Shown one piece after another: positions 1-64,000 of a stretch of 64,000 nt of DNA (positions are counted from its first letter, which is position 1; each line of letters opens with the position of its first letter). The position numbers and the translations under genes are program-made. Where the stretch lies: contig CAXASK010002156.1 in assembly GCA_963971535.1 (NCBI GenBank), forward strand, positions 62,001 to 126,000, read 5' to 3'. The notes below the pieces were generated by a model. The model worked only from the letters and a program-made list of their open reading frames with translations. It did not search any database and was not told the origin of the DNA. The stretch comes from Notolepis coatsorum (taxonomy: Eukaryota; Chordata; Actinopteri; Aulopiformes; Paralepididae).

Positions 1-583
1 GCTGAGGTCTGTCGGTCAGGAAGTCCAGTATCCAGTTGTAGAGTGACGGGTCGATGCCAAGGTCATGGAGCTTGGTGATCAGCTTGGAGGGGATGATGGT
101 GTTAAACGCTGAGCTGAAATCAATGAACAGAAGTCGCACGCACGTGTCCTTCTGGTCCAGATGGAGGAGGGCAGGGTGTAGTGCTGCGGAGATGGCGTCG
201 TCCGTACTCCTGTTCTGGCGGTAGGCAAACTGGTAGGGGTCAAGTGAGGGCGGTAGGCAGGATTTAAGGTGAGCCAGGACTAGCCTCTCGAAGCACTTCA
301 TGATGATGGAGGTGACTGCTACGGGTCGGTAGTCATTGAGGCTCTCTGGGGAGACGTGTTTAGGGACAGGAATGATGGAGGTGACTTTGAAGCATGTGGG
401 AACTTTTGCCTGGGCCAGGGACAGATTGAAAATCTCAGTCAGGACTAGGGCTGCAACGATTAGTCGACATAATCGACGACGTCAATCATAAAAAAATCGT
501 CGACGAGGAATTGTTGCGTCGATGCGTCGCATAAAAACAATCGGAGACGCAAAATGTTCATTTGTAACTGCAATGCACTACAG

Positions 584-1210
584 CAGGGGTCAGGAACCTT
601 TTTGACTGGGAGAGCCATAAAAGCCAAATATTTCTAAATATATTTCATTGAGAGCCATATCATATTTTTAACATATAATAAATTAAATATGTCTTACTTT
701 TAATGCGACTTCTGGTGCTGCATGGTTTTGCTGATGGCCTTGTAATCTGGTTCATACGTGGTGAGATTGAGCTTCATGCAGGCGTTGAGGCTTCCATCAG
801 TTAAACGTGAGCGTAGGTTGGTCTTAATGTTCCTCATATGCGAGAATGACTGCCCACATGCATATGTAGAGCCAAACATGGTCAATACGGCAATACTCAC
901 GCTGCATTATGTGGTATGTCACAGGAAGCTCGTTCCAAGTTTTAAGAATCAGCTTGAAGATTTAAAGTTTCTGTCCACTTGTGTTCCCTCCCCAGCTCTG
1001 CTCGCTATATCTTCAGCTACAGATACTATTAGCTGTATCTTCAAAACTAATTTCTGTTTACTTTAAAATGACACAGTATTATTAAGAAATATCACAAGTA
1101 TAAAAACTTTTTTTTTTTTTTTTTTTTTTTTACTCAAAAATTTCTGGGAGCCATATGCTGTCACCAGAAGAGCCATATATGGCTCGCGAGCCATAGGTTC
1201 CCGACCCCTG
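584..1210 (-). mobile_element. Non-autonomous hAT nested in the Tramp element
   Basis: A 627-bp element with ends CAGGGGTCAGGAACC and GGTTCCCGACCCCTG, flanked by the exact 8-bp duplication CACTACAG (576-583 and 1211-1218). It contains only the 3' end of a transposase gene on the minus strand, so it is a deletion derivative. The strand given is that of the remnant. Confidence 0.93.
700..900 (-). pseudogene. hAT transposase C-terminal remnant
   Basis: A 66-residue open segment reading LTMFGSTYACGQSFSHMRNI and LTTYEPDYKAISK. This is the hAT C-terminal dimerisation region. It resembles the transposase end at 32278-32814 (LTMFGSTYTCESSFSHMNAI), so the two elements belong to related families. No catalytic part remains. 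Confidence 0.8.
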
Positions 1211-1366
1211 CACTACAGGAACTGCTGGGGGCAGTATCGTTTCCATTGTCTGACTGCATTCTGTAGTAACGGCGCGGGTAAGAACTTCAGAAGAAAGAAT
1301 GAACAATGGCGGAAGGGAGAGAGAAAGACTGAGATGAATTAAAAAAAAGCGAGACCGAGGGTATCA

Positions 1367-3648
1367 AAGGTGTGGGAGTATTTTACAGATGACAAACTGA
1401 AGAAAACTGTTCAATGCCGTGTGCAGCACCACAGCGATGCACGAGCATCTAAAACGAAAGCACCCCGGAGCCATGGTGACGTCGGAACATGGGTACGTTT
1501 TAGATAGTTAGCCATAGTATTGTATTTTTTACGTTAGCTTACATGTTGGAAAACAGAACGTCTCATGGATATGGATAATGCTTGCTACGCGAACTCTATT
1601 GCTGAGGCTTATAGAGGCTGCGGTATTATGTTGTATGTAACGTTAAACAGCGCCATGCTTACACTTTCAGTTTCATTTTAGTTATGCCGACTAACCGGAT
1701 ACGGAAATACCTCATATATATATCTGTAGTCACTCTGTAGTCCACAAAATGATATCCCTTAAGCGATAACTCCCTCTAGTGGGAAAACATAGATATTGCA
1801 TCTCAATATTAATCCTAGGTATATATAAGGCTGACATTATAACAACCATCTAAAATAAACTGATACTATAGTCTATTTTATACTTATTATACTTATTTAT
1901 ACTATCTTATCTAGCACACTCTCAGGAGCAATCTGAAAGAAGCATTTCATGCAAAGTATTCTGTATTCTGTATGACAAATAATAAAGAAACTTGAAACTT
2001 GAAATTCTGATGATAATTAATACAGCTTTCTGTTTTGTTCTCTTTCTATTCTAGTACAAAGCAAACGCGTGTGGATGAGTTTGTCCTGAAGAGAGGCTCA
2101 TGCACCCCTCAAATGGCTGGAGTCTTCACAGAGAGCATCCTCAACATGCTTGTTAAAGACATGAGACCAATATCGATGGTTGAAGATGAGGGCTTGAAGC
2201 AGATGGTCACCACATTCCATTCAGGTTACACCTTACCTTCCAGAACTCATTTTACAAAGCTCATTTAGGGAAAGTATGAAGCTACTTTTGCTAAGGTTAA
2301 AGATGCTCTTAAAGCAACCAAGAACAAGATTGCCCTGACAACTGATGCCTGGCCCAGTGTTGCGACAGAGGCATATCTTGGCATCACCTGTCACTTTATA
2401 AGTGATGACTGGAAGCTCAATAGCTTCTGCCTCACAACCATGCCACTCGAAGAACGGCACACTGGAACCAACATTGCTGCATGGATTGAGCAGGCTGTGG
2501 AAAGGTTTGAGATCCCTCCAAGCAAGGTTGTGGCGGTTGTTCATGACAATGGCGCCAATATCGTGCTGGCTGCAAACATCTTGCAGGAAAAACATGGGTG
2601 GGTGTCTATCCGCTGCGCAGGCCACACATTACAGTTGGTGATCAATCGTACACTGAAACACCCTCTGATTAGTAAAGCACTAGGAGCAGCGAGGTGTCTC
2701 GTCGAGTACTTTAAAAGAGTGAACTGGCTTCAAGCTGAAAACAAAGCAGAAACAGATGGGCACCCCGGAACACAAACTTGTCCAAGATGTCTCTACTAGG
2801 TGGAACAGCACCTATTACATGGTGACTCGCCTGCTGGAACAGAGATGGCCACTGACTGCGACTCTGTCTGACCCGGCAGTAACGCAGAGAGGGAAACAAT
2901 ACTTGGACCTCAAGCCTGAGCAGTGGACCCTGCTAGATAAACTGGCCAAAGCTCTCCAAGCTTTTGAATGTGCCACTGTCTACTTGTGGTGAAAACTATG
3001 TGACCGTCTCCGCCCTGCCTCCTCTAGTCAGAGGGCTTTTGAAGTCCACCCACACTGCCTATGATACAGCTCCTGTGCAGGCCTTCCAGGTGGCTGCTTC
3101 AGAGGAGACCACTGCACGCTAGTCAAGAGAGCTTGCCATCACAGATGATGACCCAAGCAAACCGATCATTGCATCTGCACTAGACCCACGATTCCGAAAA
3201 ATAAAATTCCTGACACCAGAGGAGGAGTTCAGTGTTCAGAATAAATTGCAAGCTCTGGTCCTACAGTCCAGTAGGAATGAAGAAGCTACAGCAGTTGAAA
3301 ATGATGCCACAACCTCAGCTGAGACAACTAGGTCTGTTTCAGCTCTCGATTCACTGCTTGGAGGTGACTCAACAGACAGTGACACTGAGACCAATGATCA
3401 GGATGCACGCACACAAGCGATCATTAACGAAGTGCTGATGTACTTCAGAGAGCAGCCCATCTCAAAGACAGAAAATCCCCTGTCTTGGTGGAAGTTGAAT
3501 GACATTCTTGTGCATTCCAGTTACTTCCACTCCCTCTGAGCGTCTCTTCTCAGCAGCTCGGAACATCGCCTCAAAGAAGCGGGCCAGCCTCACTCCAGAG
3601 CATGTCGATATGCTCACGTTCCTGCATTGCAATTTAAAGAAATTGTAA
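1367..3648 (+). pseudogene. Decayed BED-finger hAT transposase (ZBED1-like)
   Basis: Exon 1 (about 1367-1492) encodes a BED zinc finger: KVWEYFTDDKLKKTVQCRV then MHEHLKRKHPGAM after a small indel, ending at a GT donor at 1493. A pyrimidine-rich acceptor ends at 2054. Exon 2 (2055-3648) contains TTDAWPSVATEAYLG (first catalytic Asp), VVAVVHDNGANI (second Asp), CAGHTLQLVIN, STRWNSTYYM, PLSWWKLN, and the C-terminal dimerisation segment PSERLFSAARNIASKKRASL with LTPEHVDMLTFLHCN. Damage seen: an indel in the BED exon, a TAG at 2266-2268, a frame change near 2760, a further stop near 3120, and a frame change between 3510 and 3540. It cannot make active transposase. ZBED1 is the domesticated vertebrate relative, but this copy is in a normal transposon setting. 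Confidence 0.88.
1917..2006 (+). repeat. LINE 3' tail in transposase intron
   Basis: A short segment ending ATAATAAAGAAACTTGAAAC followed by repeats of the ACTTGAA type. A similar 3' end occurs in reverse orientation at 17342-17440. It looks like the 3' terminus of a Rex1/L2-type LINE, 5'-truncated, sitting in the intron of the hAT transposase. Confidence 0.55.
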
Positions 3649-3673
3649 ATGGTGTGTTCCCCTGCAGGAGATG

Positions 3674-3890
3674 ATGATCAGAGTAAGACACAATACATTA
3701 CACACGCACTCCTCTCACTCACACAGCGATCAGCGTAAGACACACACACATACACACTCCTCTCACTCACACACAGCGATCAGAGTAAGACACACACACA
3801 CATACACAGTACACACACTCCTCTCACTCACACACAGCGATCAGAGTAAGACACACACACATACACACACACACACACACTGACTCCTCT
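3674..3890 (+). repeat. CA-rich minisatellite
   Basis: About four imperfect units joining GCGATCAGAGTAAGACAC, a (CA)n run and TCCTCTCACTCACACAC, about 50-65 bp per unit with variable CA length. It lies between the transposase stop and the right end of the Tramp element. Confidence 0.85.
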
Positions 3891-5042
3891 CACACACAGC
3901 AAACAAAAGACCTAGAAGTCTGTCTGATCTGACTCATCCTCCTCTCCCCCTACAGCTGTTCCATGTCACCCTCCTGGTCCTGGACCAAGTTACAGCCCCA
4001 TCAGCCGCGGTGCTGGGGGCAGATGCTGCTAGTTATTATTATTATTTTTTGAGTTATTTAAACACTTCCACTTTAATTTGTATTTAATTTATTTATCTTG
4101 TTATGAGTGATTGTTGTATTGTTCAAATACATTTTGATTTAAAGTTGCTTAAGATCCAAATTCAAATGTTTCACGAGTCATTATTTTAATTTGCTATGGG
4201 ATCATCATGTTATGTTAAGTTAACTGACTGGACAACAGGGTGACATTCACAGGTGTGCAGACTTGAGCATGTGAGGTAAAACATGCACTGGAGAAGGAGC
4301 CGCGCCCACAGGAAGCAGAGATTGAGGGTGTGACAAAAATAATTGTTAGATTAGTCGACTAATCGAATGACAAAAATTATAGTTCGATTAGTCGACTAAT
4401 CGAAAAAAGAATCGACAGATTAGTCGACTACCAAAATTATCGTTAGTTGCAGCCCTAGTCAGGACCCCCGTCAGCTGCCCAGCACAGACACTGAGTACCC
4501 GCCCGGGGATCCCATCGGGTCCGGCAGCTTTTCGTGCATTGGTTTTGCACAGTTCTGCAAACACGTCAATGGGGGAGAGTGTGAGGGTCAGGTGGTTGGC
4601 AGGGGTGGGGGTCTTGATGGCCCTCTCGTGGTTGTCCCTGTCAAAACGCGCGTAAAAGTAGTTTAGGTCGTCTGGGAGGGAGGGGTCAGCGGTCGGGGGG
4701 GGTGGCGGCGGCGTGTTTGGGTTTATAGTCTGTAATGGCCTGCAAGCCCTGCCACATGAGCCGGGGGTCAGAGCCATTTAGATGCTCCTCGACCTTGAGC
4801 TTGAGCGTGCTTGGCCCGTTTGATGCCCCTCTTCAGATCGGCTTGGGCTAGACTAGGCTTGTGGGTCACCTGACCTGAAGGCGATGGCACGTGCCTTCAG
4901 CAGCTGGCGGACCTGCCCGTCCATCCATGGCTTCTGGTTAGGGAAGATTGTAGGGCTGTCTTAAATACTTCGAAGCTTCGAAGCTTCGTTCGATGACACA
5001 AGCTTCGAACATTAAAAAAAGGTAATTTTTTTTTTTTTTTCG

Positions 5043-5044
<2 letters not shown>

Positions 5045-5080
<36 letters not shown>
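5045..5080. repeat. (GT)n microsatellite
   Basis: An uninterrupted GT dinucleotide run next to a poly-T stretch, inside the hAT at 4951-6286. Confidence 0.95.
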
Positions 5081-5084
<4 letters not shown>

Positions 5085-5295
5085 TCGCATGGGGCCATTG
5101 GGGCCGGGGGACAAATACACTGGAGGAAAGTAACCCAGCTCAGCAGTGGCACTGTCCAAATTATATCATCACTATTGCCCGTTTGAAGGATATCATCCTC
5201 AAACACATATAAACCTACATGCCTTGTAGAATTCCACACATAAGAAAGAAAGATACTGGGATGAATAAACAAAATGGGAAATAAAATGTAGAAAT

Positions 5296-5667
5296 TAGGG
5301 ATGTCCGCTAATATCGGCCTACCGATATTATCGGCCGATATCGGCATTAAAATGTGATATCGGAAAATATCGGTATCTGTTTCAAAAATATATATATATA
5401 TATTCTTTTTACATTTCTATAACCTTTATTTACCCAGGCAAGCAAGTAAGAACAAATTCTAATTTTATTTATTGTCAAAAGTATGCATAATGTTGTGTTA
5501 ATTCCACAATAAGAGATATGTAATGTTAATTACCTCAAATTATTCCATTTTTGGGGGGGGGGAAACCCTGCATATATCGGTATCGGTTGATATCGGTATC
5601 GGAAATTAAGAGTTGGACAATATCGGTATATCGGTATCGGTAAAAAAGCCAATATCGAGCATCCCTA
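5296..5667. mobile_element. 372-bp hAT MITE
   Basis: Ends TAGGGATGTCC and GAGCATCCCTA, flanked by the exact 8-bp duplication GTAGAAAT (5288-5295 and 5668-5675). Sub-terminal clusters of CCGATATCGG palindromes at both ends suggest transposase-binding sites. The middle carries a SINE-like scrap containing CTTTATTTACCCAGG (5428-5442). This is the third level of nesting: LINE, hAT, MITE. Confidence 0.93.
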
Positions 5668-6104
5668 GTAGAAATGCATGCAATACATAAATACATATGA
5701 ATCTCCATATATGAAATAGAACATTTAAATAAGGTGCTACTGAGATGTTTTGGTGAGTTCTTTGTTTTTTTGTGGAAGTAGCCCTTCTTAAAAATGCATG
5801 AACATTCACTGATAATTGGTCTGTAGTGGAGTCTACAAGGTCTACATTGCCGGACCATGTAGAATCCGGACCTTGTAGACTGACATAATTCTGTGCATAG
5901 TTTAGTCTACACAGGCCATATTTCAAATAATCAAAATCTTACTTCATTCATCTTAAACATTCTTGATTTGGGGGATTGGTAGTTCCCATGAAATCTGAAG
6001 TTGTTCAAATGACAACAGCGATCCACCTTGAATTAAATCACACAGCCCAGTGAAACCTTGTTGGCTGCGTCACAGTCACGAAAGGGGCTACTTAATTCAT
6101 TAAT

Positions 6105-6185
6105 CCAATCCACTTTAATTATAGAGCACATTTAAAAACAACAAAGTTTACCAAAGTGCTGTACAAGTCCCACAACATAAGATAA
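6105..6185. repeat. Fish LINE 3'-type repeat scrap
   Basis: Contains TTAATTATAGAGCACATTT and CCAAAGTGCTGTACAA, the common fish repeat motif joining a tATAGnGC box to CAAAGTGCTGTACA. A related copy is at 42492-42680. Function unknown; it lies inside the hAT at 4951-6286. Confidence 0.5.
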
Positions 6186-6286
6186 AAAAAAAATTATAAA
6201 AAAAAAACATCTCGAAGCTTCGAATTAAAATCGAAGCTCGGCCCCAAAGCTTCGATTGCCAAAAAAAGCTTCGAAGGTCAGCCCTA

Positions 6287-8290
6287 GAAGATTGTGATCA
6301 GCTTGGTGGTGGTGACCTCGTTGGTGCTGATGCAGTCCAGGGTGGAGGAGGTGAAGGTATCAATGTTTGTGTGAAAGTCCACTGTGGCCTCCGCAGCAAA
6401 GTTACTCCAGTTGGTGTTTTGAAGCCGATGCTGAAGTGCCAGGTCTGCTCCCTCGGGCCAGACTTTCACAGATTTAACTATGGGCTTTATTCGCTTGATG
6501 AGTGGTTGGTATTTGGGTAGGAGGAACAGTGAGATGTGGTCCGACTGGCCCAGGTGGGCGAGAGGGAGTGCCTTGTAAGCGTCTTTGGTGTTAGTATAGA
6601 TGTGATCTAATGTGTTGTCTCCTCTTGTTGGACAAGAAACGTGTTGGAAAAATGTAGGTATTACAGACTTTAAATTGGAGTGGTGGAAATCTCCTGCAAT
6701 AATGAAGGCATCCTCCGGGTGGCGTGTCTGTTGTTTGCTAATGGCTACATGCAGTTCTTTCATGGCTAGCTTTGCATTAGCATCTGGTGGTGTGTATACT
6801 GCAACTAATGATGCATGTAGTTTCTCTGGGCAGATGGAATGGCCTATTTTTAATCATGACAAACTCAAGCTGAGCAGAACAGTGCTTAACACTTTCAGTG
6901 ATAACACGTGTTATCAGCCCAATGCCTGAATGCCCACCACGACAATTAGCGTTTTATTTTTTTATTAGCGATCTGAACTCATATTTCATCAACCGAGTCT
7001 CCCGTTGGTATGCAGCCCCTGTAGGAGCTCAGATGTGAAAAAACCGCCCCCTATCGTCTCCCAGATGGTAATGCACCCTTTTGGAATGGACTCAATGAAA
7101 ATGGATGAGAAAAGAAAAATCCGGAATCCACATTTTACTTCTCAGGCATGTAACCCGAGCCGATCGGATTCATTGTGGACCCTCAGAACAGCGTGGAATA
7201 CATGTGTACAGTATGTAGCGTTGGATCAATAAAAGCGATCGATTTCTGGAATGGCGATCAGGAATTCGAATGATCTTTTTGGAGAACATCTGATCTGAGG
7301 TAAGGAATCTATTTTACAAGTCTTGGGATAATCAGAGTTGTATTCGCTGAGATATCAGCGTTTGCCCTATGTGTGATCTGTCTGTGTGTGAGCGATCGCT
7401 TTGAGGAAATCAGAGAATCGATTTTTCAGATCTCCTATATAGCGTGCATACGTACACATATACTATCGATAATCTAGCGTTTATTTGAAAACAATTCATA
7501 AATAGGCCGAAAAATTACAACGTTTTTGTGTATTCTAGAATATTCCAGAAAGGGGCGATTATCATGGAATATTAATATTTTCCTTGAAAACAAGGGCTTT
7601 TCAAAATGCTATAAAATGGAAATGAACCGATAAAAAAACAATCCGCTTCGACAATGTTGACTGGAAAACGAGTGATTGATAAGCGACGGGCAGATTAGAC
7701 ACAGCCATAATTTAAAACATAGATTAGGCGTTATTAACGCTAACATTGAAGTGGATGGTGGGCATTCAAGCACTAAATCGTGCGCCCCCTGCTGGCACTG
7801 AAAGTGTTAACGATGGTGACGTTATCTGTACACCACAAGTTGTTTACATACACGCACACTCCTCCCCCACGCTTCTTACCGCAGTCAGCTGTTCTGTCCG
7901 AGCGGATACAATGACATCCTTGTAGTTCAATCGCGCTATCTGGTACACCATCGTGTAGCCAGGATTCAGTGAAGATTAGCATGTTTGCATCCGAAATCCT
8001 TTTGTTATTTGTAATCCATAAACGTAGCTCGTCCATTTTGTGCGCCAGCGACCGTACATTGGCAAGAAGGAGGCTGGGAAGAGCAGCGCTATGAGGAGCC
8101 TGAGCTAGCCTCACTCGCGCACCAGCTCTGCAGCCCCGCTTCTGCTTGCGATCCCTACGCCGTCTATGAGGCCTCTTTGTCCGGGGAGGCAATGTAAACA
8201 GACCCGGTGTGCCCGGAGGTCTGACGATGTTGTTCGGTCCATCGAAAAAGATGGGAATATCCAGTAATCCGACCAATGCCAATTAAGGTG
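6287..8290 (-). pseudogene. LINE endonuclease domain, interrupted
   Basis: Endonuclease half of the split LINE. Seen from right to left: an Arg/Lys-rich leader, then NVRSLAHKMDEL, FTESWL, a GGGVCVYVNN strand, then (after the 6890-7806 insertion) IIAGDFHHSNLKSVIPTFFQ, LDHIYTN and GQSDHISLFL. These match the AP-endonuclease fold that nicks target DNA for target-primed reverse transcription. The residues usually needed (GDF and SDH) are visible. The piggyBac-like insertion lies between the N-terminal strands and the GDF motif, so the gene is disrupted even where frames are open. Confidence 0.75.
6890..7806. mobile_element. piggyBac-like MITE with TTAA TSD
   Basis: A 917-bp element flanked by TTAA (6886-6889 and 7807-7810). 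Its terminal inverted repeats begin CACTTTCAGTG and end CACTGAAAGTG, with a second inverted block, TGAATGCCCACCA against TGGTGGGCATTCA, about 40 bp inside. A TTAA duplication fits the piggyBac superfamily. No transposase is present. The interior is rich in GATC and CGATCG motifs. It interrupts the LINE endonuclease domain. Confidence 0.85.
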
Positions 8291-8439
8291 AAGTGATGAT
8301 AGGGTGGCCTTGATGTCAGAGCTGGTGGGACCAGGTGGGTTTGCAGGACTGGAGTTTTGAGAGAAACTTTGGTCTTGGTTGACCAGGTGGTGAATGTCAG
8401 TCTGTTTGACACTCGAATGTGCTTCACAACAGAAAAAAG

Positions 8440-8720
8440 ACGGGGACACAAAATGAGCACATAAAGTGCAGACATAAAATCACAGTTTTTCACATTAGGA
8501 TCTAACATCCCAATATGCCACCTTGTTTATTGTTTACTCATCCATCTTATTTGCCAAAGACCTCACGTTACCCATGACGACAGAAGGGAGATATGGTTTG
8601 TATCGCCTTCTCTCTCTCCGTGCTTCAGCCCTCTTCTGTCTTACACGTCACCCACGTCCTCGACATCCACGAAAGCCACCATTAGTCCTTTTCAGCTCCT
8701 CCGGGACTGTTAGTTAATTC
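8440..8720 (-). mobile_element. 5' fragment of a second LINE
   Basis: The minus strand reads VPEELKRTNGGFRGCRG, an Arg-rich stretch, then LPSVVMGNVRSLANKMDE, the start of a LINE endonuclease distinct from the one at 7807-8290. Several stops follow. It is a short decayed fragment. The next roughly 270 bp (to about 8990) may be its 5' untranslated part, but that is inference. Confidence 0.6.
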
Positions 8721-8989
8721 CGGGTTGGTTAGCTGGCTGTGGAAAGCCGGCTGGTTGTGTAGCGACAACAGCTAACCTCATGTAAACAAAGAACCCGGAC
8801 ACTCCGATCAGCTGTTGTCCACTCGTAAACTTGAAATTCCACCATCAGCCAGACGGACAAACTCTTCTTGCGTGTTTTAGAAGGGCATAACTTAAATAAA
8901 AAGGACTTGTGTCCAGGTAAAAAATACAATAGAAATGTAGAATTAGATGAAACGGGTAGAGCGATCTGCAGCAGTGGCCGTCACAGGCG

Positions 8990-9370
8990 ACGCATGCGCA
9001 CAAATGTCATTGTCCACAATCTGGAAATTTGTCTTTTGTCTCACCTTTGAACAAACAACAACAATGACAGCAGACATTATACATATACATAAATCAGTAA
9101 TGGAGAAGTGCAGAGAACGTAGGAATCAGTGTTAAATGTGCCAACAACCTTTCCGTGGGTGAACTCATTGAGCATAGTTGTCAATTAATGATACTAATAC
9201 TAATCTATACAATCACCTGTTGTTGAATAAATACCATTACTTTCTAGTTATTGCTAAAAAACAGTATATATAAAACAGTAGCTGTAAAAAAAAATTGTAT
9301 AATCTATATAATATTATTTATTTTATTTATTTATTTTTTAATATATGCACTGGTAATGGATCAGTATACC
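8990..9370. other. No gene seen; AT-rich spacer
   Basis: A low-complexity AT-rich stretch including TATATAAAACAG and a (TTTA)n run. No coding, RNA or transposon end was recognised. Confidence 0.5.
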
Positions 9371-9500
9371 CAGACCTAGACCACCTCTAACTCTAACCCC
9401 TAACCAGACCTAGACCACCTCTAACTCTAACCCCTAACCAGACCTAGACCACCTCTAACTCTAACCCCTAACCAGACCTAGACCACCTCTAACTCTAACT
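9371..9500. repeat. 34-bp tandem repeat, about four copies
   Basis: Units start at 9371, 9405, 9439 and 9473. Each begins CAGACCTAGACCACCTCTAA and continues through CTCTAACCCCTAAC. The first three copies look identical by eye; the last loses the end of the unit. The CTAACCCCTAAC part resembles telomere-like CCCTAA but is not a true telomere array. Confidence 0.92.
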
Positions 9501-9660
9501 GAAGCCGTCTTCCACACGGAAACGTGGGATCTGCACCGACACCGTGGTCTCCGTCATGGCGTCCAGCCAGCCGGTCAGCTTCCTCTGATCCATGCTCACC
9601 TCGATCTGAGCATCACAGAGACAGACATACTTGGCACGGATGGGCACGAGTAATGTTTTC
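9495..9660 (-). pseudogene. Serpin-like fragment (uncertain)
   Basis: The minus strand reads KLTGWLDAMTETTVSVQI then PRFRVEDGFS. The pattern of a Trp-containing helix, a beta strand and LPRF-x-hydrophobic-E resembles the serpin region before strand 6A. About 50 residues are interpretable, without splice signals I would trust. It could be one exon of a decayed serpin or a chance resemblance. No other serpin exon is seen nearby. Confidence 0.35.
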
Positions 9661-9879
9661 CCAGATTGAGTACTTGCATGAATTATGAATAGGGGGTGAA
9701 GAGTTAACAGTCTGTAGTGTGGTAGTGAAAGCAAGGCAAGAAGAGATAATGTATCTTATTAAGTTATTTCCCCATTCACAGATCGACAGCGCACCCTTCC
9801 TGTGTATCACTTGTGCCGCCAACTCAGATTCCCCTAGGTTAAAAAATAAATACGCAATTTAAATCAGAATATGTTCAAT

Positions 9880-10128
9880 GTTGACTATTTCTGACTTCTG
9901 ACAAGTTTTTTTCCATTAACTAAAAATAGACAAAAATGTCATCCGTTTTCATCAACTAAATCTAGTCTAAAACAAAAAAGACAAAATTGAGACAAAAACT
10001 GACAAATGCTCAGACATTTAGTTGACTAAAACAATAAATGAAGATGACTAAATATGATAAACGAAAAAGGAGCACTTGACACATGGACTAAAACTAAAAT
10101 TAAAATGAAAATGCCAAAATTAACACTG
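9880..10128. mobile_element. Decayed MITE end, GACTAAAACT-rich
   Basis: A-rich sequence with repeated GACTAAAAC-type motifs ending ATGCCAAAATTAACACTG. This resembles the end of a common fish DNA-transposon MITE whose terminus reads CAGTGTTAATTTTGGCAT. The opposite end was not found, so it is treated as a truncated copy. Confidence 0.4.
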
Positions 10129-10171
10129 GTAGGAATACATCAACAAGGACCGGGTCTAACGAGTGCAAGAT

Positions 10172-10390
10172 TCATTTAATGTTTTTAAAAATGTTTCGGT
10201 TTGCCCTAGGTAGTCTGTAACGACCAGAGGGCAACAGCTCGAACTCCCCATAGAGTGGGTGAAAGGGGTCACCCACAATCTTCCTAGCTTTGTTCCTAAG
10301 CACTTCGTTGTAGATGTAGCTTGGCTGTTTATGCAGCTTCCCTATGGTTTTGGAGGCCAAATTCACTATCCTCTGTAACTTATTCCTTCC
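10172..10390 (-). mobile_element. LINE ORF2 C-terminal fragment
   Basis: A 64-residue segment reading KARKIVGDPFHPLYGEFELL and PSGRYRLPRANRNIFKN. This is the conserved C-terminal tail of Rex1/L2-type LINE ORF2 in fish. It parallels 26113-26346 (KDSSHPNNCLFELLRSGKRY). 5'-truncated. Confidence 0.75.
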
Positions 10391-10399
10391 TTATGTTCA

Positions 10400-10810
10400 G
10401 ATTTCCTTACCACATGGCCATGTTAAAGGTTGAGATTCCCTCCACTAGGTTCTTATGTTTCTATAATTTATGGCTGCATGACAAAAATGTGTAGTTGCCT
10501 ACAGAGGGCGGGTCAACTCAGCTAAATGTTTTACATTTGTAGTATTTTAACATCTCCATAGTCGACTAACTGCTAGCATCTGCAGCAACGTAATTCTCTT
10601 CTCAATAAAATATTACAATTCTCTCGATACTGGAAGCTACCTCTGATAGCTCTATGTAGCTGTAAAGACATTCATTGTCAATGGATTGGTCAAAAAGAAG
10701 AGAGCTGCTGGGATACACATACGTAGTAAACCATCAGTGAAAGAAAGCTGCTGTTTGATAGTGTTTCTTTTTCTTGTCCTTTTTTTATAATTGAATGACA
10801 ATTGACAATA
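10400..10810. other. No gene seen
   Basis: AT-rich sequence between the LINE tail and the inverted-repeat complex; no element ends or exon were recognised. Confidence 0.4.
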
Positions 10811-10813
10811 CGG

Positions 10814-11330
10814 ATGTATAGTTTAGCCCAAGAGTAGCCTATTGATCATTTGTTTGTAATATGTTTATCAGATCAACATAAGCATAATAGATATAAGGAA
10901 CTTAGTTAGTTCACACCTTATTTCACATCTATGGGCACAGATGCCCATAGAAAGGAGGAAAGAGCTTTTTCTGTTGATTTGGTCATATCGGTCTGTCATA
11001 GTAGTTACATCTGTGCCCATAGATGTGGTGTGAACTAACTAAGTTCCTTATATCTAGGCAGAGATGTAACTACTATGACAGACCGATATGACCAAATCAA
11101 CAGAAAAAGCTCTTTCCTCCTTTGCCTTTCAGCTATAGGCCACAACAGGATTAACAAGCAGCATCAAGGCTGCAACAGTTGTCTTGGTGGTGGGCAGATG
11201 GCAATATGCTGGATACTATAAGACTGTTGAAAGAAACAGGCAAAATGTGATCTTAATTCATGATCTTGATCTGATTAACATATTACAAACGAATGATCAA
11301 TAGGCTACTCTTTGGCTAAACAATATATGG
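10814..11330. repeat. Interleaved inverted-repeat complex
   Basis: Three pairs of arms. Outer pair C: 10814-10877 against 11262-11330, imperfect. Pair A: 10890-10917 against 11027-11054, 28 bp perfect, extending with an indel to about 10942 and 11009. Pair B: 10951-11012 against 11062-11123, about 62 bp and nearly perfect. The order is C A B A' B' C', so A and B are interleaved, not nested: both cannot form in one simple hairpin. It may be a fold-back element whose loop was duplicated or inverted. It lies just upstream of the zinc-finger exon. Confidence 0.85.
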
Positions 11331-11512
11331 ATACATTTACATGTAATTTATATTGCCAATACTTGGGTTTTATCTCAGTATTTTATTAATGTTGGCCAGT
11401 TTTCAATAACCGTCCTTGGAGCAGATTCACTTTTAAATCACATCAACTAACTTTGGAGTATAAACACACACAGGATCTGAACTCTTCATTGGTGTACTTC
11501 TCTCTTCTCCAG

Positions 11513-13363
11513 GTACAATTGCTGCATTGCTCCCCAACAACAAGCAGAGATATGAACGAGTCAAGGCCTCACTGCTGTGACCAGTGTGGAAAGAGCTTCA
11601 TCAAAAAGGCCCCTTTTCTAAAACACCAGCGCATTCATACAGGAGAGAAGCCATATAACTGTGACCAGTGTGAGAAGAGCTTCAGTAACTCTGGAGACCT
11701 AAAGAAACTCCAGCGCATGCATACAGGAGAGAAGCCTGAGAAGCCTTACCACTGTGACCAGTGTGAGAAGAGCTTCAGTTACTCTGGAAACCTAAAGAAA
11801 CACCAGCGCATTCATACAGGAGAGAAGCCTTACCACTGTGACCAGTGTGAGAAGAGCTTCAGTGAATCTGGACACTTAAAGACACACCAGCGCATTCATA
11901 CAGGAGAGAAGCCCTATAACTGTGACCAGTGTGAGAAGAGCTTCAGTGAATCTGGAAACCTAAAGAGACACCAGCTCACTCATACAGGAGAGAAGCCTTA
12001 CCACTGTGACCAGTGTGAGAAGAGCTTCCGTACCTCTGGACACTTAAAGACACACCAGCGCATTCATACAGGAGAGAAGCCCTATAACTGTGACCAGTGT
12101 GAGAAGAGCTTCAGTGAATCTGGAAGCTTAAAGAAACACCAGCGGATGCATACAGGAGAGAAGCCTTACCACTGTGACCAGTGTGAGAAGAGCTTCAGTA
12201 ACTTTGGAGACCTAAAGAAACACCAGCGCATTCATACAGGAGAGAAGCCCTATAACTGTAACCAGTGTGAGAAGAGCTTCAGTGAATCTGGAAGCTTAAA
12301 GAGACACCAGCGCATTCATACAGGAGAGAAGCCTTACCACTGTGACCAGTGTGAGAAGAGCTTCATTGCCTCTGGAGAATTAAAGATTCACCAGCGCATT
12401 CATACAGGAGAGAAGCCCTATAACTGTGACCATTGTGAGAAGAGCTTCAGTCAGTCTGGCAGCCTAAAGAGTCACCAGCACATTCATACAGGAGAGAAGC
12501 AGGGCATGCATACAGGAGAGAAGCCTTACCACTGTGACCAGTGTGAGAAGAGCTTCAGTACCTCTGGAAACTTAAAGACACACCAGCACATTCATACAGG
12601 AGAGAAGCCCTATAACTGTGACCAGTGTGAGAAGAGCTTCAGTAACTTTGGAGACCTAAAGAAACACCAGCGCATTCATACAGGAGAGACGCCTTACCAC
12701 TGTGACCAGTGTGAGAAGAGCTTCAGTGAATCAGGAAACCTAAAGAAACACCAGCGCATTCATACAGGAGAGAAGCCTTACCACTGTGACCAGTGTGAGA
12801 AGAGCTTCAGTACCTCTGGAAACTTAAAGACACACCAGCACATTCATACAGGAGAGAAGCCCTATAACTGTGACCAGTGTGAGAAGAGCTTCAGTAACTT
12901 TGGAGACCTAAAGAAACACCAGCGCCTTCTTACAGGAGAGACGCCTTACCACTGTGACCAGTGTGAGAAGAGCTTCAGTGAATCTGGAAGCTTAAAGAAA
13001 CACCAGCGTATTCATACAGGAGAGAAGCCTTACCACTGTGACCAGTGTGAGAAAAGCTTCATTGCCTCTGGAGAATTAAAGATTCACCAGCGCATTCATA
13101 CAGGAGAGAAGCCTTACCACTGTGACCAGTGTGAGAAGAGCTTCAGTGAATCTGGAAGCTTAAAGAAACACCAGCGGATGCATACAGGAGAGAGGCCTTA
13201 CCACTGTGACCAGTGTGAGAAGAGCTTCAGTGAATCTGGAAACCTAAAGAAACACCAGCGCATTCATACAGGAGAGAAGCCTTACCACTGTGACCAGTGT
13301 GAGAAGAGCTTCAGTACCTCTGGAAACTTAAAGACACACCAGCGCAGCATTCATACAGAATAG
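11513..13363 (+). CDS. C2H2 zinc-finger protein exon, 21 fingers
   Basis: Probable nuclear DNA-binding protein, last exon. An acceptor TCTCTTCTCCAG ends at 11512, and the frame runs through it in phase 0, so the open frame upstream is intronic. The first ATG after the acceptor is at 11552; the true start may be in an upstream exon I cannot place. Twenty-one fingers follow, mostly CDQCEKSF-x5-LKKHQRIH joined by TGEKPY linkers. Odd features: finger 2 has Leu for the first zinc His (KKLQRMH) and a doubled linker (TGEKPEKPY); finger 11 has a linker insertion (TGEKQGMHTGEKPY); finger 16 has Leu for the second His (QRLL); finger 21 has His-x4-His spacing. Fingers 12-14 and 15-17 are a 252-bp tandem duplication. 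No KRAB, SCAN, BTB or ZAD domain is in this exon. TAG stop at 13361. Whether it is expressed is unknown. Confidence 0.85.
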   Translation, partial: VQLLHCSPTTSRDMNESRPHCCDQCGKSFIKKAPFLKHQRIHTGEKPYNCDQCEKSFSNSGDLKKLQRMHTGEKPEKPYHCDQCEKSFSYSGNLKKHQRIHTGEKPYHCDQCEKSFSESGHLKTHQRIHTGEKPYNCDQCEKSFSESGNLKRHQLTHTGEKPYHCDQCEKSFRTSGHLKTHQRIHTGEKPYNCDQCEKSFSESGSLKKHQRMHTGEKPYHCDQCEKSFSNFGDLKKHQRIHTGEKPYNCNQCEKSFSESGSLKRHQRIHTGEKPYHCDQCEKSFIASGELKIHQRIHTGEKPYNCDHCEKSFSQSGSLKSHQHIHTGEKQGMHTGEKPYHCDQCEKSFSTSGNLKTHQHIHTGEKPYNCDQCEKSFSNFGDLKKHQRIHTGETPYHCDQCEKSFSESGNLKKHQRIHTGEKPYHCDQCEKSFSTSGNLKTHQHIHTGEKPYNCDQCEKSFSNFGDLKKHQRLLTGETPYHCDQCEKSFSESGSLKKHQRIHTGEKPYHCDQCEKSFIASGELKIHQRIHTGEKPYHCDQCEKSFSESGSLKKHQRMHTGERPYHCDQCEKSFSESGNLKKHQRIHTGEKPYHCDQCEKSFSTSGNLKTHQRSIHTE

Positions 13364-13445
13364 CCTTACCACTCTGACCAGTTTGAGAAGAGCTTCAGTC
13401 AAACTGGAGACTTAAAGAGACACCAGTGCATTCATACAGGAGAGA
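13364..13445 (+). pseudogene. Decayed zinc finger beyond the stop
   Basis: Directly after the stop the same frame reads PYHSDQFEKSFSQTGDLKRH then QCIHTGE. This is a further finger whose two zinc cysteines have become Ser and Phe. The preceding linker, normally TGEKPY, has been altered so that it now contains the TAG. The array was once at least 22 fingers long. Confidence 0.85.
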
Positions 13446-15519
13446 TATACCATTATATCCCAGTATATTCATTCAGGTTTTCAAACCCTAAAATTGTGTA
13501 GAAATCTGCCTAGAAACTCAACATACTTGACAACACATTCATCCTGGACAGCAATCCAACTAATGTGATCTGCATCAGAAGAACTTCTGACACTCATCTT
13601 CAAACACCAGTTTTGTGGTTTTAATAGGGCCTTGCTCTCTATTCCTCTCTTCCAACAATAGTCGTCTCTCTTTCAACATGGCTGCCTGTAACCAGACACA
13701 CATAGGGCCCAAGGGGTGCTTGAGCATCTGCCCTTTTCCCTCAGAGTCAGAAAATGCCCCTTTCTGCCTGGTGGTAATTGTATTGTATTTTTAGTTTATT
13801 TTCTATTGCAATTCTATCAAATGTGCTAAATATAGATGTAACAATGTATTTTTAAGTTTTGAAAGATTGCGTCCCTCCCAACTATTCTTTGACATCTGTA
13901 AGCTTTTCAACAGGACACACTAGGAAATACTGCATGTGGTTTAGGAGGGGTGGCTCCTAGGTAGAGCAGAGCAGGACGCAGAAAGAGACAATATCTCCTC
14001 CTGTGTATGAAGATCATCATTTAAATATTTATTTTAAATATTTCTTGTTATACCTGACATCGCTGCAGATGAGGGCAATCTGAACTTTTTTCTAGTTAAA
14101 ATAAAGGTGAAAATGAATTAGGATCAATGGTATTCAATACAGTGCAAAAACAGGATTTTACACAGTGAAAGTGTATATAAATAGTTTACAATCAATCCAA
14201 AACGTTTGTATTACTCATGAACTGTTAATTTGTGTTTGTATGACAAGCGTTTCTCATCCTCAGTCAGACATCTGAGCAAACTGGTCAGCATATTATCTTG
14301 ACTTGATATTTGAAAAATCTCCTGTTCCAAAGCATTATTGAGCAAAAGCTGAACTATTTCACAAATGATGACCACTCATTAATAGTTTCATACAGGCTAA
14401 AACACTGAGAACCACACATTTAATATAAATGTACGACTTTGATGCAGTTTCGTTCTCAACTCTGCGTTCGCACATACAGCCCCTCCGATTAATGTGCAGA
14501 TTGTCAGGAGTCCAGTGCAGGTGTGAACACGGCTTCAGTGTGTTTTGGGGGGACAGGCATGCTGTTGATTATTTTCCCAATTTGCTGTGATGACGTTGAT
14601 ATAAATATTTATTTAAACGTGGTATTCAATACTGAGTGAAATAAGCAAAAAAAATCAAGATTTTACATCCAGCCTGTGTAAAGGGGTCTTTAGTATGTTT
14701 ACATTGTGTAGCTAAGGGGCTACACGACCCTGACTGTATTTAAAGGATAGGTTCGACCACTACTAAATATTAATTAGCCAGACATTAAATGTACACAAAA
14801 TGGCGGACACTCTTAACTGCGAGGGGACACTGATACCAAGTTCCAATAATCACTTTAATATTAAAGTCAAACATACATATTATATATCACAGATCTCCGG
14901 TTACTACTATAATGTCAATGCAACAATGTCCGAGGTAAGTATAGTTCCTAAACTACTGGTACCCGACCGTTGGAGCTCTGAATGGAGTGAGACGGAGTGA
15001 ACAGCACGGGGGAAGCAAGAGAAGGATGGAGACTATATTCTCTGGAGTTCCTACTCCAGAGAGCTGCAGACCAACGTGGGATAATCCTGTCGTCGCTGAA
15101 TAGGGGGTCTCGTACGCACCTGGTTCCTGTATTCCAAACGCCCGATGGCAGATTAATAGCTAATATTCCAAACGCCCGATGGCATGGTCACTAGCTAGTT
15201 AGCCCTTTTATGCTAAGGCTAACCTGCATAACGTTTGCTCTCACACACTATGCCCGGGCATGTCCTAAAAACCCTGCGCATGCGCTCACGCTGTCTACAG
15301 GTGCATGCGCGTGCGCCTACGGCGTTAAGAATGGAACATATGCAAAGAGGCGAATGATAAAATACTGTTAGGTAAATAGACGACGTGAAAATATATATCT
15401 TATAAACAATATAAGGTATACAAAATAATAAACGTGGACTTTATGTGTTAATCTGGACCTTCAGAACACATTGCATACTGTATTTTGTCATAGCCTGCAC
15501 CCTCGTACATTATAAGACC
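13446..15519. other. 3' flank, no gene seen
   Basis: About 2 kb of AT-rich sequence, part of which may be the zinc-finger 3' UTR. No clear polyadenylation site was assigned. A 20-bp phrase beginning CCAAACGCCCGATGGCA occurs at 15137 and again at 15168. 15255-15330 is richer in CG with GCGCATGCGC-type palindromes. No exon was recognised. Confidence 0.45.
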
Positions 15520-15875
15520 AGTGGGCCTCATGCATGAAGCGATATAAGAACAGATTTCGTTCTTAACTAGCATTTCCTCTTACTTTGTTCTTACCTGGGA
15601 TTCAGCAACATTTTCTTATTGTTGCTTTTTTCTCAGGCAAGAACAAATTATAAGAGTGGTCGAGAGCACTGTTACCGAAATAAGAAATTCTTACCCCAAA
15701 AAAATGAAAAAAAAAAAAAAAAGCCTACCATTGGTTAATTGCCCCCAAATACGACTTTAAAAAATACAGAACTTTTCAATAATAATAATTATGATGAATA
15801 TAACTTATTGCGTGTGTTCTGTCTGAAATGGATTATATATTGCTGTTAGAACAGTTATGCTCTGGCCGCCCAGGC

Positions 15876-16100
15876 CATTGATTGATTGAAGATTTTATTA
15901 ACAGATTGCAGAATGGGTACAATACAGTACAGCTCAATACACACAATTGTTAAGGGGAGGCAGACCAGAGAAAGACTTTCGTCTTGTTTACATCAGGGTC
16001 CCCCATTTTCAATTCATAATGACATTTGACATACACAACATACAGATATTACAGATATATATCATGACATTTATGACATGACATACATATATGCAGTACT
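15876..16100 (-). repeat. LINE 3' tail, (TCAA)n type
   Basis: Minus-strand copy of a recurrent 3' end: CTGATGTAAACAAGACGAAA, GTACCCATTCTGCAATCTGT, then AATAAAATCTTCAATCAATC. Related copies are at 34780-34915, 38815-38877, 40535-40650, 43795-43880 and 45255-45560. The tail with AATAAA and short tandem tetramers fits a LINE 3' terminus; 5'-truncated. Confidence 0.7.
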
Positions 16101-16136
16101 GTATACATATAATGCATATTTAGAGGTCGTCTATAT

Positions 16137-16320
16137 CAGTGGTTCCCAAACTTGTTTTATGCGGACCACTAGATTGTTATCAAGAACATTTGTGGACCAC
16201 CTCGTATGCAAACAGTAAAACATAAATAAACAACTGACTTAAACCCAGTAATACACGAGACTCTCTTCTTGGACCAAGTAGGTTTAGTCGATAATCCAAC
16301 ATACAGTTACCCCTACCCAT
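16137..16320. mobile_element. hAT end fragment
   Basis: Begins CAGTGGTTCCCAAACTTG, a common hAT (Charlie-like) terminus, followed by TGCGGACCACTAGATTG. No opposite terminus or 8-bp duplication was found, so it is a truncated end. Confidence 0.5.
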
Positions 16321-16358
16321 CCCCCCAGAACGGCTTTATGAATGTGGCGGTGGCTTTT

Positions 16359-16715
16359 ATGACGAACCAGAGGTTATCATAAAGGGAGTCAACACACGTG
16401 ATAACAATTTAACAAAAGATAATTTATTTAATCCATCGAAACAAATAATAATCGAATTAAACAACAAATGTGCATAACAGAATGGACAGAGGATGCCAAG
16501 TTGGTTTACTTGGTGGCTGATACAACCTGTCCTGTTTGATGGGAAACGCAGATGGGATAAGCAGACAGAAGGGTTAGACAAGGGAAACATATACTGTGTG
16601 TGCAGGCAGCTCTGCACTGCACAGGTGATTCGAATTGGGGTAACGACCTACCCACTCCACCCTGCTCTTTGAGTCAGAAGACTCCCCATTTGCAGGTAGA
16701 GTGGGGGTCATCACA
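16359..16715 (-). repeat. 3' LTR of the non-autonomous element
   Basis: About 357 bp, direct-repeat partner of 29955-30334, bordered on the inner side by the polypurine tract. Confidence 0.85.
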
Positions 16716-17341
16716 CCCTCCCCCTAAAGATAAGGGTTCTACCCTATTAACAAATCACACTTTTATTTACAAACAAGCTAACCCAAATCCCAAATGTAAC
16801 AATAATACTTTTTCCCAAATTCAAATAAAAATAAACATAGTTTTACCCTTCACCCATCCTGCCTCCGCTCTCAGCAACATAGGGCCATAGGAAGCAGTCT
16901 AAGAGAGCAGGAGACAGTAGGGAGTGGGGAACAGACAAACCAGGCAAAACAAGAGTTGCACACCAGAGGAGCACACACACAAATTCCAAAGCACAAAAGT
17001 CAACAATCAAACACATGGGCCAAAAAGGGATATTTGTATCTACAAAGCTAAATGGTGTTTCCCCACATAGGGAATTCTACATTATCCACTTGGTTTAAGA
17101 GTTTAGGCCTCTTTGTGTATTTATCAAAATTAGCCCTAGGCTTATAATACAACAGTCAAAGAATTAAGGCCACCATGTAAAGGGATAATACACCACACAA
17201 TGAAACACCATCAAATCAAACAAAGCAACACAAATCATCTCCAACAGCCCTGCTGACCGGTCACCCTTTCCCCTCACCCTCCTGCCTCCGCTCTCTGCAA
17301 CATAGGATCCTAAGAAGCAAATTAAGAGAACAAGAGACAAG
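16716..17341 (-). other. LTR element interior with internal duplication
   Basis: Non-coding interior between the 3' LTR and the Rex1-type LINE. A phrase containing CCTGCCTCCGCTCTC and CAACATAGG occurs at about 16852-16915 and again at 17272-17340, an imperfect direct duplication. Confidence 0.55.
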
Positions 17342-17580
17342 TTCAAGTTTCTTTAATAGTTGTCATACAGAAGTACAGAATACTTTTATACAAAATGCTT
17401 CTTTCTGTTACGCTCCAGAGACTGTGCTAGACAAAAGATAAGTATGAAATAAAATAAAATAGTATAGCATGTAAAAATAGATTGTTGTTCAGTTGCTGTT
17501 CAGTATGTACAATGTTCGATGCACAATAGAGTAACTGAGTTTCCATACAATATACAATATACTATGCAATATACTAATAT

Positions 17581-18309
17581 TAGAGCTGGGCCGTTAACGT
17601 GCTGCGTTAACGCTATACTAGTATTGCGCGATAATATAATTAACGCATTAATCTAAAAATAAAAAAAAAGTTTTTTCTTTTTTCTTTTTTTACATTTTTT
17701 TTTTTTACCTTTATTTACCCAGGGTAGGTTCGCTGAGCACAGATGCTCTTTTTCAGGAACGCCCTGCTTCACATTCACACAGTTCCATTCACACCTGGGA
17801 GCTGCCCAGTACAACCACAGTTGACACCATTGGCCACTGAGCAACTCCACTGGAGCAGTTGATTCAAGCCATGTCACATAGTTCAAGTTTGAAATGATTC
17901 TTTCTGTTTTGCTCCTGAGAGTGTGCTAGATACTGTACTCTACTGGTAATATTATTTATTTGTGTTAACTTCTGAATAAAACAACTTATTAAACACAAGT
18001 ACATCTTATTGAACATTATTTTGATATTTCATTACCAATTATCATAGCAAAACAGCTTTTTCAAACAGTCTGTAATGCATTTTGGAAACGGGAGATGGGC
18101 TCATGGTGTAATGGGCCACCTGGCCTGAGAAACATAAGGAGGAAAGAAAAAGTAAGGACTTACTTCTGGTCATTATTTGGGTAGAACACACATATTTTGA
18201 ATGCCTTCAGCAGGTTTTTTTTTTTTTTTTTGCCATTTTAATCTAGATTAATCTAGATTAAATCCAGGATTGCAGATAGATTAAAATGTTTTATCTATGC
18301 CCACCTCTA
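17581..18309. mobile_element. Non-autonomous hAT, TSD ACTAATAT
   Basis: A 729-bp element with ends TAGAGCTGGGC and GCCCACCTCTA, flanked by the exact 8-bp duplication ACTAATAT (17573-17580 and 18310-18317). The right sub-terminus has tandem TTAATCTAGA. It contains a SINE-like insert at about 17706-17880 and no transposase. Confidence 0.92.
17706..17880. repeat. SINE-like repeat inside the hAT
   Basis: Begins CTTTATTTACCCAGGGTAGG and contains CACCTGGGAGCTGCCCAGTA. The first phrase recurs at 5428-5442. It resembles a fish short interspersed repeat; no pol III boxes were confirmed. Confidence 0.45.
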
Positions 18310-18772
18310 ACTAATATACAATACTATATAGTGCAAAGCAGAAATGGGATGAGGTACAATTTACAGTAAGGTGTACTGAGGTATGGGTTGTAGTGCAAAT
18401 CCTTTACCAATAAATATAAAGTGTGTTTAGGTGTTTTTTTTTTTTTTTTTTTTTTTTTTTATTATTGCAAAACAGAAATTATTAAAAGTCAGTACTCAAC
18501 ACACAATGCATAATGAAACTAACAGTCAAGGTGGCTAAAATTACATGCAAGTACAGAAACGGAAGACAAAAAAAAGTATAATAATATTTTACCGTATACA
18601 GTGTATATCCAACGAAATTAACAATTATACAAATGCCTTATACAGGATATACCCCTAATACCTATTTTCTAAAACCCTACACACATATGCTCCAGCTCGA
18701 ACCCCCCCCCCCTCCCGGACCCCTCCTTGGATAGTACCCCTATTATTCCTCACTCCTAACCAGACACTACCA

Positions 18773-21700
18773 TTATAAGCTAGCTTTTATTCTCTCCACC
18801 ACTTCTAACCACATTGACATTTTGGATTCGTTGAGACCCAGAATTCTTGCTGTAGATATTTCTTGATAAATCACATCGAGATATGTAAGAGACCAAACTT
18901 TCCGGCACATTTTTTCCGGTTGAAACCAGCGTGATGCGATCAGTTTTTTAGCTACTGTGATACCCGATAAAACCAATCTCTTTAGCTGTGGATTTACTGC
19001 AAACTCAAAAACATCATTCAAAAGCAATACAGAGGGGTGTACTGGTATATTCCAAGATACGAGTTTTGATAATTGATGGGTCACATCTTTCCAGAATGCC
19101 TTAACTGGTGGGCAGTCCCAATACATGTGCATAAATGTCCCTTCGTCTCCATTTGTACATTGGGAGCATTTTGAGTCTTGTTTCAGGCCCATTCTGTTCA
19201 GTCTTATAGGAGTCAAGTATGTCCTGTGAATATAGTTAAGATTGATTTGTTGATGGTCCGGGTTCCTTGATGTAAGACGGACATTTGCCCATGCTTCTTG
19301 CCAATCAAAGTCACTTTCCAGGTCTGGTATATCCCTCCTCCAGACAGTGTCTAGTTGGAGGGTTTCATACGAGGACGTTAGTAATTGATAATAAAAACCT
19401 GATACAAAACCTCTCAATGTTTCTCTTTCATAGAAGAATTTGTGGTATCTGTGGTGTTCAACTGGTATGTCTAATGGAACACTGTGAGACCTCAAACATA
19501 GGCGTAACTGTATGTAAAAAAGCCATGTGGACTCGGTGAGGTTAAACTTTGTGCATATTTCTCCATAACTACAAAAGCCCTGGTTATTAAAAATATCCCC
19601 TAATGAGTGTATGCCTTGCTCTTCCCATATAGGGAATCTTATAGGACGTTTTTCCATTAAGAGTGCATTGTTATTGAATATGGGAGTGTGATTATGCCAT
19701 TTTTGAGGGTTAGGATATTTTTTTTGTGTTTCCCGCCATGTCCGGATTGCATGGGTAATTATGGGGCCAAATTTCCGCTCACAGTGCTTGATTGGAAGTT
19801 TAGTGTGTGCTATGTCCTTCAGTCTCTGTGGGGCTACTATGTTTTCTTCCAATTCTCTCCAGGATACCAAAGCATGGGGATCAAACCATATTGTCAATGG
19901 TCTTAATGTGTAAGCCTTAAAATATTGGAAAAAATCTGGAACTGCCATGCCACCGTCTGCTTTATTTCTCTGTGCGGTGGATCTTTTTATGCGAGGTGGT
20001 TTGTTATTCCAAATAAATTTGTATGTGGAGGAGTGTAATCTTTTCCAGTAGCCCTCTGGAGGGGGTAACAGTAACATTGAGCTGATGAAGTTGATTCTTG
20101 GTAGTACATCCATCTTAACTATTGATACCCTTGCCTGTACTGAGTTTTTAAGTTTTGCCCACCTGTCCAGGTCGTCTTTGATTTTGTTCTGTATTTTTGT
20201 GTAATTGTGCTTCACCGTTTGTCTTATGGTGGGAAATATTTCCACACCCAAGCATCTAAAATGTTTTACCATGGGTATCTCACCTGGGAGGGTTGTGTCT
20301 TTATTTGCATGGGTGTTAAGTGGAAGGAAAGCCGACTTCGGCCAATTTATTTTAAATCCCGATAAATCACCAAAGTTCTCTATCAGCTTGAGTAGATGAG
20401 GCAATGTGGTGTTGGGGCTTTGCATGAACAATATTACGTTGTCCGCATATAAACAAATTTTATGTTGTGTGCCCTTGATTACGATTGGTTCTATGGATTG
20501 GGATTGTCTTATATATTGTGCTAAAGGTTCTAATGATAGATCGAATAGTCCGGGACTAAGAGGGCAACCCTGTCTGGCTGAGCGTGATACCGGAAAGATT
20601 TTGGAGATGAATGTACCTGTTGTAATCATGGCCGATGGGTCTTTGTATAATACTTTAATCATATCAATGAATCCTTTTCCTAACCCCATCCTTTCTAATA
20701 CTGCCCATAGAAACGACCATTCCAGCCTGTCAAAGGCTTTCATAGCATCCAGGGACTTCATCGCCTTAGGTATGGTGTCTTCTTTGTCTGCATCTAGTAC
20801 GTGCAGTATTCGTCTTATGTTATCATTGATCAGGCGACCTCTTATGAAGCCAGTTTGGTCCGGATGAACTAAAGACGTCATATGCTTTTGTAATCTGATG
20901 GCTAATACCTTAGAGTACAGTTTGACATCGGTTCCGAGGAGGCTTAAGGGTCTGTAACTACCGCACTCGGTGGGGTCTTTGTCTTTTTTGAGAAGGACTG
21001 AAATGAGTGCAATATTGTCGTGTTTATGGAAGCTTCCCTCCTTGACTGAGTATAAGATCATATTTAGTAATAAGGGTCCAATTATGTCCCAACAAGAAAG
21101 GTACATTTCCGATGGGATACCGTCTCTTCCAGGAGCCTTACCATTTTTCATTTCGGATATGGCCTTCTTGAGTTCCTCTAGTGTGATCGGTGCTTCTAAC
21201 TGTTTAGCGTCATCTTCCGAGAGTTTAGGGAGAATAATTTGATTAAAGGGGAACTATTTTACTATTTCTTTCACTATTTGGGCACTTTTACACAATTCCT
21301 GTGAGTCTATGGAACACCTCTGTAATATATATATTTTTTTTATTCATTGTTTTGTATTTCTAATCAAGTCCTCAAAAACAGCATTTTTCTACCTCAAGAT
21401 CTTGAGCTGCTTTGAGCCTGGGCTCCAACCACTGTGCAGCGGCGTCGTCCGCCTGAACATTAACATGCAGCAGTGACTATATGACATCACATATAGGCAC
21501 ATTTTCAAATGTGACTCAGTTCAGTGAGGGTGAATATTGTGAGAGGAGAATTGGAAGAATGCGCCAATATGAGAATTTTGAGACATAGATCATATTAATA
21601 TAAGTTCACATAGCTAGGAAACAATGCTAAACACTCAAAAAGGCCATTTATAAGATAGTTCCCCTTTAAGATATGTGTCCATTTTGTTTTGATCAAAGGT

Positions 21701-22957
21701 CGTTTCTGATTTATATAAATCGGAGTAGAATTCTTTGAATGTGTCGTTTATTATTTTGGGGTCTGTTACAAGTACTTGTTGTTTTCTAATGGCAGTTATA
21801 TCTGCAAATTTTGCATTAATTCTTAATCGCATGGCTAATAGGTGACTAGGTTTAGAACCTTGGGAGTACTGCTGTTGTCTTGTGCTGCGTATTTGCATTT
21901 CCGATTGTTGTCTGTATATGGCATTGATCTCTGTTTTTAGTACGTTAACTTGATTTTCTAGTCTAGTTGAGTTGTTGTATTTTAAAGAATTAAATAACGT
22001 TGAGTAAAGCGTTTCCAGTTCAGACAGTTTTGTGCATTGATTCTTGCGCATTATGGAGGAAAATCTATCAGTGAAATCCTTGATCATACCCTTTACCGAC
22101 ATCCATATTATTCTGGGGTCTTGCACCGCGTTTGCATTCTCCCGTAGGAATACTGTGAGAGCTTCTTTGAGTTGTGTAATGAATTCCTTGTTGTTAAGCA
22201 GCATCGAATTAAAACGCCATCTTGGGGCCCGGGAAGATAGTATACCAAATGTTGCTTTTAGGAGTAAATAACAGTGATCTGATGCATTGGGTATCATTTC
22301 CACTTCATATTTATCAAATAATCTCGGGGATGCAAAGACATAATCAATTCTGGATAATGTGTTATGTCTCGCCGATCGACAAGAGTACTTTCGGGTCGTG
22401 GGATTAAGTGAACGCCATAAATCATTTACCCCTGTAGTCTTTGACCAATCTTTTAGTGCTTTAGATGAATTTTTTTGTTCGCTGGAAAAGGCGAGGTAAG
22501 ATTTGTCCATCCTTGGATTCCAAATGGCATTAAAATCCGCACCTATTATAAATGAGTACTCGGGATGGTTTAACATTTCATCGGTTAGTGAAGTGAAGAA
22601 ACCCTCTTCGTACAAATTTGGGGCATATACCGCTGCCAACGCTATTTTCCTGTTATTGTGTACAATCCTAGCTATAGTTATACGCCCCTCCGCATCCGAC
22701 CATACCCCCTTTAATTCGATATTTAACTTACGTCTGACGACTATGGCTACACCTCGAGTTCTCGTACAAAAAGAAGAGTGACTAATATTATGGTATGTGT
22801 TATCCGCTAACGTATCTATGTCTTCCTCTAAAATGTGCGTTTCGCTTAGTAGAGCCACGTCCACATGTTCTTTTTTCATCAGTGTGAGCACGCTTTTGCG
22901 TTTGTGTTGTTTGTTTATCCTACCAGTGTTCCATATCATTATATTCAAACTAGCCAT
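18773..22957 (-). pseudogene. L1 ORF2, open but for one MITE; active-site changes
   Basis: Endonuclease plus RT protein of L1. The endonuclease part (21666-22957, start ATG at 22957) has MIWNTGRINKQHKR, LLSETHI, IIGADFNAIWNPRMDKS, SRIDYVFAS and NASDHCYLLL. The RT part (18773-21242) has NGKAPGRDGIPSEMY, RPLSLLGTDVKLYSKVLA, HPDQTGFIRGR, ARQGCPLSPGLF and LGVEIFPTI, then a Cys-rich tail CSQCTNGDEGTFMHMYWDC. The 419-bp MITE plus TTAA is 423 bp, a multiple of three, so both parts are in one frame of about 1250 codons with no other stop. But the catalytic box is YADN, not YADD, and LDAEKAFDR has become LDAMKAFDR. The RT is therefore expected to be inactive despite the open frame. Confidence 0.85.
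21247..21665. mobile_element. TTAA-flanked MITE
   Basis: A 419-bp element with ends AGGGGAACTAT and ATAGTTCCCCT between TTAA (21243-21246 and 21666-21669). Non-coding. TTAA duplication suggests a piggyBac- or Kolobok-type mobiliser. A truncated inverted copy is at 33129-33451. Confidence 0.85.
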
Positions 22958-23249
22958 AATCTATGCATGTTTTTGTGTGGTTTTTGGTAATGCTTCTGGA
23001 GTGCGAAGCTACAATAGATGTACATCCAATTATTGAGGTCCCGTTGAGAGCCGAGCTTAAAAACATATATATATACAAATAAAAATCCCCTATTTTCCCC
23101 TCACCCAGAGAGTCGTACAGTCCTGTGTTCCAAAAACACATCCTCTGCGTATGACTCTCTCCCTTAGGCCACCGGATTGCCCAAACTGAGTTTTGTAATC
23201 CTAATCTTCCTATGCTAATTGCCATAGGATCTAACACTTTCATTCTAAT

Positions 23250-24011
23250 ATAATAGAATGTCGCTTTTGGTCTTGCGCCTTCCCTTACTGTGATGAAATA
23301 TTATGAAAAATGAGAAAAAAAAAGAATAAACTTTCATCGATATATTCATTTGAACCCTCTACTAACTTATGTAGGAAACATCAGAAAAAGGAAAAGATTG
23401 TAGAGAAACATTAACACCTTAATATGAAGAACATTGGGAAAGAACAATGTAAGATAAAAGAGAGAAAGAAAAAAAAGATAAAAATAAGGAGTGAGAGATA
23501 GAATAATACTCAACGTGAAGAAGCCACTAGAACAGAATTGAGTAATTAGATAAAAGAGAAAAACAGAGCCTTTTAGAGCTACAATGTGCCAATCTCTACA
23601 TCAGTGGAGTGATTACTTAAATTGTTAGAATAACCTTGTTGTGCTCATATGTTTAGGTGTGGTTAATTTATTTTTAAAGTTTTATTAAGGCCTGATTACA
23701 CTTCAGTCAATTGATCATATGCTATGTTTATACACACCGGATGTTAATGTTAGAGTTGCAAGCCTTCGTTGTTACGGTGCATTATTTTCTAGAAGGTTGT
23801 AGAATACACTAGTATATACTAACAGACTGTTGTTATGTTCCAGAATGATCTTCCTACCCAGGGTTCATGACTAATAGTATTTTCGGGAGAGTGACCCAGA
23901 GCAGTCGAGCGATAAGCCCAGAATCTTCCAGATTGTTCTTATTGTAATGATATGTTCTTGTCTCCACGAAGACCAGAGGTCTGAAAATATAATGCATTAC
24001 GAATCGTATTA
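23250..24011. other. Probable L1 5' region; no gene seen
   Basis: AT-rich sequence upstream of L1 ORF2. A purine-rich part at 23290-23520 could be 5' UTR. No ORF1 coiled coil or RRM was recognised. It contains the third copy of GTTTAGGTG at 23651. Confidence 0.4.
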
Positions 24012-24019
24012 TACACAAT

Positions 24020-25757
24020 CAGGGCCGCCTCAGGGGGTGTGCGAGCAGTGCGGTCGCACAGGGCCTCGCGGGAAGGGGGGCCTCGCAAAAAAAAAAAAAA
24101 AAAAATTTATTTATCTTTTTTTTATTTTAATTTTTTGCTTATATATTTCACATTAGACACGTTTGTAGAATATGTCTGACTTGTTCCTGCCTCTGCGGCT
24201 CTGCAGACTGCAGTTTTCCGGTTTCTGCGGCTTTGCTGCTCTACAGATTTTAGGATAGTGTTTCCGGTCTCTTCTCCCGTCCGCCGTAATAGAAGAAGAA
24301 GAAGAAGACACACGACACGAGGTAGAGGGATGATCTAATTCAGTTATTCAGCGCTATTCAGAGGAGCCAGTGGATGTCTTTTCAAAAGCAGCATGGATCA
24401 GAAGAAATTACACCGTGGGCCAAGAAAGTCTCCTTCCAACTTTACCATTGGCGCCGCATTGATACTGCGTTATGGTGAGTCAACCTATTATTATATTCCC
24501 GCCGTGGACCTATCTCTCTCTCTCTCTCTCTGGAGCCAAACTGGTCGACTAGCTAATAGTACTACTAGTAGCTAACGGTGTGTGCCTGGTGTCAGCACCT
24601 GGCTGTATGTAGCCGCATAGCTTGCTTCTGCGTTAGCTAATGGTTAGCGATAGCCTGGTTGAGCTAACTGTTAACGTCGAAGCTAAACAGCTAACTCAAG
24701 GCTAACTGATAGCATCAAACGAACGTTCCCAGCCGAGCGCAGCCGGCAGTTAACGTCGAAGCTAAACAGCTAACTGGCTAACTGCCGGCTGCGCTCGGCT
24801 GGGAACGTTCGTTTGATGCTATCAGTTAGCCTTGAGTTAGCTGTTAACTTGTGCTACGACCATTGACATTAGCCGTGAGAATAGCAGGGGGTTCTGGCAC
24901 TCTGACTACGACATCATCTTTGACAGAAGATGTAGTCGGGCCTGCACCATGACAAGGCACTGGCAGCAGCTTATTTTTGTCCTGACAGCGAGAGGCCTTT
25001 CGTCAACGTGGAGACCTGTGTTACGGCCTTTCGCCCTGCGTTCCTTGGTGCAGGTAAGATTAATGAAAATGTCATGACATTACCCCACTCTTCCTTCCTT
25101 CCCCTCCCGAATGTTTTGTTAATAACGATGTTTTTTTCCAGGCAAAACATATGCTACTTCACAACATTTGGAGATACGACATGTGCTGTGTGTGAATGTC
25201 TTGGTCGTTTGTGTAGCTTGGGTAGCGTTGGGCCGTTGGCCAAAGCTGTGTGTGTCACAGTACCTGGCTAGCCTATTTAGCTGATGTCGGCCATTGGCTC
25301 CTTGCTGCTTTGGATTCTCTATAGACCCTCTTCTCTTTGGATTTAAGTGTTGATCTTTGTCCTTTTTGATCTCTCATACATGCTCTCTCTAACACACACA
25401 CATGCTCTCTCTCTCTCTCTCTCTAACACACATGCTCTCTCTCTCTCTCTCTCTTTCTAACACACACAGTCTGCCTATGGCGGCCTTTCTCGATGGCTAG
25501 GCTGTGCTCGCTGAGTCTGTATAGTCAAGGATCTTCAGTCACAGTGCTCAGGTATTCTGCCACTGTGTACTCTCTGTTTAGGGCCAAATAGCATTTCAAT
25601 TTCTTTCCAATGTGTCTCTCTCTCTCTCTCTCTGTACACTGTATATTGACTGTAGAACGGGAGCTCTCTCTCGCTCTCTCTTTTGCTATATGTTGACTGT
25701 ATCATGCCCCGCCTCGGGCAACGCTATTATTTAAGAATATGTTGACTGTATGGAAAA

Positions 25758-25807
<50 letters not shown>

Positions 25808-25891
25808 CTTTTATTTTTTTTAACCTTTTGGGGGGGGGGGGGGGGGGGTTAAATCTCGCACAGGGCCTCGCATTTCTCCCAGGCGGCCCTG
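24020..25891 (+). mobile_element. hAT deletion derivative, copy 1 (TSD TACACAAT)
   Basis: A 1872-bp element with ends CAGGGCCGCC and GGCGGCCCTG, flanked by the exact 8-bp duplication TACACAAT (24012-24019 and 25892-25899). A possible first transposase exon starts at 24393: MDQKKLHRGPRKSP, running to a GGTGAGTC donor near 24475. Later parts (about 24900-25060) look like a second exon ending at a GTAAGA donor. No catalytic domain remains. It contains the inverted duplication at 24686-24845 and (CT)n, (AT)n and poly-G tracts. A second copy in the opposite orientation lies at 45579-47693. Confidence 0.88.
24686..24845. repeat. Perfect 67-bp inverted duplication
   Basis: The arms 24686-24752 and 24779-24845 are exact reverse complements around a 26-bp spacer. 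The spacer repeats sequence lying just left of the first arm (24672-24696 and 24752-24776 share GTCGAAGCTAAACAGCTAAC). The copy at 46740-46850 has this sequence once and no inverted arm, so the event is specific to copy 1. Confidence 0.93.
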
Positions 25892-26112
25892 TACACAATA
25901 CGCATTGGTGTAGACGGCCTGCATATCATCTGCTACTTTTGATGAACACAGATAAAGTCATTCTAATACTGATATACACAGAGAAAGAGAGAGATGAGGT
26001 TTAGGTGTTCTAAAGTGTGGAGAGTGGGTGCTGCAGTGTGTTGTTTGTTTAAAGTGAGTGTCTGCGTGTGGATGTGTGTGTTGTGAGTGCATTTGATGGT
26101 TGTTGCATAGTG

Positions 26113-27672
26113 TTATTGTTCGTTGAGCAACCTGATGGCCTGGGGATAGAAGCTTCTTCTGAGTCTTTCTGTGCTTGCCATGAGACTCCGGTATCGCTTG
26201 CCTGACCGCAGCAGTTCAAAGAGGCAGTTGTTTGGGTGGCTGGAGTCCTTAATAAATCTCTTAGCCTTACCCCTGCACTGCTTGTTGTAAATGTGCTGGA
26301 GAGTGGGAAGCCCCCCTCCAATTGTGTGTTCGGCTGAACGTGCCACTATAGTCTGCTTCGGTCTTGTGCGGTGCTATTCCCAAACCAGGAGGTGATATTG
26401 CCAGTCAGGATGCTCTCTATTGTACATGAGTAGAAGTTCTTAAGGATCTTCTGACTGACTTGGAACTTCCTTAGGCGCCTGAGGAAGTAGAGGCGTTGTC
26501 GTGCCTTATTCACAACACTGTTAATGTGTGTGGTCCATGTCAAGTCCTCGGATATGTGGGCTCCAAGGTACTTAAAACTGTTCACTCTCTCAACCGGTGC
26601 CCCGTCGATGCTGAGGGGGCTGTAGTCCCTGACCCCCGACCTCCTAAAGTCCACAATCATCTCCTTTGTTTTGCTGACATTCAGTGAGAGGCTGTTCTCC
26701 TGGCACCATCCCGCCAGGACCTTGACCTCTTCCAGGTAGGCCCTCTCGTCGTTTGCAGAGATCAGGCCCACCACTACTGTGTCGTCAGCAAATTTGATGA
26801 TTGTGTTGTTGTTCCGCTGAGCCACACAGTCATGTGTGTACAGGGAGTAGAGGAGGGGGCTCAGAACACAGCCCTGGGGGGCCCCTATGTTGAGGGTGAT
26901 GGATGAGGAGGTTCAGTTGCCTGCTCTCACCACCTGGGGTCTGCCCGTCAGGAAGTCTAAGACCCACTGGCAGATGTCATAGTTCAAGCCCAGGTCCCTT
27001 AGCTTGGCTATGAGTTTGGAGGAGACTATGGTATTGAATGCTGAGCTGTAGTCGATGAATAGCATTCTCACATAGTTCCCCTGCCTCTTGTCCAGGTGTG
27101 ATGCTGCTGTGTGCAGCACATGGGCTATGGCGTCCTCTGTGGACCTGTTGGGGCGGTATGCAAATTGCAGGGGGTCCAGGTTGATGGGGAGGGAGGAGCC
27201 GATGTAGCCCTTTACTAGCTTCTCAAAGCACTTCATGGCTATGGAGGTGAGAGCTACAGGGCGGTAGTCGTTGAGGCAAGCAGGTTTGGATTTTTTAGGT
27301 ACAGGGATGATAGTGGACTTCTTCAGGCAGGTGGGGATGACAGCCTGTTCTAAGGACAGGTTAAATATGTCAGTGAATACCGGGCCAGTTGGTCGGCACA
27401 GACTTTTAGGATGCGGCCGGGGATGCCGTCCGGTCCTGCTGCCTTCCTGATATTCACTTTTTTAAAGGACCTCCTCACCTCATGCTCTGTTACCCTGAAC
27501 ACTGAGTCTCCGTCAGCAGACCCCCCCCCATTGCCGTGGCTTGTAGGCTGGTGTTATTCCCAGCCTCAAACCTCGCATAGAAGGTATTGAGATCATTTGC
27601 TAAGGAGATGTCACTGTTCAGTTTGAGGGAGGTGCCTTTGTAATCCGTCATCGTTTTGAGGCCCTGCCACAT
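26113..27672 (-). pseudogene. Rex1-type LINE reverse transcriptase
   Basis: Open segments at 27490-27672, 26913-27236, 26346-26825 and 26113-26346 are collinear parts of one RT. All main motifs are seen ([45 protein letters not shown]). The frame is lost at about 26900 and about 26346. A plain LINE relic, with no sign of host use. Confidence 0.8.
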
Positions 27673-28311
27673 AGCTCTGGAGTCAGCCTGTTCAAACTGA
27701 AGTTAAATTTTATTCCTGTAGCGCCGTTTTGCTTCTATTACTGTCCTCCTTACGTTGTATCTCGGCAGCTTGTGGTCATTCATGTTGCCTGCCACGAGCC
27801 CACCGTTGTATGCTATGGTGCGCGCTTTCAGAGCCTCACGGACGGATTTGTCTACCCAAGGTTTTTGATTTGGGTAAACTCATATTGTGGTAGTGGGGAT
27901 TGTTTCTTCCACCAAAGTACGAACAAAGTCCAGCACTGTCTCCGTGTAGTCATTAATGTTATCTGTGACAGAAGAGATTGGGGGAACAAACGAGACGAGA
28001 AGAACAGAGAATGTTAAAAGATGATGCACTTCAAAACAATGGAGTCAACCCTATCAGGTCACTCTACCATTTAAACATAAATGGTCAACCATGCCCAGAC
28101 GCATGTCATCAGGTGCTGGAAAGTTGCGGGCACAACAACATCATCCATCTCAGCACAATGACCATAAAGAGATTTTATCTTTTTTTCCTTCTCTTTCCAA
28201 TTATCTTTTTCTTTCTCTTTTTTCCCGTTTTCATTTTCTCCTTCCCAACCATCGCACTCTGAATAGTCTCATCATGAACAGCATTGGGACCACCAACTTT
28301 TTGACCAAACC

Positions 28312-29289
28312 TCAGGTCGTTAGGGCTAGACCCTGTGATCTCCTGGGCGACCTCTCTGGAAGCCAGTAGGAGCCATGGCAGTCCCTGCTCAGGAACGGGT
28401 ACTGGAGAAGTGGAACAGAGAGAAACATTATTGCGCTCCCCATAATTTCCCCCCCTTTAGATGGGCAAAAGTAGGTGGGCTTTAGGAGGTCCACATGTTC
28501 ATACGTTATTGCATTTTTGCCTTTGGCAATAACATTTGTCACATCCATTTTTTCAAACGGCACGGCCGTATCCAACAGCGTATCCAAAGCCGGATCAATT
28601 TCCACCTCTGTAGCCAAATCAGACTGTGACATGGACTGAAATGGGTCTGGCAGAAGTTGAACCAAACTAATATGAACAGTGTCAACATCCGCGCCCTGGG
28701 AAGCCCCCTGCGCATCACACGTTGCTGTCATTGCCTGTGTCACTGCACAGGCTGGATGCTCAATGACAACATCTGATATGTTGTCATTGTCAACATCGTC
28801 AAACATAGGACTAGGAGAGTCTTGTGAGTCTGGACTAGGAGAGTCTTGTGAGTCTGGACTAGGAGAGTCATGAGAGTCTGGACTAGGAGAGTCATGTGAG
28901 TCTGGACTAGGAGAGTCATGGCTGACTACACTTGGGAGAGGCCCCTCGGCCCACACCCGCACCTCAGCAAGATTGTTACCCAGATCGATGTCCACACCAT
29001 CAACAGGCAACCCAGCGCGCACCCATCCCTGCACATCACCACCCAAACCTGAAACGAGAGAAATGTTAGGTACAGGAACAGGGAACACAGACAACGTTGG
29101 ACGAGGAGAAAACAATAAATCTAGCACCCTATGCTGCAGATCTATTTTGGCAAGCTCAGCATTCTGCCTAATCTCCTCCAAAGCGAACTCTTGTCTGTGC
29201 TTTGCCTCTTGTAAAGCTTCTTGCAAAGCCAACTCTCGTCTGTGCTGCCGTAGCAGAAGGTCCTTCTGCCGCTCAAAACTGAGTGCCAT
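28312..29289 (-). mobile_element. Internal coding part of the non-autonomous LTR element
   Basis: A 325-residue frame. Residues about 1-60 form a charged coiled coil (RQKDLLLRQHRRELALQEAL, KHRQEFALEEIRQNAEL), like the start of a Gag in some fish LTR elements. The middle has a five-fold repeat of DSPSPDS(H/Q). Towards the end is AITYEHVDLLKPTYF, which resembles the HVxxLKPY tail that normally closes a gypsy polyprotein. No protease, RT or integrase is present, so the part list is that of a shortened element needing proteins from elsewhere. The assignments rest on short motifs. Confidence 0.55.
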
Positions 29290-29954
29290 AGTGCACTATT
29301 GGCCTAAACAAAGTGTGCCACACTCAAACAAAGTGCCATACGACACAGGCCTACAAAACAAAGTGTGCCACACGCAAACAAAGTGCCATACGGCACTGCT
29401 GGCCTACAAACAAACCAAATCTATGCTGGGAAACCTGCCATCTTTGCCCAACCGGGGAATTTATGGTTCCTAAAATACACAGACTGTCATTAAGGTATCA
29501 AACTCCAAAGCCTCAACACAAGCAATAACAAACAAAACAAAGTAACAAATCTCCACCACAAGAAATCTGCACAAACAAACTGCTACTTTCCCCAAATACC
29601 AAACAATCAAACCCCAAGAACAAAGACCAAATCACATGTGCTTACTCCCTAACACTGGCATACAAATAATTAGGCTACAAACAAATCCTAGCCAACAGGC
29701 TACAAATACTAGCTGCAAACCTACAGGCCACAGACACTAGTCCAATTAAGTAGCCTAACCACTCTCTCTAATTAGCCCTTCTATACTAAGACAGAGCCCA
29801 AACAAATTGTCCCAACAGGAACTCCAATACAAATGCCAGTCAAATTCCAAATGCTAGCCAAATTACCAAGCAAAACCACACTAGGTCAAATTACAAACAA
29901 AGTGAATTCCCAATCTCTACCAAAAGGTCCTACAAACAGCCCGAGCCCCCATAT

Positions 29955-30334
29955 ATGACGAACCAGAGGTTTGTCATAAATGGGTAGTCCAAACACACGT
30001 GATAACAATTTAACAAAAGATGATTTATTTAATCCTATCTAAACAAATAATAATCGAATTAAACAACAAATGTGCATAACAGAATGGACAGAGGATGCCA
30101 AGTTGGTTCACTTGGAGGCTGATACAACCTGTCCTGTTTGATGGGAAACGCAGATGGGAGTAGCAGATGGGAGAAGCAGACAGAAGGGTTAGACAAGGGA
30201 AACATATATACTGTGTGTGCAGGCAGCTCTCTGCACTGCACAGGTGATTCGAATTGGGGTAACGACCTACCCACTCCACCCTGCTCTTTGAGTCAGAAGA
30301 CTCCCCATTTGCAGGTAGAGTGGGGGTCGTCACA
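29955..30334 (-). repeat. 5' LTR of the non-autonomous element
   Basis: About 380 bp, the promoter-side LTR in the element's orientation. It matches 16359-16715 over its full length with scattered differences. CTTTT lies just outside. Confidence 0.85.
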
Positions 30335-30413
30335 CTTTTCTTATTGTTCTCTTAACAGACAGGTAAGCAAGAATATAAGAGAAATAATAAGAGAGTATTG
30401 TTGAATGAGGCCC

Positions 30414-30842
30414 AGTGTTTGTGAAGTGTTGGTGTTGTGCGTTATTGATTGTTTTAAGCGATCAGAGAGAGAGAGGGAGGCTTTGATGTGCCCTTTATTT
30501 TTGGTTGAGCACCAAGGTTGAGATGTGAAAACATTGGAAAAGCATATTACTGTTCCACTGGCTTTCCTGTTGATATAATTCTCAAATATCTATATTGTCA
30601 TGTTCAAAACAATGGCCGCTATGTTACAGGCAGCCATGTTGGAAGACAAAACTACACAAACATTCAGTGCAAGGCCTCTATTAAAACACACATTTTCAAA
30701 TCTTCTTATCATTATTATTTCAATTCTTACCTGCTATCAGAAGGCCTCGTTGAGTCATGGGTGTCCTACTCAATCAACCCTGCACCACCAGCGGCCAGTC
30801 TGTTGTTCTTTCATCAATTATTTCCTTTGTTGAACCAGACCA
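30414..30842. other. No gene seen
   Basis: Short unassigned spacer between the nest and the long-TIR element, with a small (GA)n tract near 30465. No exon or element end was recognised. Confidence 0.4.
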
Positions 30843-30999
30843 GGGCCCTATTCCCCGTACCTGGCTAACTGAGTTAGCCGGATAAAGACCTTTCCGTTCC
30901 CCGACGCTCGATTGTCTAAATAAACAGATCGAAAAGTTTGAACCTGCTCCAGAGCAGGGTTTAGTTCAGTTAGCTGGATGAACCATGGCCACACCCTCG

Positions 31000-32152
31000 C
31001 AAAGAAAAGCCAGCTCCCTTCCTGAAATAATTATCACAGTGTAGATCTGCATTATACCATTCTGAATTATGTTTTCGTGCTTCGTTTTCCTAGGGGGGGC
31101 TTTTGAAATGTAAAATAATAGACCTAAAATGCTGATACTAAATTTACTTTGTCCTAAATAATGCACGTTATATACGGCGCTCGGAGTCGCGATACACACT
31201 GCATGTGGATGTGGTTATTTTAATAATGGCAGATTGCAAATGTGAATCCCACAGGGATATTTTTAATGAAGGAAACCGGGCGTTTGGCTCTGATTAGTTT
31301 CATATTCTCTGCTGTGGATGTATTTGCTTAACGGAGCGCCCGGATTGTGTTTCATTCAAGCATAAATTGAAGTGTCTATAGCGTGGACTGTGGATTATGA
31401 ATTACGAGGAATCTGAATCTGTGGATTGTTGAATTGTATCATTGTCACTCACACGTTATTGTGATATTGTAACTGGGATTAAAATATCTGATGAGATGCG
31501 CTGTTTGATGGATTTGAGAAATTGAATGAGCCGTTGACATTAATGAATTTGAGAAAATGCATTTATCTGTTCAAGGCTTCAAGCACTGTTATCTGATGAT
31601 GAACATGTGTCACTGGTATAAACCAAAGGTTAATCAATTCAATGCATGTATGGATGATGTCCGAAGATTAAAACCTGATTAATAGTGAAACTGTATAGCC
31701 TCCGTCCAAGCCTCTCTGACACGTTATTTCGGGTCGCACCTTGAAACTTTGGGAACCATGTATTTATATAGTACAGATACAGCCTTAAATAGTCATGGAA
31801 CAGCTGTTTGCCGGCCGTTTTGACGCCGTTTTGCGTGGTTAATGTTAACAATGACCAGCGGGGGCGCTCTCATACAGCTGGTGACAACGTGCTGGACGAG
31901 CTCCGCCCTCGGCAAAGTGAGAGAGAGGCAGAGAGAGAGTGGACTAGGAAGTAAATATCGCGTCTCGTCTGTTGGCAGTGGATTTAGCTCTCAATCGGTA
32001 AGCTCTTAATATACATTACTATTGAAATGCATTTTTACTTAACTTTAGAGCATTATTCAAACGTGATAGGAAGTTATGAGTCATCAGCCGTTTATATGCA
32101 GTACGTTTTTGCCTACAGATTATACAGTACAGTAGGCTCACATACAGTAGAC
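31000..32152. other. Left interior of the long-TIR element
   Basis: No protein recognised. A purine-rich stretch at 31915-31960 is followed by CTCAATCGGTAAGC near 31992, a good splice-donor match on the plus strand, so a 5' non-coding exon is possible. Nothing else supports a gene here. Confidence 0.3.
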
Positions 32153-33124
32153 CAGGGCTATTCAACTGGCGGCCCGCGGGCCAGATCCGGCCCGCGGGAT
32201 GATTCTGACCGGCCCGCCAAAGATTACATGATAATAAAAAAAAAAAAAAAAAAAAAAAAAATTACTTTTTTCTTTTCATGTCAACGTTAACACGCACAAT
32301 TGAGCCAAAAGTCACTCAATTAATGACAGATTTCATTGATAAATTGAGGGAAAACTTTGCAAGTCGATTTGATGAATTTGACATGTCCAGAGAATTGATG
32401 CATTTTGTGAGCAACCCATTTGCCAATGTAGCTGCTATTTCCACAAAAGGACAAGAGTTCCTTGCATCACTTCACATTGATGAAGGTCTCCTGCAACTTG
32501 AAATAATTGACATGCAAGCATCATCTGCTCTGAAGCAGGCACTTGAGAATGAATCCACCACAACATTTTGGATAAAGTGTATTCATGTCAAGACATTCCC
32601 CAAAATAAAAACGCTGGCAATATCTGTGCTAACAATGTTTGGCTCAACATACACCTGTGAATCCAGTTTCTCTCACATGAATGCCATTAAAACAAGCAAC
32701 CATGCCTCCTTGACAAATGAGCATTTGCATCACTGTTTGCGGGTAGCCCTCACTTCCTATGAACCCTTTTTCTCTGCCATTGCCCAGTCAAATAAGTGCA
32801 ATCGCTCTCATTAGATGTGTGTATGTAGGCTAGGCCTGTCTGCCCCCCACCCCCCTGATGTTTGAGAGTTAAGAGTCGACAATAAGTGCTAATAAGATGC
32901 TGTGATTTGCTGTTGTTGCACAGAAATTAAGCACTTTTTCATAAGCTCAGCTGCACTATAAATGTGTTTTTTTGTTCAAGTGTTGATGTTAGAATGTTCA
33001 GATGCACAGGAGATGTTGCAGTTGTTGCACAGTCATAAATGAAGCACTTTTTACAGGAGATGTTGCAGATGTGGCACATAAATGAAGCACTTTTTTTGAA
33101 AAGTATACTACTTTTGCAATGTAG
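32153..33124 (+). mobile_element. hAT with left end and transposase 3' part
   Basis: Starts with the hAT terminus CAGGGCTATTCAACTGGC followed by a GGCCCGCGGGCC palindrome. Then come a poly-A and the transposase remnant at 32278-32814. The right terminus and duplication were not found; the limit given is where the next element begins. Confidence 0.65.
32278..32814 (+). pseudogene. hAT transposase C-terminal part
   Basis: A 178-residue open frame. It covers part of the catalytic-domain end (MTDFIDKLRENFASRFDEFD, ELMHFVSNPFANV) and the full hAT dimerisation segment (FPKIKTLAISVLTMFGSTYT, ESSFSHMNAIKTSNHASLT). This is the form seen in the SCAND3/ZBED5/EPM2AIP1-like class of hAT transposases. It lacks the N-terminal zinc finger and the first catalytic residues, so it cannot be active. 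Open to its stop at 32812. Confidence 0.8.
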
Positions 33125-33128
33125 TTAA

Positions 33129-33451
33129 AGGGGAACTATCTTATAAATGGCCTTTTTCAGTGTTTAGCATTGTTTCCTAGCTATGTGGACTTATATTAAT
33201 ATGATCTATGTCTCTAATTCTCATATTGGCGCATTCTTCCAATTCTCCTCTCACAATATTCACCCTCACTGAACTGAGTCATCTGAAAATGTGCTGATTT
33301 GTGATGTCAGAGAGACACCGCTGCATGATAATCAGCTGAGTTTCCACACAGTTCCCACTGTGGTTGGAGCCCATGAGGCTCAAAACGGCTTAAGATCTTG
33401 TGGTAGAAAAATGCTGTTTTTGAGTACTTGATTAGAAATACAAAACAATGA
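33129..33451. mobile_element. TTAA MITE, truncated second copy
   Basis: Inverted copy of 21247-21665. It begins at TTAA (33125-33128) with AGGGGAACTATCTTATAAAT and matches most of the first copy, then ends abruptly at about 33451 in a LINE fragment. Confidence 0.85.
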
Positions 33452-33452
33452 A

Positions 33453-33670
33453 TTATTGTTGGCTCCCAAGCGAAGACAGACTATGCACCCACTGCACACA
33501 AGATGAGGTGGAAACCGAGCTCCACTTCTTAACAACCTGCCCACTATACCAAGACATATACTTCCCACAAATTGCAAACACCCAAAGAGACTTTGAAAAC
33601 ATGGACAATAACTCAAAACTCCCATACCTACTGGGAGAAATACAAGAATGTGAAATAAAGCCCATTTGAA
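33453..33670 (+). mobile_element. LINE ORF2 C-terminal zinc-knuckle fragment
   Basis: Reads RLCTHCTQDEVETELHFLTT then CPLYQDIYFPQI, SKLPYLLGE and a stop. The CxxC...H...C pattern with LHFLTxCPxY is the C-terminal knuckle of a LINE ORF2 common in fish. It is followed by (GA)n at 33673-33712 and a 3' UTR-like region with TACAGCACTGTTTGTGATAC at 33752 and again near 33960. Confidence 0.75.
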
Positions 33671-33672
33671 TT

Positions 33673-33712
<40 letters not shown>
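33673..33712. repeat. (GA)n microsatellite
   Basis: Uninterrupted GA run directly after the LINE fragment. Confidence 0.95.
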
Positions 33713-33714
<2 letters not shown>

Positions 33715-33719
33715 TAGCC

Positions 33720-34320
33720 ATAGAAACATGTGTATGTATGTATGTACATATACAGCACTGTTTGTGATACAAAAATAGTAGAGTACATTAACCTGGCACA
33801 CAGCATACTTGTTCACATGTCATTTTTCTTTCACTCTAAAGGAAATATGTCTCACATACAGTAGACCCCCCCAGTAGCCTACTTTGTGGAGACGAAGATG
33901 ATGAGTACCAGTCTTCTCCTCAGACATATAAACTGTACATTGGAAGAGGTCTACAAATATACAGCACTGTTTGTGATACAAAAATAGTATATAGTAATAA
34001 TAAAGTATATACATTTGAGGGGGAATAAACTGTACTTTAGAGTGAAAGAAAAATGGTTTGTTGGTGCTGAGCCAAACTGTTGTGAGGAGTTCCACGCTCT
34101 AGACTGCAACCCCCACACCATTGAAATGCTAATTGTCCACCACCTACTGTAGTATTTATCGTTGCCATTTGAGAGTTCACACTCTCAGTCATCAAAAAGG
34201 ATCATGGATCATCTTTAGACAAATAAATTGAAACTAATAATTGATTACTTTGAACCTTGCACCTTATTAAACCTTGTCTAAAGATTGTACAACATTGCTA
34301 GAACAGATGTAACGAAACAG
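33720..34320 (+). repeat. LINE 3' UTR repeats and unassigned sequence
   Basis: 33752-33772 and 33958-33980 share ACAGCACTGTTTGTGATAC; related sequence is at 45480-45560. 34040-34320 is unassigned. Confidence 0.5.
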
Positions 34321-34439
34321 TCAGTATGACAATGTGTCAGGATGTGAGGTCACAGCATTCACAGTAGAGATGGCTGGCTTGGTGACACTGATGGACACCA
34401 CGTCATGGATCTTCGAAGCTGTGGTTCTTCCAGCTCTGA

Positions 34440-34571
34440 ATGTAGGATTTGTATTACAAGATTCTGCCACGCCAGCCATGCATGTGCAATGGGCAGTCTC
34501 CACTTTGCCACTTGAATGAAGGATAACCCATGGCTCGAGTGGAGCTTCCCTTAGCCGCTGAGAGTGCAAAC
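34440..34571 (-). pseudogene. SWIM zinc-finger exon
   Basis: An acceptor CTTAG on the minus strand opens the exon at 34571. It reads LHSQRLREAPLEPWVILHSS then GKVETAHCTCMAGVAESC. The CxCx(n)C spacing with AHCTCMAG is the start of a SWIM domain as found beside YqaJ-like domains in fish multicopy proteins. The usual final SH of the motif is not seen after AESC, where the reading continues into unrelated residues; either the exon ends there or the copy is decayed. Together with the THAP exon 500 bp upstream on the same strand it suggests one gene, role unknown. Confidence 0.65.
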
Positions 34572-34779
34572 CTAAGACATAAATATAATTGAAATTAGTA
34601 TAGAATAAATAAACAACCACCCATAAGAAGCTTCACTTTAACAGCTAATCACCACCACATGCTAAAATCAAAAAGTGCAAAAACAGTGCCACTGAAGGGA
34701 CAATGTACAATGCATTGTACCAGATATAGCTATGAGCTCATTTACATCTGCAGTCCCTGTACACTAACATTAGGTGAAT

Positions 34780-34915
34780 TGATTGGGGGACCCTGATGTA
34801 AACAAGACGAAAGTCTTTCTCTGGTCTGCATCCCCTTAACAATTGTGTGTATTGAGCTGTACTGTACTGTACCCATTCTGCAATCTGTTAATAAAGTTTT
34901 CAATCAATCAATCAA
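34780..34915 (+). repeat. LINE 3' tail, (TCAA)n type
   Basis: Plus-strand copy with CTGATGTAAACAAGACGAAA, GTACCCATTCTGCAATCTGT and AATAAAGTTTTCAATCAATC. It lies in the interval between the SWIM and THAP exons. Confidence 0.75.
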
Positions 34916-35068
34916 TAACGTTAGCTAGCTGCTAACGTTGGCTAACTGGGCTGGATACACGATAGCTAGTTCGCAGTTAAAGTCAAACATTAGCAAACGA
35001 ATACAGTAGTTTGGTCTACGTTTCTATTACATGCCGTCAAATATTATGTGTTTATGAATTGACCTTAC

Positions 35069-35279
35069 CTTTGAGCAAACATAAGTGTCCTTGGTAATGG
35101 TCTTCACGTTCAGCTTCTGAAACTGGTCGACGACACAACACAATCCACCGCTTGCATTTCTCGAGTTTTCTTGTTTTGGGCTTCGGAAAAGGTACAAACA
35201 TACTGTATACTCCTCCATCCAGTCTTTCGGGGTACCTGGTGTCCGAATTACAGGTACCCCACGCACAGCGTTTCACCAT
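35069..35279 (-). pseudogene. THAP-domain first exon
   Basis: ATG at 35279 on the minus strand. It reads MVKRCAWGTCNSDTRYPERL, FVPFPKPKTRKLEKCKRW and IVLCRRP, then, after a one-base frame change, KLNVKTITKDTYVCSK. This is the C2CH zinc fold of the THAP DNA-binding domain (C-x4-C ... P-FPK ... W ... C), ending exactly at a GTAAGG donor (35063-35068). The frame change breaks the domain in this copy. THAP domains occur in P-element, Harbinger-group and Kolobok transposons and in host factors. Its place inside a long-TIR element favours a transposon gene. Confidence 0.8.
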
Positions 35280-35384
35280 CAGATATTATGTAGGATTGGT
35301 TGGATTCTTATTATATATTACTATTGTATTATGCACATCGTTGCGGGCAATTTCATTTTATAAATAAAAAAAAAAAATCAGAAT

Positions 35385-35460
35385 CGGTGGGATTCAAACC
35401 CGGGTCGTCGGCTTGAAAGGAAAGACCATAAACCGCTAAACCACAAAACCAGATGAATAT
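35385..35460 (-). tRNA. tRNA-like sequence or pseudogene
   Basis: On the minus strand TGGTTTAGCGGTTTATGG resembles an A box and GGGTTTGAATCCCACC a B box, about 30 bp apart, followed by a run of T like a pol III terminator. Stems pair poorly by eye, so it is more likely a tRNA pseudogene or SINE head than a working tRNA. Anticodon not assigned. Confidence 0.4.
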
Positions 35461-35691
35461 ATACTGTATTATAGCTTACTTGAATGAACAATCTCCCTCC
35501 CCACTTTACCAGCGTATTTTAAATTCACAATAAAGTCTCTCTTAGTCTCGCGCCGTCCCAGCGTTGACAGTGGCTCGTGTTAAAGGCACAGTGATGGATG
35601 AGGAAGTCAATACTCAATCGACTTTGCGCCTCCTGGCGGCATAAAACAGAACAGCAGCCTGAGTTCCTAATTAATTAAAACGACGTGATAT

Positions 35692-35860
35692 TGTGGAAGT
35701 GAATCAATGAGACGAGCAGACGGAGTATCGAGTCTCTGAACTTTACTTCCAAACAAATCCAACAGAACCAAGGTACAGCCACACCCTTAAGTCAACTCCC
35801 TCCTGTCACTCAATCAGTGTCCATTCTGAAGTGAGACACCTCCATCTAGTGTCCACCACA
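35692..35860 (-). repeat. 3' LTR of the CsRn1-like element
   Basis: 169 bp, starting TGTGGAAGTG and ending CCACCACA on the plus strand; a G-rich polypurine tract borders it on the minus strand. Confidence 0.9.
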
Positions 35861-38310
35861 CAGGCCCCCCCCGAACATTCAGAATTGACATTCAGTGCAA
35901 CACCAAACAAACGGAACTGAACACAACAAACCCCCAAAAACAGTGCACCCAGTGTCTTCAGTCTCTTTTAGGAGGTCTGACCACACGGCCATAACGACTG
36001 TATTTAACAGTCACAGGGAACGTGGAAGGGGAAAGGGTAAGGGTAGGGGCAGGGGGCCGTCCCCGCCGCCGCCGAGGCTTCGTCGGTGGAAAGGTAGGGG
36101 TAACAACGGCCGGAGGGCATGGGACAGGGGAAAACTTGGGTGGCCGGCCCCGGCGCCGGGGCTGAGCCAGCTCCACCGGCCCATTTGGGACCACATGAGC
36201 AGGCTTAAGACGATCGACTGAGATCTGCTCCTTATTCCCCCCCATGTCCACCACAAAGTACTTGGGGCCCGGCTCGAGGACGCGGAAGGGCCCGTCATAG
36301 GGAGCCTGCAGTGGAGAACGGTGGGCATCATGACGGATGAACACATACCTCGCAGTCATCAGGTCCTTAGGAATGTAGGACTGGGGAAGGCAGTGATGTG
36401 TGGGAACTGGGGCAAACACCCTCGCTGCGTCCTGGAAGGCAGATCGGTGAGCTGTAGTGGACCAAGGGGCAGAGGAACCAGGAAGGAACTCCCCTGGGAC
36501 CCTCAGCGGTTGACCAAAAACCAATTCGGCTGAAGAGGCCTGCAGGTCTTCTTTAGGGGCAGTACGCAGGCCCAACATGACCCACGGAAGACGGTCGACC
36601 CAGTTGCCATCTGTGAGCGTGGCCCGGAGAGCGGCCTTCATGGATCTGTGAAAACGCTCACACATGCCATTGGCCTTTGGGTTGTATGCTGTGGTACGAT
36701 GGAGTTTCACCCCAAGTCCCTCAGCCACGGTGCTCCACAGCTCAGAAGTGAACTGGGATCCCCTGTCCGAAGTCAGGTCCAATGGCGTGCCAAACCGAGT
36801 GACCCAGCCGAAGATAAACGCCCGAGCCACCTCCGCAGCCGTTGTTGATGACAGGGGAACAACCTCCGGCCACCTGGTGGTCCTGTCCACCATAGTGAGG
36901 AGGTGTGTGAAACCCTGAGACGGGGGAAGTGGGCCCACCAGGTCCACGTGGACATGGTCAAACCGCCTCTCTGGAATGAGAAACGGCTCCAGGGGGGCCT
37001 TAGTGTGACGATGTACCTTGGCACGCTGGCACGCCACACAGGAGGCCGCCCATACTTTGACGTCCTTCCTAAGGCCCGGCCAGACGAACTTGGCCGCTAC
37101 CAGCTTGACCGACGCTTTTACCCCAGGGTGTGAAAGGGCATGAATGGTGTCAAATACCCGGTGGCGCCAGTCAGTTGGAACCATGGGGCGGGGCTGGCCA
37201 GTGGAGACGTCACAGAGGAGCGTGGCGCCGCAGTCGTGAAACACCACATCCTCAAGTCGAAGTCCTGTCACAGCCGTCCTGAACGCCTGAAGGTCTGAGT
37301 CGGTGAGCTGGTCAGCAGCCATGGCAACATAGTCGATGCCCAGGTGCACAGGACTGACGCGCGGCCGGGAGAGGCAGTCCGCCACCTGGTTGTCTTTACC
37401 GGCTACATGCTGGATGTCGGTAGTGAACTCCGATATGGCGGAAAGTTGGCGCTGCTGCCGCCCCGACCATGGCTCCGTGGTCTTGGCCATGGCAAACGTT
37501 AGGGGCTTGTGGTCAACAAAAACTGTGAACTTGCGGCTCTCCAGTAAGAACCTGAAGTGACGTATGGCGAGGAAGAGGGCCAGGAGCTCCCTGTCGAATG
37601 TACTATACTTCCTCTCGTTGTCGCGCAGCTTCCTACTGAAGAAGGCCAGAGGCTGCCAGGCGCCAGCCACCCACTGCTCGCACACCGCACCTACTGCATA
37701 ATCGGAGGCATCGGTGGTGAGGGCTATAGGAGCAGCAGGAGATGGGTGTGCCAGCATGGCAGCGTTGGCAAGGGCAGCCTTAGAGCCCTCAAATGCCTGG
37801 ACCCGCTCCGGGGACCAGCCCACGTCATCGTTGGCTCTCTTCCCCTTCAACGCCTCGTACAGAGGTCTCATCAGGTGAGCCGCATGGGCTATAAACCTAT
37901 TGTAAAAATTAACCATCCCCAGGAACTCCTGGAGAGGTTTGATGGTGAGGGGGCGGGGGAAAGCAGCAATTGCCTCCACCTTGGCGGGTAGAGGAACAGC
38001 CCCCTGGGAAGAGACATGGTGCGCAACAGCTGTTCTCTGAGCGCGTCGTATTTGCCGGCTGCTGGCGGCTCTCTCAGGCATCCCATCAGCCGGCGTGTAG
38101 TGGAGGAATCCAATGCCGCGACAACATGGTAATATTTCGTCTCATCCGACGTTATTCCGCGGAGGTGAAATTGTGCCTCGATGTGCTGAAACCACGGGGC
38201 CGGGTCATGCTGCCAAAACTCTGGCAACTTGACTGTAGCTGCATACACTGCGGGAACCACAGCCGGTGGATTCTCATTATTGCTCATATTTCACACGTCA
38301 GGGTCACCAC

Positions 38311-38479
38311 TGTGGAAGTGAATCAATGAGACGAGCAGACGGAGTATCGAGTCTCTGAACTTTACTTCCAAACAAATCCAACAGAACCAAGGTACAGCCA
38401 CACCCTTAAGTCAACTCCCTCCTGTCACTCAATCAGTGTCCATTCTGAAGTGAGACACCTCCATCTAGTGTCCACCACA
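38311..38479 (-). repeat. 5' LTR of the CsRn1-like element
   Basis: 169-bp direct-repeat partner of 35692-35860 with no difference seen by eye; the tRNA-Trp-type primer site lies just inside. Confidence 0.9.
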
Positions 38480-38814
38480 ATATAACCGTGCGCGCGTCGC
38501 GGCAAAGCGCCAATGAATACAAAAGGCTTCATCTGTACATGATACCTAAGCTGAGCGCATACACTGTACAGATATCCTCATAAGTATCTATTAATTAGTA
38601 ACAATTAGATACTCTTTGGGCTTGTTTGTATCTACTTATTCTGAAAGAGTTGAACAAATTATTTTCGCTAGCAATAGATCTCATTCGATTATTCATTCCA
38701 GGCACATTTAAAGACAAGGAGGCAGGCACATTTAAAGAAATATAATCTGATTGATTGGGGTAATGAGGGACTTAACATTAGCCTATAGATATGCATTTAA
38801 CTTGTCGGCGAGGC

Positions 38815-38877
38815 TATTGAGCCGTACTGCATTGTACCCATTCTGCAATCTGTTAATAAAGTTTTCAATCAATCAAT
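38815..38877 (+). repeat. LINE 3' tail, truncated copy
   Basis: Ends TGTTAATAAAGTTTTCAATC; same family as 34780-34915, with only the last 60 bp present. Confidence 0.75.
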
Positions 38878-39082
38878 GCCGTTAGAAAATCAGGATTTCT
38901 GCTATCGACACCTGCTGTCTTTTCAGGCGAGGCGGCCGTGCGCACTTATCCTGAGTATCAATTCTGGTTCGAATTAACAAGACTGAATCAGCGTTCGAGG
39001 AACAGGGAAAACGCGGATTCAAACATCTGGATAATGGGACTTTTGATCGACTTAGTTGAACCAGGTACGGGGAATAGGGCCC

Positions 39083-40530
39083 AGGCTTTAGCTCCACTAT
39101 TTTCACCTTGGTTAACAACCGAGAAAGAGAACGTATTGTATTGTGGTTGAAATCTAGTAATCCATGCATGATTTATCTTTTATTTTCAGAGAATCTCTTA
39201 GTTACATCAAGATTGTGCCATAAAGGCAGTGTTATATTTATATGTGATGTTTTTACAATGATGTCTGCATATATAGATTGATAGTGCTGAGTGGAATATA
39301 TTGGAGCACATAATCCTCTCAAACTAACTCTGAAGTAACATGCTCATGCATTCAAGATATACCTCTTTTAATTTTTCACATTCTGTTCATAGTGAATAGA
39401 CATTAAACAATAAATATACATTTGTATTCATTTTATTCTCGTCATTGTGCATTCGTAGGTAGTCTTGTAGTTCCACTTAGATGGAAAGACATGCAGGACA
39501 CAACTGCTATAGAAAAGATTGTATTATGTGATTGAATGGAATAAACTTCTTGATTTAAAACAATACAGCACTTTGGCAGAAAATGTTCAATCTTTAGGAA
39601 TCAAATGTATTGCAATTCACAACGAGTCACCATCAATATAGTCTGCTCTGGGAGTGGAGACCACTAGTCACCACCACTAACTTGTGTTTCAGAAACCTTG
39701 TTTAAATATGCTGATACTAACGCATATCCATGTGAAAAAGTAGAGCCAGGTACTAAAATCTGATTGTGTGCTCAGGTAAACGAGAAGCCATTCTTCCTGT
39801 TTTCAATTATCAATATTGAGATCTAAGATCTGGCCCAATGCCAGTGTGTTAGAATGGGTTTTAAGCAGAGCCCAATCGCTGAACACAGGAGAAGAGAGAA
39901 TGGAGCGTTTCAGGATGTTTAATAATATTCCCAAGTAGGCAAGAGTTACATCAAGGAATGTACAACAGATATGAATTGGGAATGTTCTTCGGGTAATGGG
40001 ATTGACGTGTATTTCTAATCGTATAGTGGATCTCTTTCTAGTATCTCGGCTGTTGTACTCACACGTTCTGTTCAATTGTCTTATAAATGATTTGGAGTCG
40101 GAGCCAGGCGCTAAAGGTACAAAGACAGTCTGGCCGTCGTTTATTGGAAGATCCAAAGACAGCTTAAAGTTCTCGTTTAACTTTTCTTATTCTATAACAG
40201 CATCTGCAGCACGTCTCGATTGGATAGGTTTTCAGCGCTGGTGAGGTCTTCTCAAGATGCTTTCTCCGTGCGTCCTCGTGGTCTGCTGCTGGTCTCCGTG
40301 GGTGTGTCTCATGTCTCGAACCTGTGGTAGATATAGGGACTCGACAACCCATCCCCCAGTGGTCGAGTCTCCGCTCCGTGATGTCACAGAAGGAGACTCC
40401 GATCCCTATTTTTCATTGGTTTAACACGATCTCTAACCAAATAAGGAAGGGACATCTATTTCAACCGTTTTCCTTCCTTCTACTGAAACGGACTAAACCT
40501 TTATTATTTGATTGACTAAATGAATGAATA
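39083..40530. other. Unassigned AT-rich region
   Basis: No recognised protein or element ends. The segment 40190-40440 is less AT-rich and on the minus strand shows CCAAT then CCCTATATCTACC, an order that could fit a promoter or LTR, but no repeat partner is in the window. Confidence 0.35.
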
Positions 40531-40534
40531 ATTT

Positions 40535-40740
40535 GCTCACAGATTTGCAGAATGGGTACAACACAGCACACAACTTTGCCAAAGGGATTTAGATTAGAAA
40601 AAACCCTTTTTGGAAAGTTTACATCAGGATCACCCATTTTCAATTCATAGTATTCGCATTTTTCTTACTAAATGAACACACTCTACTTTGCTAAATGCTT
40701 TTTACTGTTACATTCCAGATTGTGCTAGACTATCTAAATC
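40535..40740 (-). repeat. Divergent LINE 3' tails
   Basis: 40535-40650 contains CAGATTTGCAGAATGGGTAC and CATCAGGATCACCCATTTTC, a diverged copy of the (TCAA)n-type tail. 40690-40740 contains ATGCTTTTTACTGTTACATT, resembling the Rex1 3' UTR at 17393-17425. Confidence 0.55.
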
Positions 40741-42490
40741 TTATAGTAAAATTCAGATTTAGATCATTGTGGCCACAGTTTCCTTATATCAACCTGTATA
40801 ATGTTTGATGCAAAACTCCATATCTAATTAATGTATTAGGAGAAAGGATAACAGTTGTTTTAATCTTACTTTGTCTTAATTTAAGTTCTAAATCCTGTGT
40901 TATTTAATTTAGTCTCTCGCTGGTAATGGTCTTTAACTATTAGTCCTAAATTAACTAGAATTCTATTTCTTTGACAATGATATGTTTTCTCCAATTTGAG
41001 AGGAACCTATGTGGTGTTTCCCTTTAGCAGTGATCAATTAGTCTCCTTTTTAGTGTCATTGTGCTTGTACTTTCTTGATTTGTCTCCTATAGTTATCTGT
41101 TGCTTAATAACTTGCTTATTTTAGAGTCTTAACTTTCTGCATTTTTTAAGTCATTAACTGTTTTAGACCAGCTGCTAAGTTATTTCCTCCTGGCCTTCTA
41201 TCTCCTACTCACATCTAAACCACCAACTGTCTTTCTAAGGAATGCGACCCTGTAACCATCCATCTGTCTTCCTGGCAGAAGACTTAAACTGTCACCAGAG
41301 GAGAATAGCACCATGGTTTGGTCTGTTTCTACCCTAAAATACACCAACCCCTCCTCCTGGTGTCGGAGGGGTAGGTTTTTATGGCGTTACTAACCTCGCT
41401 AGGGGGGATGTGGGGACACAGTTATTTCAACCATTAACCAAAAATGCATTCCTTGCTGTTTGCTTTTGACTCGAGCGTCCTTCCTCTTTTAGCTATGACC
41501 CTGTGTCTCCTTAAAACCCTTACTTGTACCATACTTTTTTGATTCAATTAATTTACGACAGGAGCAGGTGCACTCCAGTGCTACTGCGGACGGAAGACAC
41601 AGGTCCGTGTCGAGAGAGTGAGCAGGAACTCCTTGGTAAGCTCCAGGGGGTCCAGACAGGGGCACGCTGGCACGGAGGTTCTGGGCACAAGAGAAGGAAA
41701 GTTAGAACTGGGAATAATCACACGGGATGTCTAGCAGGTCTTCGGACTGAGGCGTCGTACCTAGGTAATGATACTAACACCACGACGACTTCTGGTCAGC
41801 GTCGTCCGGTAGAAGTAGGGTCTTCATCAACAGGGGATGGGATACAGCTGTGAGGAGTGAGGTGCCTGGCAGCGTGCGAATCAGGGGATGAGGTGCAGCT
41901 GAGTTGAGTGACAGGGGGTGAAGGGGTGCTGACCATATATGGGCATGAGGCTTCCGTGGTGGATGGAAGGGAGGATGAAGAGGAGTGAGGAGGGCGTGTG
42001 GTGAATGTGAGGGGGGAATGAGGAGGAGGGAAGAACGCTCTTGCTGTGATTATGACACAGTGATGTAATGAGATATCCAGGAGAGGTCATATTCCAGGTG
42101 GAGTGAACTCCTATCGAGCGGAGCATGTAACGCCTTACTTTTATAAATAATAAAGTACATTGGACCTAATGAGGAACTAAATGTTAACAACGTACTGTAT
42201 ATAGAACAAATATTATTCATCTGATAGTTTTTGAATTACTGAATGTGTCATTAGGAAGTGAAGTAGAAGCCATTCTGGAAGGATTTCAGGTCTGAGACTT
42301 GAGTAACGATAATCAATAGTTTAACATCAAATTCCTCAATAGGTGCTTAATCATGATTATTATGCCCTCTAAAGTAAATGTTACTGTATTTATAAAGGAC
42401 CTTTCAATACAGTTAAGTAACAAAGAAACCCATATCAAAACAAAAACCGGATTTTACATGTTAAGAAAATGCCTGCGGGTTGTTTTTCAA
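40741..42490. other. Unassigned region
   Basis: AT-rich to about 41500, then a more GC-rich stretch (41560-42110) that is purine-rich on the plus strand. No protein, RNA or element ends were recognised on either strand. Confidence 0.35.
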
Positions 42491-42491
42491 A

Positions 42492-42680
42492 TTAAATCAA
42501 ACTTTATTTATATATCGCCTTTTGTGCAAGATTGAAATTCAAAGTGCTTAACGTAGAAATCGTATAAAGTCAATAAAATAAATGCAACACAATAATTGAA
42601 ATAGGAATAAAACGACAATAAATTACAATAGTGGTAATGAAGTAATTAATTGGATAAGAGCTAATGCAATACAATTACGA
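42492..42680. repeat. Fish LINE/SINE-type scrap
   Basis: Contains CAAACTTTATTTATATATCG and CAAAGTGCTTAACG followed by an A-rich stretch with ATAAAAC units. Same motif pair as 6105-6185. Non-coding. Confidence 0.5.
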
Positions 42681-42742
42681 TGGTGAGACAGAGAGCACAG
42701 TAAAAAGAGTCAAATTAAAACAGAATGGATTAAACAACCATG

Positions 42743-43190
42743 TAAAATGAGAAACTGGTTGGGCTGATCTAATCCCAGCAACTGGTTGGTGTATTGGGAA
42801 TTGGAGATTAAAAGAACTCGAACAGCCAGAGAGTGCGTTTCTCTGGTACTTTATTCAATCACATCATGTGTTCTCTTCCTCACACTCCCACAGAGACAGT
42901 GGTTGTGGAAAAGAGCCCTGACCACATGTCTGCTGACCCCTTATATAGACAATAGATCACAGAAGTGTCTGGTTATTCCCCTGATCAGTTATATTTATGG
43001 CCTATGTATTGACAGTTATACAACGGCATGCAAATTTCTCGATTCTGATTGGCTGAAACAGTCCATTTACACATATGTATTGCGAACAGTCCATGCTTGC
43101 TGGCCCAGGACCCGCCCACAACCGAATCACATCACATCAATCCGCCGGATCACAAGATGGTGGACAATAATCTTTACAAATGGATATGTT
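42743..43190 (-). mobile_element. LTR-like block, probable solo LTR fossil
   Basis: On the minus strand the order is GCCAATCAG (about 43050), TCTATATAAGGGG (about 42950), then AATAAAG (about 42853), with roughly 95 bp between each, the layout of an LTR promoter and polyadenylation signal. No partner LTR or coding interior was found nearby and boundaries are not resolved, so a solo LTR is the best reading. Confidence 0.4.
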
Positions 43191-43407
43191 GATAGCGACT
43201 AAACAACTAAATATCAAGCGATTCTGTCACAGCGAATGTCTTAGTGCTTTAAACAATGTTGGATGATGTAATTGATGGGTCTTGAATTATTGTGTAACAA
43301 AAGAAAAATCGCGGATTGATTGATTGATTAATTTGCCATTTTCTTTTCAATTTCTTTTTCCTTTCGACTGTCAGCGCTGGCTCTAGTCTCCACCCACCGC
43401 CACACAC

Positions 43408-43409
<2 letters not shown>

Positions 43410-43490
<81 letters not shown>

Positions 43491-43503
43491 ACGCACACAC
43501 ACA
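43410..43503. repeat. (CA)n microsatellite
   Basis: About 45 CA units, with a few CG interruptions at the right end. Confidence 0.97.
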
Positions 43504-43749
43504 CACTCCTGTCTGCAACGCGGGGGATAGTCAGACTGAGAGAGAGCTGGGTGCTGCGCTGTTCTAAGTGAGCATGGCCTATTGAGTTGATTGATTGATT
43601 GATTGCTAATTTTATTACTGTACGCTTGGTTTCCAACTGGTTAAGTTTAGGCCCTCTACAGTAGGTTTAAAAAAATAAATAAAAAAAATAGGGCGAAGAA
43701 AACTTTTTTTTCCTATAGGGCAAAGAAAACTTTTTAATTTGTTTTACCT

Positions 43750-43793
43750 ACTTTCTATAGAAGCATCTAAGAATGAAGTTCTATAGAAAGTAG
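43750..43793. repeat. Short hairpin
   Basis: CTACTTTCTATAGAA and TTCTATAGAAAGTAG form a 15-bp perfect stem with a loop of about 16 bp. It directly precedes a LINE tail. Confidence 0.85.
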
Positions 43794-43794
43794 G

Positions 43795-43880
43795 TCTGCA
43801 TCCCCTTAACAATTGTGTGTATTGAGCCGTACTGTATTGTACCCATTCTGCATCTGGTAATAAAATGTTCAATCAATCAT
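43795..43880 (+). repeat. LINE 3' tail, truncated copy
   Basis: Starts GCATCCCCTTAACAATTGTG and ends TAAAATGTTCAATCAATC. Same family as 34780-34915. Confidence 0.75.
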
Positions 43881-44050
43881 TCCAATAATACACAGTTTGA
43901 TGTGTTAGTTGGTTGGATGCACTTCCGAGCTGCTTCCACATGAGGCAACATCTCTCAATCATTCCAATAATACACAGTTGGATGTGTTAGTTGGTTGGAT
44001 GCACTTCCGAGCTGCTTCCACATGGAGGCAAATTGTCTTTTTTGTAGTTG
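43867..44050. repeat. 92-bp tandem duplication
   Basis: Two adjacent units starting TCATTCCAATAATACACAGT at 43867 and 43959, each with GATGCACTTCCGAGCTGCTT. One base differs near the start and the second unit ends with a small change (CATGGAGG against CATGAGG). Confidence 0.9.
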
Positions 44051-44173
44051 TGGGAACTACTTTTTCTGGCCGATGGTTTTTTCAATAAATCTTCGATTAA
44101 TGTGTGTTTATTGTATAGCAATAAGGTTGGATGAATGTGACAGTTGTATAAAAGCTTTACACCACTTGCAGTC

Positions 44174-44276
44174 GTGATTTGTGAACCATAAACCATGCCT
44201 AGGGGGGTTTAACAACCCTCGGCTGCGCCTCGGGCCTAACAACCACCCCTAGGCATGGTTTATTGTTCACAAACCA
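44174..44276. repeat. Inverted-repeat hairpin, CCTCGGCTGCGCCTCGGG loop
   Basis: Arms of about 33 bp (44174-44209 and 44240-44276), both containing AACCATGCCTAGGG or its complement, differing at about three sites. The loop contains CCCTCGGCTGCGCCTCGGGC, itself palindromic. Probably a MITE core; no target duplication was found. Confidence 0.8.
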
Positions 44277-44279
44277 CTC

Positions 44280-45250
44280 CTGCGCGTGATGTAATGCTTA
44301 ACTATAGACCCTTTCAGTTCTGTCCTGGGGGAAACCCCTCCGGGTGCCTATGCTGGTTACTGCACTACATTAACCATGCGGTCACCGTGAGGACACTAGA
44401 GAGCAACCACAGGTCTCAGATTTTTATTTCTTTTATCTGTCTTGCATATGTCAAAGATTAGACACAATATTGACTTTGATGCATTGTTCATTTTTGTGTA
44501 GCAGATTTAAAATTCACAAGTAATTTGAGGACAGAAATGTCCCATTAACTCCCATTAAAACCACATGTTTTAATCTCATAGCCATTACAAACAATAATCA
44601 TGCATTCTGTAATGTTAGGGTTTCATCTTTGAGAAAAATAGTAAAGTTAGTAATTTTTACTGTTCAGTAATCAGCCATTTCCCCATTATTGGCGTATAGA
44701 ACGTGTGTGTTTGCTGTTTCATGTCTTTGAAGTAGACAGATTGACCTTATTGTAGAACTTGTAATGTCTGATATAGTTACTTTAGTATACTGTCATACAT
44801 GCACTCTTTCAAGTAAATAAAAACATGGACAACAAGGACAGGTCTCCCTCTCAGCTGCAGGAGTTTGGGTTGAAGCTCAGGCTTATTTTCTCTAATGGTC
44901 CCAACCAGGGCCCCCTTCCTCTTCAGAAGCTCCAAGTGTTTTCATGTCTATTGTACCCTTGGTGGGTTTAAACAGGTAAAATAACCTGGAAAGAATTTGA
45001 GAATAAAACGGAATTCAAGAAAATCCTGCTTCTTTTTGCCCTTCTCACAGCAAGATTAATATGTGATTAATTTAGATGCAAAGCATATATATCTTTATCT
45101 TTTATAATTAATTAGATCAGCCATAAATCATATACAATATTTTGTAGACTTGAATTGTTGTGGGATTATTATTGGGGACATTGGATTTTGCTGTGGGTGT
45201 GATCATCCAGTCTAAAAACAAGAGATCTGTCAGTGTTTAGTCCTCTGCAT
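44280..45250. other. No gene seen
   Basis: AT-rich sequence with no recognised exon, element end or tandem array. Confidence 0.4.
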
Positions 45251-45254
45251 CAAG

Positions 45255-45578
45255 AGATTGATTGATTGATTGATTGAAAACTTTATTAACAGATTTCAGA
45301 ATGGGTACAGTACAGCTCAATACATACAATTGTTAAGGGGATGCAGAAGACCAGAGAAAGACTTTCGTCTTGTTTACATCAGGGTCCCCCATTTTCAATT
45401 CATCATAACATATATGACATACACGACATACATATACAGTACTGCTACATCTATACATTTATGACATACCAGATTTGCAAATACAGTACTGTTTGTGATA
45501 CAAAAAGAGTAGAAAAGAGAGTATATACATTTGACGTAGAAACTGTACATTGGAGGAGGTTGGTAGGTGGGGTGGGGG
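45255..45578 (-). mobile_element. LINE 3' end with (TCAA)n tail
   Basis: Longest copy of this tail: a GATT tetramer run, AAAACTTTATTAACAGATTT, CTTTCGTCTTGTTTACATCA, then TACAGTACTGTTTGTGATAC and ACTGTACATTGGAGGAGG. The hAT at 45579 interrupts it. RT sequence on the same strand resumes at 47694. Confidence 0.7.
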
Positions 45579-47693
45579 CAGGGCCGCCTGGGAGAAATGC
45601 GAGGCCCTGTGCGAGATTTAAACGCGAGCCCCCCCCCCCCCCCCCACCCCAAAAGGTAAAAAAAAAATATATATATATATAATTTTTTTTCTTCTTTTTT
45701 TTTTTTCATACAGTCAACATATTCTTAAATATTAGCGCTGCCCGAGGCTGGGCTTGATACAGTCAACATATAGCAAGAGAGAGAGCGAGAGAGAGCTCCC
45801 GTTCTACAGTCAATATACAGTGTACAGAGAGAGAGAGAGAGAGAGAGACATTGGAAAGAAATTGAAATGCTATTTGGCCCTAAACAGAGAGTACACAGTG
45901 GCAGAATACCTGAGCACTGTGACTGAAGATCCTTGACTAGGTACAGACTCAGCGAGCACAGCCTAGCCATCGAGAAAGGCCGCCATAGGCAGACTGTGTG
46001 TGTTAGAAAGAGAGAGAGAGAGAGAGAGCATGTGTGTTTGTGTGTTAGAGAGAGAGAGCATGTCTGTGTGTTGTGTGTGTGTGTTAGAGAGAGAGCATGT
46101 ATGAGAGAGAGATAACAAAGATGAGCCCCTAAAGGATATTCAACTTTTAATGGAAGAACAAAACAGAAGGAAAAGATAACTTCACAAAGGCAACATGAAT
46201 ATACATAGATCCAAAAGGACAAAGATCAACACTTAAATCCAAAGAGAAGAGGGTCTATACCAGAGAAAACAAAGTAGCAAGGAGCCAATGGCCGACATCA
46301 GCTAAATAGGCTAACTGCAAATAGAGTAGCCAGGTACTGACACCAGGCCACACACAGCTTTGGCCAACGCTACCCAAGCTACACAAACGACCAAGACAAT
46401 TCACACACAGCACATGTCGTATCTCCAAATGTTGTGAAGTAACATATGTTTTGCCTGGAAAAAAACATTGTTATTAACAAAACATTCGGGAGGGGAAGGA
46501 AGGAAGAGTGGGGTAATGTCCAATGGACATCTTACCTGCACCAAGGAACGCAGGGCGAAAGGCCGCAACACAGGTCTCCACGTTGACGAAAGGCCTCTCG
46601 CTGGCGGGACAAAAAGAAGCTATGGCCGGAGCCTTGTCATGGTGCAGGCCCGACTACATCTTCTGTCAAAGATGATGTCGTAGTCAGAGTGCCAGGGCCC
46701 CCTGCTATTCTCACGGCTAATGTCAATGGTCGTAGCACAAGCTAACAGCTAACTCTAGGCTAACTGATAGCATCAAACTAACGTTCCCAGCCGAGCGCAG
46801 CCGGCAGCTAACGTCGTAGCTAAACAGCTAACTGGCTAACAGTTAGCTCAACCCGGCTATCGCTAACCATTAGCTAATGCAGAAGCAAGCTATGCGGCTA
46901 CCACTGAAAAACTGTACAACATGAGAAAAGCAATACAGGTGCTGACACCAGGCCACACACCGTTAGCTACTAGTACTACAACAGCTAGTCGGCCCGTTTG
47001 GCTCCAGAGAGAGAGAGAGAGAGAGAGAGATATCCACGGCGGGAATAGAATAGAGTGCATTAAAAACTCACCAAACGTCCAAGAGGATGGAGACAACGAC
47101 CACCCTCTTCATCTTGGCATAACAATGCTGCACGCGCTGTCTCTAGGTTAGCTAACGCTAGTTAGCCTTTAGCTAAGCTAGCTACTAGCCGACATCATCA
47201 TGGCTATATCCCGACTGAACCACACGTTAGGACTCAATATTATAACGTAGCTAAAGCTAACTAGCTGTCCCTGTCTTTAGCCGGGATGGCTAGCCTGACT
47301 GAACTGTCTAACATGCAACAACTTTCATCTTCAGTCCATCTGCCGAACGATGTCCTCTTCATCTTGGCTGGCATAACCTCCAATGCTCCACGCGCGAAAT
47401 AGTCAGACGCTAGTGATGGGTCGGTCATGAGCGACTCGTTCATAAGATCCGATTCATTGCTGTGAGCGTGAGTCGAATCGCTCACGTCTGGCAATGAGTC
47501 GGTTCACGCCCCCCCCCCCCCCCCCCCCCGGCACGCACACAGACACACACAATGAACTCAACAGACGCTACCTTACCTGTAACCCCTCCCCTCATTGAAA
47601 CCAATTCTGCTGCCTGCAGAGCCTCAGAGCTGCCCTGCAGAGCCTCAGAGCCAGGAACAAGTCAGACACATTCTACAAACGTGTCTAATGTGA
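45579..47693 (-). mobile_element. hAT deletion derivative, copy 2 (inverted)
   Basis: Begins CAGGGCCGCCTGGGAGAAAT and follows copy 1 (24020-25891) in reverse: poly-C, (AT)n, (GA)n runs, the GACGAAAGGCCTCTCG segment and the GTTCCCAGCCGAGCGCAGCC segment. It ends at about 47693 inside the sequence that in copy 1 lies about 150 bp from the end, so the far terminus is lost. It has no inverted duplication. A segment at 47412-47560 with GTGATGGGTCGGTCATGAGC and poly-C is extra and may be a further hAT end. Confidence 0.8.
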
Positions 47694-47990
47694 AATTGGT
47701 AAGGGGTGAGGTGGGTTCTAGGAGTAAGGTCAAGCAGTAGTCTGACCAGTTTGTTTTGAGATGTTTGTAATTTTGTTTTTAGCGCCTTTGAGGTGCTTTG
47801 GTACCATGCGGTGCAAGCATAGTCGTAGTACCCTTGAATGAGTGCTCCTGCCAGACTCTTCAGGGTATTCTTGTTTACAAGAGAGGAGATCAGTGTTTTG
47901 TACTCTGCATCAGACATCTGTCAGTGTTTTGTCCTCTGCATCAAGAGATCTGTCAGTGTTTTGTCCTCTGCATCAGAAGCTGCAACATTT
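47694..47990 (-). mobile_element. LINE RT thumb fragment
   Basis: Reads LAGALIQGYYDYACTAWYQS then KLQTSQNKLVRLLLDLTPRT and HLTPYQF, the LINE RT segment after the catalytic domain. The reading stops at the junction with the hAT. A short phrase, ATCTGTCAGTGTTTTGTCCTC, repeats near 47918 and 47951. Confidence 0.7.
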
Positions 47991-48635
47991 GATTTACTAA
48001 TTTTTTATGATTTAAATGTGACTTTACTATGAGGCTACATGTAGTGTCTTTACAGTATATCTAACAATGTTTTTTTTTCACAGGATTCGAAGTCTACAAT
48101 AAAAAAGAAAGAAAAGTGTCTGTGTTCACTGTGCGATTGTGCCCTCTAGTGGTGAGAAGTGTACAATGTCAGTGTTGACTTCTTTTAACTTTTTGTACTG
48201 TAGTTACAGGTGGTAGATTCAGAGATGGTCTAGATGTGAAATGCCCAGTGGTACCCCCACCCTCTGGAGCCACATACCCCTTCTGGTCTGGAATCAGAGC
48301 TACAGCAGAATTCTCCCTTACCCTGTCTCCAAAATGCTGAAGAGTAGAAATGACCATAATGTGACATATTAGGAGGATAATGGTTTATTAGGCGACATGT
48401 TAGAGATGTATCTGAAGTGGTATCCATTTTGTGACCACAATCACTGTTAGTTTGACTCCCACTCGTTTGTTTTGGACTTTCGTCCATTAATCTGGACAAC
48501 ATGAATGTTCCAGTTTAATAAAACATGTATTAACTGTATTGGAGTTGTGTGGTGATCAGGCTAACCTCATCAGACCCACTTATGCTACTGTATGAGTGAG
48601 AAGAGACAAACAGGAGACATGATAACCTTTTACAT
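47991..48635. other. No gene seen
   Basis: Unassigned sequence; no exon or transposon ends recognised. Confidence 0.4.
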
Positions 48636-48638
48636 TTC

Positions 48639-48640
<2 letters not shown>

Positions 48641-48712
<72 letters not shown>

Positions 48713-48713
48713 G
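48641..48713. repeat. (TTA)n microsatellite
   Basis: About 23 uninterrupted TTA units. Confidence 0.97.
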
Positions 48714-48977
48714 CAATTATTGCCAATGGGGAAATGTTCACAATATGACAAAAAAAGGCTGTCACTTTTAGAAAGGTGTTTGATGCATGAACATTATTAT
48801 TATATCATAGTGTTATCACTTTAAAAAATGAATTCATGAGTGTCAACGTTCTGATGTTATAGATCATAATGTAAGATTCTCTCTGTTCTCGACTGTACTG
48901 GGAATTTATAGTGAGCTGAGTTATAATGTTAATATCTTGGGTTGCCTACTTCTGGGGGAAACCCAACATGATAATTA

Positions 48978-49200
48978 GGGGCGACATTGGCTCGGGAGGT
49001 AGGGCAGTCGTCTGGTAATCTGGAGGTTCCCGGTTTGATTCCCCCTCCTCCTGGGCAGCGTGTCGAAGTGTCCTTGAGCAAGACACTTAACCCCTAACTG
49101 CTCCCGATGAGCAGGTTGGCAACTTGCATGGTTGCCTCTGCCGTCGATGTTTGAATGGTACAATGGAAATAAGTTTGTCATCCAACCAGAGTGCAAATGT
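48978..49200 (+). repeat. tRNA-derived SINE
   Basis: The head has a pol III A box (TGGCTCGGGAGGTAGGGCAG) and B box (CGGTTTGATTCCCC), followed by a fish SINE body with GTCGAAGTGTCCTTGAGCAA and CACTTAACCCCTAACTGCTC. The 3' end near GAATGGTACAATGGAAATAA is less certain. Non-coding, copied by LINE machinery. Confidence 0.85.
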
Positions 49201-49351
49201 ATCAGTAATATACAATGTACAGGTTATTAAACTGGGTATAAAATATATAAATTAGTACTACTGACTGAGTGTAGTGTTAATCAGATGTATGTACAGAGTT
49301 GTATTATATAAATAGAGACAGTATGACTACTAGTGACCAGCAGCGTAACTA

Positions 49352-49670
49352 GTAGGAGGTGTATAGATATAGTAAAGGACTATGTGCAGGTAAGTACAGA
49401 CAGGTGAGGATAGGTATATATGCGGTGGGAATAAATATATATATATGGTATATACAGCATTATAGTACATGCTATCATACAGGGTTATGTGCAGGTGTAC
49501 AAGCAAGTATTCCTTCATAATGAGACGAGCAGGACAAGACAAACAAATCAAAACACAAACAGGAAAAACACATGTTATATATAGTGTTATATATCTAGTC
49601 TGGTCAGAATGACAAAACAACAGAAATCCAGTTATAGACATATTTTTATTAAAAGGATCTCCTGGTTTTA
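49352..49670 (+). repeat. 310-bp direct repeat, left copy
   Basis: Begins GTGTATAGATATAGTAAAGG and ends near AAAAGGATCTCC. The right copy is at 51465-51770. The two differ at only a few positions by eye. They flank the hAT at 49722-51464. Confidence 0.9.
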
Positions 49671-49721
49671 TTTGATGAAGCTGCTGTAGAGAATCAGACG
49701 GTTTTGATGACAATTCATGGG

Positions 49722-51464
49722 CAGAAGATGGGCAAGCTACTTGGAAAATGTAGCAAGCTACACTACAAGTTACTCTCGATTAAATATAGCTCAACTACAA
49801 TGGAAGCTATCCCCAGATAAATGTAGCAAGCTACACTACAAGAACATGGCAAAAATAGCTAGCTACATCGGCACTACTTTTTTTTTTTTTTTTTACTTCA
49901 TGATCAAGTTTCCACCAAACAAATAGGCAGGCAAAAAAACCAAGTTTGATTGTTTATTATAAAACTGAAACAAGCCCTCGGTCTGGCTTTTTGTGTCATC
50001 CTTTTAACATGAACTTGTATTATGTACAAAATCCAGGAAGGCAAGTTTAGCTGGGTGCAGCCTCTACAAAAGAAAAGAAAGAGACCATTTGGTTTGATCA
50101 GTTTTTATAGTATAGTTTGTTGATTACTTTTGATGCAGTAATGGTCTTTTACTTTTCTATTCTATCTTTATGTATTATTTATCCCTACACTCTGCATCTT
50201 CTGGCTGCCTGATACCCTCTCCTAGCTGAAACCTGCCCACTTTATCAACCAAAAACACACTTCTTCAATATCTGAATTTTAACTAATAATAGTCTTACTG
50301 CATTTTACTATTATGCTACCATGTCTATACTACCACCAACTATGCTAATATGTCTATACTACTACAGTACAGTATGTACTCAAGAGTATAACACTCAAGC
50401 TCGACACTGCTAGACAAACAATACTACTTATCCTTGGCTGCTAGATATGTACCACTCCTGCTGACTTGTTGTACACAATTTGTAAGTTGCTTTGAATGAA
50501 AGCGTCAGCTAAAATGACCAAATGTATTTAAATATGTAACTCACAAAACATTCCATGGCCCCAAAATCATGTGGGGACCCCCCCTGGGGGTCCTGACCCA
50601 CAGGTTGAGAACCACTGCTCTAGGTGATATTGTCCCTCTTAGTGTATGTACTATTTATGGTAGTTTGTTTTTTCTTTTCTCCACCCCCATAATATTGTTC
50701 ATTTTCTGCCTACAGTGAAACATGTTAGTTAAATCTGTTGACAAAAAGTGCACTGACTTGTGTGCTGTTTGGGAACAGTTGACAATGTTTATGTAAAGCT
50801 TTTCATCAGCTCACCTGAATGTGTTCTCAAGTTAGTGCTGGCCGTGTGGGAAGTTGAGAGAAGCTTCGTTTTTGGCTGACACAATAAACACATGTTTTAG
50901 GCGTTTTTTCAGTCAAACTCATAAATTTTTCCAGCTAGGGCCATGGAGAGGCATTGTTGTTATTGACATCATCTTCATCAATGCCATCAGCCCTGGAAAC
51001 ATCGAATCCCTCTGCCATTTCGCGTGGACTGGTTCATTCATTCATTCATGGTCTGTGTTTAGATTTGTTTTACTTCCTGGTTTGCCGAGCTGGAGTGGCA
51101 TGTCCCGCCCTATCCTGCCTCTGATTGGCCTACCCGTAATGTTTTGGCCTAATCGTGAGTCGTCATACTCATATCTAAACCAACCAACCAATCATAGTGG
51201 GTTTTCTCCAATAGTATCCAGCTGCAGGACAGGAGAACACGACACTCTCAGGGCCGAAGACACTTTTTTTTTTTTTTTTTCTGTTTCTCCGGATATGTAG
51301 CGTGTAGCGTTTTGCTGACGCTACGTCACTACTTGATTCTAAAACTAGCTGCGCTACAGAGACCGCTACTTGATTCAAAAGTAGCGACGCTACCATCACG
51401 CTACTGAAAAATGTAGTTAAGCTATGTAGCGTCGCTACTTGTAGCTAGCTACTGCCCATCACTG
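49722..51464. mobile_element. hAT with GTAGCAAGCTACA termini
   Basis: The right end reads AGCTACTGCCCATCACTG; the left end is a decayed match (CAGAAGATGGGCAAGCTAC). Both sub-termini carry many GTAGC/GCTAC motifs. No transposase. It contains an end of another hAT (GGTTGAGAACCACTG, ending near 50621) and a fish repeat scrap with GCTTTGAATGAAAGCGTCAG (about 50490). No matching 8-bp duplication; instead the 310-bp direct repeat flanks it. Confidence 0.75.
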
Positions 51465-51770
51465 GTGTATAGATATAGTAAAGGACTATGTGCAGGTAAG
51501 TACAGACAGGTGAGGATAGGTATATATGCGGTGGGAATAAATATATATATATGGTATACAGCATTATGGTACATGCTATCATACAGGGTTATGTGCAGGT
51601 GTACAAGCAAGTATTCCTTCATAATGAGACGAGCAGGACAAGACAAACAAACCAAAACACAAACAGGAAAAACACATGTTATATAATGTGTTATATATCT
51701 AGTCTGGTCAGAATGACAAACAACAGAAATCCAGTTATAGCTCCATTTTTATTTAAAAGGATCTCCTTTT
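51465..51770 (+). repeat. 310-bp direct repeat, right copy
   Basis: Partner of 49352-49670; starts immediately at the hAT's right end with GTGTATAGATATAGTAAAGG. Confidence 0.9.
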
Positions 51771-52486
51771 AAGAGGAACACCTGTTACCACTAATTAGGC
51801 TGATGCAATCACGAATGACTTGCACTTAGTGACATAATGTATTTCAATGAGGACAGACGCATGACTTCATTCTCACGATGATTAAAAGCAAACGATAAGA
51901 GATGAACCGTTGTGACTTTCACATGAGCACCCAAGGATCCCAATGAAGGGTTGTGTGCGATATTGTGGCATTCCGTCGACAATTGTGGCCCCGGTGGCGA
52001 TCATAACACAAGGGGGGGGAAAGCGATAAAACCTGCTTTTTCTTAGAGTGGCTAGCCATTGGTGTCTATGGGGAGGATAACTTTCAAACAAATGGTCATC
52101 AGTTGAGATAGAAATGTCCAATTCCATTTATTTTTCTTTTGTGAGCGAGGCGACAGCCGTGTCATCGTTTTCATGTGTTGTTTTTATATCTACGTCCAAA
52201 ATTGAGATCACTGTCGCAATTTACCCAAGGTGATGGTAAAACAATTATTTCAGCTGCCCCACTCTAAATTGCAATGCATTCCCAATGGGACCGACATTTT
52301 CCCGTTTTAAAGTCGATTTGTAGCCAAACGGTGCAGTGAAACTTTCCAAAAAGTAATAGACACTCGAGTTGGAGCAAGCCGGTCGTTTTGATACCTTTCA
52401 CGTGTATGTGGTGCGAACGCTCTGGGAGGAGTTTGTTGGCAAAAATCGGCGGAATAAAGAATAATAATAAAGAATAGTATAGATTC
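51771..52486. other. No gene seen
   Basis: Unassigned sequence; no exon, RNA or element ends recognised. Confidence 0.4.
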
Positions 52487-52487
52487 T

Positions 52488-52660
52488 AATAGTGTGGTTG
52501 CAACCTGGCTACGCCAGGTCACCCACACTAATAAAACTAGTATAGATTACTATAGTGTGGCAAGTGACCTGGCTAAAGCCAGTTCACCCACACTAATAAA
52601 GAATAGTATAGATTACTATAGTGTGGCAAGTGGCATGTGGCAAGTGGCACCCACACTAAC
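52488..52660. repeat. Tandem array of three hairpin units
   Basis: About 66-bp units, each of the form AGTGTGG, a second inverted block, then CCCACACT, separated by AATAAAGAATAGTATAGATT. Unit 1 has ACCTGGC-TACG-CCAGGT in its middle; unit 2 has a weaker form; unit 3 has a CAAGTGGCATGTGGCAAGTG middle. Every unit can fold into a hairpin closed by AGTGTGG/CCCACACT. Confidence 0.85.
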
Positions 52661-53230
52661 AAGAGTTAAATACAATTCCCTCCAACAGTTTACTCAAGAC
52701 AGGTAATATGCTGATAGCTAGGCCTGCTGTTCGCCCTGTAAATGATTCTCTGACATTTTGTTTTGACAAGAGAGTAACCTTTGCAATCTTCCAGAAATTA
52801 GGGTAAACACATTCCTTAAAACATAGATATATGACACAATGATTTAGCAATGAACTTTGCTGTTAGCTGAAGCAGTCTGCCACCAAGATGATCAAATCCA
52901 TAGGTTTATCACACTTCATTGTGTGGAGAAGGTTTTCCATATCCACAACCTTGATAGGCTTAAATTCAAAACAACAAGCATAATATGATTTTTATAATGG
53001 ATTCAGACATATTACTGTTAACATGCAGCATTTGATTTCTTAATGTATTTGCTGAGGATGTAATTATTAAAGTAATTTGCAATGTCAGATTGTTTAGTGA
53101 TACATTCTCCATTCTGTTCAATAAATTAAGGTTTTTTGCTCATTTAACTTTGACCCATTCCCTCATTTATTACTTTCCAAAGTTTCTTACTGTCTCCATA
53201 ACACTCCACAAACTTATAATGTTTTTTATT
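52656..53230 (-). mobile_element. L2-type LINE fragment (RT start)
   Basis: Minus strand, right to left: YEFVECYGDSKKLWKVINEG, EQNGECITKQSDIANYFNNY, then NFWKIAKVTLL and AISILPVLSKLLEGIVFN. This is the pre-RT spacer and the first RT motif. Frames broken. Confidence 0.7.
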
Positions 53231-53269
53231 TTGTCTTGAATTTAGTTAATCAAGTTAATTAAGTTATAG

Positions 53270-53731
53270 AGTTTTGAATTAGCTGAAGCCTCTCTGTGAT
53301 TTTCTTAGGGAGACCTGTGAAAAGTGCATTACAGTAGTCTAACCGGCTAGATATAAATGCATGAATTAGCTTCTCAGCATCGTATCGGCTAGATATAAAT
53401 GCATGAATTAGCTTCTCAGCATCGTTTTGATTAATAAATGGTCATACTTTTGCTATATTTCTGAGATGGAAGAACGATGTTTTGGTCACTTTATTAATAA
53501 GAGAATTGAAGTTCAGTTCTGGATCTATGATAACCCAGAGACTTGTGACCTCAGATTTGATCCAAGGGGTTAGTCCTCCCAGGTTTTTTATTAACGTTTC
53601 TTTTTTTGTTTTGGGGCCGATAATTAGAATTTCAGTTTTGTCCATATAGTGTATTCCATAACTTTGGTGCATAGTTTGCAAAGGCTGCATCCCCGATTCT
53701 CTTTAGGCTGTGGTTTGGAACCTTCAATAGG
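53270..53731 (-). mobile_element. L2-type LINE fragment (RT end) with 43-bp duplication
   Basis: Reads DKTEILIIGPKTKKETLIK, LWVIIDPELNFNSLINKV and SFFHLRNIAKV, then [21 protein letters not shown] 43-bp phrase beginning CGGCTAGATATAAATGCATG is tandemly doubled (53345-53427). At the right edge, LLKVPNHSLKRIGDAAFANY is a C-terminal segment that belongs with the LINE piece at 55343-55807. Confidence 0.7.
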
Positions 53732-53739
53732 ACCAGTAG

Positions 53740-54797
53740 CAGTGGCGGCTCGCCACTAGGGGCGCTAGGGCGCCGACCCCCCTGGTGAACCCTGGTTAAA
53801 ATAGAGAAGAACAAGATTTTTATTTTTTTTTGTTTTATAGCCCTATAAATAATAGAAACATGTTTAAAATTAATAATATTTACTCATTTTAAGTATGTTT
53901 GTGTTTCCAATGCACAATATAACGTTAATATATAAAAAAAAAATTATCGTTTTCCTGAACAGGAAGTGACTCACTGAGCATAGCCGCATTTCTCCTAGCG
54001 GCTCCTAGCTGTATTTCTCGCCCGGGCTAGACGCAATAACGCTCTGAGTGCGTCATCGCTGTATCCGTCGCAGCCAATCAGTGCGTAACGCGCTGTGCGT
54101 TGAAATATGATGTATTATGTTGGAAACCGGGCGCGATTTGAAGCGGTCTAGGCAAGCATCCATAGCAGCGTCAAGAATTTCCATAGCCGCATTTCGCTGA
54201 GACGCTCTCTGATTGGCCGATGTCAGTTTTTTTTCCGTAGCCGCATTTCGCGGAGACGCTCTCTGATTGGCCGACGCCACTTTCTATGTCTCTATTCTAG
54301 GTTTTCTAGGTTGTCAGATAGTTGTGTTGTTGTGAGATGCAGCTATTTGTCTTAGAGTGTGACTGCAAGTTCTTTCGATGGTTAAGCTTAGGCACTCTTT
54401 CAAAGTTGGTTAAGGTTAGAGTTTGTCTTAGAGCATGGCGATAGAACGCTAGGTAGTTTGCAGTCTGTTCGACGCGGAAATGGACAAAGAAATCAAGTAC
54501 TTGTGTTGTGTGGTGCTAACAGCTAACACTTGGCTAACAAGCTATATGGCGGATGCAGTCTGGACAGTGGACAGTGGTCTGGATATACATCATCAACAGT
54601 CAACAATGATACACTTTATCAAGCCCTCCGGCTGAACCACGTTTCAATTAAACAAAGTGAGTTTATGCTGTTGTGTTGTGATGCAGCTATTTGTTGTTAG
54701 CTCACACAGTACTTGTTGGCTAACAACAAGCTATATATGGATGCAGTGTGGAGGGACATGCATGGACAATGGACATCAACACAGTCTGGACATCAAC

Positions 54798-54872
<75 letters not shown>

Positions 54873-54882
54873 AACTAACGTG

Positions 54883-54931
<49 letters not shown>

Positions 54932-54943
54932 AACTAACGTGAT

Positions 54944-54974
<31 letters not shown>

Positions 54975-54998
54975 AACTAACTAACGTGATTCTCTCTC

Positions 54999-55083
<85 letters not shown>

Positions 55084-55093
55084 AACTAACGTG

Positions 55094-55128
<35 letters not shown>

Positions 55129-55334
55129 GTGTGTTTGGAGACGGAGCGAGTTTGTTTCTAACTTTTCTATTTATATATTGTGTTTCAAGTTGTGAATTAG
55201 ACTGTACTTTATTTGACTGGTTGTGTGTTGCTTGGTCAGCTGTCCGCTGCCAGTGACATGCCAATGCGTGGTACATGTTTGCAAAATGTTTGGTATAGCG
55301 CGCCCCCATGGAAAGAATGTAGCAGCCGACACTG
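53740..55334. mobile_element. hAT with CAGTGGCGGCT end, TSD ACCAGTAG
   Basis: A 1595-bp element with ends CAGTGGCGGCTCG and GCAGCCGACACTG, flanked by the exact 8-bp duplication ACCAGTAG (53732-53739 and 55335-55342). It splits an L2-type LINE. A 52-bp doubled phrase with GCCGCATTTCGCGGAGACGC lies at 54181-54282. The right half is a compound (CT)n array. No transposase. Confidence 0.93.
54800..55127. repeat. Compound (CT)n array with repeated punctuation
   Basis: Long CT runs separated four times by the same phrase CACTAACTAACGTGATT (once CCTAACTAACTAACGTG). A higher-order tandem repeat whose units differ mainly in CT length. Confidence 0.95.
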
Positions 55335-55342
55335 ACCAGTAG

Positions 55343-55807
55343 TAGATGATCACAATGTTCTAGAAGGCACATAGTTGACTAGAGAATTTGCAATGTAGCT
55401 TGGTCCTGTTCCATTTAGTGCTTTGTATATAAGGAGGAGGACCTTGAAATAGATTCTAAATGTTACCGGAAGTCAGTGTAGGTTAGCTAATACTGGACTG
55501 ATGTGGCAGCTTCCCTGTGGAACGCCACACTGAAGTGTTTCAATCTTTGAAAAGGTACCATTAAAAATAACACATTGTCTTCTGTTAAATAAGTAACTAA
55601 CTCCTCATGAAATCAGTAGCCGAGTCTTTAAATCCATAAAACAGAAGCTTCATGAGTAGCAGCGTATGGTCTACAAAGGCTGCACTGAAGTCCAGAAGCA
55701 CAACACCCACAACTAATTTCCCATCAATCTGTTTCAGTCATCAGTCAGGGATGTCAGTGCGGTGCTTGTGGAGTAGCCTGCTTTATACGCATGCTGTGCA
55801 TCAGAGT
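55343..55807 (-). mobile_element. L2-type LINE fragment (RT core)
   Basis: Right to left: KLVVGVVLLDFSAAFVDH then LLLMKLLFYGF, PVLANLH, LPVTFRIYFKVLLLIYKALN and GTGPSYIANSLVNYVPSRT. The palm core is followed at once by the C-terminal region, so the FADD section is missing from this copy. It continues across the hAT into 53632-53731. Confidence 0.75.
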
Positions 55808-56188
55808 TTAAAATACATGGGTATTACCCTGATGTATTTAAAATACATAGTATTACCCTGAGGTATTTAAAATACATGGTTATTACATTGAGGTATTTAA
55901 AATACATGAGTATTACCCTGAGGTATTTAAAATACATGGTTATTACATTGAGGTATTTAAAATACATGGGTATTACTCTGAGGTATTTAAAATACATGGG
56001 TATTACCCTGAGGTATTTAAAATACATGGGTATTACCCTGAGGTATTTAAAATACATGGGTATTACCCTGAGGTATTTAAAATACATGGGTATTACTCTG
56101 AGGTATTTAAAATACATGGGTATTACTCTGAGGTATTTAAAATACATGGGTATTACCCTGAGGTATTTAAAATACATGGGTATTACCA
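55808..56188. repeat. 30-bp minisatellite, about 12 copies
   Basis: Unit ATTTAAAATACATGGGTATT followed by ACCCTGAGGT. Variants have GGTTATTACATTG or ACTCTG. Because 30 is a multiple of three, open frames of 10-residue repeats exist on both strands; these are not evidence of coding. Confidence 0.97.
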
Positions 56189-56748
56189 GGGTTCGAGTTA
56201 TCACCTGAGAGCTATGGGGGCCCCCTTAAATTTCTTTTTTTACTCTTTTTTTTCCTGACATTTTGGCCGTTTTCGAAGTCATATTTAGAGGAATATCTCA
56301 TTAGGGTTAGAGTCTAATACTAATGAAAACTAATCAAACTGGCCCCCGTAAATGTCCAAATCACGGGACGTCCAGCACTCCAGTCATCTCTCCGGCCGGA
56401 GATAGGGAGACAGGGGGGCACGCAGAGGGGGATCGCATCCTGGGTGGGTGTCGTCACGGGACGTCCAGCACTCCGGTCATCACTCCAGGACAGCCACCCA
56501 CAGGGAGACAGGGAGACGGAAAAGGCGTTAGACTGCACGCGTGATTGTGATGGTGATGGGCGAACATAGCAATAGATACATGTGGTAGGCATATATGAAG
56601 TAAGCATATTTTGTGAATACAATAGAACAGTCAGTTTTGAGGAATTGCCTCCTTGTAGGTGAGTGACACTGCTGGCCCGATGAGACTGACCGTGCAGCAT
56701 GTCAGGGACAGAGAGTACAGATATGAGAGGCCTTCTGTACGTTTTGAG
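56189..56748. other. Possible DNA-transposon end; otherwise unassigned
   Basis: Begins at 56188 with CAGGGTTCGAGTTATCACC, which looks like a transposon terminus, but no inverted partner is visible. A phrase TCACGGGACGTCCAGCACTC occurs at about 56361 and 56453, a spaced duplication. Confidence 0.4.
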
Positions 56749-56816
56749 CAGTGGAGGTTATTCCATGACAACACGTGAAACACAAATTCACTCATAATTC
56801 ATAATTATTATTAATT

Positions 56817-56854
<38 letters not shown>

Positions 56855-58098
56855 ATTTTTATTATTATTATTTTTTTATTATTAGAAATGTTTTCCTCTG
56901 TAAAAAAAATGCCAGTGAATTAAATTTTTTTCAAAAATGCCCAAAAGTGACAGCTCTGAGCTCTCTGATCAGGCCTGCAGCAGAAATGGTTAGCTGTCAA
57001 TCACTCTGGTGCAACTTTCCCTGCACGGGCTGACCTTGATGAATATAATAGCCAATCAAAATAGGCTATTAACGGCATCTAAGCCCGGTTCATGCATCTA
57101 AGCTCTTGCCATTTTCGAACAGGGATTGAATGATTGGAGCCTTGAACTCCAATCAGAGAATGCCTGGCAATGCCAGTGCGTACCTGCGCAGCTGCAGCTG
57201 GACTGGCGTCAGTGTTCTAAGGAAGGAAGCTGCAATATTCAATGGAAGATGAGATCGGTCACTGCTTTGGCTGTTGTGTGGTGAGTGCATTTAAAAAATA
57301 TATATATATTTTACAGTGATTATGAATTCATTGGCCCGCTGTGGCCTTGCGTGTGTAATAATAAGGTAGCCCCCAAGGACCACATGAGTCGCGGCAAGCC
57401 TTAGGTTAGGTTTACATTATTTGTTCAAGGGGGACAGTGTACATTAATAAAACATTTTACAGATGTAAATGCACCCAATTTTAGCCTTGCTTGCGTTTCT
57501 AATCAAATATTAATATCGCTGCGGGGGGGGGGGGGGGCATAATCCCACGGGACAATGGGATTGACCGATATGTTTACCAATATTCCAATGTACAGTTTTG
57601 CTGTACCATTGACTCAGAATGGTCTGTTTTATTGAAATCGTCACAGCAGTATAGTTTGTTTATACTTCAGAAGTCATTGGCCCGCTGTGGCCTTACGTGT
57701 GTAATAATAAGGTAGCCCCCAAGGACCACATGAGTCGCGGCAAGCCTTGCTTGCGTTTCTAATCAAATATTAATATCGCCACGTGGAGGGGGGGGGGGGG
57801 GGGGGGGGAATAATCCCACAGGACAATGGGATTGACTGATATGTTTACCAATATTCCAATATACAGTTTTGCTGTACCATTGACTCAGAATGGTCTGTTT
57901 TATTGAAATCGTCACAGCAGTATAGTTTGTTTATACTTCATAAGTATGATATTTAAACATGGTCCCCAAAATGAATGGAAGCGAATGAGGAGCCTGACAC
58001 CTGGGAGGAATGGGGGTGTTGCAGCGTTGGGGATGTTTAAAAAATATAATTTAATAATTTTGTGCTTCACCAAGAAATTTGGTCAGCAGCCGCCACTA
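56749..58098. mobile_element. hAT, TSD GTTTTGAG, with internal duplication
   Basis: A 1350-bp element with ends CAGTGGAGGTT and AGCCGCCACTA, flanked by the exact 8-bp duplication GTTTTGAG (56741-56748 and 58099-58106). The interior has (AT)n, and two tandem copies (about 57330-57670 and 57673-57945) of a 270-340 bp unit that starts TTGGCCCGCTGTGGCCTT and includes a poly-G tract. No transposase. Termini resemble those of the 53740-55334 element. Confidence 0.92.
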
Positions 58099-58224
58099 GT
58101 TTTGAGGGGTTGTTTCCTTATAGGTGAGTGACAGTGCTGGCTTGGAAAACCCGGCCGTGCAGCATGTCAACAAATGTTAACAAATTACATTTTTTTCTTT
58201 TTTTTGGGGGTATTTTAAAATCAG

Positions 58225-58650
58225 CTAAAAGCAAGAATATAAAAAATAGAAACAAAAAGCTGTTTCGCCATATTTTTTATATTTCATTGTATGCACTTCG
58301 CGCAGGTCCACACTAGAAGACCTGATCGGGCGGTTTGGAACATATCTATGTAAGCAATCGCAGAGATAAGATGGTGCCAGACCATTAAGAGCTTTAAAAA
58401 CAAGCAAGAGCATAAAATCAATCCTAAAGACAACCGGGAGCCAATGCAGTGAAGCTAAAACTGGAGTAATATGTTCCCTCATCTTAGTTCTAGTTTAAAT
58501 TCTGGCTGCCGAATTTTGTAATCTGTCAGTTGTTTTCTTTGGAAGGCCAGAATAAAGTGCATTACAATAATCAAGCCGAGAGAAAACAAAGGCGTGGATT
58601 AGCGTTTTTGCATCATCCAGGGACACATAGGCTCTAATTCGTGCAATATT
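58225..58650 (-). mobile_element. L2-type LINE C-terminal fragment
   Basis: Reads [40 protein letters not shown], then HITPVLASLHWLPVVFRIDF and FKALNGLAPSYLCDCL. A typical fish L2-type RT thumb and tail. The L1 tail at 58655 is inserted within it. Confidence 0.8.
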
Positions 58651-58654
58651 TCTT

Positions 58655-59400
58655 TTTTTGTATTTTCTTTTTTTATTATTTTTTAAACAAACATATAAAC
58701 AAACATGACAACACACGATAAGATATACAAGCATTATTAACAGTGCACATCCAATGAAATCACCATATAGTTAAATGTCTTATACAGGATATACCCCCAA
58801 TACCTGCTATCTAATACCCTACACACATATGCTCTAGCTCGTACCCCCCCCTCCCGGACCCCCCATTGGATAATCCATCCATTATCCCTCGCTCCTAACC
58901 AGACACTACCATTATATGCTAGCTTTTATTTTCTCCACCACTTCTAACCACATTGTCATTTTGGATTCATTGAGACCCAAAATTCTTGCTGTAGATATTT
59001 CTTGATAAATCACATCGAGATATGTAATAATCCAGACCTTTCGGCAAATCTTTTCCGGTTGGAACCATCTTGATGCTATCAGCTTTTTAGCCACTGTGAT
59101 ACCCGATAAAACCAATCTCTTTAGCTGTGGATGTACTGCACACTCAAAAACATCATTCAGCAGTAATACAGAGGGGTGTACAGGTATATTCAGAGTTAAG
59201 AGATTTGATAATTGCTGGGTCACCTCTTTCCAGAATATCTTAACTGGTGGGCAGTCCCAGTACATGTGCATAAATGTCCCCTCGTCCCCATTTGTACATA
59301 AGGAGCATTTGGAGTCTTGTTTAAGACCCATTTTTTTCAGTCTTATAGGAGTCAAGTATGTCCTGTGAATATAGTTAAGATTTATTTGTTGATGGTCCGG
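58655..59400 (-). mobile_element. Second L1 copy, 3' end
   Basis: A poly-T stretch, a 3' UTR closely matching 18480-18770, then an open 196-residue ORF2 tail (58912-59502 in frame) including CSLCTNGDEGTFMHMYWDCP and ARILGLNESKMTMWLEVVEK. Same family as 18434-25998. It stops at 59400, where the gypsy LTR begins; the rest is expected beyond the window. Confidence 0.88.
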
Positions 59401-59819
59401 TGTTACGTTCTGGACACCGACCTCGGTCGGTGACCACCCACATTCCTGGCATATGTCACTGGGCTTGTCACCTGTCATTTCCCTGTCAATTAGTGCTGTC
59501 ACTTAGGGGTGGTTCCTGATTGGCTGTCACGGGGGTGTGTGTGGAATGTTGGTATTTGGTCTCTATTTAACATACCTCTCTTCTGCTTGTCCATTGTCAG
59601 GTCTTCACTAATTGCGTTCGGGGATAACGCGGACGGTTCTACTGTGGACCTCCAATAAGCTCCCATTTACCTTATCTTACACTTGTGCTTTTAGCACTTG
59701 TTCTCTCTTAGAATTTACTCTGTGTTCTTACTATTAAAGTCGAACCTGTTCAAGAGTAAACACTCTCTGTCTCTGTGATTGCCTTCAACCATTGGAATTC
59801 ACCTACCTGCATTCTGACA
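59401..59819 (+). repeat. 5' LTR of the gypsy element
   Basis: About 419 bp, starting TGTTACGTTCTGG and ending CATTCTGACA. Contains CTATTTAACATACC as a possible TATA region and ATTAAA at about 59733 as a possible polyadenylation signal. The right limit is inferred from the CA end just before the gag leader, as the partner LTR is not in view. Confidence 0.75.
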
Positions 59820-59842
59820 GAAGATCTGACCATCAGAATTCC

Positions 59843-60925
59843 ATGGAGGCCATCATGGAGATGCTCCGGACGCAGGGAGCAGCCCAGACACGGATGGAGG
59901 AACATCAGCAGCTGGTCAGCGCCGAGTTAATCCGACTCAATGGGGTCGTCGGATCATCCCAAGCGGTGGCGCAGTCGGCGTTGGCCACAGCTCGACAAGC
60001 CCAAGAAGGAGTGGCTGGTGTGCAGTCGGCGGCGGGGGAAGCAGCGCTCCACGCAGAGGAAAGTCGGGGAGGGTTCGGGGTCCAGGAGCGGTCCCGCGAA
60101 CCACATCTGCAGGCGCCCGCTCGCTATGACGGATCACCGGATGGTTGTAGGGAATTCATCACCCAGTGTCTACTCGTTTTCCGGCTGCAACCACGATCAT
60201 TTCCATCGGAGACAGCGCAGGTAGCGTATATTATCACACTGCTCACCGGCGAAGCTCTCTCCTGGGCTACGGCGGAATTAGAGGCAGGGGCGATAATCTG
60301 CGACAGTCTGGACGCCTTTACCCGGGAATTGAGAAGAGTATTCGATACTTCCCGGGTACTCTCGATCTTCGAGGCTGGTGGTCGTCTTCTCGACTGCCGG
60401 CAGGGCCTCCGCACTGTCGCAGCTTATGCTATCAAATTTAGGATCTTGGCTCGGGAGACAGCTTGGGCGGAGAACGTCTGCGTGGTTCTGTTCGTCAGGG
60501 GACTCTCAGCGCGGATGCGAGATGCTCTCTCCGCGCGTGAGATCCCCGAGCAGCTGGAAGTGCTGATCAATACCACCATCAAGATGGATAATCGGCACCG
60601 GGAGAGGGAGAAGGAGCATGTCAACAACACCCAGCCCCAGGTATGTTTTCCTTCTTCTCCTGGTGTTGATAATTCCATGCATTACACGAGTGGGCCACTG
60701 GGTGATGAATCCATGCAGCTTGGAGCGCTGTCGCTCTCGGACGACGAGAGGCAGCGCTTCATCAAAGAGCGACGCTGCTTCCGGTGCGGCCGCACCGGTC
60801 ACCGCTTCGGCAGCTGTCGGGTCCAGGCTGTATCGGCTCGGCGCCAATCGGGGATGGAAGGTGCGCCGTCGGGCCTCGAGAGGGCGCCAGCAGGTGGGCT
60901 CATTCCTGCCTCGCACATTTTTTGA
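59843..60925 (+). mobile_element. gag region of the gypsy element
   Basis: About 360 residues from the ATG at 59843. An N-terminal helical region rich in Gln/Ala, a capsid-like middle (FITQCLLVFRLQPRSF, ITLLTGEALSWA), and a CCHC knuckle near the end ([14 protein letters not shown]). Overlaps the start of pol in another frame, as in gypsy elements that make pol by frameshifting. Confidence 0.85.
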
Positions 60926-63900
60926 GGTGGCGATCAACTGTGGGGGTGACATTAGGGGAACTAAGGCTCTCATTGACTCAGGGGCGGCGGGCAATTTTAT
61001 TCACGTGGGATTGGTGAAGGAGTGGGGAACCCCGGTGGAGGACTTAGGGGTTCCCTTACCAGTCTATGCCCTGGACGGTCGGCCCCTGGGCAGTGGGAGC
61101 GTCACCCAGCGCACAGTTCCCTTACACATCCGGGTGGAGGGTGGGGAGTGGGAATGGGTTACTTTTTTTGTCATCTTTTCCCCCTATTCTGTCATGGTGT
61201 TGGGTCATCCCTGGTTGTCGTCATGTGTTCGTGTCATTAATTGGAGCACGGGCGAACTCTCAACGGCGGCCGACGTCAAGTCGATCGTCAGCGGGAGTTT
61301 GCCCAAACCCTTGTCTCCCCCCCCCTCTTCTCTTTTGTCTCCTCCCTCTTTCTCCAGGATGGTGGGGAGCGTGGCAGATTCTGATCTACCCTCTAATCCC
61401 GATTTAATAGGGGTGCCTGAGATCTATTGGGACCTGGCGGACGTTTTTAGCAAAACGCGTGCTAAAGCACTTCCGCCTCATAGATCATACGACTGTCCCA
61501 TTAATCTTCTACCCGGTACCTCCCCGCCTCGCGGGCGAATGTTCTCTCTCTCACGCCCCGAAACCTTGGCCATGAACACCTACATAGAGGAGGCATTGCT
61601 TGCGGGGCACATACGCCCTTCCACTTCCCCTGCCGGCGCTGGCTTCTTTTTTGTTGATAAAAAGGATGGGGATCAGCGCCCATGCATTGATTATAGGGGA
61701 TTGAATGACATTTCCATCAAGAACCGATATCCTTTACCCCTCATGGACACGGCCTTTGAGTGCTTACAGGGGGCACAGGTCTTTTCTAAACTTGACTTAC
61801 GTAATGCATACAACCTGGTCAGGATTAGAGAGGGAGACGAGTGGAAGACTGCATTTAACACACCCAATGGGCACTATGAGTATTTGGTCATGCCCTTTGG
61901 TTTGGCTAATGCTCCGGCAGTCTTCCAAGCCCTGGTTAACGACGTGCTGCGAGACTTGATTGGGGTGTCGGTGTTTGTCTACTTAGATGATATCCTGATT
62001 TTTTCTCGCGATATGGTGCAACACCAAATGCACGTTCGGGAGGTGCTAGACCGTCTCCTCAAGCATCAACTATTCGTTAAGGCTGAGAAGTGTGTGTTTC
62101 ACACGGACACCGTGTCCTTCCTGGGCTTTGTGTTGACGAAGGGCGATCTGCGCATGGATCCAGCCAAGGTGAGTGCAGTTTTGGACTGGCCACGGCCTTC
62201 GTCGCTCAAGGGGTTACAACGGTTTTTGGGCTTTGCAAATTTTTACAGGCGCTTTATTCGCAATTTTAGCGCCTTAGCCAATCCCTTAACAGCTCTCACT
62301 AAGGCCTCTCTCCCTGGCTTTGAATGGTCGCCTAGGGCTGAGTCGGCCTTCTGCGATCTTAAACGTCGTTTTACATCCGCTCCTGTATTGATCCGCCATG
62401 ACGCGGAGGTTCCGTTCATTGTGGAGGTGGATGCCTCTGACGTCGCGGTGGGGGGGGTGCTCTCTCAGAGATGCTTAAAGGATGGGAAAGTGCACCCGTG
62501 TGCTTTTTTTTCTCGCCGTCTGTCACCAGCCGAGCGTAATTACAACGTGGGTAATCGGGAGTTATTGGCGATCAAATTGGCACTGGAGGAGTGGAGACAT
62601 TGGTTGGAGGGGGCGGCACATCCTTTCATTATTTGGACTGACCATAAGAACTTGGCTTACATCCAAGGGGCTAAACGCCTTAACGCTCGCCAGGCCAGGT
62701 GGACGTTGTTCTTCACACGATTTCGATATACCATCTCCTATAGACCCGGCTCCAAGAATATCAAACCTGACGCGTTGTCGCGCCAGTTTGATCTTCCTGG
62801 GCGGGAGGAGCAGCCCCATCCCATTATTCCACCGGCCTTGATTTTGGCACCCGTGTCTTGGGGCATAGAGAAGGTGGTAAGGTCGGCGCTAACGCGGGAG
62901 CCCGATCCTGGTGGGGGTCCTCCGGGACGGTCGTATGTTCCCAAGGTGGCGCGCTCACGCTTGCTACAGTGGGCACATGCGTCATCCCTCACCAGCCACC
63001 CAGGGGCAACCAGGACCCTGGAATTTATCCGTAGGAGGTTCTGGTGGCCGACAGTGGAGGGGGATACGCGTTCCTTTGTGGCGGCCTGTCCGGTGTGCGC
63101 ACGTAGTAAGACCTCTCGACGGGCACCGGCGGGTCTCCTCCGACCACTTCCTATTCCTAAACGACCCTGGTCACACATATCTCTGGACTTTATTTCTGGT
63201 CTTCCCCTTTCGGACGGGTTCACCACCATTTTGGTGGTGGTGGATCGGTTCTCTAAGGCGGCTCACTTTGTCCCTCTCCCCAAGCTTCCTTCGGCCCGGG
63301 AGACTGCTGATTTAATTATACAGCATGTCTTTCGGGTCCACGGGCTGCCAGTAGATATCGTGTCGGACCGGGGTCCTCAGTTCGCCTCCAGGTTCTGGAA
63401 GGCGTTTGCCGCCGGCCTCGGCGCCTCTGTCAGTCTGTCGTCTGGGTTCCATCCACAGTCGAACGGACAGACGGAGAGGGTCAACCAGGATTTGGAGGGG
63501 GTCTTGAGGTGTTACGTTGCCGGTAGTCCGGCAACCTGGAGTAGGAGGTTGGCTTGGGCTGAGTACGCGCATAATACCCTTCTCTCCTCTTCTACCGGTA
63601 TGTCTCCCTTTCAGTGCCAGTATGGTTTTTAACCTCCTCTGTTTCCCGAGCAGGAGCAGGAGGCGGAGGTGCCCTCGGCCCAGGCACATGTGGCTCGCTG
63701 TCGCAGGACGTGGAAACAGGTTCGGAAGGCGCTACAGAAGGTTTCGGTTAGTACCCAACGGCAGGCTAACCGTAAGCGTCGTCCGGCTCCAGTTTACCGT
63801 CCAGGGCAGCGGGTTTGGCTTTCCACCCGGGATCTCCCTCTCCGGGTGGAATCCAAGAAGCTGGCTCCTCGCTTTATAGGACCATTTAAAGTGATTCATC

Positions 63901-64000
63901 GGGTTAATCCAGTGACTTACAAGTTACGACTTCCGAGCTCTATGAGGGTTCATCCGACGTTTCATGTGTCCCTGTTGAAGCCATTCCTCTCATCGCCCTT
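60618..64000 (+). mobile_element. pol region of the gypsy element
   Basis: Domains in order: protease ([12 protein letters not shown]), RT ([44 protein letters not shown]), RNase H ([23 protein letters not shown]), integrase ([44 protein letters not shown]), then the post-integrase module. Main catalytic motifs are visible. Continues past the window. Confidence 0.88.

What the first reader, a model, noticed from the sequence alone, without database searches (positions are those of the whole stretch)
15523..30413. Transposon nest with insertion order readable from target duplications
A Harbinger-like shell (AGT) contains an LTR element (CTTTT), which contains a Rex1-type LINE. That LINE contains a hAT (ACTAATAT) and an L1 (GTTTAGGTG). 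The L1 contains a TTAA MITE and a hAT (TACACAAT), and the last hAT contains its own inverted duplication. Each level was read from matching flanks, so the relative ages of five superfamilies can be ordered at one site. The outer shell and the L1 right limit are the weakest links.
Basis: partly seen in the sequence, partly recalled or inferred. Interest (0 to 1): 0.75.

Follow-up and report, generated by a model that had tools for sequence, protein, structure and literature searches.

The report
Nested fish transposons, insertion order verified
Seven mobile elements in a fish genome sit inside one another like Russian dolls, and uninterrupted copies elsewhere in the same genome confirm the order in which they jumped in; such nests are common, so this is a clean but ordinary example.

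Summary
The nest is real and almost exactly as read. The window lies in a 3.42-Gb assembly, so each level could be tested against uninterrupted copies of its host. Empty sites were found for all six inner insertions: LTR in shell (4 of 4 fetched copies), Rex1-type LINE in LTR (3 of 3), hAT-1 and L1 in Rex1 (2 of 2), MITE in L1 (1 of 1 read, 9 of 9 by spacing), hAT-2 in L1 (18 of 19). A third GTTTAGGTG (23651) belongs to the L1 family. I add a 4-bp duplication, GACA, for Rex1.

Corrections: the inverted duplication in hAT-2 is shared by 6 of 10 nearest copies, so it predates that insertion. The order is of copies, not superfamilies: one fetched locus has Rex1 inside L1. Nearest-copy divergence does not rise steadily outward, so that proposed test is weak. 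"Harbinger" membership is not met on terminal-repeat length. A near-allelic contig has lost most of the nest. The kind is well known; interest is low.

The parts
15523..16353 (.). Left part of outer shell, a non-coding TIR DNA transposon (begins GGGCCTCATGCATGAAGC; 3-bp duplication AGT at 15520-15522)
   Evidence: 92-95% match of 15519-15732 to complete copies L049 and L050; duplication
30340..30413 (.). Right part of outer shell (ends TTGTTGAATGAGGCCC; AGT at 30414-30416)
   Evidence: 30335-30413 matches 39 other listed places at 99-100%; continuous with shell interior in L049-L052
16354..16358 (.). CTTTT target duplication of LTR element, left copy (right copy 30335-30339)
   Evidence: single CTTTT in 4 of 4 other shell copies
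16359..16715 (-). LTR at the 3' end of the LTR element; polypurine-like tract adjoins at 16716 on the minus strand
16716..17339 (-). LTR element interior, left piece; GACA 17336-17339 is the Rex1 target duplication
   Evidence: continuous with 27967 onward in L024, L025, L026
17340..27966 (-). Rex1-type LINE, 5'-truncated, with everything nested in it; own sequence is 17340-17572, 18310-18424 and 26008-27966 plus single copies of the two duplications
   Evidence: 3' end and 5' limit; reverse transcriptase by Pfam
17581..18309 (.). hAT-1, 729 bp, ends TAGAGCTGGGC.../...GCCCACCTCTA, 8-bp duplication ACTAATAT
   Evidence: empty site in two Rex1 copies
18434..25998 (-). L1 element (with MITE and hAT-2 inside), T-run at 18434-18460, 5'-truncated at 25998, duplication GTTTAGGTG at 18425-18433 and 25999-26007
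18773..21242 (-). L1 ORF2, reverse transcriptase part, open
   Evidence: Pfam RVT_1; 61% to P0001; human L1 ORF2p E 1.7e-91
21243..21669 (.). TTAA MITE (21247-21665) with its TTAA duplication
   Evidence: ORF2 residues run 432 to 433 across it in P0001; absent in other L1 copies
21670..22957 (-). L1 ORF2, endonuclease part, open
   Evidence: Pfam Exo_endo_phos
22958..24011 (-). L1 spacer between ORF1 and ORF2 (holds the coincidental GTTTAGGTG at 23651-23659)
24020..25891 (.). hAT-2, ends CAGGGCCGCC.../...GGCGGCCCTG, 8-bp duplication TACACAAT (24012-24019, 25892-25899)
   Evidence: empty site in other L1 copies
24686..24845 (.). Inverted duplication inside hAT-2: 67-nt perfectly complementary arms, 26-nt loop
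   Evidence: carried by 6 of 10 nearest copies
25892..25998 (-). L1 spacer resumes and ends at the 5' truncation
26008..27966 (-). Rex1-type reverse transcriptase region, 3 in-frame stops and 3 frame changes
27967..29954 (-). LTR element interior, right piece, with an open frame of 327 codons (28312-29295) and no recognised domain
29955..30334 (-). LTR at the 5' end of the LTR element
   Evidence: K2P 0.023 to the other LTR

Best explanation
A seven-copy transposon nest built by successive independent insertions. A ~1.5-kb non-coding TIR transposon (shell) was hit by a non-autonomous-looking LTR element. A 5'-truncated Rex1-type LINE entered the LTR element by target-primed reverse transcription. 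hAT-1 and an L1 then landed separately in the Rex1 3' untranslated region, and a TTAA MITE and hAT-2 landed in that L1. Each insertion duplicated its target and interrupted a copy already in place, so host-before-guest order is shown for each pair. The order of hAT-1 against L1, and of MITE against hAT-2, is not fixed by nesting. Mechanisms of integration are inferred from family knowledge. No host function is implied.
For: Empty sites in paralogs for all six inner insertions. Exact duplications. L1 ORF2 pieces abut across the MITE in P0001, and in 29 of 29 homologs tested lie in order with at most 9 residues between them. Decay fits: nested Rex1 has 3 stops and 3 frame changes, while L1 ORF2 has none. 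LTR pair K2P 0.023, while 39 of 39 other listed L1 matches over 344 bp are 99-100%.
Against: Nearest-copy identity is not monotonic: shell right end 99-100%, LTR 88-94%, Rex1 97-98%, hAT-1 95-96%, L1 99-100%, hAT-2 99%. One complete shell copy, L049, has unequal 3-bp flanks (AAT/ATT). The Rex1 duplication is only 4 bp. The LTR duplication needs an extra A before TG. No individual or species with the site empty at each stage was available; paralogs stand in for it. MITE copies could not be searched.
Confidence: 0.95

Rival explanations
1. L1 ends at 23650 (second GTTTAGGTG), so that hAT-2 and 23661-25998 lie in Rex1 or in a further insertion rather than in L1.
For: GTTTAGGTG occurs three times, and the middle one shares 11 nt (TGTTTAGGTGT) with the left one.
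Against: Rex1 paralogs lack 23661-25998. In 17 of 19 other L1 loci the L1 runs through 23651, across the hAT-2 site and past 25998. GTTTAGGTG at 23651 is in 19 of 19.
Confidence: 0.01
2. The outer shell is not one element but two truncated relatives whose AGT flanks match by chance.
For: Before the genome search, 30336-30402 aligned directly with 15610-15673. 83 inverted 12-mer pairs with matching 3-mers occur in the window by the loose criterion, so AGT plus 12 nt alone is weak.
Against: Two other copies (L049, L050) have both ends 1.4-1.5 kb apart, match the window's left end at 92-95% and run unbroken through the LTR site; 4 of 4 copies are unbroken at that site. Shell interior also matches the left flank of the LTR on C21.
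Confidence: 0.03
3. The inverted duplication in hAT-2 is a later, private rearrangement of this copy.
For: The arms are 100% complementary. Two more distant copies lack it.
Against: 6 of the 10 nearest copies carry the duplicated structure, 4 of 10 do not.
Confidence: 0.03

Closest known systems
Nested transposon clusters used for interruption analysis in mammals (PMC2517846; passages seen)
   Same: Older elements interrupted by younger ones; nesting gives relative age.
   Different: Those studies pool thousands of clusters to order families; this is one site and orders copies only.
Medaka Izanagi transposon interrupted by Rex1 in the dmrt1bY promoter (PMC5789577; passages seen)
   Same: A fish DNA transposon interrupted by a Rex1 LINE.
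   Different: There a regulatory role was shown; here there is no evidence of host function, and the nest is deeper.
Human LINE-1
   Same: ORF2 endonuclease-reverse transcriptase (E 1.7e-91 to solved human ORF2p) and, in relatives, an ORF1 related to human ORF1p (E 1.1e-7).
   Different: A spacer of about 1.16 kb between ORF1 and ORF2; that the human spacer is very short is recalled.
Rex1 LINEs of teleosts (PMC6274825; passages seen)
   Same: 5'-truncated fish LINE; reverse transcriptase with many fish relatives.

Membership tests
L1 (LINE-1) | ORF2 with endonuclease and L1-type reverse transcriptase | tested here: met
   Pfam Exo_endo_phos and RVT_1; human L1 ORF2p best in solved structures
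L1 (LINE-1) | ORF1 upstream of ORF2 | tested here: met
   In relatives: an open frame of 225-396 codons in 8 of 8 loci looked at, one tested and related to human ORF1p. The nest copy is truncated and lacks it.
L1 (LINE-1) | A-rich 3' end and target duplication | tested here: met
   27-nt T-run on + strand and 9-bp duplication
Rex1 | Reverse transcriptase of the Rex1 group | tested here: inconclusive
   83% to unnamed fish-like P0121; no reference named Rex1 was on hand
hAT | 8-bp target duplication and short TIRs | tested here: met
   Both elements, with empty sites
hAT | Transposase of hAT type | not tested
   The copies look non-autonomous; no autonomous partner was sought
PIF/Harbinger (outer shell) | 3-bp target duplication | tested here: inconclusive
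   AGT/AGT in the window and ACT/ACT in L050, but AAT/ATT in L049. 3 bp is the rule given in PMC9179366 (passage)
PIF/Harbinger (outer shell) | TIRs of 25-50 bp (PMC9179366, passage) | tested here: not met
   Ends agree over the first 12 positions (11 of 12) and then diverge
PIF/Harbinger (outer shell) | Harbinger transposase and Myb-like protein in an autonomous partner | not tested
   No autonomous partner was sought
LTR retrotransposon | Two LTRs, polypurine tract, primer site, 5-bp duplication | tested here: met
   LTR pair, CTTTT; tract and primer-like site read by eye
LTR retrotransposon | Clade-defining pol or gag domains | tested here: inconclusive
   The 327-codon open frame has no Pfam hit and no homolog at E <= 0.001
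TTAA elements (piggyBac or Kolobok) | TTAA duplication | tested here: met
   single TTAA in an L1 paralog
TTAA elements (piggyBac or Kolobok) | Superfamily-specific transposase or terminal bases | tested here: inconclusive
   Ends AGGGGAACTAT; which superfamily these point to is recalled only

The most novel reading that the evidence does not exclude
The nested L1 begins 5 nt after the end of the family's ORF1 and contains the whole ~1.16-kb spacer plus ORF2. If many copies of this L1 family begin there, the long spacer may carry its own promoter, so that ORF2 is made from a separate RNA that is itself a template for insertion.
Probability: 0.05. Interest if true: 0.5.

Novelty: new member of a known kind. 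Interest (0 to 1): 0.2.

Why it matters
It is a fully checked example that a nest several elements deep can be read correctly from raw sequence. It also shows two traps: a structural level inside an element (the inverted duplication) can be older than the element's insertion, and nesting orders copies, not families. The unbroken host copies in the same assembly give an empty-site test that needs no second species.

Tried and rejected
Rejected: L1 limit at 23650; shell as two unrelated fragments, suggested by a direct similarity and dropped; a private origin of the inverted duplication; reading Rfam microRNA matches in 24680-24850 as genes (below gathering scores, both strands, explained by the hairpin); an extra nest level inside hAT-1 from its Rex1-tail-like piece (whole 729-bp unit recurs).

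Led nowhere: scans of viral contigs for the L1 and Rex1 proteins (pattern matches but no relative); homologs of the LTR-element open frame; Pfam for the L1 ORF1 (nothing above cut-off). The near-allelic C21 region could not serve as an empty-site allele because it has lost 21226-22189 and 22468-30778.

Literature: five searches of the paper library; passages seen of PMC2517846, PMC6274825, PMC9179366 and PMC5789577; PMC6911290 seen only in the search listing. None of these searches looked for this particular nest.

Full report
Setting. The window is G000:C1749:62001-126000 of an assembly of 3,421,551,600 bases in 4,787 contigs. No call names the species; that it is a fish is inferred, since the named relatives of the L1 and Rex1 proteins are mostly fish.

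Observation. GTTTAGGTG occurs three times (18425, 23651, 25999), which made the L1 right limit and the host of hAT-2 doubtful at first.

Shell. The 79 bp right of the LTR element recur at 39 other listed places at 99-100% identity (40 scored of 1,336 candidates). Four other copies were fetched. Two (L049, L050) show both ends: GGGCCTCAT... lies 1,449 and 1,432 bases before the point that corresponds to 30335, and their left ends match the window at 92-95%. In L051 and L052 the left end was not found in the fetched stretch. In 4 of 4 the sequence runs unbroken through the LTR site with a single CTTTT. Flanking triplets are AGT/AGT in the window, ACT/ACT in L050 but AAT/ATT in L049. So the shell is one transposon. 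Its terminal repeats agree over about 12 bases only, short of the 25-50 bp given for Harbinger (PMC9179366, passage), so I do not file it there.

LTR element. Two LTRs, K2P 0.023 over 354 aligned bases with 9 indel events, of which up to two may come from my trimming of the ends. Three full-length relatives (L024, L025, L026) are unbroken where the window has Rex1: in each, 17339 is followed by 27967 with a 4-base overlap, GACA. This fixes Rex1 as 17340-27966, and the protein match ends at the same place (27966).

Rex1. A copy at C21:20000225-20002569 and another at L045+L047 are unbroken at both the hAT-1 site (8-base overlap, single ACTAATAT) and the L1 site. Neither contains 23661-25998, so that stretch is not Rex1.

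L1. In 17 of the 19 other loci fetched with 23661-24011 (40 scored of 1,521 candidates) the L1 runs on across the hAT-2 site and past 25998. The exceptions are L038, which diverges 16 bases after the site, and L045, which holds a Rex1 there. GTTTAGGTG at 23651 is in 19 of 19.

MITE. In L1 homolog P0001 the endonuclease piece ends at residue 432 and the reverse transcriptase piece starts at 433; in 29 of 29 homologs both pieces match in order with at most 9 residues between. An L1 paralog on C21 has a single TTAA there. In 9 of 9 other L1 copies whose two probes could be paired from the two lists of 40, the spacing is 1,515-2,002 against 2,418 in the window (1,995 expected without the MITE).

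hAT-2 and its inverted duplication. The site is single in 17 of 19 other L1 loci with exact xACACAAT, and in L028 with one base changed. The arms are 67 nt and perfectly complementary. Of the 10 nearest copies examined, 6 carry the duplicated structure (four with at least 40 perfect bases, two with mismatches) and 4 lack it. So the duplication arose in an ancestor and came along with the insertion.

Ages. Decay agrees with nesting: Rex1 has 3 stops and 3 frame changes against P0121, while the C21 and L045 copies have none; L1 ORF2 has none. Best identities to other listed copies are: shell right end 99-100%; LTR 88-94%, 37 places; Rex1 97-98%, 39; hAT-1 95-96%; L1 99-100%, 39; hAT-2 99%, 39. 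These lists hold only the best-scored 40 candidates or so, and they are not monotonic with depth: hAT-1 looks older than its host by this measure. Nearest-copy identity reflects which relatives exist, not the date of insertion, so I rest the order on empty sites. L045, with Rex1 inside L1, shows that both families have copies inserted in either order.

Near-allelic contig. C21:19942343-19996294 is collinear with the window. Substitutions put it at 99.7-99.9% in flanks and L1, 99.3-99.5% in the LTR interior and hAT-1, and 98.3% in the left LTR (the last value is unexplained). It has the left LTR, the Rex1 3' end, hAT-1 and L1 to 21225, but lacks 21226-22189, and 22468-30778 is replaced by about 580 bp. 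It also has about 886 bp more of the shell interior at 16327. That it is the other haplotype is inferred; a recent duplication is not excluded.

Mechanism. The integration routes (target-primed reverse transcription for the two LINEs, integrase for the LTR element, cut-and-paste for the four DNA transposons) are inferred from element type and duplication length, not shown.

Verdict. The nest is real, the order of copies is well supported, and the kind is well known: nested clusters are routinely used for relative age (PMC2517846, passages), and fish examples with Rex1 exist (PMC5789577, passages).

Noticed in passing
8231-2 (minus strand): A second decayed LINE of the same reverse-transcriptase group lies in at least four pieces (8189-7809, 6871-6290, 4945-4457, 451-2) with other sequence between: probably another nest.
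   Followed up: no
22958-24011 and 25892-25998; loci L029-L040: This L1 family has ORF1, a spacer of about 1.16 kb and then ORF2; the nest copy is truncated 5 nt after the ORF1 stop.
   Followed up: partly
L045 plus L047 (G000:C9): A Rex1 copy inserted in an L1 at the position equivalent to 24011, within 8 bases of the hAT-2 site in the nest: chance or a favoured site.
   Followed up: partly
17890-17932 in hAT-1: hAT-1 carries a piece like a Rex1 3' end; the whole 729-bp unit recurs, so the family acquired it earlier.
   Followed up: yes
15876-16102: A LINE-tail-like repeat in the shell's left arm, with other copies at 34768, 38815, 40521, 43793 and 45265; some shell copies carry it, L049 seems not to.
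   Followed up: partly
G000:C21:19980530-19980810: C21 carries an insert of about 270 bp, largely a hairpin, at the position equivalent to 15714-15719 that the window lacks.
   Followed up: no
11566-13452: A large tandem array with a period near 84 bp.
   Followed up: no
16359-16715 against C21: The left LTR differs between the two contigs by 1.7% (K2P), several times more than the flanks at 0.3%.
   Followed up: no
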